Position numbers and translations under genes: made by a program. Of a stretch of 46,549 bases of DNA, positions 1-46,549 are shown one piece after another. Source of the DNA: Oligoflexia bacterium. Its GTDB lineage: Bacteria > Bdellovibrionota > UBA1018. Location: positions 1 to 46,549 of the forward strand of contig CAIRTR010000025.1 in the NCBI GenBank assembly GCA_903881565.1, read 5' to 3'. The notes beneath the pieces were generated by a model. That model was not told the origin of the DNA and searched no databases. It was given only the letters and a program-made list of their open reading frames with translations. Each line of letters opens with the position of its first letter. Within the stretch, counting starts at the first letter, position 1.

Positions 1-114
1 CTGACGGCGCAATTGCGAGAACGTCTTGGAAAAGCCTCTCAAATGATGAGAGTGGCAGGAGGCTTGCTGGATTCGGAAGGTGGCGAATCAGAAGCTCCGG
101 AGAAAGCGTCATAG
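1..114 (+). CDS. C-terminal end of an unidentified protein (partial)
   Basis: The frame starting at base 1 stays open to a TAG at 112-114 and encodes about 37 hydrophilic residues (ending EAPEKAS). The 5' part lies outside the window. The tail overlaps the start of the following diguanylate cyclase by about 35 bases in another frame, so the two genes are probably translationally coupled. Too little is visible to name a family. Confidence 0.5.
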   Translation: MTAQLRERLGKASQMMRVAGGLLDSEGGESEAPEKAS

Positions 115-1483
115 TTTGTCACGGAAACCCCGCTACCGTGTTCTTTTGCTCGGAAATGACCCCAAACAAATCGATTATTATTCAGAGCTCATTGGAGACG
201 TGGCCCCTTCAAATATCGACGTCATCAATCGGGTTGAGACTTCGGGGCAGTGGATTCAATGGTCAAATTATCACCTCGTCGTGATTGAAGTTTCAGACTG
301 GGAAGAAGGCCGAAGCCTTTTGGAGCAGATTAAAAGTCTGAGTCCTGTCACGGGTGTTTTGCTTATCTCGTCAGATGCTAGTGTGGAGCATGCGGTGTCA
401 GCCATACGGTTGGGCGCGGATGACTATTTTAAGAAACCATTTAAGATTGAAGCTTTTCAGCTCTCGGTGCGGCGCTGTTTGGATCGAAAAGAAGTATTTG
501 CCGAAGACCAGAAGACCTCCTCGTTTTTTCATCTTCTCAACAGCTGTCAGCTGGTTTCTGCAAGTTTAGATCAGGAGAAGATCTTTTCTATTGTGCAGAG
601 CTATTTTGCCCATGAACTCAGCTCTGCATATTCAGCGATCTATGTTTTGAAGAGTGGGGATCCTTTTCGGCTCGAATCAGAAAGGGGCTCCGACCGGGCG
701 CTGGAGGAAGTCTTGGACATCGCGGTTTGTGCGAGGTGCCCTTTTGCAGAAATGGTTGAAAAGAGTGAAACGCTTCGCTTTGTGGAGCGAGGACAGCTCA
801 CTCCCGGGTATTTTGTCTTTCGGTTTCGCTGCTCCGGAGAGGCGGATCTTTTTTGCGTGTGTCTTTCGCCGCAGAAACCGGGGGGTGAAGCCTTTGAAGC
901 TTTCGAGGGTCGCATTCGAATGTTACGGGCCCAAATCGAGGTGACGGGGAGAAATATTGAAAGTTTTGCGGGAGTCCAGCAGCTCGTGTTTGTCGATGAT
1001 GCCACGGGACTCTACAATACCCGCTATTTGAATCAGATTCTCGACCGTGAAATCGAAGCTCATTCAAGCTCAGATCTCCGACCCTTTTCTGTTCTTTTTA
1101 TTGATGTCGATCATTTTAAGAAGGTTAATGATACGCATGGTCATCTCGTTGGGACCAAAGTCTTGAATGAACTTGGGGGGCGGCTCAAGGGATTTGTGAG
1201 GGGTTCGGATATCGTATTTCGCTATGGGGGCGATGAATTCGTTGCGGTTCTTACTCCATGCGACTTAGAAACGGCTAAGAATGTCGCTCACCGAGTGCTG
1301 CGGTTGGTCGCCGAGCAGCCTTTTATGGAAGATGAGGGATTGAAGCTTCATTTGACGGTTTCAATCGGCGTCGCGGTTTTTCCTCTCCATGCAAAATCGA
1401 AAAAAGAGATAATCGACGCAGCAGACCGTGCCATGTACGACGCAAAAAAACGCTCCCGCAACGCAGTTACGATTGCGGAGTGA
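80..1483 (+). CDS. Diguanylate cyclase with degenerate receiver domain
   Basis: Predicted cytoplasmic enzyme making c-di-GMP from two GTP. Residues about 18-137 form a receiver-like domain: a conserved Lys is present (KKPF, K119), but the usual phospho-acceptor Asp is replaced by Glu (VVIE, E70). Residues about 150-295 look like a GAF-type sensor segment with a Cys pair (CARC). Residues about 300-467 are GGDEF, with an intact signature GGDEF (383-387) and an inhibitory-site RxxD (R374-D377) five residues before it, so it is expected to be active and product-inhibited. The GTG start at 80 lies 17 nt after AGGAGG (57-62); an ATT at 71 would be better spaced, so the exact start is uncertain. It overlaps the upstream gene and is followed closely by kdsB. 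Two PilZ proteins elsewhere in the window are possible effectors. Confidence 0.9.
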   Translation: MANQKLRRKRHSLSRKPRYRVLLLGNDPKQIDYYSELIGDVAPSNIDVINRVETSGQWIQWSNYHLVVIEVSDWEEGRSLLEQIKSLSPVTGVLLISSDASVEHAVSAIRLGADDYFKKPFKIEAFQLSVRRCLDRKEVFAEDQKTSSFFHLLNSCQLVSASLDQEKIFSIVQSYFAHELSSAYSAIYVLKSGDPFRLESERGSDRALEEVLDIAVCARCPFAEMVEKSETLRFVERGQLTPGYFVFRFRCSGEADLFCVCLSPQKPGGEAFEAFEGRIRMLRAQIEVTGRNIESFAGVQQLVFVDDATGLYNTRYLNQILDREIEAHSSSDLRPFSVLFIDVDHFKKVNDTHGHLVGTKVLNELGGRLKGFVRGSDIVFRYGGDEFVAVLTPCDLETAKNVAHRVLRLVAEQPFMEDEGLKLHLTVSIGVAVFPLHAKSKKEIIDAADRAMYDAKKRSRNAVTIAE

Positions 1484-1502
1484 GGGCGGATCTTTTACTT
1501 TC

Positions 1503-2240
1503 ATGCTCATGCAAGTGATCGCAGTTATTCCGGCTCGAATGGGCTCCACTCGGCTCGCCTCAAAGCCATTGGTTGATATTCATGGCAAGCCCATGGTCCA
1601 GTGGGTTTATGAACGCGCCAAAGCTGCGTCGAGCGTTCATCGCGTGATTGTAGCGACCGACCATCCTCAAATTGTCGATGCGGTTCGAGAGTTTGGGGGA
1701 GAGGCGATTTTGACTGATTCCGCGCTTCCCAGTGGAACGGATCGAGTGGCTGCAATTGCTGATCAAGTGAAGGGTGATGTTTTTGTCAATGTTCAAGGTG
1801 ATGAGCCCTTTATGGATTCGCGGGCAATTGATGGCGCCGTGAAACTTGTCGTGTCGGGCAGGTTTTCAATGGCCACCGCCATGACTCCCTTGAGATCTCA
1901 AGAGGAACTCTTGGACCCGGGTTGCGTGAAGGTTATTGCAGATGCGCAGGGGCGGGCGATTTATTTTTCCAGGTTTGCGATCCCGTATAGTCGAGGCGAA
2001 GTGCCGCACTCAGGTTTTATATCGCGAAGGCATGTGGGCTTGTATGTTTATACTCGCGAAACCTTAATGACGTTTAGATCACTTGCCCCTTCTGCGATTG
2101 AAAAAGGTGAAGTTCTTGAGCAATTGCGGGCGCTTGAAAATGGGATCACCATCGGAATCACTGAAGTCGATTTTGTGTCTGTCGGTGTGGATACGGCAGA
2201 GGATTTAGAACGTGCGCGCCGTCTTGCTATTAAATCATGA
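1503..2240 (+). CDS. kdsB: 3-deoxy-manno-octulosonate cytidylyltransferase (CMP-KDO synthetase)
   Basis: Activates KDO with CTP to CMP-KDO for lipid A inner-core synthesis; cytoplasmic. The 245-residue length is normal for KdsB. The N-terminus has the nucleotide-binding signature VIPARMGSTRL, and the QGDEP motif (VNVQGDEPF) is present. The frame is open further upstream, but ATG 1503 (or ATG 1509) gives the canonical N-terminus and has a purine-rich GGGCGGA at 1484-1490. The gene begins 20 nt after the diguanylate cyclase stop and is followed by pyrG and kdsA. The CTP made by PyrG and the KDO precursor made by KdsA are directly relevant to this enzyme, so the three form one functional operon. 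Confidence 0.95.
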   Translation: MLMQVIAVIPARMGSTRLASKPLVDIHGKPMVQWVYERAKAASSVHRVIVATDHPQIVDAVREFGGEAILTDSALPSGTDRVAAIADQVKGDVFVNVQGDEPFMDSRAIDGAVKLVVSGRFSMATAMTPLRSQEELLDPGCVKVIADAQGRAIYFSRFAIPYSRGEVPHSGFISRRHVGLYVYTRETLMTFRSLAPSAIEKGEVLEQLRALENGITIGITEVDFVSVGVDTAEDLERARRLAIKS

Positions 2241-2260
2241 GATAGGGTAGGTTTTGAACA

Positions 2261-3925
2261 ATGGCTAAGCAAAAAAAGTTTATTTTCGTCACGGGTGGAG
2301 TTCTCTCAAGCATCGGAAAAGGCATCGCTGCCGCTTCGATCGGAATGCTCATGGAGCAACGTGGGATCAAAGTCACGATGATCAAGATGGATCCGTATCT
2401 CAATGTGGATCCCGGCACGATGAGTCCCTTTCAGCACGGAGAAGTATTTGTCTTAGACGATGGATCGGAAACGGATCTGGATTTAGGGCATTATTCGCGC
2501 TTTGTTGAGAAGGCCTATTTTACAAAAAAGAACAGTTTTACCACGGGCCGAATTTACGATGCGGTGATCAGGCGAGAGCGCGCCGGCGGATATTTGGGAA
2601 AAACCGTGCAGGTGATTCCGCATATTACGGATGAAATCAAGAAGCATATTCTTGAAGGCTCTGATGATGCAGATCTGACGATTGTCGAAGTCGGCGGAAC
2701 CGTGGGCGACATCGAGAGTTTGCCCTTTTTGGAAGCCATTCGTCAGATGCGTGCGGATCAGGGCGCAGCCAATGTGCTATTCGTTCATCTCACTTTGGTG
2801 CCTTATATTGCGGCAGCTGGGGAGCTTAAAACAAAGCCCACGCAACATAGCGTGAAGGAGCTTAGAGAGATCGGGATTCAGCCCGACATTCTGTTGTGTC
2901 GCTCGGATCGAAAACTCCCTAAAGACGTCAAAGACAAGATTGGACTTTTTTGTAACGTTCCCGGCGAACAAGTGTTCAGCGCAGTGGATGTGAGCAGTAT
3001 TTACGAAGTGCCGCTTTATTTTCATGAAGAAGCACTGGACGAAAAAATTGGCGAGAAGCTCGGAATTTGGACGGGGAGACCGGACCTTTCGAAATGGAAA
3101 GAGATGGTTGATAAGATCAAGAGTCCTTCGGGCGAAGTCACGATAGGGATTGTGGGAAAATATACGGATTGGCGCGATAGCTATAAGTCACTCTCGGAAT
3201 CCTTGATTCACGGCGGCGTCGCTAACGACGTACGCGTTCAGATGCTTTACATTGACTCTGAAGAGATTGAGCAAGGTAAGAACGAAGATCTTTTGCGATC
3301 GGTGGACGGGATTTTGGTTCCGGGCGGATTCGGGGAGCGCGGGATTGAGGGCAAGATCAAGGCGATCGAATTTGCACGCAAAGAGAAGATTCCATTTTTT
3401 GGCATTTGCTTAGGCATGCAGCTAGCGGTTGTAGAGTTTGCTCGCAATTGCGCAGGAATTCCTGACGCGCACTCGGCAGAGTTTAAGCCTGAAGGCAAAT
3501 CCAACGTGATTGATTTGATGGAGTCGCAGCGTGGAGTTTCAGACAAGGGCGGCACCATGCGCCTGGGCGGATATGTCTGTAACGTGCTTGCTAAGTCGGG
3601 CTCGAAAGCCACGAAAGCTTTTGCGGCCTATGGCAAAGAGCAAGTGACCGAACGTCATCGTCATCGTTTTGAAGTGGCCAATAAGTTTCGGCCTCAGCTT
3701 GAAGAAAAGGGGCTCTTGGTTACAGGTCGCCATGTTTCAAAAATCGATGGCACGGAGTTAGTTGAGATGATTGAGTTGGCAAATCACCCTTACTTCTTGG
3801 GTTGTCAGTTTCATCCTGAGTTTCTGAGCAAGCCTCTGGCCCCGCATCCTTTGTTTAGTTCGTTTATCAAGGCCGCGGTTGACGTGGGCGGCAAGACTCA
3901 GAAGAAATTAAAAGGGATCGGGTGA
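2261..3925 (+). CDS. pyrG: CTP synthase
   Basis: Aminates UTP to CTP using glutamine and ATP. At 554 residues it has the usual two-domain length. The N-terminal synthetase domain starts with [17 protein letters not shown], containing the P-loop-like SSIGKG. The C-terminal class I glutamine amidotransferase domain has nucleophile C383 in GICLGMQ and the His-Glu pair H518/E520 in FHPEF. An upstream TAGGGTAGG stretch can serve as ribosome-binding site for the ATG. It sits between kdsB and kdsA with gaps of 20 and 4 nt, a layout that ties CTP supply to CMP-KDO production. Confidence 0.98.
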
Positions 3926-3929
3926 TATT

Positions 3930-4775
3930 GTGAAGGTATTGGCGGGACTGTGTGTATTAGAAGACGAAGGTTTGGTTTTTGAAGTCGCGCAGGAGTTGAA
4001 GCGACAGACACAGGGCTTGGCTATTGATCTTTATTTCAAGGCTTCTTTTGATAAAGCGAATCGCACTTCAATCTCTAGTTTTCGCGGGCCGGGAATGGGC
4101 GCGGGACTGAAGATGCTTGAGAAGGTTCGCGTAAAAACGGGGCTTAAGCTCGTGACCGATTTTCACACGCCGGATCAAGCCGAAGCTGTGGCTGAGGTTG
4201 TGGATTTTATGCAGATCCCTGCGTTTTTGTGTCGTCAAACGGATATGATCGTTGCTGGGGCGAAGGCTGCGCTTAAGCATGGTCGCAGACTTAATGTGAA
4301 AAAGGGGCAGTTTTTGGCTCCTTGGGATACACGCAACATCGTTGAGAAGGTGCGCGAAGTTGAAGCCGAGACCGGTATGAAGGGTGTGGATTTGGAGTGG
4401 TTTTGGCTCACCGAGCGTGGCGCGTCTTTTGGATATAATGCGCTGGTGGTTGATATGAGTTCGTTTCAGGTGATGCAGGGTTTTGGTGTTCCGGTGTTTT
4501 ACGATGCGACTCACTCGATTCAAATTCCAGGCGCCGCCGCGGGTGGAAAGACCACGGGCGGGAAGCGCGAAATTTTAGAAGTGCTTGCGCGCGGGGCGAT
4601 GGCCGCTGGAGCGAATGGGGTATTTTTGGAATGTCATCCAAGGCCTTCGGAGGCTAAGAGCGATGGGCCGAATGCGTTTTATCTAGAGCATGTGGGTGCG
4701 TTCTTGAAACAGCTGCTCGCGATCAAGGCTGTTGTGGAGCCGATGCCGAAGTTGCTGCATAAGAGTGGGCTGTAA
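3930..4775 (+). CDS. kdsA: 3-deoxy-8-phosphooctulonate synthase (KDO-8-P synthase)
   Basis: Condenses phosphoenolpyruvate with arabinose 5-phosphate to KDO-8-phosphate. At 281 residues it is normal length, with the family blocks FKASFDKANR, FRGPGMGAGL, QIPAFLCRQTD, NVKKGQFLAPWD and DATHSIQ. Residue C8 (GLCVLE) occupies the position that is Asn in the E. coli enzyme, and family knowledge associates Cys here with the metal-dependent class. The usual GPC is GLC in this protein. The start is GTG, 4 nt after the pyrG stop, so it is part of the kdsB-pyrG-kdsA operon. The next gene is on the opposite strand. Confidence 0.96.
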   Translation: MKVLAGLCVLEDEGLVFEVAQELKRQTQGLAIDLYFKASFDKANRTSISSFRGPGMGAGLKMLEKVRVKTGLKLVTDFHTPDQAEAVAEVVDFMQIPAFLCRQTDMIVAGAKAALKHGRRLNVKKGQFLAPWDTRNIVEKVREVEAETGMKGVDLEWFWLTERGASFGYNALVVDMSSFQVMQGFGVPVFYDATHSIQIPGAAAGGKTTGGKREILEVLARGAMAAGANGVFLECHPRPSEAKSDGPNAFYLEHVGAFLKQLLAIKAVVEPMPKLLHKSGL

Positions 4776-4902
4776 AGTTGGCGTGACCTCCCGTTTATCA
4801 TCAGTCGTGGGGCGGTTACACTATCTCCGAGTACCAACAGCGGACGTTAAAGCTCGATAAATCTGCACATACGGTGAATTTTAGTCATTTGTTTGTCGAA
4901 CG

Positions 4903-5277
4903 CTACAGAAAGCGGCGATAATCAATTTTGAATTCTTTTTCAATCCGCTTGGCGAGTGCTTTGCCAATTGATCGCTTTCCGTTTTCGATTTTTGACACCT
5001 CAGCTTGGGTAATCGCCAGACGCTCAGCGACTTCTTTTTGAGTTAAACCCGTTTTTGCGCGAATCCCGCGAAACGTGATTGCGGGCAGCTTTTCGGGATT
5101 ATTCAGATCAGGAAACACTTCGCCGATGTCGATGTACTCGCTGCCTTTAGATGCGGGTGTATCGGTGAGGAGCGTTTCAATCGCCCGAGCCTTTTCTTCG
5201 GAAACGAGAAAAAGCCTTCGCTTAGATCCACTCCGAATTGCTATTTCAATAGGGCGCATTTTGACGGCTACCGACAT
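4903..5277 (-). CDS. XRE-family antitoxin (HigA-like)
   Basis: A 124-residue DNA-binding protein with a Cro/C1-type helix-turn-helix in its C-terminal half (LTQKEVAERLAITQAEVSKI). The N-terminal half is the likely toxin-binding or dimerisation part. It is the second gene of a toxin-antitoxin pair, and its start overlaps the toxin's end by 32 nt (5246-5277). Toxin-first order with an XRE partner is typical of HigBA-type systems. It should repress the shared promoter at about 5535-5563. An internal Met (MRPIEIAI) is an alternative start. Family-level assignment is good; exact subfamily is not certain. Confidence 0.88.
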   Translation of the reverse strand: MSVAVKMRPIEIAIRSGSKRRLFLVSEEKARAIETLLTDTPASKGSEYIDIGEVFPDLNNPEKLPAITFRGIRAKTGLTQKEVAERLAITQAEVSKIENGKRSIGKALAKRIEKEFKIDYRRFL

Positions 5278-5515
5278 AGGTCACCTCGATAATTTTGATT
5301 TCATCATCAGCCACAATCCAAACTGCCACATAACTATAATTCAAATGACAGTGATGTGAACCATCTGAGAGTTTTGAATAGTTTGGCCAATCGCCCCTAA
5401 TGGGTCCCGTTGCCCTGATGTCCGCCGCCAACGCTTCAAGTGCTTGCTGAACTGATTTCGGCAACCTTAACAGACCCTTGGCGGCTTTTTTCTTGACCTG
5501 AACTCTCCAGCTCAT
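5246..5515 (-). CDS. RelE/HigB-type toxin
   Basis: An 89-residue basic protein with the compact RelE fold pattern: MSWRVQVKKKAAKGLLRLP at the N-terminus, a central helix pair and a C-terminal strand pattern (YVAVWIVADDEIKIIEVTYV). Members of this superfamily usually act as ribosome-dependent mRNA interferases; that activity is inferred here. GGAGA stands just upstream of the ATG. It is the promoter-proximal gene of the pair and overlaps the antitoxin gene by 32 nt. Direct repeats TATGTCA at 5539-5545 and 5549-5555 overlap the promoter and may be operator sites. Confidence 0.88.
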   Translation of the reverse strand: MSWRVQVKKKAAKGLLRLPKSVQQALEALAADIRATGPIRGDWPNYSKLSDGSHHCHLNYSYVAVWIVADDEIKIIEVTYVGSRQNAPY

Positions 5516-5534
5516 TGGTTCTCCAGTTAATTTA

Positions 5535-5563
5535 ATAATATGTCAATTTATGTCATAGTGCAA
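5535..5563 (-). promoter_or_regulatory. Promoter/operator of the RelE-XRE toxin-antitoxin operon
   Basis: Reading the minus strand: TTGCAC (5563-5558), 17 nt, TATTAT (5540-5535), then a 19-nt leader with GGAGA before the toxin ATG at 5515. Two TATGTCA direct repeats on the plus strand (5539-5545, 5549-5555; 10-nt period) lie over the -10 and spacer, a plausible binding site for the XRE antitoxin. Confidence 0.5.
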
Positions 5564-5666
5564 GATATTTTGGGCATACACATAGGCGGCCATTATAACT
5601 AACTAGAGAAAAATGACGCACAATGAAATCGCATTAAGAATGCCAACGAAAGTCCGATAAGTTAGC

Positions 5667-6276
5667 GTGACTTTTTGCGTCCAAAATCAACGAACATGGT
5701 TCTTCAAAGTCCTTTGTGCTTTTCTTTTGGGCATAATCTTTACCTCGTCGCTTGGTTTTGCAAAGTCGCCCCTTATTACGATCGTTGAGGGGACGTTAAT
5801 TAGAGGGCTAATACTTGAAAACAATCCTGCGCGATATGGAGATGCTGATCTCCGGCGCGAGCGGTTGATGTTGACCTTAAAACAGGCCACCGATGAAATC
5901 GGTCATCCTGGGTTCAACGGAACTCTTGCCAGAAATCGCGGAACCCAGAAGGTTCTTCAAGAGCTTGGAGATCCGCGCACGCAACGCCTTAGTCTCCACC
6001 AAAGAAGGGGAGAATCCAATATTAGCCGCACAACTCGAGCGAATCTTGTCTTCCGCGCGCACAGCACTCGTCGCGCTCATTGAACCCGTGCAAAAACGAG
6101 CACTAGAAATCGACGCTGGCGCGCGAATCGACTTATCACATGAACTTGACCGAAAAGCGGTTCAGTTGATTGAGACCCACTTTCGAAAGCACCGTCTGCA
6201 CCAGGAGCTAATTTGGCTTTATGAGCGCGCAGGGCGCCATGTGGATGCCGCTATCGAACTCGCGGTTGGGAGATAG
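5667..6276 (+). pseudogene. Exported protein of unknown function, apparently frameshifted
   Basis: Two overlapping frames look like halves of one gene. The first (5667 GTG to about 5900; its frame runs on to 6083) encodes an N-terminal signal peptide or TM helix (residues about 12-32, FFKVLCAFLLGIIF) and a mature part ending near LTLKQATDEI. The second (from about 5893 to TAG at 6276) continues as an Ala/Leu/Arg-rich helical protein (LEIRARNALVSTK ... AAIELAVGR). The tail of the first frame becomes Arg/His/Thr-rich and unlikely, as expected past a frameshift. A single-base change near 5880-5960 would join them into about 200 residues. I do not recognise the family. It could instead be two real small genes, or a sequencing error. 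GATAAG five bases before the GTG resembles the -10 geometry seen elsewhere in this window. Confidence 0.5.
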
Positions 6277-6344
6277 CTTTTCTAAGTTCGTAAAAACCTA
6301 AAAACTTGACTAAACACTCGTTTGTTTTGACGCCATTCGATGCC

Positions 6345-6360
6345 ACAATCACTTGATTGT
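6345..6360. repeat. Short inverted repeat downstream of vapC
   Basis: ACAATCA (6345-6351) and TGATTGT (6354-6360) form perfect 7-bp arms separated by 2 nt. It lies about 50 bp past the vapC stop on the minus strand and has no T-run typical of an intrinsic terminator. It may be a weak terminator hairpin or a protein-binding palindrome; the role is open. Confidence 0.35.
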
Positions 6361-6409
6361 CGGAAATGCCGTGGTCAGTAAAACGGTCAGATTCCGGGAA
6401 TTAATCCGG

Positions 6410-6784
6410 TCATTCAACCAGCTTCAGTCCAAACCGAACGAAATGTCTAAAGTCAGAGTCCCCAGTGATAAGTGCAACATTTTGGTCAATACAACTTTGC
6501 GCAATCAGGCAGTCGCCTAGACGAGCTTTCAACCCCTTTTTAAGAATCGCGCGTCTCGTAAGGGCAGTTCGCTCCCAATATCCTGAACTCAAATCAATTC
6601 TAGGGAGTGCCTGAATAAAACTTTCGGCCGAGGGTGTGATTTTAGGGCCACTTAATATCTCGACGAGAACAAGGGGTGGAATCACTAGGGAGCCTTGTTC
6701 TAAGGCGATCTGCAGTGCGGACGACGCAGAAGTTTCACTCCCTTTAGCATAGTCAATCCACGCACTCGTATCGGCTGCTATCAT
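6410..6784 (-). CDS. vapC: PIN-domain ribonuclease toxin (VapC-like)
   Basis: A 124-residue PIN-domain protein. The four acidic metal-binding residues are visible: D5 (IAADTS), E42 (LVEIL), D91 (LGDCLIAQ) and D109 (TGDSDF). VapC toxins are Mg-dependent RNases that cut tRNA or rRNA; the target here cannot be predicted. It starts one base after the stop codon of the antitoxin gene, so the two are cotranscribed with antitoxin first, as is usual for VapBC. Confidence 0.92.
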   Translation of the reverse strand: MIAADTSAWIDYAKGSETSASSALQIALEQGSLVIPPLVLVEILSGPKITPSAESFIQALPRIDLSSGYWERTALTRRAILKKGLKARLGDCLIAQSCIDQNVALITGDSDFRHFVRFGLKLVE

Positions 6785-6785
6785 T

Positions 6786-6992
6786 TTACGTGCGATCCTT
6801 TTTTACTTGAGCGTAATCTAGACCGAGGTCAAATTTACCCTTAAGCTTCAAAAGACCTCGATAGGCTCCCTTCGCAGCCATTAACTCAAGACCTTTCCTC
6901 AGGGTGGGGGTGAGGCCTTCACCACTTGCTTTCAAAGCTCGCTCAATAAGTTCTTCGGGTAGCATAATTGTGATTTTTCTATCCTTCTTCAT
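6786..6992 (-). CDS. vapB: VapB-like antitoxin (ribbon-helix-helix type)
   Basis: A 68-residue protein beginning MKKDRKITIMLPEELIERAL, a strand followed by a helix as in ribbon-helix-helix DNA-binding proteins, then a C-terminal tail (KLKGKFDLGLDYAQVKKDR) that likely wraps the PIN toxin. It is encoded directly upstream of vapC with a 1-nt gap. No Shine-Dalgarno is seen. The promoter -10 ends 7 nt before the ATG, and three 12-bp-spaced iterons lie across it, consistent with autorepression and perhaps a leaderless mRNA. Confidence 0.82.
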   Translation of the reverse strand: MKKDRKITIMLPEELIERALKASGEGLTPTLRKGLELMAAKGAYRGLLKLKGKFDLGLDYAQVKKDRT

Positions 6993-7028
6993 ACCGTATA
7001 TGATGCCGTATCACATGCCGTACGTCAA
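6991..7028 (-). promoter_or_regulatory. vapBC promoter with three 12-bp-spaced iterons (candidate operator)
   Basis: On the plus strand ATACCGTAT (6991-6999), ATGCCGTAT (7003-7011) and ATGCCGTAC (7015-7023) repeat with an exact 12-bp period. On the minus strand the same bases hold TTGACG (7028-7023), a 17-nt spacer and CATCAT (7005-7000), followed by 7 nt and the vapB ATG. The overlap of repeats, promoter and start codon fits an autoregulated ribbon-helix-helix antitoxin operator. Confidence 0.55.
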
Positions 7029-7284
7029 GGCGCATATGTCCTGAGTAAATTTCTTCACGTGCGCTATTAAATGCAAGAGCAAATATAGTTTAGTAAATTC
7101 GCAGCCTTATCAAATTTTTATCTAAAATTTGTGATAAAAATGCCAAAATATGCCATATTGCTCCTATATTTATGAGCGCAAGACATTCAAGCCTAGAATT
7201 GCCAAATAAGTGATTCGAGAATCGACTCGTTCCTAAAGCTCATAAACACACTTCGAGCCGGCAGCAATGAATCGACAACGATAG
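7029..7284. other. AT-rich non-coding stretch with a long imperfect hairpin
   Basis: No convincing gene is seen between the vapBC control region and the HATPase gene. The part at about 7080-7180 is clearly more AT-rich than its surroundings. It contains an imperfect hairpin: TTATCA AATTTT (7107-7118), loop TATCT, AAAATT then a TG bulge and TGATAA (to 7137). The hairpin is not followed by a T-run on either strand. Composition like this supports recent acquisition of the island, but no attachment site was identified. Confidence 0.4.
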
Positions 7285-7338
7285 GCAAGACACTCACACT
7301 TAACTGGCAACGCGTTCGACAAATTTCTCCAGCAGGAT

Positions 7339-7911
7339 TTGCAATACTCGCTTGCATCCCCCTCCAACTACGACTACATCGCTTCGAATGCCCTCCTTCG
7401 CGGTAGCACAACCACACTCAATTTTGGATTTATGGACGAGCTCGAAAACCGTTTTTCTGAAATTTTCAGGGCCGATGAGGATCTGGCGTTCTCGTGCCGC
7501 CTCATGCTCAATGAGCTCATGCAAAACAGCCTCGATCACTCATCCTCAGAGCGCTACTATCTTTACGGTGGCGTATGGGAGAATGAATTTCACCTAGGTG
7601 CTTTGGACATGGGGATCACACTACCAGGAAGACTCGAAGGGAAATACACCTGTGCTTCAGACGTGGAGCACCTCAAGCTTGCTCTCAAACCCGGAATCAC
7701 TACTCGGAGACTTAGGCCCGGCGGCCTAGGCCTTTCACATGTTTTTGAGCTGCTGAAAAATGCCGAAGGGCGACTCACGATTGTCAGTCGTCGTGCGCAG
7801 CTCAGGCGATATTTCAAACGCCGCGTAACTGCTGCTGGAGCTCTTAAGTACCCACTCCCGGGAACTTGGTGCTTTGGACGATTTCCATTACAAAAAGGCA
7901 GGAACAAATGA
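7339..7911 (+). CDS. GHKL-type ATP-binding protein (anti-sigma/serine-kinase-like HATPase)
   Basis: A soluble 190-residue protein with the Bergerat ATP-binding fold: N-box LNELMQNSLDHSS (about residues 57-69), a G1-like box LDMGITLPG, and a G2 box RPGGLGLSHVF. There is no His-phosphotransfer region or sensor domain, so it resembles RsbW/SpoIIAB-type kinases or related stand-alone HATPases rather than a full histidine kinase. The first recognised start is TTG 7339. The frame is open back to 7285 and codes plausible residues, so the true N-terminus may lie upstream with an unusual start codon. The stop overlaps the next gene's start as ATGA, indicating coupled production with the STAS-like partner. 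The pair sits next to two toxin-antitoxin loci. Confidence 0.75.
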   Translation: MQYSLASPSNYDYIASNALLRGSTTTLNFGFMDELENRFSEIFRADEDLAFSCRLMLNELMQNSLDHSSSERYYLYGGVWENEFHLGALDMGITLPGRLEGKYTCASDVEHLKLALKPGITTRRLRPGGLGLSHVFELLKNAEGRLTIVSRRAQLRRYFKRRVTAAGALKYPLPGTWCFGRFPLQKGRNK

Positions 7912-8213
7912 AAACCATCCGAATCGCAGAAGAGTTTAAAGAAGACCATATCTCCCGCATCGCCGGAGAGCGCCTTCGTGAAATGATCCTTTCAATATGG
8001 AGTTCGATAAATAGGCGCGATGAAAAAGTCGAACTGGATTTCGGCGGCCTTATTATCGCAAGCACTTCCTTCTTTGACGAAGGTATTGCAAAACTTGCCT
8101 TAAACGAATGGACACTCGAAGACTTTCAAAAGCGCATCACCATTACGAACCTCAACAAACGCGACTATGGTGTCCTAAAGCAAGTCTGCGAATACCGCGG
8201 ATGGTCCTTTTAA
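7908..8213 (+). CDS. STAS-like domain protein (DUF4325 family)
   Basis: A 101-residue protein whose core (LDFGGLIIASTSFFDEGIAK, then ITITNLNKRDYGVLKQV) matches the STAS-like DUF4325 pattern, related to anti-sigma-factor antagonists such as RsbV/SpoIIAA. The Ser/Thr cluster in ASTSFF is at the place where such antagonists are phosphorylated. The start was chosen at ATG 7908, which overlaps the HATPase stop (ATGA), with AGGAA just upstream. By analogy it is probably the substrate or binding partner of the HATPase. No sigma factor is visible in the window, so the output of the switch is unknown. Confidence 0.75.
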   Translation: MKTIRIAEEFKEDHISRIAGERLREMILSIWSSINRRDEKVELDFGGLIIASTSFFDEGIAKLALNEWTLEDFQKRITITNLNKRDYGVLKQVCEYRGWSF

Positions 8214-8276
8214 AGCTCGAATCTCAATCCCAGATAATACGAAGATCCATTCAGCGGGACCTCATCCTGTCGTTGC

Positions 8277-9278
8277 CTAAAATCCCCCGGTCATCGAAAA
8301 CCCAACGTAATCCGGAGTCGCCACTGGCGTGATTGAAGTGTTTCCAAAATGCAGCAAATTAGGCAAAAAATAGCCTGAAAAGAGTCCAACAGCCGCGCCG
8401 GCCAGGACGTCTGTGGCGTAGTGTTTGTCCGCGACAATTCGCAGAGCTCCGTCAGTGGTTGCAGCCGCCATTGCTGTGATGCACGCGATTTTATCGGGCC
8501 AGCCGCCGCCATAGATGGGAAGCTTGCGATGTTCGGCGCAAACAAGTCCCGCGCTTGCGAAGCTCATGGCCGTGTGGCCACTGATGAAACTTGCGTTGCG
8601 ATCAGCGGCGTCGCACCCGACGGCGTTTGGATTTGCCGCACATTCGCGTGCGTAGGGGCGCTCGCGACCGATCAGGTCTTTCGTGGTAAGCATGAGTGTG
8701 GCCGTGACGGCCATTGTTTCGGCATCGAGCATGAAGAGTTGCCAAGCGACGCCAGGGTTTTTGTCTCCGGCAAGAACGACGGCTCCTGTGTCGATGACGG
8801 GCATCGCGATCAATGCGTAAAGAATGATATTGCTCGCAGTGTTGGCGGCGTCGCGGCCCGATTGGGTAGTGGCGCGCAGTCCGTTTCGCACGCTTTCATC
8901 GAAAAGAATCCCGCCGGTCCAATGAGGCGAGCTCGGAGTGTTGATGGTTAAGTTGGCGGTGATTATGCCTGCGGCCATTGCGCCGGTGGCCGCATACTCG
9001 GCGACGCGAAAGCGGGGCCAGGCAGGATTCCACTGGAGACGGTGTTTGTCGGCTGTTGTATCAAGAGAAACGTCGAAGGTCTTTGTGCCCTTTCCATCGA
9101 GGTCGAAGGTGAGGGGGCCGCGATCATTGGAGGCCATCTCATTGTCAGAGACTTCGATCATGGTGGAGGGTTCGATTGCCTCGTCCGCTTTTGCGGATAA
9201 AATAAGAGGATTTCCGAGTCCTGCTATTAGGGAAAAAAGAAGTGCGCCTGAAACGGATTTAAGTGCGTAAGTCTGCAT
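8277..9278 (-). CDS. Exported PAP2-family phosphatase
   Basis: A 333-residue protein with an N-terminal signal peptide (residues 1-31, cut near AKA-DE). The C-terminal half carries the three PAP2 acid-phosphatase signatures: KX6RP (K200 to R207-P208), SGH (S233-H235) and RX5HX3D (R280, H286, D290). The enzyme would act in the periplasm or inner membrane on undecaprenyl pyrophosphate, phosphatidate or similar lipid phosphates; substrate not determinable. It is transcribed alone on the minus strand, convergent with the STAS-like gene. No Shine-Dalgarno is evident. A strong promoter ends 6 nt before the ATG. Confidence 0.92.
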   Translation of the reverse strand: MQTYALKSVSGALLFSLIAGLGNPLILSAKADEAIEPSTMIEVSDNEMASNDRGPLTFDLDGKGTKTFDVSLDTTADKHRLQWNPAWPRFRVAEYAATGAMAAGIITANLTINTPSSPHWTGGILFDESVRNGLRATTQSGRDAANTASNIILYALIAMPVIDTGAVVLAGDKNPGVAWQLFMLDAETMAVTATLMLTTKDLIGRERPYARECAANPNAVGCDAADRNASFISGHTAMSFASAGLVCAEHRKLPIYGGGWPDKIACITAMAAATTDGALRIVADKHYATDVLAGAAVGLFSGYFLPNLLHFGNTSITPVATPDYVGFSMTGGF

Positions 9279-9284
9279 TGGGGG

Positions 9285-9313
9285 CTTGTAATGCAGGTGA
9301 CGCTATGTGTCAA
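9285..9313 (-). promoter_or_regulatory. Promoter of PAP2 gene, leaderless geometry
   Basis: On the minus strand: consensus TTGACA (9313-9308), 17-nt spacer, TACAAG (9290-9285), then only 6 nt (CCCCCA) before the ATG at 9278. Transcription would start at or next to the start codon. Confidence 0.6.
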
Positions 9314-9327
9314 GATTTCTTTTCTAA

Positions 9328-9645
9328 TTACTCTTCGCTTGAGTCAGTATCGAGCGATTTAATAAGCACAACCTTGCCCATCTCATCAACCGCTGGGCCT
9401 AAGACGGCAGGGGAGCGATTGGGTTCAGAAGGTTTTTCGGCAACTTCTTGCAGGAAGCGTTTCAGCTCAAGGCGATTTTGTTCAGTCACTTCGATGTCGC
9501 TGTCAGCACCATCTCCACTATCGAAGGCGGGGAGGGCGGATTTGGGGTCTTTAAGCTCTTTAGGAGCTGAAAAAGGAGCGTTCATGGCTGCCTGTGAAAA
9601 CGTGGAGCTAAGAAGAACTAGGGAAAAAATGAGACTCGACTTCAT
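9328..9645 (-). CDS. Small exported protein of unknown function
   Basis: A 105-residue protein with a clear signal peptide (MKSSLIFSLVLLSSTFSQA, cleavage about residue 19). The mature part is acidic and low in hydrophobicity (FDSGDGADSDIEVTEQNR ... TDSSEE). No family recognised. It has its own promoter just upstream, with a GGGGG stretch as possible ribosome-binding site. Expected location is the periplasm. Confidence 0.7.
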   Translation of the reverse strand: MKSSLIFSLVLLSSTFSQAAMNAPFSAPKELKDPKSALPAFDSGDGADSDIEVTEQNRLELKRFLQEVAEKPSEPNRSPAVLGPAVDEMGKVVLIKSLDTDSSEE

Positions 9646-9666
9646 ACTTCAGGACCCCCGATAAAA

Positions 9667-9695
9667 AGCATAGCATCGGTTTTTAAATGATGCAA
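9667..9695 (-). promoter_or_regulatory. Promoter of the small exported protein gene
   Basis: Minus strand: TTGCAT (9695-9690), exactly 17 nt, TATGCT (9672-9667), followed by a 21-nt stretch containing GGGGG before the ATG at 9645. Unlike several other promoters in the window it leaves room for a leader and ribosome-binding site. Confidence 0.45.
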
Positions 9696-9763
9696 AGCCC
9701 CATTCTCGAAGGTTTTGGTCGATAAGATTCAACTGTCAACGGATTGACAGCTTATCCTGACGC

Positions 9764-9946
9764 CTACCCGGCTTTCTTCTTTAGTTTCGTGACTTCAGCG
9801 GCGAGCTTCATCCACTCGGCCAGAATCCTAGCCGCCTTTTCAGGCTTTAGGCTGGCGAGTTCCGCTGATTTCTTTCGCAAAATCTCGATCTCGAACTTGG
9901 CCGTTCGGGAGTCGACAGGATCAGATTTGATTTTGCGATAATTCAT
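9764..9946 (-). CDS. Small hypothetical protein, Lys/Glu/Ala-rich helix
   Basis: A 60-residue protein beginning MNYRKIKSDPVDSRTAKFEI and predicted mostly helical with many Lys, Glu and Ala residues. No family recognised. It lies 15 nt downstream of the next gene on the same strand. Its start codon is inside a perfect inverted repeat (9943-9967) that also contains the stop codon of the upstream gene, suggesting its translation depends on ribosomes arriving from that gene. Real but unproven. Confidence 0.5.
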   Translation of the reverse strand: MNYRKIKSDPVDSRTAKFEIEILRKKSAELASLKPEKAARILAEWMKLAAEVTKLKKKAG

Positions 9947-9967
9947 AACTGGGGGCCGAAGTTATGA
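9943..9967. repeat. Perfect inverted repeat spanning a stop and a start codon
   Basis: TCATAACT (9943-9950), a 9-nt loop, and AGTTATGA (9960-9967) are exact reverse complements. On the minus strand the stem includes the TAA of the 69-residue gene and the ATG of the 60-residue gene. In mRNA it could hide the second start codon until the first gene is translated. Confidence 0.5.
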
Positions 9968-10171
9968 GTTGCCGGTAACGTGATGGACGCGCTCTTGCTT
10001 CTTTGAGCGAGCCTCAGAGGCGTCGATTTCTTCTTGGGATACGGAACCCATGAAGATCTCGTCATCAATGAGCGAGAAGGCGTACCAGCGGCCTCCGAGC
10101 TTTTGATAAAGCACTTCGACTGTTTCGGAATTGGTGTTCTTATTATTTGCCTTGGAATTAGTTGTTTGCAT
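9962..10171 (-). CDS. Small hypothetical protein
   Basis: A 69-residue protein with an Asn/Lys/Thr-rich N-terminus followed by a compact core (VLYQKLGGRWYAFSLIDDEI). An excellent Shine-Dalgarno (AGGGAGGG) precedes the ATG, supporting that it is translated. The core has the alternating pattern of a small beta domain, but I do not recognise a family. It lies between the PilZ gene and the 60-residue gene, all on the minus strand. Confidence 0.65.
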   Translation of the reverse strand: MQTTNSKANNKNTNSETVEVLYQKLGGRWYAFSLIDDEIFMGSVSQEEIDASEARSKKQERVHHVTGNS

Positions 10172-10238
10172 TGTCTATCCCTCCCTGGATTGATCTGTAG
10201 ATTTTATCGGCACTCAAACGCATTACTTGAGGTCTTTT

Positions 10239-10724
10239 TTAAAGATAAAACACGGTCGCATCCCCTAGGTCCTTATGGGATTGCTCTGCGTAAAGTTTCA
10301 AAAATTTGACGAACTGCTGGTAGGCAGCATAAGACGCGGTCGTCTGATGCACGGAGCAGCCATAACGCACATAGCGTGCATTATTCTCAATCGCTGGCCT
10401 TGAATTTTGAATGGTGACGAACACCTCAAGATAAGTGTCTTGGCTGAAATACAGCCGAAGCGGTACGTTATCCGTTGTGGTGGGCCAAGGATTGGTTGTG
10501 TTGAAGGGAATCTGAAACGAGCAGCCTTCTTCGCTGATATCGCAGATTTCAACAGGTTGAATGACGCCGTTTCCAATGACGGAATAGACGTTTAAGAGAT
10601 GTTTGAAGAAAATGCGCTCTGTTTTCCTGCGCTTTTCTTCAAGTCGTTTGGTTCTGACTTCACCGAAATCGACTACTTGTTGTTGCTGTTCCGTGGCTTC
10701 TACTTTTTGGTTACCGTGCCCCAT
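10239..10724 (-). CDS. PilZ-domain protein (c-di-GMP effector)
   Basis: A 161-residue protein. A basic stretch (KRLEEKRRKTER, residues about 26-37) precedes a PilZ-type beta barrel with the DxSxxG signature (ICDISEEGCSF). The Arg motif is less regular than in its neighbour, so c-di-GMP binding is likely but weaker. GGAGGAA sits 8 nt before the ATG. It follows another PilZ gene on the same strand after a 91-nt gap, and a diguanylate cyclase lies at the left end of the window. The output could be motility or envelope regulation; no partner is evident. Confidence 0.78.
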   Translation of the reverse strand: MGHGNQKVEATEQQQQVVDFGEVRTKRLEEKRRKTERIFFKHLLNVYSVIGNGVIQPVEICDISEEGCSFQIPFNTTNPWPTTTDNVPLRLYFSQDTYLEVFVTIQNSRPAIENNARYVRYGCSVHQTTASYAAYQQFVKFLKLYAEQSHKDLGDATVFYL

Positions 10725-10815
10725 GGTTTGAGTTCCTCCAAGGGATGTATCGGAAGCAAGTTCAGGACCCTAAACGGAAAAGTTTTGCCTAGTCGCTTTT
10801 TCCGTTACTTCAGGG

Positions 10816-11226
10816 TCACTTTTCGATGCGGGCGACGTCAAGGATTCCGTCTAACATGTGGATAAAAGACAGAAAAGCTTGATACGTCTTCGAATCTTTG
10901 TCTGTGAACTCAGCCCCTAATTTTCTTCCTTCGGGGTGTTCCTCGACTCTCACGCACCGCACGGTTAAAGGCAAATAGAGCGACTGATTCAAGTAAAGTC
11001 GCAATTCGATTTCATCGCCGATTTTCACAGGAACAGTGCTGGTTGGCTCGCCTTCGATGTCGAAGTCAAAACCGATTCCAAGGTCGCTGATATCGCTCAC
11101 CTTGAGCTTGTAATCGCCTTTGCGAGGGACAACCACGAAAAGTGCAAAGGTGTCTAGAACGGGGCGTCTGCGCGTGCGGCGTCGTTCGACTCGAGTCCCT
11201 GGACCCTTATTTTCATGATCAGTCAT
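10816..11226 (-). CDS. PilZ-domain protein (c-di-GMP effector)
   Basis: A 136-residue PilZ protein with both halves of the c-di-GMP binding signature: the Arg-rich switch RRRTRRRP near residue 15-22 and DISDLGIGF (DxSxxG) about 25 residues later. The single-domain layout suggests an adaptor that binds c-di-GMP and contacts another protein. Its ATG overlaps the stop of the upstream GYF-domain membrane protein by 4 nt (11223-11226), so the two are coupled and possibly work together. Confidence 0.87.
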   Translation of the reverse strand: MTDHENKGPGTRVERRRTRRRPVLDTFALFVVVPRKGDYKLKVSDISDLGIGFDFDIEGEPTSTVPVKIGDEIELRLYLNQSLYLPLTVRCVRVEEHPEGRKLGAEFTDKDSKTYQAFLSFIHMLDGILDVARIEK

Positions 11227-12719
11227 AGTCCCTCTCTTTGCGGTAACCCGTTTGGGGTCGCTGGAAGCTTCTCGGCTTGTTCAATTTTTGCTTTCAAGGT
11301 GGCTAAAGCGGTCGAGCCACTTGCAGCGGCTTCGCCAAGCTGAATTTCAAATCCCTTGGGATCCACTGGCTCTGTAAAGTAACTGTGGTGAAAGCGGTGA
11401 ACCTTTTCTATCGCTTGCGCGACCTGTTGGGTGAGTTGATAAAGGGAGCCGTAGAAGGTGTCTTTTTCAATGGTTTCAGGCGTCCATTTCGAAAAGGTTT
11501 CCTCCATTTGGTGCATGATGCCGATCCAAACGGGGTGAAACTGGTTCCACGCTTTTCGTTGAGCGGGCGTGACCTTCCCTTTTTTCAGGGCGGCGAATTT
11601 ATCAAGAGTCTGGGTGAGCTGGCTTTCGAGGGTTAACGAGAATTGTTTGATCTCGCTGAGTTCGGTCGAAGCTTTTGCACGAATTTTTTCGTGAAATTCA
11701 TTGAGGCGCTCGGTGTAATTTATGTCTTTTGCGCCACCCAGGAAGAGGGTTTTCGTGAGCAGAACTTTCGCGTCTTGGCTTACCGAAATGCGATAGCTGC
11801 CACGGGGAATGGGTTTTCCATCCGGAAAGGTAACGGGGGCCGTTTTCCCGAGTTTCTTGCTGATCACTGCAGAACTCTTTGCTGAAAAAGACAACTGATT
11901 AAGAAGCGTATCGGGGATCCCATCAAAGGCTAATTCGAGTCTCGTATTTTCAGGAAGATTCGAGGCCACATGAAAGGCGGGTATCACCAGATCGGCACGC
12001 GAAAGAGCGATGGCGACTCGTGGGCCGTCGACTTCGAGTTTTGCTCGAGCGGCTGCTTTGAGCTCTTCGTATTCTTCGGGCGCGACATCAGGCAGGCGTG
12101 AGATTGGCGAAACCCATTTTGAAACTGCCGGATAGCGATCGGAAAGTTTCAACAGATAAGGTTGAAGTGTGTCGGTAATCGTATTGACGGCTGCCTCGAG
12201 GGCGGGCGATTTGCGGAGCGTTTCAAATTGTCCGGTATAATAGGCATAGCCTGATCCGCCCAAGATAATAAGTACGCCTAGAGTCCTGAAAATCGAGCGA
12301 AAAGGAAAGGGCTTCCTGGGCTTTACAACGGCCGTGGTGGGTTCGTTTTCTTGGGGCTCTTGCGGAAGTTGCCTTGGCGATTGGGCAGATTCAGGAGCGG
12401 CCATCAGCGGTTCCGGAATTGGGCTGAGTTCGATTGCCCCCGAAGGTTCAGAAACCAGTTCAATTGACGGTTCAAGTGTTGGACCTAGGGGAGGCGTGGG
12501 CACTAAGCTGATGACATTATCGGATTTGGGCTTCAAGATGGCTTGAAACGCCTCTACTTCGCTCATGAGCTTCCAATCACCCATGCCCTCGGCCCATACA
12601 AAGCTAGAGGGAGTCACCAAACCCAAATTGAGTTTAGACTGGATATCTTCGAGCGAGAAGGGACCCTCGTGATGGTCCCCAAGATAGACAAACCATTTTT
12701 TTTCTTTGAACCCGTCCAT
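11223..12719 (-). CDS. GYF-domain membrane protein of unknown function
   Basis: A 498-residue protein. Residues about 8-60 form a GYF_2-type domain (WFVYLGDHHEGPFSLEDIQ ... VWAEGMGDWKLMSE), a putative peptide-binding module. A Pro/Glu-rich linker follows (about 65-138), then one TM helix (about 145-163, LGVLIILGGSGYAYY) and a large periplasmic part with a beta-rich section and long helices. It is the first gene of a unit with two PilZ genes, so a c-di-GMP-linked envelope role is plausible but inferred. No clear Shine-Dalgarno precedes the ATG. Confidence 0.75.
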   Translation of the reverse strand: MDGFKEKKWFVYLGDHHEGPFSLEDIQSKLNLGLVTPSSFVWAEGMGDWKLMSEVEAFQAILKPKSDNVISLVPTPPLGPTLEPSIELVSEPSGAIELSPIPEPLMAAPESAQSPRQLPQEPQENEPTTAVVKPRKPFPFRSIFRTLGVLIILGGSGYAYYTGQFETLRKSPALEAAVNTITDTLQPYLLKLSDRYPAVSKWVSPISRLPDVAPEEYEELKAAARAKLEVDGPRVAIALSRADLVIPAFHVASNLPENTRLELAFDGIPDTLLNQLSFSAKSSAVISKKLGKTAPVTFPDGKPIPRGSYRISVSQDAKVLLTKTLFLGGAKDINYTERLNEFHEKIRAKASTELSEIKQFSLTLESQLTQTLDKFAALKKGKVTPAQRKAWNQFHPVWIGIMHQMEETFSKWTPETIEKDTFYGSLYQLTQQVAQAIEKVHRFHHSYFTEPVDPKGFEIQLGEAAASGSTALATLKAKIEQAEKLPATPNGLPQREGL

Positions 12720-12757
12720 AGGTGCCGTCCGTAGTTATGAGTGTAAAGGAAACAAAA

Positions 12758-14599
12758 CTATATCCCAAGCTTTTTATCGACTTCGGCCGACACTGTCGCG
12801 AGGAGGTTCTTTGCGCGGGCTAGGATTTCCACGCTCTGCGTGCGCTTGGTTTGACAGTAGGGCTCGTCTTTTATGCTTTTGAGGTTGATCAGCACGTTCC
12901 AGACTCCGCCTTGCACTCCCGTAAATCCGACTTGTACTCCGACGGCGCCATCGGTGAGTGAGTTGGGGTTGCCGAGTTCGACGCATTTTGAGGCAAGCTC
13001 CATGGCTCTGAAGCTAGCTTGCGCAGTCTGCCATGGAACTTCGATCGCAAGCTTGAGTCCTTCTTGCATCTTGGCCGTGCGCAGCGCTTTTTCCTCTGGG
13101 GTACTTTGCGGGAGGCGCCTTGCATCCATAAATGCCGAAAACGCGTTTGTGTCGTCATCGACCGCGCTGAGGAGTTCGTGTTTAAGTTTTTGGGCTTCGT
13201 CGGCAATCTCCTCGAGCTGGGGATCCTTTGTTTCTGTTCCCTCTTTCCCATGAGTGAGGTTGGCAACCATTGAAGCAAGTGCGGCGCAAAGTGCGCCTCC
13301 AAGTGCGGCAATCGATCCCCCGCCCGGAGCCGGGGACTCCCTGGACACTTCGTTGGTGAAGTCTGAGACTTTCATTTGAATCAGGGCTTGAGGCTTTGGT
13401 TCCGAATAACCCAAAACTTTTTTAGAAATATCAAAGGGGGCAACTTCGTTGAGACCGAGCGAAACGACTGCGGCGCTCAGAATATCCTGAGTCGGAATTC
13501 CCACGGATTTTCCCTGTTTTTCGAGATAAAATCTGCCCGACGCTAAAAGGGACTCCAGAGGAATCAATCCCACGACCTCACTGCCCGTGACTCGCAACCC
13601 ACGCTGGGCGGCCAGCTGCCTTGCTTCTTCAAAAACCAGATGTGGAGGGGTGAGGCTTGGACGCGTAAGATTAATCGAGATTTGTGCGCGTTTGTAGTCA
13701 TCGACATACCAGCCGATGGCCTTGCAGGCCTGAAAAATTCCAGGTTTGTAGGCATTTTTCCCCAAGACCTCTGGGAGCTCCACTTCGTTGGCTTCAAGAA
13801 GTTTGAGCAGGTCGTATCCGTGATCTGAGTTGCAGTGGGAGGCGGCCTCCTCTAACGATTTTGCAACATGATCGCACGAAGCACAGGGAAACTGGCCCTC
13901 GGCATAAACGAGCTTCTTGCCCTTAAAGTAAAATGGTTTCGTGTTTCCCGTGCGTCCCACGCGCCCTTTTTCGCGAAGCTCAAAAGCGATTTCGGTGGCG
14001 TGTTGTTTATCCGTCGAATTCAAGTTGATGTTGTAGGCGACCAAGAATTCGCGCGCGCCGATGACGGTGGCGCCGGCGCGCAAGTTGAGTTCAGAAGGGC
14101 CAAAATCGGGCTTCCACTGCGGTTCTTTTATTTTCCGGGCAAAGCCTTCGTATTCGCCTCTTCGAATATCCGCCAAGTTGCTGCGTTCAGGACGTGATGC
14201 AGCTTCTTCGTACAAATAGACGGGGATCTGTAACTCTTTCCCCACTCTTGCTCCCACCAGGCGCGCAATCTCCACGCACTCTTGCATACTCACACCTTCG
14301 ACAGGAACAAAGGGACAAACGTCCGTGGCTCCCATGCGTGGGTGAGCGCCCTTGTGCGAGCGCATGTCGATCACTTCGGCGGCTTTGGCGATGCCACGAA
14401 AGGCCGCTTCTGCGACGGCTTCAGGGGAGCCAATAAAAGTGACAACCGTCCGGTGAGTGTCTGAGCCGGGATCAACGCCCATGAGTTGAATTCCGTTTAC
14501 TGATTCAATGGCTGAAACGATCTCTTTAATTTTTGCAGGGTCCTTGCCTTCAGAGAAGTTCGGAACGCATTCAACAAGCCGACGGGTGTTTGTGCTCAT
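12758..14599 (-). CDS. ftcD: Bifunctional glutamate formimidoyltransferase / formimidoyl-THF cyclodeaminase
   Basis: Transfers the formimino group of formiminoglutamate (from histidine breakdown) to tetrahydrofolate, then releases ammonia to give methenyl-THF. The 613-residue protein has the formiminotransferase domain at the N-terminus (VECVPNFSEG start; catalytic H82 in RSHKGAHPR) and the cyclodeaminase domain from about 410 (ESPAPGGGSIAALGGALCA). Between the FT subdomains is an insert at about 213-290 with a C2H2-like pattern (C239, C242, H255, H260). The fused form is best known from animals but also occurs in some bacteria. It is transcribed alone. A hutD-like gene lies at 35264, but no other hut genes are in the window. 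Confidence 0.95.
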   Translation of the reverse strand: MSTNTRRLVECVPNFSEGKDPAKIKEIVSAIESVNGIQLMGVDPGSDTHRTVVTFIGSPEAVAEAAFRGIAKAAEVIDMRSHKGAHPRMGATDVCPFVPVEGVSMQECVEIARLVGARVGKELQIPVYLYEEAASRPERSNLADIRRGEYEGFARKIKEPQWKPDFGPSELNLRAGATVIGAREFLVAYNINLNSTDKQHATEIAFELREKGRVGRTGNTKPFYFKGKKLVYAEGQFPCASCDHVAKSLEEAASHCNSDHGYDLLKLLEANEVELPEVLGKNAYKPGIFQACKAIGWYVDDYKRAQISINLTRPSLTPPHLVFEEARQLAAQRGLRVTGSEVVGLIPLESLLASGRFYLEKQGKSVGIPTQDILSAAVVSLGLNEVAPFDISKKVLGYSEPKPQALIQMKVSDFTNEVSRESPAPGGGSIAALGGALCAALASMVANLTHGKEGTETKDPQLEEIADEAQKLKHELLSAVDDDTNAFSAFMDARRLPQSTPEEKALRTAKMQEGLKLAIEVPWQTAQASFRAMELASKCVELGNPNSLTDGAVGVQVGFTGVQGGVWNVLINLKSIKDEPYCQTKRTQSVEILARAKNLLATVSAEVDKKLGI

Positions 14600-14605
14600 C
14601 CACCC

Positions 14606-14635
14606 ACAATATTAAGGAATAGGCTCCGCGGTCAA
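14606..14635 (-). promoter_or_regulatory. Promoter of ftcD, short-leader geometry
   Basis: Minus strand: TTGACC (14635-14630), 18 nt, TATTGT (14611-14606), then GGGTGG and the ATG at 14599. The -10 is 6 nt from the start codon. GGGTGG could in principle act as a ribosome-binding site if transcription started further upstream. Confidence 0.45.
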
Positions 14636-15732
14636 TGACCTGTTTTATTAAAAACGGGGGGGCGGGAAGGATTCGCAATCTGTGTCTCACTCCGCAAGGC
14701 CTGCATGAGCTTGGCCTGATCGAGAAGGGTTTCGGCCGCCTTGCGCATCTTGATATTGAGGTCTGTCGTGGTGCGCGAGACGTCTTTGTAGGCGTGATAG
14801 GCGACATCTGCGTCCATGGCCCAGGGCTCAAGCTCCACTTCGACGCGTTGAAGCACAGTTGCGTTCTTCTCACTGATCTTGCGTAACGCTTGAGCAGTGC
14901 GATGAAGCTGGTTTGCCATGTTGTGTGAGGGGTTCTCCTGGGCGTCCTCATTCTTTAAGAGGTTATCAAGAGCCATTTTCTCAAGTTGAGTCGTGATTTT
15001 CTGGGTTTGCTGCAAGATGCGCCGACTTTCATGAATGGTCGCAAGCTCTGCGTGCACGCGCTTGCGCAAGGTAGCAATCGTGGAGTGGGAGTGTTTTGCA
15101 GAGTTTTCAAGCTCTTTGGTTTCGTTCACGAGGTCGCGGATTTGGTGTCCGAAGAGGGTCAGGACCTCTTTGAAACGAGGAATCCATTGGGCGACCTTCT
15201 CCCTGATGTCGGTTTCCTTCTGCGTTTTTTTCTGGGTTCCTCGGGCGCGGCTGAGCACGAAAAAGACTCCAAACAGGAGCCCAAAAAAACTGATTAACCA
15301 AAGGTCATTTGCGACTCGGCTTCGGGTACCCAAGAATCCAAGATAGCCTGCCTCAACGGTGACGAGAACCCCTGTTGCATCTTCGGGCGTGATCACACGC
15401 GAATACTCAAGCACTCCTGATTCTCGATCGAAGTGGTGGCGGTCCGTAACTTGCGCATTAAAGTCCGTCTGAACACGGCGAATGTTCAAGGGATGAGGTT
15501 GAGTGCCTTGCGTGAGAATTCCAACGGCCCACCCGACGGGATCGCGCTGAGAGCGCTCGCGGGCATTGAGCGCCAGACTCTCGACCTGGGTTGCAACTTG
15601 GCGTGCCAGCGTGAGACTCGTGCCGAGCCTTTGGTTGTTGGATCGAAAACTGTCGACACCAAACGTAAGCCCCGTGATGAGCAACGCAGTTCCAAGACAA
15701 GCGGCGATATGGATACGCTGAGAAAATTCCAT
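14632..15732 (-). CDS. Two-TM sensor-like protein with long coiled coil
   Basis: A 366-residue protein. One TM helix at about 8-26 (IHIAACLGTALLITGLTFGV), a periplasmic segment of about 115 residues, a second TM at about 143-161 (LWLISFFGLLFGVFFVLS), and a cytoplasmic tail of about 200 residues that is almost entirely helical with heptad-like repeats. The topology recalls methyl-accepting chemotaxis receptors, but the conserved hairpin-tip motif of MCPs is not visible and no HAMP domain is clear. It may be a degenerate receptor or a scaffold. The adjacent genes do not explain its role. Confidence 0.65.
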   Translation of the reverse strand: MEFSQRIHIAACLGTALLITGLTFGVDSFRSNNQRLGTSLTLARQVATQVESLALNARERSQRDPVGWAVGILTQGTQPHPLNIRRVQTDFNAQVTDRHHFDRESGVLEYSRVITPEDATGVLVTVEAGYLGFLGTRSRVANDLWLISFFGLLFGVFFVLSRARGTQKKTQKETDIREKVAQWIPRFKEVLTLFGHQIRDLVNETKELENSAKHSHSTIATLRKRVHAELATIHESRRILQQTQKITTQLEKMALDNLLKNEDAQENPSHNMANQLHRTAQALRKISEKNATVLQRVEVELEPWAMDADVAYHAYKDVSRTTTDLNIKMRKAAETLLDQAKLMQALRSETQIANPSRPPVFNKTGH

Positions 15733-15858
15733 TCCATAGATCCATCGGAGTTTGGGGGGTGGGGCTTGAAGAAAATGTGGAAATATATCCGGAAATCGGT
15801 CCTAACTTCCAGAATTCGGGCTTGATTCTGTAATCTGGGCTCGAAGAGTTGAGGTCCA

Positions 15859-15891
15859 CAATCGTGAGATCGTCAAAAAATCCACGGACTT
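15859..15891 (+). repeat. Left copy of a diverged 33-bp direct repeat
   Basis: Starts CAATCGTGAGATCGTCAA and ends CGGACTT; 25 of 33 positions match the segment at 16878-16910 in the same orientation, with an AAGAGT..TGA stretch upstream of both. The two copies bracket the pair of unknown genes at 15956-16736. Confidence 0.45.
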
Positions 15892-15955
15892 CTGTGGGGG
15901 CGCAAATAGGCATGAATACGATGGCCTTGGCATAGCGCTCGCACTCGTGCGTTAG

Positions 15956-16333
15956 ATGCACGATTTACCGACGCAAACCAAGAATCTTATCGATTGTCTG
16001 TATTCGAAGGTTCGAAGTGACAATCCCAAATTATCTCGACCCACCATTGAGGTGGAGTTTGATCTCATCGAGGCAGAAAACAGTTCTGGAAACAAGACGC
16101 TACACCTGGTTGCGCAGGATCTGAGGACACATTCCTATATTTATCTCGCTGAGGCGCAAGAAGATGCGTTTCGTTGGAGCGCCGAAGATAGTGAGTTCTA
16201 TGATCGCATCTTTGTTTTCGTACGACACATACTACAATTGTTAGAGTTCGGCGATTCTAGGTCTAATCTGGCAAAAGGGCTCGTTCTAAAAGAGATCGCA
16301 ACAAGGGAATTTAAGCGACTTACGCGACTTTGA
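15956..16333 (+). CDS. Hypothetical cytoplasmic protein
   Basis: A 125-residue soluble protein with no signal peptide or TM helix, ending EFKRLTRL. I do not recognise a family; the sequence (VEFDLIEAENSSGNKTLHL ... IFVFVRHILQLLEFG) suggests a mixed alpha/beta fold. It is the only plus-strand gene in this stretch. Its end overlaps the end of the convergent gene by 14 nt. Both lie between two related 33-bp repeats, suggesting they came in together. The start codon is uncertain: no ribosome-binding site is visible. Confidence 0.55.
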   Translation: MHDLPTQTKNLIDCLYSKVRSDNPKLSRPTIEVEFDLIEAENSSGNKTLHLVAQDLRTHSYIYLAEAQEDAFRWSAEDSEFYDRIFVFVRHILQLLEFGDSRSNLAKGLVLKEIATREFKRLTRL

Positions 16334-16736
16334 GTTGCTTTATAATTTCAGAAACTGAGTCTTGCAACGAGGCCTCATCTATTTTGATCTCAGGCATTTT
16401 CAGCAAAGATTCAAAAAATATTATTGCAGGATTGCCTTGAATGTTTTCGTAAGCTACGACGATTTCTTTTCCATTATAAGTTAGCTTCTGTTCACGGTCG
16501 TTTATGGCAACAGCAACGCACTTTGGGCAACCGGGCTGACTCCAGATCCAATGCGTCATTTCGGCATGTCTTCCAAAATAGCGTCTTTTTCCAAAAGAGA
16601 GGCCGCCTTCAACATCGAGTATTTCTTGGACGAAAATCGCTCGTTCACCCTTGAATTCTTTGAGAGCAAAATCGAGCATCTCTTCATCTGTTTGAAAGAC
16701 TCTCTGCTGCTGGTTGCCTTCATCGCCACCTGACAT
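16320..16736 (-). CDS. Hypothetical protein
   Basis: A 138-residue soluble protein (start MSGGDEGNQQQRVFQTDEEM). The frame extends to 16811, but the added residues lack a plausible start. ATG 16736 has GATAAG six bases upstream, matching the -10-to-start geometry of other genes here. A CPKC pair lies in the middle (SQPGCPKCVAVAI). The family is not recognised. It converges on and overlaps the preceding plus-strand gene by 14 nt. Confidence 0.55.
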   Translation of the reverse strand: MSGGDEGNQQQRVFQTDEEMLDFALKEFKGERAIFVQEILDVEGGLSFGKRRYFGRHAEMTHWIWSQPGCPKCVAVAINDREQKLTYNGKEIVVAYENIQGNPAIIFFESLLKMPEIKIDEASLQDSVSEIIKQLKVA

Positions 16737-16877
16737 GCTTCGCTTATCGGTTAGAAAAATACCAAACTGAACATGAAATTGGAAACTAAGGATATTCTTG
16801 TCAAAATCCAAATAGGGGACCCATTTTTCAGAAATCGAACCTGTTTCCGCTCAAGAGTATTGAACGGGAACTCCTTG

Positions 16878-16910
16878 CAATTACGAGATCGTCAATAAAA
16901 TAGCGGACTT
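16878..16910 (+). repeat. Right copy of a diverged 33-bp direct repeat
   Basis: Starts CAATTACGAGATCGTCAA and ends CGGACTT; 25/33 identical to 15859-15891 in direct orientation. Confidence 0.45.
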
Positions 16911-16951
16911 TTACCGACGCCAAACGCTGGGTTGGAAAAGAGAGCGCATTT

Positions 16952-16972
16952 TTCGGCCGAATTTAGGCCGAA
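16952..16972. repeat. Inverted repeat after the receiver-CheX gene
   Basis: TTCGGCC (16952-16958), 7-nt loop, GGCCGAA (16966-16972), perfect 7-bp GC-rich stem. It lies 36 bp beyond the stop of the minus-strand gene at 17008. There is no T-run after it on the minus strand, so it is at best a partial terminator. Confidence 0.4.
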
Positions 16973-17007
16973 CTTACCGCCAACGAATTGACGGCTCCAC
17001 GAAAAAC

Positions 17008-18012
17008 TCAATCCCCGAAAAGCACCACTTCTCTTAAGCTTGCTGAATCCTCAAAGAGACAGATAAAATCCACGTTTCTTTGGAGCGCATCAATTCGGAG
17101 TTTTCGCCTAATGTAAAAAATCTTGGTTTCAGAAATCGTGCTCCCAAACTGAATCATGGTCTGTAGAGCATTTTGGGTGAATGAAGAATTCCCAGTTGAA
17201 ACCGCCGCATAAGTCGGAGGAGAGAACTTGAATTCAATTCCAAACTGGCCCGAAAGGTATCCGATGACTCGATTTGCGATCGTGTTTCCAAGCTCGGAGA
17301 CCGCATCTTTGCGCAAAGCGAGGGATTCTGAATCCTTCGCATCCGTCTCGCTAATCGCGGCAGAAACATCGTTAAAACTCTCTGCCGAAAAAACCAAACC
17401 AGCGGCTCCACGCATGGAGCTTTCAAAACTCAAAGAAACCGCGCAACACGAGGTTCCCCAGGTTTTTGCAATTTTCAAGAGCGTTGCGCTTCCATCAAGC
17501 CATTCTGCTTCTGAGGCGGCCTCGCTGGTATGGGGCAAGGAAATCGTGGGCGCCAAAGTCTCGATAGCCCGATCAACACTATTGCTAAGCGCCTGCTTAA
17601 CCATCAGACTTTTCATGTCCATCTGACTTTCGGGTGAACTCGAGGCATCTGGCAGATGTTTCTTGATGGTCTCAATGAGATTGGATGGAACACCAATAAT
17701 AGGTTTATTGATGACATCACGAGCGCCGAGCTCAAGGCAACGCTTGATGGTGCCCTCTTGTCTTTCGGCCGTAACCACAATGACGGGGATATTGCTGTTG
17801 GCTTCCCGCATTTTTTCCAGAAAAAATATCCCATCCATGACAGGCATCAAAAGATCGCAAAGAATGAGGTCTGGTTTTTCATTCTTGGCCACCTCAAAAC
17901 CTTCCAAACCATTTGAGGCGAAAAGGAGTGAAAAGGTGCCTTCCTTGGCCAATAGAGCCGAAATATTTCGTTGTGCGATTTTTGAGTCATCAATGACAAG
18001 AATTTTGGCCAT
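17008..18012 (-). CDS. Response regulator fused to a CheX/CheC-like phosphatase domain
   Basis: A 334-residue cytoplasmic protein. Residues 1-120 are a canonical receiver with acidic pair D8/D9, phospho-acceptor D53, T81 and K103. After a Ser/Pro-rich linker, residues about 160-334 resemble the CheC/CheX/FliY phosphatase fold. The motif SELGNTIANRVIG contains E240 and N243 in the ExxN arrangement that CheX uses to remove phosphate from CheY-P, plus N247. Such fusions may control their own receiver or another CheY. It is transcribed alone, from a promoter whose -10 ends 5 nt before the ATG. Confidence 0.85.
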   Translation of the reverse strand: MAKILVIDDSKIAQRNISALLAKEGTFSLLFASNGLEGFEVAKNEKPDLILCDLLMPVMDGIFFLEKMREANSNIPVIVVTAERQEGTIKRCLELGARDVINKPIIGVPSNLIETIKKHLPDASSSPESQMDMKSLMVKQALSNSVDRAIETLAPTISLPHTSEAASEAEWLDGSATLLKIAKTWGTSCCAVSLSFESSMRGAAGLVFSAESFNDVSAAISETDAKDSESLALRKDAVSELGNTIANRVIGYLSGQFGIEFKFSPPTYAAVSTGNSSFTQNALQTMIQFGSTISETKIFYIRRKLRIDALQRNVDFICLFEDSASLREVVLFGD

Positions 18013-18017
18013 AGTTC

Positions 18018-18047
18018 ATAGTATCTGTCGGCATCCCGGGTTTTCAA
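18018..18047 (-). promoter_or_regulatory. Promoter of the receiver-CheX gene, leaderless geometry
   Basis: Minus strand: TTGAAA (18047-18042), 18 nt, TACTAT (18023-18018), 5 nt, ATG at 18012. Confidence 0.5.
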
Positions 18048-18119
18048 GTTTGTTTAACATTTTTTCGCCATGTCTTTGGGTGAGGCGGGGTGTCATATGG
18101 CTAAAAGAGCACCCTATTT

Positions 18120-18334
18120 ATGATCAGCCTCCATGATTCTCGACATTTTGAAATCAAACTCGACATCGGGGGCAGTTGCAAACGATTCAGTGTCGTAAGG
18201 TTTATCACGTCAATATCGTTTTTAGAGTTCAGACCTCAGGTCCAGGTCGAAAACTGCAAGAGTCGCTGCAGCGAATTCGGCTTGTTTTGGATCGGGACGG
18301 CATCGTTCATTTAGAAGAGGTTGCGGCGCACTAG
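18120..18334 (+). pseudogene. Possible small frameshifted gene in a 318-bp gap
   Basis: The gap between the receiver-CheX gene and the rmlC-like gene is not featureless on the plus strand. From ATG 18120 the frame reads MISLHDSRHFEIKLDIGG..., then becomes implausible. Another frame, open from about 18160 to a TAG at 18332-18334, reads KVYHVNIVFRVQTSGPGRK and then a helical LQESLQRIRLVLDRDGIVHLE, with codon choice like neighbouring genes. A -1 shift near 18195-18200 would join them into about 72 residues. The end overlaps the rmlC-like stop by 4 nt. No family recognised. Confidence 0.3.
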
Positions 18335-18861
18335 ATTTTAAAATCTGGAAAAGCGAGATCCCGCTCGGAAACAACCGAGATGGGCAGCGGAAAGCGGATC
18401 GAAAACCGGGGATCATTCCAGCGGGCGCCCCTTGAATGCTCGGGTGAGTAGTCTGGCGAAATTTGATAATAAACTTCTGAGCAGTCTTCCAAGGTTTGAA
18501 AACCGTGGGCGATGCCTTCAGGGATAAACAGGCTGCGGTGATTTTCTTGCGTCAACTCGACGCCGTAGGACTGACAAAAAGTGGGAGACTCGGGGCGCAG
18601 ATCCACCACTACGTCAAAGATCGCGCCGCGTGTGCAACGCACGAGTTTTGTCTCGGCTTGGGGCGCGATTTGAAAATGCATCCCGCGCACGGTTCCTTTT
18701 TTGTGGTTAAACGAGATGCTGTACTGCCTAAAGTTTGCTTTAAGTCCGTGACGGGAAAAGTCCTCCACGTCGCAGGTCCGCGCAAAAAAGCCTCGAATGT
18801 CTTCGCTTTTATCCAGCTCCAGCATGACAACCCCTTGAAGTGGGGTAGGGACAAATTTCAC
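18331..18861 (-). CDS. dTDP-4-dehydrorhamnose 3,5-epimerase family protein
   Basis: A 176-residue RmlC-like cupin. The family core is clear: RGFF near residue 23, RGMHFQ with catalytic H62, a Tyr-rich segment (EVYYQISPDYSPEH) and IPEGIAHGFQ. It would epimerise a nucleotide-linked 4-keto sugar for a surface glycan. With a C-methyltransferase and a glycosyltransferase upstream rather than rmlABD, the substrate may be a branched or methylated deoxysugar instead of rhamnose. The GTG start at 18861 was chosen because it overlaps the methyltransferase stop as GTGA and gives the standard N-terminus MKFVPTPLQG. Confidence 0.88.
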   Translation of the reverse strand: MKFVPTPLQGVVMLELDKSEDIRGFFARTCDVEDFSRHGLKANFRQYSISFNHKKGTVRGMHFQIAPQAETKLVRCTRGAIFDVVVDLRPESPTFCQSYGVELTQENHRSLFIPEGIAHGFQTLEDCSEVYYQISPDYSPEHSRGARWNDPRFSIRFPLPISVVSERDLAFPDFKI

Positions 18862-20096
18862 GCAATCACTCGAATGGTGGGGATGGGGACTACAAATTTT
18901 CCACCCCATTCTCGGATGAAGCTCATCTGGGTGATGATCTCATCTTGAATGTTCCAAGGCAGGATCATGACGTAATCCGGTTTCGTCTCCCGTATCGCAT
19001 CGGGACTCTTAATGGGGATGCGGCTTCCCGGGAGATAACGGCCTTGTTTGTGGGGACTTCGATCGACGGTATAATCGATGAGGTCTGCGCGAACCCCGCA
19101 ATAATTCAAAAGCGTATTGCCTTTAGCCGGGGCGCCATAACCGGCAATGGTCTTGCCTTGTTTTTTGGCGTTGATCAGGAACTCGAGAATCGAGAACTTC
19201 GTGTTTCGCATCTGCTGCTGGAAGTCTCGATAGGCGCTCATTTGATCGAGTTTTGCCTTTTTTTCCAATTCCAACAAGCGGGGAACACGCTCATGAATTT
19301 TCTTGGACGCATCCTCTTGGTGGCAGCCGTAAATACGAAGCGACCCTCCATGGGTGGAGAGTTCTTCGACGTCAAAAAGGGTCAATCCATGGCGCGCAAA
19401 AACCTGATTCACCGTTAAAAAAGACAGGTAAGAAAAATGCTCATGATAAATGGTATCAAATTGAACGAATTCCATGAGGCGCAAGAGGTGAGGGAACTCG
19501 ACCGTAAGAACGCCCGTACTCTTGAGCGCGATCTTCATCCCCGCGACGAAGTCGTTCAAATCCGGGACATGGGCCAGGACATTTTTGGCTGCCAAAAGAT
19601 CAGCTTGAAGGCCTGATTTTTTCAGCTCTTGAGCAGTCTTGACTCCAAAGAACTTGATTAGCGTTGGAATCTCTTTATGCAAAGCAAGGGCTGCGACGTT
19701 AGCCGAGGGTTCGACGCCAAGAACTTTGATCCCTTTGGCTTTGAAAAACTGGAGGAGATAACCATCGTTGCTGGCGATTTCGACGACCTGAGAGTCGCCC
19801 CCAAGTTTGAAATCCTTGATCATCTTTGTGCTGTAATCTTCTACGTGCTTTAGCCAGGAATCCGAAAAAGACGAGAAGTAAGGATAATGATCGTTGAAGA
19901 TCTGGCTCGGGCTTTCGAATTCTTCAAGCTGCACTAAAAAGCATTCACTACAAACGAAGGCGTGTAGTGGGTAGAAGTGTTCAGCAACTTGAAGGCGATC
20001 TTCGGGCACGAAAGCGTTGGAAAGAGGAGACGTACCGAGGTCTGCAAACGACTCATTTAAGGAGGATCCGCAGAACCGGCATTGTTTCTTCTTCAT
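18858..20096 (-). CDS. Class I SAM-dependent C-methyltransferase of sugar biosynthesis
   Basis: A 412-residue three-part protein of the NDP-sugar C-methyltransferase family (TylCIII/NovU-like). The N-terminal zinc-binding part has Cys pairs QCRFCG and VCSECF. The central Rossmann domain holds VVEIASNDGYLL for SAM and the family's YHEHFSYLS block. The C-terminal domain contains AGYGAPAKGNTLLNY and VDRSPHKQGRYLPGS. It should methylate C3 of a nucleotide-bound ketosugar. ATG 20096 overlaps the upstream glycosyltransferase stop as ATGA and gives MKKKQCRFCG. Its own stop overlaps the rmlC-like start, so all three genes are translationally coupled. Confidence 0.9.
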   Translation of the reverse strand: MKKKQCRFCGSSLNESFADLGTSPLSNAFVPEDRLQVAEHFYPLHAFVCSECFLVQLEEFESPSQIFNDHYPYFSSFSDSWLKHVEDYSTKMIKDFKLGGDSQVVEIASNDGYLLQFFKAKGIKVLGVEPSANVAALALHKEIPTLIKFFGVKTAQELKKSGLQADLLAAKNVLAHVPDLNDFVAGMKIALKSTGVLTVEFPHLLRLMEFVQFDTIYHEHFSYLSFLTVNQVFARHGLTLFDVEELSTHGGSLRIYGCHQEDASKKIHERVPRLLELEKKAKLDQMSAYRDFQQQMRNTKFSILEFLINAKKQGKTIAGYGAPAKGNTLLNYCGVRADLIDYTVDRSPHKQGRYLPGSRIPIKSPDAIRETKPDYVMILPWNIQDEIITQMSFIREWGGKFVVPIPTIRVIA

Positions 20097-20824
20097 GCCT
20101 TCACACTCCGGAAGCCATAACGTTTCTTTTTCCAGGGCGGACGTTTCACGGCACTTAGAAAAGTTTTCCATGCGTAGGCAAACAAGCCCGGAACATTAAC
20201 TGAGGAGCTTTGCTTTTCGTAGCGCACCGGAACGGGAACTTCAGCAACTCGAAAACCATACATGACGCAATCCATGAGGATGTCACTCGCAAACGCATGG
20301 GTATCCGGGTAGGATTCGAGCGGAAGCGCTTCCAGCACGCGGCGGTGGTAGGCACGCATTCCGCTATGCCATTCTCCAAAAGTAACGCCAAACCAAATAT
20401 TTTCAAACATCGTCAGCGCGCGGTTGCCGAGATAGCGATAAAGAGGCATCCCGCCCGCCAAGGATTCATCGCGACTGCGAATGCGATTGGCCTGAATCAC
20501 ATCAAAATGATCGCGCTTGATGTACTCAACAAGCAGGTCAGCCACGGAAGGCTCATATTGATAGTCGGGATGGACTTCGATGACGATGTCCGCTCCCTGC
20601 CGAAGGGCTTCACGATAGAGTCGCTTTAGGTTTCCGCCATAGCCCAGGTTCTTTTCATGGGTGATGACATGCAGTCCTAATTCTTTTCCGACCTCAGCGG
20701 TTCGGTCCTGACTCACGTTGTTGCCTAGAAAAATGTTCTTTCGAAGACTTTCGGGCAGGGCAGCAACGGTTTGAGCGAGCGTCTTTTCAACATTATAGCC
20801 GGGCATTGCAACAATAATTTTCAT
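20093..20824 (-). CDS. Family 2 glycosyltransferase
   Basis: A 243-residue GT-A fold enzyme (MKIIVAMPGYNVEKTL at the N-terminus). The metal-binding segment reads EVHPDYQYEP in place of the more common DADGQ; this HPDYQY variant occurs in polyprenol-phosphate-type glycosyltransferases. No C-terminal membrane anchor is seen, so it is soluble or peripheral at the inner membrane. It heads the sugar operon with the methyltransferase and RmlC-like genes and overlaps the former by 4 nt. A promoter lies immediately upstream, divergent from glpK. Confidence 0.88.
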   Translation of the reverse strand: MKIIVAMPGYNVEKTLAQTVAALPESLRKNIFLGNNVSQDRTAEVGKELGLHVITHEKNLGYGGNLKRLYREALRQGADIVIEVHPDYQYEPSVADLLVEYIKRDHFDVIQANRIRSRDESLAGGMPLYRYLGNRALTMFENIWFGVTFGEWHSGMRAYHRRVLEALPLESYPDTHAFASDILMDCVMYGFRVAEVPVPVRYEKQSSSVNVPGLFAYAWKTFLSAVKRPPWKKKRYGFRSVKA

Positions 20825-20835
20825 AACTGACTCGG

Positions 20836-20865
20836 AATATAACCAGGAAAAGAGGGAGTGCGCAA
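20836..20865 (-). promoter_or_regulatory. Promoter of the sugar operon
   Basis: Minus strand: TTGCGC (20865-20860), 18 nt, TATATT (20841-20836), then 11 nt to the ATG at 20824. The predicted leader is about 4-5 nt with no Shine-Dalgarno. Confidence 0.45.
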
Positions 20866-20880
20866 GTCAGAAAGCCCGCC

Positions 20881-20909
20881 TTGACATGCGCTCAGGGGGG
20901 GGCGATATT
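20881..20909 (+). promoter_or_regulatory. Promoter of glpK, leaderless geometry
   Basis: Consensus TTGACA (20881-20886), 17 nt, GATATT (20904-20909), then 6 nt to the ATG at 20916. The spacer contains a run of eight G. The divergent sugar-operon promoter lies only about 15 bp away. Confidence 0.5.
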
Positions 20910-20915
20910 TTGCCA

Positions 20916-22409
20916 ATGGACTATCTCTTAGCTGTTGATCAGGGGACGACGGGAAGCACAGCATTATTGATGGATACGAATTTGAATCGTATCGCAGATG
21001 CGAGTGTGGATTTTGAGCAGCATTTTCCAAAGCCCGGATGGGTCGAGCACGATTTAGGCGAAATTTGGAGTACGGTTGTCCAAACTGTACGTGAGGTCAC
21101 CAAGCATGTGGAGACTCGCAAGATTGTTGCGATCGGAATCACGAATCAACGCGAGACTTTGTGCTTCTGGGACAAGAAGACTGGGGAGCCCTTGTGCCGC
21201 GCAATTGTTTGGCAGGATAGGCGGACTTCGGATTTTTGCGCAGAACTTCGAGCCAAAGGAAAAGAGCCCTTTTTTCAGGAGGCCACCGGCCTTCTCTTGG
21301 ATCCCTATTTTTCGGGGACAAAAGCCGCTTGGGCTTTGAAAAACTGGCCCCAATTGAAAAAAGCTCGAGATGAAGGCCGCCTGGCCGCAGGAACGATTGA
21401 TAGCTATCTCATGGCGCGGTTCTCTGGCGGCGGCGTGCATGTCACGGAACCGAGCAACGCCTCTCGAACGCTTTGTTTCCATTTAACCAAACACAAATGG
21501 GACCCTGAGCTCTGTGCCGCTTTGGATGTTCCCATGGATATTTGGCCTGAAGTCAGGCCTTCGACTGGTATTTTCACCCTGACCCGCGGTTTTCCCGGAT
21601 TACCCGACGGAATCCCGATTACGGGAGTTTTGGGGGATCAGCAAGCGGCGCTCTTAGGGCAGTCATGTACTGAAGAAGGAACGGCGAAGTGTACTTACGG
21701 TACGGGAGCGTTCTTATTGCTCAACACGGGCCGAAAACCTGCGCGCAGCAAGCACCGACTTTTGACGACGGTCGCCTGGGCGATGAATGGCGATCAGTAT
21801 GTGTATGCCTTGGAAGGGAGTGCTTTTATCGCAGGTGCCGCCGTTCAATGGCTGCGAGATGGACTCAAGTTTTTTCAGGATGCGAGTGAGATCGAAGCGC
21901 TTGCTTCTTCTGTGCCCTCGAGTGAGGGAGTTGTTTTTGTGCCCGCGTTGACCGGTTTGGCTGCCCCTTATTGGGACGCCGAGGCGACGGGGATGTTCAC
22001 GGGGTTAACCCGGGGGACGACTCGTGCGCACTTGGCTCGCGCCGTTTTGGAAGGAATTGCTTTTCAAAGTGCCGACATTCTCGAAGCCATGCAAAAAGAT
22101 GTGGGGAGACCCCTGGCCAGGCTTAACGTGGACGGTGGAGCCTCTGCGAACAACCTTCTCATGCAGTTTCAGTCGGATCTGCTTGGCGTGGAGCTGGTGC
22201 GACCCAAATATCTTGAAACAACGAGTTTGGGCGCGGTGATTGCGGCGGGTCTGGGCGCAGGCGTTTGGACTGATTTTTCAGATGTCGAGAAAACCTGGAA
22301 AGAAGATCGTACGTTCAAGCCTGAATTTACGGTCGAAGAGCGCGAGAGCGCGATGAAGCGCTGGCATGCGGCTGTGTCCCGGGTTATTCACAAGCCCGTG
22401 CAGGTTTAA
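20916..22409 (+). CDS. glpK: Glycerol kinase
   Basis: Phosphorylates glycerol to glycerol 3-phosphate with ATP. A 497-residue FGGY-family kinase with the N-terminal phosphate loop LAVDQGTTGSTALL, AIVWQDRRT, GVLGDQQAAL, TYGTGAFLLLN and C-terminal GIAFQSADIL/VDGGASANN blocks, all as in GlpK. ATG 20916 gives the family N-terminus MDYLLAVDQGTT; the frame is open slightly upstream, but that would include the promoter. No glpF or glpD is adjacent. radA begins 3 nt after the stop, so the two are cotranscribed. Confidence 0.96.
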   Translation: MDYLLAVDQGTTGSTALLMDTNLNRIADASVDFEQHFPKPGWVEHDLGEIWSTVVQTVREVTKHVETRKIVAIGITNQRETLCFWDKKTGEPLCRAIVWQDRRTSDFCAELRAKGKEPFFQEATGLLLDPYFSGTKAAWALKNWPQLKKARDEGRLAAGTIDSYLMARFSGGGVHVTEPSNASRTLCFHLTKHKWDPELCAALDVPMDIWPEVRPSTGIFTLTRGFPGLPDGIPITGVLGDQQAALLGQSCTEEGTAKCTYGTGAFLLLNTGRKPARSKHRLLTTVAWAMNGDQYVYALEGSAFIAGAAVQWLRDGLKFFQDASEIEALASSVPSSEGVVFVPALTGLAAPYWDAEATGMFTGLTRGTTRAHLARAVLEGIAFQSADILEAMQKDVGRPLARLNVDGGASANNLLMQFQSDLLGVELVRPKYLETTSLGAVIAAGLGAGVWTDFSDVEKTWKEDRTFKPEFTVEERESAMKRWHAAVSRVIHKPVQV

Positions 22410-22412
22410 TGA

Positions 22413-23786
22413 ATGGCAAAAATGAAAACTCACTATGTTTGCCAGAGCTGTGGCACTCACAGTGCAAAGTGGCTCGGGCGCTGCCCAGGGTGCGGCGAGT
22501 GGAGTACTTTGGTTGAAGAAGCCGCTGAAGATACGGGGGCCGCACGAGGAGGGGCGGCGCGCGCAATTCCCAGTGCCGTGATTTCATTGGATGCCCCGGT
22601 CGATGAAGCGAGTCCGTTAAGGAGACTTGCGACAGGAATTTCTGAACTCGATCGCACCTTGGGTGGCGGGCTGGTTGCCGATAGTTTTGTATTGTTGGGT
22701 GGAGACCCTGGGGTCGGGAAAAGCACATTATTGCTTCAGATGGCCCGTGGTCTCAAAGAAAAGAATCCCGGACTTAAGATCTTGTACGTGAGCGGTGAAG
22801 AATCGACGGATCAAATTCGAGGGCGAGCCCATCGCCTGGGCGTTCAAGGGGGCAATTCGGTCTTTTTGGCCGCTGAAACCCGACTCGAAAAAGCCCTCGC
22901 TGCGGTTGAAGAGCTGAAGCCTGCAGTCTTGATTATGGATTCTCTGCAGACGTTTTCCAGCGATAATCTGGAGTCTGCTCCCGGAAGTGTCAGTCAGGTT
23001 CGGGAAGTCGCGATGAAACTCATGTCGATCGCAAAAACCCAAGGCATCGCCGTTTGGCTCGTGGGCCACGTGACTAAAGACGGAAATATCGCAGGTCCTA
23101 AAGCCGTAGAGCATATGGTCGACACGGTTTTGTATTTTGAATCAGAGGTCGGGCAAAGTTATCGATTACTTCGAACGGTCAAGAATCGCTTCGGCAGCAC
23201 TCGTGAATTGGGTGTTTTCGAAATGCAGGGCGAAGGTTTGGTCGAAGTGAGTAACCCCTCCTCGCTGTTTTTGAGCGAACGCCGAGAGGCGGTGCCGGGT
23301 GTGGCGGTTGGATCGTCGCTTGAAGGTTCAAGACCGCTGCTTGTGGAGCTTCAGGCACTGGTCGCGACGTCTGGACTTGCCGTCCCGAGGCGGACATCGG
23401 TGGGAATGGATAGTGTGCGGATCTCTTTGCTTGCGGCAATTATTGAACGGCATTTGCGGTTGCCTCTTGCGCAGCAGGATTTGTTTTTCAACGTGGCCGG
23501 GGGTTTGCGACTGTCTGAACCCGCCTGTGATCTTGCGGCTGCGGCGGCGATTTGGTCGAGTGCAACGGAGCGTGCACTCCCCTCAGATTGCGTGTTCATT
23601 GGAGAAGTAGGGCTAACGGGTGAACTCCGGCGCGTGGCTCAACTTGAAGTGCGCATCGCAGAAGCAGCAAAGCTTGGGTTCAAGAAGATCATTCTCCCGC
23701 AGGGGGCAGCTTTTTCGAAAAAAGATTCGCAAATGGAATTTGTGACGATTTCAAAAATTCACGAGTTACGGGAAATCTTCAAGTAA
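22413..23786 (+). CDS. radA: DNA repair protein RadA
   Basis: A RecA-like ATPase that helps branch migration in recombination. At 457 residues it is normal. The N-terminal zinc finger is C10, C13, C24, C27. The Walker A is GDPGVGKS (97-104). The RadA-specific KNRFGSTRELG motif is present, and the C-terminal third is the Lon-protease-like domain. The gene starts 3 nt after glpK and is followed 14 nt later by a small unknown gene. Confidence 0.97.
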   Translation: MAKMKTHYVCQSCGTHSAKWLGRCPGCGEWSTLVEEAAEDTGAARGGAARAIPSAVISLDAPVDEASPLRRLATGISELDRTLGGGLVADSFVLLGGDPGVGKSTLLLQMARGLKEKNPGLKILYVSGEESTDQIRGRAHRLGVQGGNSVFLAAETRLEKALAAVEELKPAVLIMDSLQTFSSDNLESAPGSVSQVREVAMKLMSIAKTQGIAVWLVGHVTKDGNIAGPKAVEHMVDTVLYFESEVGQSYRLLRTVKNRFGSTRELGVFEMQGEGLVEVSNPSSLFLSERREAVPGVAVGSSLEGSRPLLVELQALVATSGLAVPRRTSVGMDSVRISLLAAIIERHLRLPLAQQDLFFNVAGGLRLSEPACDLAAAAAIWSSATERALPSDCVFIGEVGLTGELRRVAQLEVRIAEAAKLGFKKIILPQGAAFSKKDSQMEFVTISKIHELREIFK

Positions 23787-23800
23787 CTGAGGTCGGAGAT

Positions 23801-27804
<4,004 letters not shown>

Positions 27805-27812
<8 letters not shown>

Positions 27813-28173
27813 TGAGAGAAGATTTCTGGCCGCCCGGGCTTTCTTCATAGAATGCGATCAGGGTTTTGAGCTCGGCGATTTCCTCGTGCGCGTTTTTGAG
27901 TTCGCGCCTCAGCGTCGTGATCTCCATGCCTGCTTCAGGCTCCATGGGCCGAGAAGGAACGGGCGCGGTCTCAAGGCCGTCGGAAAAAATCATGTACCGT
28001 CCTTCTTCTAAACGGAACGGAATTTTATTAGATTTGATTTGCCTCCGGAGCGTCGAAAGACTGACACCCGATTTGACGGCGTAGTCCATCAGCGGAAGCC
28101 AGCTCGTCGGAAAGATTTCGTTTAGGTCATTTGTATTAGAAGTATGGTTTTCGTGTGCATCGCGTCTGGACAT
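27805..28173 (-). CDS. MerR-like helix-turn-helix DNA-binding protein
   Basis: A 122-residue protein. Residues about 27-65 match a MerR/excisionase-type winged helix (MDYAVKSGVSLSTLRRQIKS followed by NKIPFRLEEGRYMI). Residues about 85-115 form a coiled coil (ITTLRRELKNAHEEIAELKT), probably for dimerisation. It likely regulates transcription, perhaps of itself and the divergent patatin gene. It heads the unit with the outer-membrane protein and ligA. Confidence 0.72.
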
Positions 28174-28179
28174 ATCTTT

Positions 28180-28207
28180 ATTGTATTTCCAGGATCTTTA
28201 AATTCAA
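28180..28207 (-). promoter_or_regulatory. Promoter of the MerR-like gene, leaderless geometry
   Basis: Minus strand: TTGAAT (28207-28202), 16 nt, TACAAT (28185-28180), 6 nt, ATG at 28173. On the plus strand the same 48-bp divergent region has TATTCT seven bases before the patatin ATG, though without a convincing -35. Confidence 0.5.
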
Positions 28208-28221
28208 GTATTCTTATTGGT

Positions 28222-29553
28222 ATGAGTACTCTTCGTCGAAAATCGTCTTCGCAGAAAACTCGGATTGGCCCAAAGCGTAAAATTGCCTTCGTTTGTAGCG
28301 GTGGAGCGTCAAAAGCTGGCGCCTTCCATTTGGGCGTCGCGTTAGCCCTTCAGGAGCAAGGTTTCAAGTTTTATGGGGGGGTTGCCCCTCAATCCGGAGT
28401 TGTCAGACCGCCCGGGCCAATGGAAATCTCCACTTATGTCGGTTCCAGTGCAGGTTCCCTCATCGCCTCGATGTTCGCGGCCGGGTATTCGCTGGATAAT
28501 ATCTTTAATTCATTCCTGGGGCGAAAACCGGTGGATCCTAATGATCCAAATGAAACCTATCCCCGCGTCTTGCCCCGACTGACGTACCAGAAGATGTTCA
28601 AGCTCAATGCCGGCTCCAGTCGCGAGTCCCTGCTTCAACTGCCGCGGTTTAAACGTCTGTTTACGAGTCTGACCGAAGGGAGTTGGGAAGCCTTTCTTCA
28701 GTTCAAGTGGCTGAAGTTTACGGGGATCTTCTCAACCGGTGGAATCGAACAGTATCTCCGCGAAGAGGTTATGCCGTCGAATCGCTTTCAGGATTATACG
28801 GCAGACCTATTTGTTGTTGCAACGCAACTCAATCACTCTCGGAAAGTCGTTTTTGGTAAATACAGTTATCAGCCTCCAGCCTATGATTTGACCTGCCAGT
28901 ATGACAACGACGTCGGAATTTCTGAAGCCTGCGCCGCGAGCACCGCGCTCCCCATTGTTTTTTCTCCTTATGCGATCAAGAACAAAGCGGGGCATCAGAT
29001 CTATTATATTGATGGAGAGACACGGGATACGCTCTCAACTCACGTAGGGATTGATGCGGGTGCGGATCTTGTGATCGCAAGTCATACTCATCAACCGTAT
29101 CACTTCTCGCGCGGAGAGGGTTCTTTAACCGATCATGGCCTGCCTTCGATCGTGATTCAGTCGCTTTATTTGCTCATTGAACAGAAGATCAACAATCATA
29201 TTCATAATAAGCAAACCCAGCGAAATGCCATTAACGCGGTTTCAAAATATTGTGAAGACCAAGGTTTGACGGATTCAGTGCGAAAACGAATCTGCGAAAT
29301 CATGGAAGCGGAACTTCATCACCGCATGGATGTGGACACGATTTATATCCACCCCAAGGCGACGGATGCGCACATGTTTTTTGGTGATAACTTTAGTCTT
29401 TCCCCGAAGAAAATGTCTGAAATCGTCAAGAGCGGTTTTAAGGCTGGAATCGATGCGCTTCGCAGATATGATTTTGCCGATCGAAAAGAGACCCTGGCGA
29501 TGGGAACCGCAGGAGATACAGCGAGCTGGGTAGGTCGGAAAGTCGGGGGTTAA
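28222..29553 (+). CDS. Patatin-like phospholipase
   Basis: A 443-residue patatin-family hydrolase expected to cleave acyl chains of phospholipids. The oxyanion-hole loop is SGGASKAGAFHLG (G27-G28 onward), the nucleophile elbow GSSAG carries S76, and the dyad Asp is D264 in DGE (commonly DGG or DGA). No signal peptide, so cytoplasmic or inner-membrane-associated unless secreted by another route. ATG 28222 was chosen because the upstream extension would cross the divergent control region. The TerC-family gene follows 3 nt after the stop. Confidence 0.92.
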   Translation: MSTLRRKSSSQKTRIGPKRKIAFVCSGGASKAGAFHLGVALALQEQGFKFYGGVAPQSGVVRPPGPMEISTYVGSSAGSLIASMFAAGYSLDNIFNSFLGRKPVDPNDPNETYPRVLPRLTYQKMFKLNAGSSRESLLQLPRFKRLFTSLTEGSWEAFLQFKWLKFTGIFSTGGIEQYLREEVMPSNRFQDYTADLFVVATQLNHSRKVVFGKYSYQPPAYDLTCQYDNDVGISEACAASTALPIVFSPYAIKNKAGHQIYYIDGETRDTLSTHVGIDAGADLVIASHTHQPYHFSRGEGSLTDHGLPSIVIQSLYLLIEQKINNHIHNKQTQRNAINAVSKYCEDQGLTDSVRKRICEIMEAELHHRMDVDTIYIHPKATDAHMFFGDNFSLSPKKMSEIVKSGFKAGIDALRRYDFADRKETLAMGTAGDTASWVGRKVGG

Positions 29554-29556
29554 GTT

Positions 29557-30225
29557 TTGGTTTTTGAGGCACAGGATTTTTTTCTTATTGGATTCCTCGC
29601 ACTTTTAGAGGGAATTCTTTCGGTCGATAATGCGGTGGTCCTGGCTCTCATGGTCCGGCCTCTGCCCATTCGTCTTCAAAGAAGGGCGCTCACTTACGGC
29701 TTGGGGGGCGCGGTTGTTTTTCGGCTGATCGCTCTTTCGCTTGCCGCCCAACTTATGCGGTGGCATTGGGTAAAATGGTTGGGGGGCGGATATCTTGTTT
29801 TTGTCGCCGCTAAGCATTTTTTATCGCGAAAAAAAGAAGACACGAAAGAAGTCCACCCTAAGACCCATTTTTGGAAAACGGTTTTGATGATCGAGGTGAT
29901 GGATATTGCCTTTGCGGTTGACTCGATTTTAGCCGCCGTGGCATTGAGTAATAAATTTTGGGTCGTTTTCACGGGCGGAATGATGGGCGTGGTGATGATG
30001 CGTTTTGCGGCTTCGCTGTTTTTGAGAATCCTCAAGCGGTTTCCGCACTTTGAAACCACCGCGTTTCTTCTGGTTGGTACCATTGGAATCAAACTTTTGA
30101 TTGATGCCTTTCATTTTCAGGGGGTAAGTTTTGATTCGCCCTCTAGTCCGGCTTTTTATATCTTCTGGGGCGTCATGTTTTTGAATATTGCCCTGGGTTT
30201 CAGGCCGAAGCAGCCGTTGAAGTGA
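29557..30225 (+). CDS. TerC-family integral membrane protein
   Basis: A 222-residue inner-membrane protein with about seven hydrophobic segments. The TerC signature acidic motifs lie inside the membrane: LEGILSVDNAVV (E18, D24) and EVMDIAFAVDS (E113, D116, D122). Members such as Alx/TerC are linked to metal (manganese) export and tellurite resistance; the ion here is not determinable. It starts at TTG 3 nt after the patatin stop, so it is probably cotranscribed. It converges with and overlaps the histidine kinase gene by 26 nt. Confidence 0.9.
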   Translation: MVFEAQDFFLIGFLALLEGILSVDNAVVLALMVRPLPIRLQRRALTYGLGGAVVFRLIALSLAAQLMRWHWVKWLGGGYLVFVAAKHFLSRKKEDTKEVHPKTHFWKTVLMIEVMDIAFAVDSILAAVALSNKFWVVFTGGMMGVVMMRFAASLFLRILKRFPHFETTAFLLVGTIGIKLLIDAFHFQGVSFDSPSSPAFYIFWGVMFLNIALGFRPKQPLK

Positions 30226-31456
30226 GCGTTTGCTCCTTGAGTGATGGCAAATAAGCTTCAAACACATTGCCTTTCCCGGGGATACTTTCAACAAGGCTTA
30301 CATTCCCGCCGTGAAGGAGCGCAATCTGGCGTGAAATATACAGGCCGAGCCCCATCCCGCCGAGGCGGCTGGTTCGCTGAGTGCGTTCAAAAGGTCTGAA
30401 GATTCGTTCGCGATCCTCGACAGGTACGCTGGGTCCTTGATCGCGGACGGTGATACGAAAAGCTGAAGCTTCGTCCGTGATGCGAATCCAAACGACACCT
30501 CCTTCGGGAGAGAATCGAATCGCGTTCATCACCACGTTTGAAATCAACTCTTCCAGTCGGACGGGATCAACCCATACGACGAGTTTTTCGGGGCCATTGA
30601 AGTGCAGGCTAACCCCCGCATCCTGCGCGATGGGCATGAGCCGCGTTTCAAGAGTCTCTTTGACGAGGGTGATGAGGTCTGTTTCCGTGGGTTCGACTAG
30701 AAAACGGCCATTTTGGATTCGCGAGACATCCAAAAGCCCGTCGATAAGTTCGTTGAGTCGTTGGACCTGCCGAATCATCACGCGCACGTAAGTTTTTTGC
30801 TTTTCGGTATTGAGAAGCGGATCACTGCTCTTGAGCATGCGCTCCTCAAGTTGAAGGACGCCATAGATGGAGGTGAGCGGAGTTTTGAGTTCATGGCTTG
30901 CTACCGAGAGAAACTGCGTTCTTTGTGCAAGCATGGTCTCGAGTTTCCAGGTAGTGGCAAGAAGTGAGAGGCGAAGTGAAATGCAAGCCAGAAGGGATTC
31001 ACCTTCAGCGCCAAGGGGCCGATCGGAACCAATGGCGAGCCAACCTAGGAAGTGGGTCCCGGCATTCTCGCTCCTGGACTCGTCTTTGGAGATTTCTGGA
31101 CGGACTTGTACTGAGATGTTTATGAGATGAATAAAAGCGGAGGAGCCCTCAGCGCTCCAAGGACGTAAGTCTGCAGGGATCTCGAGACTATGGATGATGT
31201 TGCCATTTGTTTCAGCGGCTTCGAGTTGGGTAATGGTGGGCTTGAGGAAACTCTTGAGGAGTTCAAATCGTGCGACTCCCTCGGTAGGCGTGCGCGCTTT
31301 CCATTCGATCACTTCGAGAGGCTCTTGTATTGAAAACGCGACGAAAGGAAGTTTGAGCGTGGCCGCGATCTGGTGGGTAATCACGGAAAGTTCATTCTTG
31401 TTAAGTGGCCAGGTGCGTGTGTTTTTCAGAAAGTCACAGAGTTCAATGCATTCCAT
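30200..31456 (-). CDS. Sensor histidine kinase, soluble, with GAF-like input domain
   Basis: A 418-residue protein without TM helices. The N-terminal 170 residues look GAF-like. The dimerisation/phospho-acceptor box is SHELKTPLTSI (H188). The ATPase domain has N-box NVVMNAIRFS, G1-like VRDQGPSVP and G2 GMGLGLYIS. The G1 box is not the usual DxGxG, so nucleotide binding may be altered but the other boxes are intact. No response regulator is adjacent; the receiver-CheX protein at 17008 is one candidate partner in the window. It is transcribed alone, converging with the TerC gene. Confidence 0.9.
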   Translation of the reverse strand: MECIELCDFLKNTRTWPLNKNELSVITHQIAATLKLPFVAFSIQEPLEVIEWKARTPTEGVARFELLKSFLKPTITQLEAAETNGNIIHSLEIPADLRPWSAEGSSAFIHLINISVQVRPEISKDESRSENAGTHFLGWLAIGSDRPLGAEGESLLACISLRLSLLATTWKLETMLAQRTQFLSVASHELKTPLTSIYGVLQLEERMLKSSDPLLNTEKQKTYVRVMIRQVQRLNELIDGLLDVSRIQNGRFLVEPTETDLITLVKETLETRLMPIAQDAGVSLHFNGPEKLVVWVDPVRLEELISNVVMNAIRFSPEGGVVWIRITDEASAFRITVRDQGPSVPVEDRERIFRPFERTQRTSRLGGMGLGLYISRQIALLHGGNVSLVESIPGKGNVFEAYLPSLKEQTLTSTAASA

Positions 31457-31534
31457 AGATGAGAAGTATCACAGCCATCTGAGAGCGAATCTGCGTAAAA
31501 TGCGAAGGCACGCCAATTGTACTGTATTTAGTCC

Positions 31535-31636
31535 TGAAGACCCAAGGTGTGTGCGCGTCGCCGCCAACCGCCCCCCAAATGATGCCGCCCCCTTGGGACG
31601 CGGGGCAAGCTTATAGCTTGCCCCGTCTTCTTTTTG
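31535..31636 (+). ncRNA. Candidate structured leader or small RNA
   Basis: Upstream of the terminator, CCCAAGG (about 31540) pairs with CCTTGGG (about 31591-31597), enclosing a GC-rich stretch, and the terminator hairpin follows within 4 nt. Two consecutive helices ending in a T-run look like a small RNA or attenuation leader. No known riboswitch consensus was recognised and no strong promoter was found, so the 5' end is a guess. Confidence 0.3.
31601..31635 (+). terminator. Strong intrinsic-terminator hairpin upstream of the cNMP-binding gene
   Basis: CGGGGCAAGC (31601-31610), loop TTATA, GCTTGCCCCG (31616-31625): a perfect 10-bp stem followed by TCTTCTTTTT. It faces plus, yet no plus-strand gene precedes it. 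It ends 43 nt before the cNMP-binding regulator's start. Either it ends a small RNA encoded at about 31460-31600 or it is an attenuator in the regulator's leader. Confidence 0.65.
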
Positions 31637-31677
31637 ACTCTAAAGCTTTGCTGCGATTCTGACGATGAGCTCGCATC

Positions 31678-32742
31678 ATGAGTGGATCTATAACGCATCT
31701 TGATGTCGAGAAGGGCGATCTTCTTTTTGCAGAGGGTGAGGGTTCTCGCTCGATGTACTTGTTGGAGTCGGGCTTGATTAGACTTTTCAAGAAAAAGGGC
31801 GACGCGTTTATTGAGCTGGAAACTGTGCATCCCGGGCAAATGTTTGGCGAATTGTCTTTTCTTGACGGGCAGCCTCGGTCCTCGTCGGCTGAGGCTTTGG
31901 TGTCTTGCAAGCTGTCTGAGATTTCTAATGACCTCTATCAGACGACTTCAAAAGCGATGCCCGAATGGTTCAAACATCTTCTCAAGGCTGTTGTCGGCCG
32001 CCTTCGGGCCGCCGATAATCGTATCAGGCAGCTTGAGACGGCTTCGACTGCCGTTCATTACGACGAGAATCTGGGGAAGCGAATCACGGAGTACATCTTT
32101 TTGTCCCCCATCGATGTCTTGAAGATTGCGACGGGCATTCTTTTGCTGGGCGCCCGTAGCGCTAAGTCGGAACCAGACGGGACTCCTGTGTCGGTCGGTG
32201 GCCTCAATCGTTATGTCAATCAGATCATGGGTGTTCCTGTGGCAAAGATCTCCGCCTTGCTTGAGGTATTGAGCGAGCATCAGGTCATTGTCACGAAAAA
32301 GGGTGAGAAGGGAATGCTGGTCTTTTTGCGTGACGCTAATTTTCTGGAGCGCATGACCGTCTACCTCAATGAGGAAAATCTTGCGGATACTGCAAAGAGG
32401 CATGATCTTAGTCTTCGGGGTTTTCGGATCATGGATTTGATTGCCAAGTACCTTCAGAGCACGCCCCCGACTGTCAATGCTGAGACGGGCAAAGCGCAAA
32501 TCAATGTCGCTGAGGTGCGAAAACTCGCTACAACTCCCGAATGTCGTGAGCCTTTCAGGCTGCAGGAAGTGGCAGAGCTTATCAAATATGAATATGCATC
32601 TAACTTGAATGCAAAATCTTCAAACGAGATGATGACCGAAATTCATGTCGCGAGCTTTCAAGAGTCTTATCGAATTCAAAAAATAATCGCGACGATCAAT
32701 GTCCTCAACGAGCAAAAGCGAACCGCTGGGACTCGTCATTAA
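31678..32742 (+). CDS. Cyclic-nucleotide-binding regulatory protein
   Basis: A 354-residue protein. Residues about 8-105 are a cNMP-binding (CRP/FNR-type) beta barrel with the phosphate-binding cassette FGELSFLDGQPRSSS (G57, E58, R67). The remaining 240 residues contain an alpha-helical region (IRQLETASTAVH) and a middle part (YVNQIMGVPVAKISALLEVL, then a strand-rich wing) that may be a winged helix, but no standard Crp HTH is clear. It may bind cAMP, c-di-GMP or c-di-AMP-like ligands; not determinable. The gene lies behind a strong hairpin that may regulate it. Its stop codon falls in a 12-bp tandem repeat. Confidence 0.82.
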   Translation: MSGSITHLDVEKGDLLFAEGEGSRSMYLLESGLIRLFKKKGDAFIELETVHPGQMFGELSFLDGQPRSSSAEALVSCKLSEISNDLYQTTSKAMPEWFKHLLKAVVGRLRAADNRIRQLETASTAVHYDENLGKRITEYIFLSPIDVLKIATGILLLGARSAKSEPDGTPVSVGGLNRYVNQIMGVPVAKISALLEVLSEHQVIVTKKGEKGMLVFLRDANFLERMTVYLNEENLADTAKRHDLSLRGFRIMDLIAKYLQSTPPTVNAETGKAQINVAEVRKLATTPECREPFRLQEVAELIKYEYASNLNAKSSNEMMTEIHVASFQESYRIQKIIATINVLNEQKRTAGTRH

Positions 32743-32800
32743 GTCGTTTAGGAAGTCGTTTAGGAAGTCGTTTAGGAAGTCGTTTAGGAAATCCTTTAGG
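32741..32800. repeat. Five-unit 12-bp tandem repeat between convergent genes
   Basis: Four perfect copies of AAGTCGTTTAGG (32741-32788) followed by one diverged copy AAATCCTTTAGG (32789-32800, two mismatches). The array begins inside the TAA of the cNMP-binding gene and ends inside the stop codon of manC on the other strand, so it fills the whole convergent gap. In the frame of the regulator each unit supplies a TAG. Confidence 0.9.
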
Positions 32801-33866
32801 CCAGTTCGGGTCGCTTGATCTTAACCTGATCGACTATTTTGCGAATGTCTTGTGCACGATCCTTGCGCGCGATGAGAAGTGCCTGCTCGGTTTCGACAAT
32901 AATTAGATCTTCAATGCCAAGGAGCGCGACGAGCTTTCCGGAGACATCAATCACGTTATGCTGCGAGTCCACGGAAATGACTTCTCCGCCCAAAACAACA
33001 CCTGCGTCAGTTTGCGTTCCAAGCACGCCTGCCATCGTGTCGAGCGAGGTCCAGTTCCCTAAATCGTCCCATCCGCAATCAAGTTGAAACGCAACGACGT
33101 TCTTTGATTTTTCCATGATGCCGTAATCAATCGAGGTCGCAGTCATGTTGGGATAGGCGAGTTCAATGTTACCTTGCGCGGATTTCCATGCTTTGGACAT
33201 CTCGGGCATCAGGCGATCGAAAGCATCAATGATGACTGAAGCGCGCCAGATGAACATTCCGCCGTTCCAGAGATAGCCGTTGCGCACAAAATCAGCGGCT
33301 TTTTCGGCGCTGGGTTTTTCGACAAACGCCTCGACCGTATGGCAACCGGAGTTCTTCGAAACTTCAGCTCCAACTTTCAGGTAGCCATAACCCGTTTCCG
33401 GCCTCGTGGGGAGAATGCCCAGGGTGACAAGATCGTCGTGGGTCAAAGCCCACTCCACGGCCGCTTTTACCGTATTTTGAAATGCGGTGGTGTTCTTGAT
33501 AAAATGGTCAGAGGGCATGACCAGCATGACGCCTTCTGGATTTTTTTTCAGGACTTCTTGAGCAGCCCAGTAGATGCAGGGAGCGGTGTTTCGCCCCTGG
33601 GGCTCAGCCAAAACAACGGCCTTTGGGCTATCGGCGCGTACAGCGCCATCGAGAAGGCGAGTGGTGACAATCCAGTTTTGCTCGGGTGGCACGAGGTTTG
33701 AGAAACGGTTCAGGGTTTGCGTGAGAAGTGTTTGAGGGAGAGCGGTAGGAGCCGCGTGGTCCGAAAAACTGAGAAGTTGCTTGGGTTTTCGCGAAGTACT
33801 TTTGGGCCAGAAACGAGTTCCGCTTCCGCCGGCCATGACGATGAGAAAAAGATTTTTTTGATTCAT
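32796..33866 (-). CDS. manC: Mannose-1-phosphate guanylyltransferase
   Basis: Makes GDP-mannose from mannose 1-phosphate and GTP for polysaccharide synthesis. A 356-residue nucleotidyltransferase with the signature VMAGGSGTRFWPKS near the N-terminus, plus VMPSDH and GYGYLKVG, VEAFVEKP and NGGMFIW family blocks. It lacks the C-terminal isomerase cupin found in bifunctional ManC/AlgA; instead a separate small cupin of that type is encoded 18 nt upstream. Together they could reproduce the two-domain arrangement as two proteins. Confidence 0.94.
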   Translation of the reverse strand: MNQKNLFLIVMAGGSGTRFWPKSTSRKPKQLLSFSDHAAPTALPQTLLTQTLNRFSNLVPPEQNWIVTTRLLDGAVRADSPKAVVLAEPQGRNTAPCIYWAAQEVLKKNPEGVMLVMPSDHFIKNTTAFQNTVKAAVEWALTHDDLVTLGILPTRPETGYGYLKVGAEVSKNSGCHTVEAFVEKPSAEKAADFVRNGYLWNGGMFIWRASVIIDAFDRLMPEMSKAWKSAQGNIELAYPNMTATSIDYGIMEKSKNVVAFQLDCGWDDLGNWTSLDTMAGVLGTQTDAGVVLGGEVISVDSQHNVIDVSGKLVALLGIEDLIIVETEQALLIARKDRAQDIRKIVDQVKIKRPELA

Positions 33867-33884
33867 ATAAATTTGGGGAGTCGG

Positions 33885-34247
33885 TTAATTTGGGGTTCTG
33901 CCGTAGGTGTCTTCGATTCGCACGACATCATCCAAAAGGGGGGTGGAGACTTCGAAAACTTCGCAGTCTTCAATCGCAATCATGCGATGTTTGCGGCCAC
34001 TGGGGATGTGGTGGGCTTCTCCGGCTTCCAGGAGGATATCCTGAAGGACGCCTTCGTCGTTTTCAAAAACGAAATTCATTTTTCCGGAGTAAACGAGAAT
34101 GGTTTCGACTTTCTCGCGGTGATACTGGAGCGAGAGTTTCTCCCCTTTTTTGATGTGGAGAATTTTTCCGGCATAAGCGCTGGTTTTTGCCCAAATGAGT
34201 TCATGACCCCAAGGCTTTGCCACTTTTTGAATCGTCTGTTTTGCCAT
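33885..34247 (-). CDS. Small cupin, mannose-6-phosphate isomerase type II-like
   Basis: A 120-residue cupin starting KPWGHELIWAKTSAYAGKIL with metal-binding-type His/Glu residues (SLQYHREKVETILV) and a second motif HHIPSGRKHRM, typical of the isomerase half of AlgA/ManC. It may interconvert fructose 6-phosphate and mannose 6-phosphate or act as a regulatory cupin. It is 18 nt upstream of manC in the same orientation, and TATACC lies 7 nt before its ATG. Confidence 0.82.
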   Translation of the reverse strand: MAKQTIQKVAKPWGHELIWAKTSAYAGKILHIKKGEKLSLQYHREKVETILVYSGKMNFVFENDEGVLQDILLEAGEAHHIPSGRKHRMIAIEDCEVFEVSTPLLDDVVRIEDTYGRTPN

Positions 34248-34265
34248 GCCTATTGGTATAGTTCG

Positions 34266-35180
34266 TTATTGGTTTTCTACAACGACAAAATGATCGATCT
34301 GCTTCTTTTTTTGGAGTGAATCTGCAGCTTTTTCTGCGATTTTCTTGGTCGAAAATCCGCCAAGGTAGACGCGGTACCAGGTCCCCTTACCTTTGACGTC
34401 GGCCTCATGAATGGAGCTCGCAAGGCCAGAGCCTCCGATCTCTTTGAGTCGGGCTTCGGCTTCTCCGCGAGTCGGAAAGGATCCGACTTGAAGTGCATAT
34501 TTTCCAGACGACGTTTCTTCAGCTGCTGAATCAGGGGCTGAATCGTGGGAAGCCTCTTTCGTGGCCTCTTCGTGCTTGACGGGAGCGGGTTCATGTTTTG
34601 CTGCGGCGGACTTGGGTTTTTCTGGATGCGTGGCGAGGGGAGCATCCTCATCGGATTTTGCATCAGGCGTTGTATCGGTCTTTGCCTCAGGCTTCGTTTC
34701 TGATTTCTCGGATTCGCCGCCTTTTTCTGCTTTTTCTACCTTCTTTTCATCACTTTTTTCGCTTGAGTGTTCTGCTGCTTTTTCTGGCTCAGCTTTGGAT
34801 TCGGCATGCGTCTGGGCGTGGGAGGTCGTCGCACCGCCGGCCTTGTTTTTGGAGTTCTTCGGCAATTCAATCTGACGAGGAACATCGAGTTTGATGCCCG
34901 TGCGGGTGACTTCGTCATGCAAGGATTGATTTAGGCTTTCATCCGCCGCGCCTTGGACACCCTTGGCTTGTTCGGCGAGTTCATGGCGATCGGGAATTTT
35001 ATCCGAGGCCGTCTCAAGGGGCGTGCCGCTGTTTGATTTTGCTTCGACGCCTTTCGGGGCAATTCGCTTGCCCATGTGAATTCCGAGGGTGAAGGAAAAG
35101 CTAGCGATCCCAAGCCCCATTGCGATCAGTAATCCGATCTCTTTTTTACCAAAAATATAGAGCTGATTCTTAGTTTCCAT
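34266..35180 (-). CDS. SPOR-domain membrane protein
   Basis: A 304-residue protein. One TM helix near residues 16-34 (GLLIAMGLGIASFSFTLGIH), a long periplasmic low-complexity linker rich in Glu, Lys, Ala, Ser and Pro (about 60-220), and a C-terminal SPOR domain (KYALQVGSFPTRGEAEARLK ... FVVVENQ) that binds peptidoglycan stripped of stem peptides at division sites. It resembles FtsN/DedD-type proteins. ATG 35180 was chosen over a TTG at 35216 because the TTG is part of the -35 promoter element. It probably leads the unit with the cupin and manC. Confidence 0.88.
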   Translation of the reverse strand: METKNQLYIFGKKEIGLLIAMGLGIASFSFTLGIHMGKRIAPKGVEAKSNSGTPLETASDKIPDRHELAEQAKGVQGAADESLNQSLHDEVTRTGIKLDVPRQIELPKNSKNKAGGATTSHAQTHAESKAEPEKAAEHSSEKSDEKKVEKAEKGGESEKSETKPEAKTDTTPDAKSDEDAPLATHPEKPKSAAAKHEPAPVKHEEATKEASHDSAPDSAAEETSSGKYALQVGSFPTRGEAEARLKEIGGSGLASSIHEADVKGKGTWYRVYLGGFSTKKIAEKAADSLQKKKQIDHFVVVENQ

Positions 35181-35187
35181 TTCCTTA

Positions 35188-35216
35188 AGAATATCGGCAG
35201 CTGTGCACGATGTCAA
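35188..35216 (-). promoter_or_regulatory. Promoter of the SPOR gene, leaderless geometry
   Basis: Minus strand: perfect TTGACA (35216-35211), 17-nt spacer, TATTCT (35193-35188), then 7 nt to the ATG at 35180. AAGGAA lies in those 7 nt but only one base from the ATG, too close for a normal ribosome-binding site. Confidence 0.6.
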
Positions 35217-35263
35217 TCAAAGGGGCTGCCTTGCAGGGATGCGTCATGACATCTCGTTAAATT

Positions 35264-35851
35264 TCACCCAATCTCAGCGATGTCGATGCAAACAAGGGCG
35301 GCATTTTCAGTCAAAGCGGTGAGTTCAAGGGTGCTTTGACTCCCCGGTGGGACGCTGTAGAAACACTCGCCTGCTGTGAGTACCTGGCTTGGGGTTTCGT
35401 TTGCCCGAAACTCGCCTCGCACGCATACGAAAAGTTGAAACTTCGAATTCAAGGCCAAGCGGAGTGGAATCTCCTTCGTGGTACTCGCCAGGTTCATGCT
35501 CACCTTTAGTGCATCCGGGCGGTAGATAACGCCCAGGTCTCGAACCGGCCCCTCAATGAGTTCGCAGCTCGAAGGTGTTTCTCCTGAAAAGCAGATCGAT
35601 TCACCCCAGGATAAGCGGTCGCCATTGAGAAGGATCCCTGAACCATCAGTGATCATCAGAAGTCGATCAAATCCGGGAAAGCTTGAGAAGTCGCCGTTTT
35701 CGGTGATCGGAGCGGAACTCACGCGCCACAAGAAGGGATCTTGCGGAAACTGGGCATCGGGTGGGTAAATCGCGAGTTGAGTGGTGGTGCCTCGTCCGTT
35801 TTTCCAGGGCATTTGTCTGAAGTCTTGGGAGGTAAGGTGGTGGAGGGGCAT
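35264..35851 (-). CDS. hutD: HutD/Ves family cupin protein
   Basis: A 195-residue HutD-type bicupin: PWKNGRGTTTQLAIYP near the N-terminus, WRVSSAPITENGDFSSFPG, and DRLLMITDGSGI, all characteristic. HutD proteins are linked to histidine utilisation, where they may bind an intermediate such as formylglutamate, but some (Ves) respond to cold. No hut gene is adjacent; ftcD lies about 21 kb away. It is divergent from the DTW-domain gene. Confidence 0.88.
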   Translation of the reverse strand: MPLHHLTSQDFRQMPWKNGRGTTTQLAIYPPDAQFPQDPFLWRVSSAPITENGDFSSFPGFDRLLMITDGSGILLNGDRLSWGESICFSGETPSSCELIEGPVRDLGVIYRPDALKVSMNLASTTKEIPLRLALNSKFQLFVCVRGEFRANETPSQVLTAGECFYSVPPGSQSTLELTALTENAALVCIDIAEIG

Positions 35852-35902
35852 TTGATGGTGATGATAGAATGCTCGCCAGGCGACTTCTAGAAAAATCGAT
35901 GA

Positions 35903-36577
35903 ATGACGGGTCGGCAGACTTTTGTTATCTCTTGCTGCGTGGAACCCGAACGAATCCGAAACTTATGCGCACGCTGCCTTTGTCCTCCGATGAGTTGCTA
36001 TTGCGAGAGTGTGCGGCCTTTTCGCACCTCGGGGTTTGACTTGATTTTTCTTCAGCATCCCCATGAACGCAAACGAACGGTCGGGACGGCCCGCATGGCG
36101 CATCTTTGCCTAGAGAATTCAAAAATTTTCACCGGAATGAACTTCGATCACCACCGCCAGGTCGAGGAGCTAATCCACGATCCCGCAAATTATTGCATGG
36201 TCCTTTATCCGGGGCCTCGGGCGATCAATGTGAGTTTGCAAGGGGCTGCAGAAAACAGGGCGCTTGCTCCTGCGGGCAAAAAGTTAGTGATTTTTCTAAT
36301 CGATGGAACGTGGTCTTGTGCCAAGAAAATGATCAAGTGCAGTCCTAATATAATGAGTCTGCCTCAGATTTGTTTCACGCCTTATCGAGGCTCTGAATAT
36401 CAGTTTCGCAGGCAACCGCTCCCCAATTATGTATCGACCATTGAGGCGACCTATCAGTTGCTTGAGATTCTGGAGCCTTCTCCGCAATTGGGTCAGCTCT
36501 TGGAGCTGTTTCGGGCGATGGTCGCAAGACAAGTGGAGCAGTCGAAGAAGCACGTGGTGCGGTCGTTGAGGCTGTAA
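35903..36577 (+). CDS. DTW-domain tRNA-uridine aminocarboxypropyltransferase
   Basis: Predicted to transfer the 3-amino-3-carboxypropyl group of SAM to a uridine in tRNA (acp3U), as shown for TapT/YfiP and related enzymes. A 224-residue protein with a Cys cluster near the N-terminus (CARC, CPPMSCYC), LQHPHERKR, the signature DGTW (D134-W137) and a later STIEATYQLLE block. The first residues before RIRNLCARC are of uncertain register; no ribosome-binding site is obvious. Single gene on the plus strand. Confidence 0.88.
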   Translation: MTGRQTFVISCCVEPERIRNLCARCLCPPMSCYCESVRPFRTSGFDLIFLQHPHERKRTVGTARMAHLCLENSKIFTGMNFDHHRQVEELIHDPANYCMVLYPGPRAINVSLQGAAENRALAPAGKKLVIFLIDGTWSCAKKMIKCSPNIMSLPQICFTPYRGSEYQFRRQPLPNYVSTIEATYQLLEILEPSPQLGQLLELFRAMVARQVEQSKKHVVRSLRL

Positions 36578-36688
36578 GAGCCTGCCCATTCCTTTTTGGA
36601 ATGACTCAAATTCCCAAAGCGAATTTCACAGCCGCCCCCTTTTTGTTTATATCTCTGACCGTAACCAAAAAAAGAAAGGTACTGACCT

Positions 36689-37120
36689 ATGAAATATTGT
36701 ACGAAACATTTGAAGAAGTTTTTCTCTGTACTCATGATTGCGGCCACCTTAGGCGCTGTTCCTGCTAAACAAGCGGACGCTGGGCTGCTATTAATGCCTT
36801 GCGGAGTGGGCGCCTTTATATTTATTTGGGGCCTGTTAGCGGATGACGGTTTCTTGATTCTCTTAGATGCAGATGGAAACCTGCCTCAGGGTGATCTCGA
36901 AACACTGCTCGCAAAAAAATACAGTTTCATTGAAGACCGTGACGTGTTGAGCAGTCTTGCAACGGCTGTGAGAGAAAAAGCCATTCTGGCCCCCGTGTCC
37001 ACTGACGGAAAAAAACTCATCACTCTCTCCCGTGAAGAAGTTCTCAATATCTTGGAGCCGACGGGTTTAGCTGATCTCCAGCCCGAAGCGGTTGAGCGTC
37101 TCATTCAGGACTTGCAGTAA
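36689..37120 (+). CDS. Exported or membrane-anchored protein of unknown function
   Basis: A 143-residue protein with a signal sequence (residues 1-31, MKYCTKHLKKFFSVLMIAAT ... QADA) and a second short hydrophobic segment (about 32-58). The C-terminal 85 residues are soluble, with DADGNLPQGDLETLL and a helical end (EEVLNILEPTGL). GAAAGG precedes the ATG by 9 nt. No family recognised. It is followed 5 nt later by a large exported protein, suggesting a two-gene operon. Confidence 0.65.
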   Translation: MKYCTKHLKKFFSVLMIAATLGAVPAKQADAGLLLMPCGVGAFIFIWGLLADDGFLILLDADGNLPQGDLETLLAKKYSFIEDRDVLSSLATAVREKAILAPVSTDGKKLITLSREEVLNILEPTGLADLQPEAVERLIQDLQ

Positions 37121-37125
37121 TCTCT

Positions 37126-38445
37126 ATGGGCCCGCGACACTCACCCAGTTTAGTTGCGGGCCTTTTTCTTTTCAGCTTCGCTCTTAATGCTGCACACGCA
37201 TCGGATTTGAACACGGAGCGTGCTTGCCAAGAAATTCAACAATCCAAATCCCAGCTTCCAAAAATCAGTCGATTTCATGCCCTCTGGGACGTGTTGAGAG
37301 TCAGGTTAGCGCCCGGATCGGTTATAAAATTACAAGAAATCGATCTTTCGGTTTTGCCCTCTGTCCCTGCGGCTAGCGAGAGTGGCGAGAACATTATATT
37401 CTCAATCGAACCTCCGCAGGCCTTTCTGAATTCGCCTGAATTTCAAAAGATGCGCGCGCGATACGAGGCGATTCAAAGCGCCATCGATTCGCAAAAGAGG
37501 ACTCTCACAAAGATCCTTAAGACCAAATCGGTTCAAGAGTGCATTCAGGTTTCAACTGATCAGGATTTTGACTTCTTGGGCTTCTCCAAACTTGCGGAAG
37601 AAGCAAAATCTCTTGCCCTTGTCGGACAGGCTTTGGATGCCGGAAAAGTTCGGAAGACGATTGGAAAGACTTTGCGGCATCTAAAACTAAATTGGCATGT
37701 GGTGTGGTCTACGCAGGTTATGGATGTCTACCTCGCCTTGAAAAGTCCGAATACGCGGAACATCGTCATTCTTTCTCACGGGGTTTCAGGCGGGAAACTG
37801 GTCGACTCCTCTTTAAATGAGTATCCGCTGGGGATTTTTTCTGAGCTTTCTCCTTCATTAGAGAGCATCTCATTCTTTTCCTGCCATGATGACGAGAGTG
37901 TATCGCTCTACCACGTCGAAGATCATTTGCGGGAAAGTCCCACGTCGATGGCTCTTCGTAGGGTTTTCTACGCGCAAGGTACAAAGTTGCTCGGGCAGCA
38001 AGATGTCGTCCCTGTTGAAGCGTTTAAGTCTTTTATGAAGAAGGTGGATCGCAGGATTTTGGATGCGTCCCGAATCGAGAGTCCGAAAACCACATTGGAC
38101 CCATCGCCCGTTCCAGCCCAGTGCTCAATCCAAATCTCGGGGCTCGCCCTTGCGCGCGGGACTTTGGGGTTTAGTTTGAATGGCCGGTTCATTGGCGATC
38201 TGGATAAGTATTCCCTATCAACAGAATTCACTTTTCCCTGTCGCTATCTTGATCGCGCAAAAAACATCTTGGTGATGAGGAGCCTGAACCTTTTGGAGGA
38301 CGCCCTTCCCGTGAGTGCGGAGTATTCGGTTTCGGTGAGGGCCCCTGGGCAAACCGTGAAGAGTGGATCACTTTCCCATTATTATCGTAGCGATAAGAGT
38401 TATCAGAGTTCGAAATTTGAATTCGAGTTGGGAGCCCCGCTGTAG
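37126..38445 (+). CDS. Exported protein with clan-CD-like His and Cys motifs
   Basis: A 439-residue protein with a signal peptide (about 1-25, cut near AHA-SD). A central region shows a hydrophobic strand leading to His-Gly (NIVILSHG, H218-G219) and, 34 residues later, another leading to Ser-Cys (LESISFFSC, C253). This order and spacing are those of the catalytic His and Cys in clan CD cysteine peptidases (caspase, gingipain, CHAT families). The N-terminal part is helical; the C-terminal 90 residues look like a beta-sandwich domain. The peptidase suggestion is inference. It is the second gene after the 143-residue exported protein. Confidence 0.55.
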   Translation: MGPRHSPSLVAGLFLFSFALNAAHASDLNTERACQEIQQSKSQLPKISRFHALWDVLRVRLAPGSVIKLQEIDLSVLPSVPAASESGENIIFSIEPPQAFLNSPEFQKMRARYEAIQSAIDSQKRTLTKILKTKSVQECIQVSTDQDFDFLGFSKLAEEAKSLALVGQALDAGKVRKTIGKTLRHLKLNWHVVWSTQVMDVYLALKSPNTRNIVILSHGVSGGKLVDSSLNEYPLGIFSELSPSLESISFFSCHDDESVSLYHVEDHLRESPTSMALRRVFYAQGTKLLGQQDVVPVEAFKSFMKKVDRRILDASRIESPKTTLDPSPVPAQCSIQISGLALARGTLGFSLNGRFIGDLDKYSLSTEFTFPCRYLDRAKNILVMRSLNLLEDALPVSAEYSVSVRAPGQTVKSGSLSHYYRSDKSYQSSKFEFELGAPL

Positions 38446-38451
38446 TCACGG

Positions 38452-38482
38452 TTGACACAGTTGTGCTTTAGATCCCTATAAA
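38452..38482 (+). promoter_or_regulatory. Promoter upstream of the Cys-rich protein gene
   Basis: TTGACA (38452-38457), 19-nt spacer, TATAAA (38477-38482). The spacer is longer than ideal. A 40-nt leader follows with AAGGGG as ribosome-binding site 6 nt before the ATG at 38523. Confidence 0.45.
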
Positions 38483-38522
38483 TTAAACTAATAGACATTA
38501 GGGTAATTAAAAAGGGGTTCAT

Positions 38523-39068
38523 ATGAAGTCTATATTCACGTACGGTTTCATTTTGCTTGTTGTTGCTAGGTTGATGACGTCTGAGGACTCATTCGCTGGC
38601 GGACGTCCGGTCGCCGTTCAAACAAATGTGCCGCCTATCAGTGTAATTGATAATAAGGTCGGGTTGACCAAATATTTTCCGATAAATTTGAATCCCCCTA
38701 TAAAACAAAAGAAGTGTCCGAGTGAGCTCGGTAATAGGTGCTTAGCGAGCGACCCTTTTTGTACGAACCATAATTTGCCTGGAGCCGTTTGCGGTTACTG
38801 TTTAGGAAATAGAAAAGCGGTAGACGAAGTGTGTGTTGAATGTCCGGCTGGAACGTTTATTGGCACCAATGCGCAGTATAATACATGCATTTCCTGCAAT
38901 TGGGACAAGGAATATATTACGACCGAAAAATATGGCAACGGCACGGTCGGCAATATGTGTGCACAATGTCCTCCAGGACTGCACGCAAGTCAGGACCGCA
39001 AGTCTTGTGTCAATACTCCTGTAACTGGGACACCGCCTAAGCCAGGTGTTGGTCCCCTTGGTAAATAG
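38523..39068 (+). CDS. Exported Cys-rich protein with TNFR/GCC2-like repeats
   Basis: A 181-residue protein with a signal peptide (about 1-25, ending SFAGG) and a Pro-rich N-terminal segment. Residues about 64-165 hold 14 or so Cys in modules of the type CVECPAGTFIG...CISC and CAQCPPGLHAS...SC. These resemble the EGF/TNFR/GCC2-GCC3-type Cys-rich modules common in eukaryotic surface receptors. Disulfides would form in the periplasm or outside the cell. A good ribosome-binding site (AAGGGG) and a promoter precede it. The ankyrin gene overlaps its end by 23 nt in another frame. Confidence 0.65.
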   Translation: MKSIFTYGFILLVVARLMTSEDSFAGGRPVAVQTNVPPISVIDNKVGLTKYFPINLNPPIKQKKCPSELGNRCLASDPFCTNHNLPGAVCGYCLGNRKAVDEVCVECPAGTFIGTNAQYNTCISCNWDKEYITTEKYGNGTVGNMCAQCPPGLHASQDRKSCVNTPVTGTPPKPGVGPLGK

Positions 39069-39522
39069 ACATAAAGTGAGATCCCATTTACTTCATCTCA
39101 CGACCAAGCGTGGCGACACGTTGCTTACCAAATTCCTGCTTGATCACGGGGCAGATCCCTATGCGGTAGACACGACCTTTTATGAAACGCCACTGAGCAA
39201 TGCTGTGCGATTTAATCACTTGCGAGATTTAAAGGTGGTACTTAAGAAGTCAAATCCCAAGCGCGCGATTGATCAACTCATTGGAAAAGGTCTCAGACCT
39301 CTCCATTTCGCAGCCTTAAACGGAAATTCAGAGATGGTCGAGGTGCTTGTGCGTTTTGGGTTTAGGGTGAATGATTTGGTTCTCAAGAATCCCTACAAGA
39401 ATCAATTTGAGGATGAACCCCTCATTGAAGAAGGGATGACGGCACTTGAAGCGGCGGCTGCTCTTGGAGGTTCTCTTGAGTCAAGCTGCGGGGCTAAAGA
39501 TCAGCCGTGTTTGGACAAATGA
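39046..39522 (+). CDS. Ankyrin-repeat protein, probably 5'-truncated
   Basis: A 158-residue frame with at least three ankyrin-type repeats: GDTLLTKFLLDHGADPYAV, TPLSNAVRFNHLRDLKVVL and RPLHFAALNGNSEMVEVLVR, then MTALEAAAALGG. The first repeat is broken before TTKRGDTLL, and no signal peptide or natural start is seen: the frame's GTG lies inside the preceding gene. The natural N-terminus may have been lost by a deletion that joined it to the Cys-rich gene. It overlaps the convergent MFS gene by 22 nt. Confidence 0.6.
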   Translation: MLVPLVNRHKVRSHLLHLTTKRGDTLLTKFLLDHGADPYAVDTTFYETPLSNAVRFNHLRDLKVVLKKSNPKRAIDQLIGKGLRPLHFAALNGNSEMVEVLVRFGFRVNDLVLKNPYKNQFEDEPLIEEGMTALEAAAALGGSLESSCGAKDQPCLDK

Positions 39523-40688
39523 CCGCGAAGCATCGCAGGCATCAAAACTAAAAGCAGTCCCCCAAAAACCACCCCTAAACCCACGAGAGCAGTCGTAATC
39601 CCCGATCGATCAATGACAAAACCAACAAGCGGCCCGAAAATCGCAAAAACAAGCCTGAAGCAACCCGCGATGAGTGAATTTGCTGTTGCCCGAAACTCGC
39701 TGGGTATGCGTGCGTTGTAGGCTTCGCGCAAAAGAACGTGGGTGATTCCTCGACTCAAGTAAAACAAAATGCCTACCAAGACGCCGACCCAACCACTCAG
39801 CGCCGCCATGCCAAAATAGCCAGCCACTGGCGCGAGGGCTAGAAAAATAAGAAGTGGCTTGGCTCCAAAGCGTTTTTCAATGCGATGGACTTGTTTCCCA
39901 ATAATCCCAACACTGATGTTAAATCCGGCCCAAATCGCGCCGAACCACCCCAGAGCAATCCCCTGTTGTTGCCAATATTTTTGAAAAATCCAAACTGCAA
40001 AAAAAGTGGAAAGCCCCCAGCACAAAAGGTTCAAGAAAATCACTCTAAGAAAGGGATCGCCCCTTAGAACATGCCGAATGACACGTGCGAGGTTTTTAAA
40101 ATGATTTCCGCCCTTAATCCTTTTGTAGGGGGGCGCCTTAAAGCTTAGCGCAATGAGCAGCGGAATCCATGAAGTCAGAAGATTGGCCAATAAAACATGC
40201 CGAAAAGAAAGCGCAGCAAGGAGCCCGCCCAAAATCGAGGCCGTCGCTTCCCCACTGACTTGGGACATTTGTAGATTGGCAATGGCGTGGGTCTTGTGGG
40301 TGCGGCTGCCGCCCTCAACTTCTATGGCGTCATAGATAAGGGATAAGTCGGCGCCCGAGACCAGGCTCGCACCTGCAGCCAGAATAACCTCAAAACCCGC
40401 AAGTTCCAAAAAAGTCTTGGCGCCAAATAGTAGCGTAAATCCAATTCCGTTTAAAATCGCTCCAGTGACCAAGACCTTCTTTCGTCCAAAATAATCACAA
40501 AGATATCCCGTCGGAACTTCAAAAAGCATTACCCCAACTCCGAAGATCGCTTGAAGTTGAAATATGTTTTCCATCGAAAGCCCAAGGCTTTGGAAAAAAG
40601 GCACCATCACCGGGATGATGACGAGGAACATCCAAAAGAACCCAAATGCGTAAATGCGAGAAAGGAGCGTCATGAATGGCCTAATCAT
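39501..40688 (-). CDS. Major facilitator superfamily transporter
   Basis: A 395-residue inner-membrane protein with about 12 hydrophobic helices. MFS motif A lies in the first half (GYLCDYFGRKKVLVTG). The substrate cannot be inferred. Its ATG directly follows the stop codon of the HTH part of the AlbA_2-type regulator (TAA then ATG with no gap), so the two were built as one transcription unit. Convergent with the ankyrin gene. Confidence 0.88.
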   Translation of the reverse strand: MIRPFMTLLSRIYAFGFFWMFLVIIPVMVPFFQSLGLSMENIFQLQAIFGVGVMLFEVPTGYLCDYFGRKKVLVTGAILNGIGFTLLFGAKTFLELAGFEVILAAGASLVSGADLSLIYDAIEVEGGSRTHKTHAIANLQMSQVSGEATASILGGLLAALSFRHVLLANLLTSWIPLLIALSFKAPPYKRIKGGNHFKNLARVIRHVLRGDPFLRVIFLNLLCWGLSTFFAVWIFQKYWQQQGIALGWFGAIWAGFNISVGIIGKQVHRIEKRFGAKPLLIFLALAPVAGYFGMAALSGWVGVLVGILFYLSRGITHVLLREAYNARIPSEFRATANSLIAGCFRLVFAIFGPLVGFVIDRSGITTALVGLGVVFGGLLLVLMPAMLRGHLSKHG

Positions 40689-40880
40689 TTAGGATGAAAT
40701 GGAACCGATTCTTGGGCACTCCCAGTGCCCACCTTTGTCGGGTCCCACGCGTATTATGAGTCCTTTCGTCTTAAGGTTGAAGATTTGTTTCTTTACGGCA
40801 CGGTCGGTGATACCGATCTTTACTGCAATTTCCTCAACGGTGATATTTGGGTTTTGTCTCATTAGGGCAACAATTTTCAG
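40689..40880 (-). pseudogene. Out-of-frame winged-HTH end of the AlbA_2-type regulator
   Basis: On the minus strand, one frame away from the upstream gene, about 60 codons read KIVALMRQNPNITVEEIAVK, then IGITDRAVKKQIFNLKTKGL and IRVGPDKGGHWE, a classic winged helix-turn-helix with the GPDKGG.W ending common at the C-terminus of AlbA_2/ATPase proteins. No start codon is expected. Stop TAA is at 40689-40691, immediately before the MFS ATG. Confidence 0.8.
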
Positions 40881-42070
40881 GGAACTTGGCCCGAGTTTCT
40901 GGGAACCTTTTCTGGGAACCTTTCTGATGGCTTAGAGTCGCTCATTGAGCGATATTCTTCAGGTCTCTCAAGAGTGATTGTAAAAAACATATTGCTCTCA
41001 AAAAGCGGAGCTTCAATTCCAGCGGCCTTCAAAAGTTTTCGAATACGGCCAATCCCAGATCCCATTCGTTCTGATTTTTCCATGCGATGAAAAAGTTCAG
41101 AAATCACTTCATTGCGGCGAACAGATCTTTTTCCAAGCATTGCGGTCGAGAATCCTGTGGGCAATCCGCCTGGGTTGGAAATTTCGACTCGGTCGGCATG
41201 GACCTCGACTTGAATGTTGGTGCCGCTGATGCTGTAGTCCCGATGAATGATGGCATTAACGATTGCCTCACGAATAGCTGTCATGGGAATCTCATAAATA
41301 TCGTGGCGATTTAAGCCCTTTATTTCTGCTCGTTCATTCAAATGTTTCTCACAAAAAGCAACGGCCTCGTTGAATTGAGTTAATAAGTCGTCCTGAACAT
41401 ACTTTTTGTCGTAAATATTTACTCGATCGGAGCCTTTAAATGCAACAAGATGGGTCTGACATTGGGTGAAAAAATGACCAGTGTTCTTGGCGAACATCAA
41501 TACAGCTGCGTTTGTAATGCGACTACCATGGATGAGTCTTAGACTCTCAAGGAGGTGCGGGACGGAGGCATTGGTGACTCTTATTGCTTTTCCGGTTTCT
41601 TTGATGAAACGGCGAATTTTCTCCAACGATAGATCCGCTAGTTTGGCTTTTGGGTTTAGCTTTTCATCAAAATGAAAATGCTCGTTGGCATTAAAAATGG
41701 TTTTGAGTTCGTTACGATTCAGTTTTTGAGTTACTGCGTCAAAACGTTTATAGTAGGAGCCTCCGCAAGCGTACGGTTTCTCCTCGCCGGCAGGGACAGT
41801 TATTTCGATAACTTGTCCCAATTGTGCGACCCTGACTTCAATCGGAGGATCGCAGTTCCGGCCCAGGCTAAAGATTTCCGCTTTCATGGAGCCTGTGAGT
41901 TGCTCTCCTTTGATGCTACCGTCATCAGCAATTCCAAGAACGAGCTTTCCGCCCGCTGAATTGGCAAAGGCACAGATATCTTGTGAAATCTTCGGAGTAT
42001 ATTTTTCCTTGAACTCGAGGGTAATTCCCCCACCTTCTTCGATAAGAATAAATACTCTATTTTGGGTCAT
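40877..42070 (-). CDS. AlbA_2/Schlafen-type ATP-binding regulator, frameshifted near its 3' end
   Basis: 397 residues in the current frame. Residues about 10-120 form the AlbA_2 (Schlafen-associated, DNA-binding) domain: EFKEKYTPKISQDICAFANSAGG and GSYYKRFDAVTQKLNR. Residues about 255-370 form a GHKL-type ATPase module (REAIVNAIIHRDYSISGTNI, RMGSGIGRIRKLL). The expected C-terminal winged helix lies in the next frame, after a 13+12 bp tandem repeat at 40901-40925; correcting one base gives about 460 residues. Such proteins are putative regulators. The gene overlaps the end of the HAD gene by 14 nt. Confidence 0.85.
   Translation of the reverse strand: MTQNRVFILIEEGGGITLEFKEKYTPKISQDICAFANSAGGKLVLGIADDGSIKGEQLTGSMKAEIFSLGRNCDPPIEVRVAQLGQVIEITVPAGEEKPYACGGSYYKRFDAVTQKLNRNELKTIFNANEHFHFDEKLNPKAKLADLSLEKIRRFIKETGKAIRVTNASVPHLLESLRLIHGSRITNAAVLMFAKNTGHFFTQCQTHLVAFKGSDRVNIYDKKYVQDDLLTQFNEAVAFCEKHLNERAEIKGLNRHDIYEIPMTAIREAIVNAIIHRDYSISGTNIQVEVHADRVEISNPGGLPTGFSTAMLGKRSVRRNEVISELFHRMEKSERMGSGIGRIRKLLKAAGIEAPLFESNMFFTITLERPEEYRSMSDSKPSERFPEKVPRNSGQVP
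40901..40925. repeat. 13+12 bp imperfect tandem repeat at the frameshift
   Basis: GGGAACCTTTTCT (40901-40913) and GGGAACCTTTCT (40914-40925) differ only by one T. On the coding strand the repeat encodes KVPR/KVPRK-type residues, as in the VPEKVPEK linkers often found in this protein family. The extra base puts the downstream winged helix out of frame. Confidence 0.85.
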
Positions 42071-42665
42071 ATTGCCCCTCTTTGAAGACTCGAACCCACT
42101 TCATGCCCGCGGCCTCGGCGGAGCGAATGCCTTGGTCAGCATCCTCAAAGACCAAGCAATCCGAAGGTGCGACCCCAAGTTTCTTAGCGGCCAACAAAAA
42201 AGGATCCGGTGCAGGTTTTCCATGTGCATAATCCCCGGCGCAGACGATCGCATGAAAGCAGTGCTCCAGCCCCAGCCGTGTCAGAATCTCGAGCACACTC
42301 TCTGCATTGCCCCCTGATACGACGGCAATAGGAAAATGGTCCTTGTGCGCGTGAATGTGTTCAACTACGGGGCCGATGGGAAGGATTTCTTGGGCATTCT
42401 TCCAAAATGCGGCTTCTTTGAGTTGGGCCACATCAGGGTAGGGCATCGTGAGTTTGAAACGTTGATTCAAAACCTCGACCGTTTGCACCAGCGGAATTCC
42501 CGCAAGTTCGGCAAAGATTTCCTCCGAAAAAGGACAGCCCCACAGTCCCAGCGTCTCTACCCAAGCCTTGTAATGCGCGGCCATCGTATCGGCGATGGTG
42601 CCGTCGCAATCGTAGAGAAAAGCTTTGAATTCGCCCTCTGGGAGCGGCGTAAGGTGATAGTTCAT
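42057..42665 (-). CDS. HAD-superfamily phosphatase (beta-phosphoglucomutase-like)
   Basis: A 202-residue HAD hydrolase with motif I YDCDGT (D19, D21), motif II AVVSGG, motif III Lys in HGKPAPDP and motif IV FEDADQG. The cap domain lies between motifs I and II. It would dephosphorylate or isomerise a small phosphorylated sugar or metabolite; substrate unknown. Its ATG overlaps the GNAT stop by 4 nt and its end overlaps the AlbA_2-type gene by 14 nt. Confidence 0.9.
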   Translation of the reverse strand: MNYHLTPLPEGEFKAFLYDCDGTIADTMAAHYKAWVETLGLWGCPFSEEIFAELAGIPLVQTVEVLNQRFKLTMPYPDVAQLKEAAFWKNAQEILPIGPVVEHIHAHKDHFPIAVVSGGNAESVLEILTRLGLEHCFHAIVCAGDYAHGKPAPDPFLLAAKKLGVAPSDCLVFEDADQGIRSAEAAGMKWVRVFKEGQYDPK

Positions 42666-43219
42666 GTATAATATTTGTGGGTCTTTCCAAAAATGAGCGT
42701 ATCTCGATATCCGCTCTCTTGGAGGGTGTTTTCTTTGAGGTGGCCTTCTAGCGTATATCCGCAGCGTTTGGGTACGCCCGCAGATCGCGCATTGAGCGGA
42801 TCACAGCGAATTTCGATACGATGAAAGCCCTCGGAAAACAGCGTTTTTTCCAGGGCCTTCACGGCTTCAGTGATGTAACCCTTGCCTTCGTGCTTTCCTA
42901 AAATCCAGTAGCCCAGTTCACAGCAGTCATTGTTCCATTCCAGATGATGAGCGCCAATGTTTCCCAGATACTCGCCGTCTTCCTTGCGGAAAACTCCGTA
43001 GTCAAAGTGCTTGTACTCAGCCCACCAGGCGTGAGTTTGCAGGATGAATTTATGCTCGTCTTCGACCGTTTTGATGTAGGGAACCCAGGGTAGAAACGCC
43101 GCGAGTCGCTCGCGGTCCTGACAGATATATTGAAACTGAGTTTGCGCCTGCGCAAGCTCGTGTTTCTTGAGCCACAGTCGCTCCGATTCAATCTGTGTGG
43201 GGAGGTGCTTTTTCTCCAA
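42662..43219 (-). CDS. GNAT-family N-acetyltransferase (RimJ/RimL type)
   Basis: A 185-residue acetyltransferase. The pattern is that of ribosomal-protein acetyltransferases: TQIESERLWLKKHELAQAQ at the N-terminus, GNIGAHHLEWNNDCCELGYW, and the acetyl-CoA loop LGKHEGKGYITEAV, followed by EIRCDPLNARSAGVPKRCGY. TTG 43219 was chosen, with GGGGAAG 7 nt upstream; a TTG at 43255 would lie inside the porB coding region. It overlaps the HAD gene by 4 nt. Confidence 0.88.
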   Translation of the reverse strand: MEKKHLPTQIESERLWLKKHELAQAQTQFQYICQDRERLAAFLPWVPYIKTVEDEHKFILQTHAWWAEYKHFDYGVFRKEDGEYLGNIGAHHLEWNNDCCELGYWILGKHEGKGYITEAVKALEKTLFSEGFHRIEIRCDPLNARSAGVPKRCGYTLEGHLKENTLQESGYRDTLIFGKTHKYYT

Positions 43220-43223
43220 AGGT

Positions 43224-44108
43224 TTACTTCCCCAAAAACGGAAACACGGATTCAAGCTTCAGCAAGCGCTCCCAGTTTTGAGTCACATCTTTCTGATATA
43301 AAGCCAACGTCTCTGCTGGCACTTTTGCAAAACGCTTTTGCAGCGCGAGATACTCGCTCACGGGTCTCAGCTTTTCGGGCTTCACCGTAATTCGATACTC
43401 CGAGCGATTGAAAATCTCATAGAGTGGGAAAACCCCAGCTTCAACGGCCAAACGTCCAAGCTTCACGGTATCCGAGGGTTCACTTTTCCAGTTCGGAATG
43501 CAGGGGGAAAGAATATGGAGGAACTTAAAGCCTTTGATTTCTGATGCCGTTTTCACTTTCCGCATGAAGTCTTCAGGATAGCTGACGCTCAGGGTTGCTG
43601 CATAAGGCACGCGATGTTCGGCCATGATGGCGACGATATCTTTTTTGCGCTCGGCTTTTCCGCCCGGAGTCGTGGTCGTTGAGGCACCCATCGGGGTCGC
43701 GGAGCTTCGCTGCGCTCCCGTGTTGCCATAAACTTCATTGTCGTAACAAACGTAAATAATGTCTTCGTTGCGCTCCGCTGTGCCCGAAAGGCAAGCCATC
43801 CCAATATCAAATGTGCCGCCGTCGCCTGCGAACGCAACCACGTGCCCGGTCTCACCGTTCATATCTTGAACCGCTTTGATCGCAGAGGCCACCACCGACG
43901 AAGAAGCAAAGGTTGCGGCCATCACCGGAACTTTGTAAGCGGAGTAGGGAAACGAATGCGGAGTTACGACTCCACAACAGGCCGGAATCGCCATTTTCAT
44001 TTTTCGGCCGAGCACGTCTCCAATGAAGTTCAGCGCCAAGGACATTCCACATCCGGCGCAGTTCGTATTTTCCGCACACAATAATTGAGAACGATTTTCA
44101 CCGGCCAT
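43224..44108 (-). CDS. porB: 2-oxoacid (pyruvate):ferredoxin oxidoreductase, beta subunit
   Basis: Thiamine-pyrophosphate-binding subunit that decarboxylates pyruvate or another 2-oxoacid and passes electrons to ferredoxin. A 294-residue protein with the TPP motif GDGGTFDIG ... YDNEVYGNTGAQRS and Cys residues (CAGCG near residue 17, CCGV near 44) for a [4Fe-4S] cluster. It starts 3 nt after porA. An anaerobic or microaerobic role for central carbon flow is likely. Confidence 0.92.
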   Translation of the reverse strand: MAGENRSQLLCAENTNCAGCGMSLALNFIGDVLGRKMKMAIPACCGVVTPHSFPYSAYKVPVMAATFASSSVVASAIKAVQDMNGETGHVVAFAGDGGTFDIGMACLSGTAERNEDIIYVCYDNEVYGNTGAQRSSATPMGASTTTTPGGKAERKKDIVAIMAEHRVPYAATLSVSYPEDFMRKVKTASEIKGFKFLHILSPCIPNWKSEPSDTVKLGRLAVEAGVFPLYEIFNRSEYRITVKPEKLRPVSEYLALQKRFAKVPAETLALYQKDVTQNWERLLKLESVFPFLGK

Positions 44109-44111
44109 GGC

Positions 44112-45305
44112 TCAAACCCCCTTCCAGATTGAGGGGCCCGGCGTTTCGGCGCAAACCAACTCATCAATAATCTCATGAATTAACGGAGCGGTGACATCCA
44201 TCCCGCCGATGCCCACCACATAGCTTTGAATGAACTTCTTTTGGCCCGCGAAAGCTAATGTCGCGATCACTTCTTGCGCAAAGATGCCTGCGATCCCATG
44301 TGGCGCGCCCAGCGCGGTGTTACGATCCAATACTCCTATTTTTGGAGCATTTTTGCACATGTTGACAAAGGACTCGGTCGGAAAGGGTCTGAGCATCTTG
44401 ATGCGAACCATGCCGACTTTTTCGCCCTTGGCTCGTCGCTCATCAATCACGCGCCGAGTGGTGCTGCTGATGGTAGAGCTTGTGATGAGCAAGGTTTCTG
44501 CGTCTTCATGCTTGTAACCCACGATCGGATCCGAGGGGCGTCGTCCAAATACTTCTTCAAAGCGGTCCTGGGCCGAGGTGTAAACTTCAAATACATTGCC
44601 GAGATCCCGCTCCATGTCTTTTCGATGAGAAGCGGTCACTCGCGGTTGAGTGAGGCCACCGACTGTGACTGGTTTTTCAGGATTGAGGCGATGAGGCAGA
44701 TCCAGGAGTGGCAAATAACGATCGGCCTCTTCTTGAGTCGGAAGCAGCGTGGGCATCATCGTATGACTCAAGATAAACGCGTCCACGCAAAGCATCGTGG
44801 GCAAGAGCACCTTGTGATTCTCAGAGATAAAAAACGACATCAAGACATGATCCACGAGCTCTTGATTGTCTTCGCAATAGATTTGAATCCAGCCCCAATC
44901 CCGAAACATCAGGCTATCGCCTTGTTCCGCCCAGATGTTCCAAGGAGGTCCAAGTGTCCGATTTACTACCTGCATGACGATGGGCAGGCGATACAAAGCC
45001 GCACATAGAATGTTCTCTGCCATGTAGGCTGCGCCATTTGAAGAAGTCGCCGTAAAAGAGCGCGCGCCTTCAATGCTCACGCCAATACAAGCCGCCATCG
45101 CCGAGTGTTCTGATTCGACGTGAAAAATTCGGCCTTTTTCCAGCATCCCTTTTTCATTCAACGCCACGACCGTTTCAACGACTTCGGTTTGGGGAGTGAT
45201 AGGATAAATTCCGCTGCCACATCCTCGTGCTTTGCGATTCGCGTTTCCAGCAACCGTGAAGGTCCAACCGCCGGCATAATTGGCGGTACAAAGTTCTTGT
45301 TTCAT
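44112..45305 (-). CDS. porA: 2-oxoacid (pyruvate):ferredoxin oxidoreductase, alpha subunit
   Basis: A 397-residue subunit with the pyrophosphate/pyrimidine-binding domain: GSGIYPITPQTEVVE, HVESEHSAMAACIGVSIEGA and TATSSNGAAYMAENI, then VVNRTLGPPWNIWAEQGD. ATG 45305 overlaps the upstream FAD/iron-sulfur gene as ATGA. The gamma subunit is not in the window and may lie upstream of the truncated gene. Confidence 0.93.
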   Translation of the reverse strand: MKQELCTANYAGGWTFTVAGNANRKARGCGSGIYPITPQTEVVETVVALNEKGMLEKGRIFHVESEHSAMAACIGVSIEGARSFTATSSNGAAYMAENILCAALYRLPIVMQVVNRTLGPPWNIWAEQGDSLMFRDWGWIQIYCEDNQELVDHVLMSFFISENHKVLLPTMLCVDAFILSHTMMPTLLPTQEEADRYLPLLDLPHRLNPEKPVTVGGLTQPRVTASHRKDMERDLGNVFEVYTSAQDRFEEVFGRRPSDPIVGYKHEDAETLLITSSTISSTTRRVIDERRAKGEKVGMVRIKMLRPFPTESFVNMCKNAPKIGVLDRNTALGAPHGIAGIFAQEVIATLAFAGQKKFIQSYVVGIGGMDVTAPLIHEIIDELVCAETPGPSIWKGV

Positions 45306-46549
45306 TTTGCGCACCCTCGGGTTTGGGGATCGATGGCATTGCGTGGGCAAACTTCCATGCAAATCAGGCAACCTTTGCAGTTGGAGAGGTTAACCTCAAC
45401 TTTGGAAACGTTCACGCGCTTAATCGCCCGCTCGGGGCAAAAGAGTTCGCATTTGCCTTTGATGCCGTCACTCTTTTCGGGCGAAAGACAGCCATTGCAA
45501 GAGCCGCAACTTAAGCAGCGCAAAGCCTCGTTTTGTCCCGTTTTGGCATCAAAACCTTGAACCACTTCCTGGAAATCCTGAATTCGCTCAACCACCGGGC
45601 GCTCAAGGGTCTCCGCACGACCCGTAGGTGTGAAGTAGTGGAGGCGCATTTCGTCGGCAGTCACATAAGGTGATTTACTGGGATCTCCTTTGGCCTGGAT
45701 AGCCTCCGGCAAAGTTTCACCTCTGAGTTTCAAGGCCACCGCTTCAGCTGCGCGTCTTCCGGAGCCAATGGCATGAGTCACCGTGCCTTCATTGGTTGCA
45801 ACGTCGCCGATAGCAAATATCTTCTCATTCTCAGTCACGCCAAAAGTATTGGCGACAATGGTGCCGTTTTTTGTCGAAACTTCTCCTTTGAGAAAATCCA
45901 GTTCCGCAACCTGCCCGGTAGCCAGCACGATCCTCGAAAACTCAAGTTCTTCGAATTCACCAGCAATTGCCAGGGGAGACCTGCGGCCGTCAGGGCCTGG
46001 TTCGCCAAGCCTCATCTTTTGAACTTTAAGAAAATTCTTGCCGCCTTTAGAAACTACGCTCTCGGGCGCGCACAAGAATTTAAGTTTCACGCCTTCATGG
46101 AGGGCTGCTTCAATCTCTTCGCGCATCGCGGGCATTTCATCCCGGGTTCGGCGATAGACGATGGTCACGCCACTTGCGCCATTGCGGAGAGCGACCCGAG
46201 AGGTGTCGATGGCAGTGTTGCCCCCTCCGATAACGACGACGTGCGAACCGAGCTCTACCTTCTGACCAAAGTGGATCTTTTGAAGAAGGTCCACACCTTG
46301 GATCAAGTGGCCCGACGCCGCGCCGGGGATCGCATTTTCGCGACCCACACTCATTCCTATAGCTACGATCACGGCTTCGTATTCTGAGGTAAGTTTCTTG
46401 AACTCTGCGTTTGATTTTACGGCAGCGTTGCAGCGAATCTCAACCCCCATCTCTTCGATGAGCTTGATCTCTTTTTTCAAAATATCTTTGGGGAGCCTAA
46501 AATCAGGGATTCCGGCCCTCAGCATTCCGCCGGGTTCGGGAAGTGCCTC
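45302..46549 (-). CDS. FAD-dependent NAD(P)H oxidoreductase fused to a PorD-like ferredoxin domain (partial)
   Basis: The N-terminus runs off the window edge; 415 residues are visible. The first 300 match the glutamate-synthase small-subunit-like family: AGIPDFRLPKDILKKEI, VVVIGGGNTAIDTSRVALR (NAD(P)H-binding) and FAIGDVATNEGTVTHAI (FAD-binding). The last 90 residues bind two iron-sulfur clusters: CLSCGSCNGC...CELFCP and CKGCLICMEVCPRNAI. It probably links NAD(P)H and ferredoxin pools and serves as the delta/ferredoxin subunit of the oxidoreductase that follows. It overlaps porA by 4 nt. Confidence 0.88.
   Translation of the reverse strand, partial: EALPEPGGMLRAGIPDFRLPKDILKKEIKLIEEMGVEIRCNAAVKSNAEFKKLTSEYEAVIVAIGMSVGRENAIPGAASGHLIQGVDLLQKIHFGQKVELGSHVVVIGGGNTAIDTSRVALRNGASGVTIVYRRTRDEMPAMREEIEAALHEGVKLKFLCAPESVVSKGGKNFLKVQKMRLGEPGPDGRRSPLAIAGEFEELEFSRIVLATGQVAELDFLKGEVSTKNGTIVANTFGVTENEKIFAIGDVATNEGTVTHAIGSGRRAAEAVALKLRGETLPEAIQAKGDPSKSPYVTADEMRLHYFTPTGRAETLERPVVERIQDFQEVVQGFDAKTGQNEALRCLSCGSCNGCLSPEKSDGIKGKCELFCPERAIKRVNVSKVEVNLSNCKGCLICMEVCPRNAIDPQTRGCAK

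Follow-up and report, generated by a model that had tools for sequence, protein, structure and literature searches.

Initiation on leaderless mRNAs relies on a 5'-terminal start codon recognised with the initiator tRNA and involves no Shine-Dalgarno (SD) pairing. In the survey of Zheng et al (2011; PMC3160421) a -10-like signal around 10 bp before the start, called TA-led, was taken to denote leaderless genes. It was present in 207 of the 953 bacterial genomes, and in the delta-proteobacteria in 8 of the 33. A later survey assigned 21.6% of bacterial species to a leaderless class and, as summarised in PMC9581028, GeneMarkS-2 (Lomsadze et al, 2018) has a class for leaderless transcription. The leaderless transcriptomes of Mycobacterium and Deinococcus have, according to citations in the same article, been mapped experimentally, and in M. 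smegmatis leaderless mRNAs are about a quarter of the transcripts (PMC5397173). Initiation factors and some antibiotics affect such mRNAs differently (PMC9581028, PMC10783764). In B. bacteriovorus 140 attack-phase promoters, mostly FliA-type in that two thirds have a motif of this kind, were mapped in a study of transcription start sites (PMC3627812), the text of which has no word starting with 'leader'. Bdellovibrio is not named in the text of Zheng et al (2011; PMC3160421) or in the other leaderless surveys checked, and our literature search found no relevant report on leaderless mRNAs in Bdellovibrio.

The DNA analysed here (the window, 46,549 nucleotides) is contig 25 of a 4.56-Mb, 323-contig Bdellovibrionota MAG. 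The source organism is an uncultured relative of the predatory Bdellovibrio, the nearest named relatives in a comparison of GlpK being Bdellovibrionales and related MAGs. Seven sigma70-like promoters ending 5-7 nt before a start codon had been predicted in the window, and their hexamers, spacers, gaps and coordinates are all correct. The starts of the seven genes were reproduced by gene calling that used coding potential and no upstream signal. Promoters were scored with a sigma70 matrix of approximate E. coli frequencies, the use of another species being a limitation; d is the number of bases separating the -10 hexamer from the start codon. The seven score from 8.8 to 13.4, values matched in 0.01-0.43% of equal-sized upstream control windows.

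The strongest precedes the SPOR-domain gene (PF05036), where TTGACA-17-TATTCT-7-ATG lies at 35180..35216 on the minus strand (-35 35211-35216, -10 35188-35193, ATG 35180) with a score of 13.4 (0.01% of control windows). The glpK promoter, TTGACA-17-GATATT-6-ATG, is the only one of the seven on the plus strand, at 20881..20916 (-35 20881-20886, -10 20904-20909, ATG 20916; score 11.5, 0.06%). The remainder are on the minus strand. A small HTH gene, described as MerR-like and with an HTH match under the Pfam cut-off, has TTGAAT-16-TACAAT-6-ATG at 28173..28207 (-35 28202-28207, -10 28180-28185, ATG 28173; score 10.7, 0.11%), and a gene with Response_reg and CheX domains has TTGAAA-18-TACTAT-5-ATG at 18012..18047 (-35 18042-18047, -10 18018-18023, ATG 18012; score 10.5, 0.12%). 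The ftcD-like gene has TTGACC-18-TATTGT-6-ATG at 14599..14635 (-35 14630-14635, -10 14606-14611, ATG 14599; score 9.9, 0.19%); its -35 box overlaps the stop codon of the preceding gene (14632-15732), so that read-through transcription may also occur. At the PAP2 gene (PF01569) TTGACA-17-TACAAG-6-ATG lies at 9278..9313 (-35 9308-9313, -10 9285-9290, ATG 9278; score 8.8, 0.43%).

The seventh, TTGACG-17-CATCAT-7-ATG at 6992..7028 on the minus strand (-35 7023-7028, -10 7000-7005, ATG 6992; score 9.4, 0.3%), serves a small gene in the vapB position; the vapC gene downstream (6410-6784) has a VapC match slightly below the model cut-off. A paralogue on contig L070 (6505-6723) has identical promoter geometry. 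Repeats of the TACGGYAT / ATGGTAT type, spotted by eye, extend over the promoter and start codon of both genes (window 6992-7028; L070 6505-6765). They are as expected of a putative autoregulatory operator; a repeat finder returned just one short palindrome.

Among the 30 testable heads of transcription units in the window there is no intermediate class, seven scoring at least 8.8 and 23 at most 0.4. A strong promoter 5-7 nt from the start thus occurs at 7/30 heads against a control rate of about 0.4% (binomial P about 5e-11). The GT2 operon head comes close to the same geometry, as had been claimed, with TTGCGC-18-TATATT at 20824..20864 on the minus strand placed 11 nt from the ATG at 20824; it scores 8.1 at d=11 and belongs to a near-leaderless class. 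Four other heads had been listed as having normal leaders with an SD. This holds for 10171 (GGGAGGG), 10724 (TTGGAGG) and 5515 (CTGGAG), which carry SD-like sequences, but 38523 has only AAAAGGGG.

The original prediction was staked on an enrichment of -10 motifs near starts across the genome, and this enrichment proved strong and sharply positioned. We sampled 1.18 Mb of the genome, of which 0.46 Mb was chosen blind to the signal; since many of the other contigs were selected for pattern hits, rates from the whole sample are inflated and we prefer the figures from the blind contigs or corrected for ascertainment. Calling a head start-adjacent at a score of at least 8 with d=5-7, 8.4% of 622 heads qualified in all sampled DNA compared with 0.7% expected, and on the blind contigs, a small sample of 10 sites, 10/212 heads compared with 1.3 expected (P 9e-7). 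Only 4/318 operon-internal genes were start-adjacent by this measure, and none of 272 heads in nine 50-kb stretches of E. coli K-12. Start-adjacent promoters are most frequent at d=6 (26) and d=7 (23), compared with a background of 1.4 at each position. Promoters at d=9-10 form another, lower peak (9 matches on the blind contigs, about 0.8 expected) that suggests leaders of 2-3 nt; one example in the source genome (G000) is L196:18641-18943.

A two-box scan (TTGACA with up to 2 mismatches, a spacer of 16-18 and TANNNT, heads being counted at d=5-8) gave 33 heads in all sampled DNA where 5.2 were expected. Without the window and the ascertained sites there were 20 compared with 4.9 (P 2e-7), and on the blind contigs 6 compared with 1.4. 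A -35 box at normal spacing (16-18) therefore accompanies the start-adjacent -10 above chance in these scans. The arrangement had been said to apply at many transcription-unit heads; it is indeed recurrent, but confined to a minority of about 5-10%, i.e. roughly 1 in 10-20, and the window is richer in it than the genome.

Start-adjacent genes had also been said to have no usable SD, and they show no SD enrichment over shuffled sequence, a 4-nt match being found at 22% of these heads compared with 26% after shuffling. The corresponding figures are 57% and 33% for heads with a more distant promoter, and 63% and 39% for operon-internal genes. The MAG contains no 16S gene from which to read the anti-SD. 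GTG serves as the start codon in 5 of the 24 genes with d=6.

Transcription normally begins 7-8 nt past the -10 hexamer. With d=6-7 the +1 of a sigma70-type promoter would coincide with the first base of the start codon, and at neighbouring distances it would lie within about 3 nt of that base, so that the mRNAs would be leaderless or nearly so. Very probably, then, these are ordinary promoters of the housekeeping sigma factor with +1 on the start codon, giving rise to leaderless mRNAs in a genome that also uses SD-led initiation. From what is established for leaderless mRNAs, these would be translated without SD pairing, the 5'-terminal start codon being recognised together with the initiator tRNA. 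The placement of the promoters, the enrichment of this placement, the missing SD and the conservation among orthologues are direct observations, whereas we infer where the RNAs begin and how their translation is initiated.

A leadered transcript might instead be the main product, made from an upstream promoter, with the start-adjacent promoters real but minor, or genes such as ftcD might mostly be read through. The vapB-position gene does have a marginally higher-scoring match at d=94, and only 32 nt separate ftcD from its neighbour. However, in 6/7 of the window genes no position among the 150 outscores the start-adjacent promoter, and the genes have no SD, which a leadered transcript should use, making this account very unlikely.

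If, on the other hand, the start codons were misplaced and the true starts lay further downstream, the mRNAs would have ordinary short leaders. The coding-potential calls do favour ATG and individual calls can err. Nevertheless, an in-frame start preceded by a 5-nt SD within the next 33 codons is absent from all 47 start-adjacent genes but present in 5% of the other heads, and for this reason misplacement is not the explanation. Protein homology also reaches the predicted N-termini, to residue 1-4 in the SPOR protein and from residue 1 in MraY, and misplaced starts would not result in a sharp peak at d=6-7. We regard this alternative as highly improbable.

The leaderless mode would be used by toxin-antitoxin-like modules together with core genes, with SD-led initiation elsewhere. 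The start-adjacent heads include the toxin-antitoxin genes Phd/YefM (three times), MazE, a FitA-like ribbon-helix-helix protein, BrnT and the VapC module of the window, as well as a further candidate with a weak ParE match. Core genes are represented by SSB, the transcription-repair coupling factor, an MraY-type glycosyltransferase, a PPIase, an L,D-transpeptidase and a MerR regulator. Small toxin-antitoxin-like pairs are over-represented (9/54 compared with 15/568, P 7e-5). The possibility that the signal reflects only toxin-antitoxin operators was rejected because it outlasts the removal of small proteins, 36 start-adjacent heads remaining where 3.6 are expected.

Every one of the 28 genomes in its family, which span 22 genera, has the SPOR gene, and each of the 28 loci has a promoter scoring at least 8 near the start, though that at L099 looks spurious. 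The distance is 4-8, making the promoter start-adjacent, in 14 loci, 9-12 in 7 and at least 13 in 7. A 5-nt SD is found only at L103 and L106, where the promoters are 21 and 19 nt away. Orthologous genes thus appear to swap between leaderless and SD-led modes. That the orthologues with the SD are the ones with a promoter 19-21 nt away supports the proposal that two modes of initiation coexist, and the leaderless reading as a whole gains support, at the level of sequence, from the positional enrichment, the lack of an SD and the SPOR orthologues.

An mraY-like gene likewise has a start-adjacent promoter, with a common stretch TGAAAATNTGTAGCAT in three genera. At this gene (L086:5934-7010) and its orthologues (L207 and L208) the promoter spacer TGAAAATNTG is kept in the three genera; such conservation exceeds the need of a plain promoter and possibly indicates a regulator site. 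The start-adjacent geometry of glpK and ftcD was not conserved in relatives. A search for orthologues of the receiver-CheX gene returned mostly other response regulators and yielded no clean orthologue set.

To look across the phylum we used a strict two-box pattern, with a spacing-shifted version of it as the control. In 192 Bdellovibrionota genomes TTGAC-N17-19-TANNNT-N6-7-ATG occurs 2498 times, compared with 959 for the N14-15 control, and the excess is seen in 177 of the 192. The ratio is 4.5 in the family of the source organism; the largest of the other families has 1.9. A 400-kb sample of G094, from another genus of the family, had 5 sites compared with about 1.2, a weaker signal, and two Bacteroidota genomes showed no excess (4 compared with 7, and 16 compared with 14). 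That AT-rich hexamers fell near starts by chance or were selected by eye is scarcely credible, for although the first list contains the imperfect -10 boxes TACAAG, GATATT and CATCAT and single sites could be chance, as a general account this is refuted by all of the controls (other offsets, operon-internal genes, E. coli, Bacteroidota and shifted spacing). Returning to leaderless initiation, the odds are about even that it is a second mode ancestral to the Bdellovibrionota and present throughout the phylum. In that case a core of genes that contains the SPOR protein, mraY and probably others would have conserved it, and toxin-antitoxin-like modules would make up a strong share of its users. 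Genes would then switch state as the promoter slides to or from the start codon.

A repeated intergenic element with an SD was also seen in the source genome, with six exact-core copies in 1.18 Mb: L200:15508-15640, L075:415-547 and L066:14833-14965 on the plus strand, and L070:4392-4524, L077:399-531 and L025:6938-7070 on the minus strand. A conserved 5' part is followed by AAAGGAGGTGATCC, a 14-nt perfect SD, and, after a few nt, by the ATG of an ORF of 30-50 codons; the ORFs have a common LEKLKQK motif. AAAGGAGGTGATCC is complementary to the 3' end that 16S rRNA usually has. The SD can pair with the upstream CCTCCCTTC in a predicted hairpin that would hide it. No Rfam match was obtained for the two copies searched.

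Starts at leaderless genes tend to be placed wrongly by gene finders that look for an SD. The SPOR family offers a small natural set in which one orthologous gene differs in promoter position, SD and start codon, so that the evolutionary switch between leaderless and SD-led initiation is directly testable there. The mode itself is already known in other bacteria; for the Bdellovibrionota we found no earlier report, and the orthologue evidence is unusually clean. The signal is the same start-proximal, -10-like one as that of the TA-led genes of Zheng et al (2011), to which the -35 box, the lack of an SD and the conservation in individual orthologues are added here for the Bdellovibrionota. In Mycobacterium and Deinococcus leaderless mRNAs are a large share of transcripts and were mapped by RNA sequencing, whereas here the mode applies to about 5-10% of heads, as judged from sequence alone. 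Shared with those systems are a -10 box that adjoins the start, no SD and SD-led genes in the same genome, and GTG starts occur here too.
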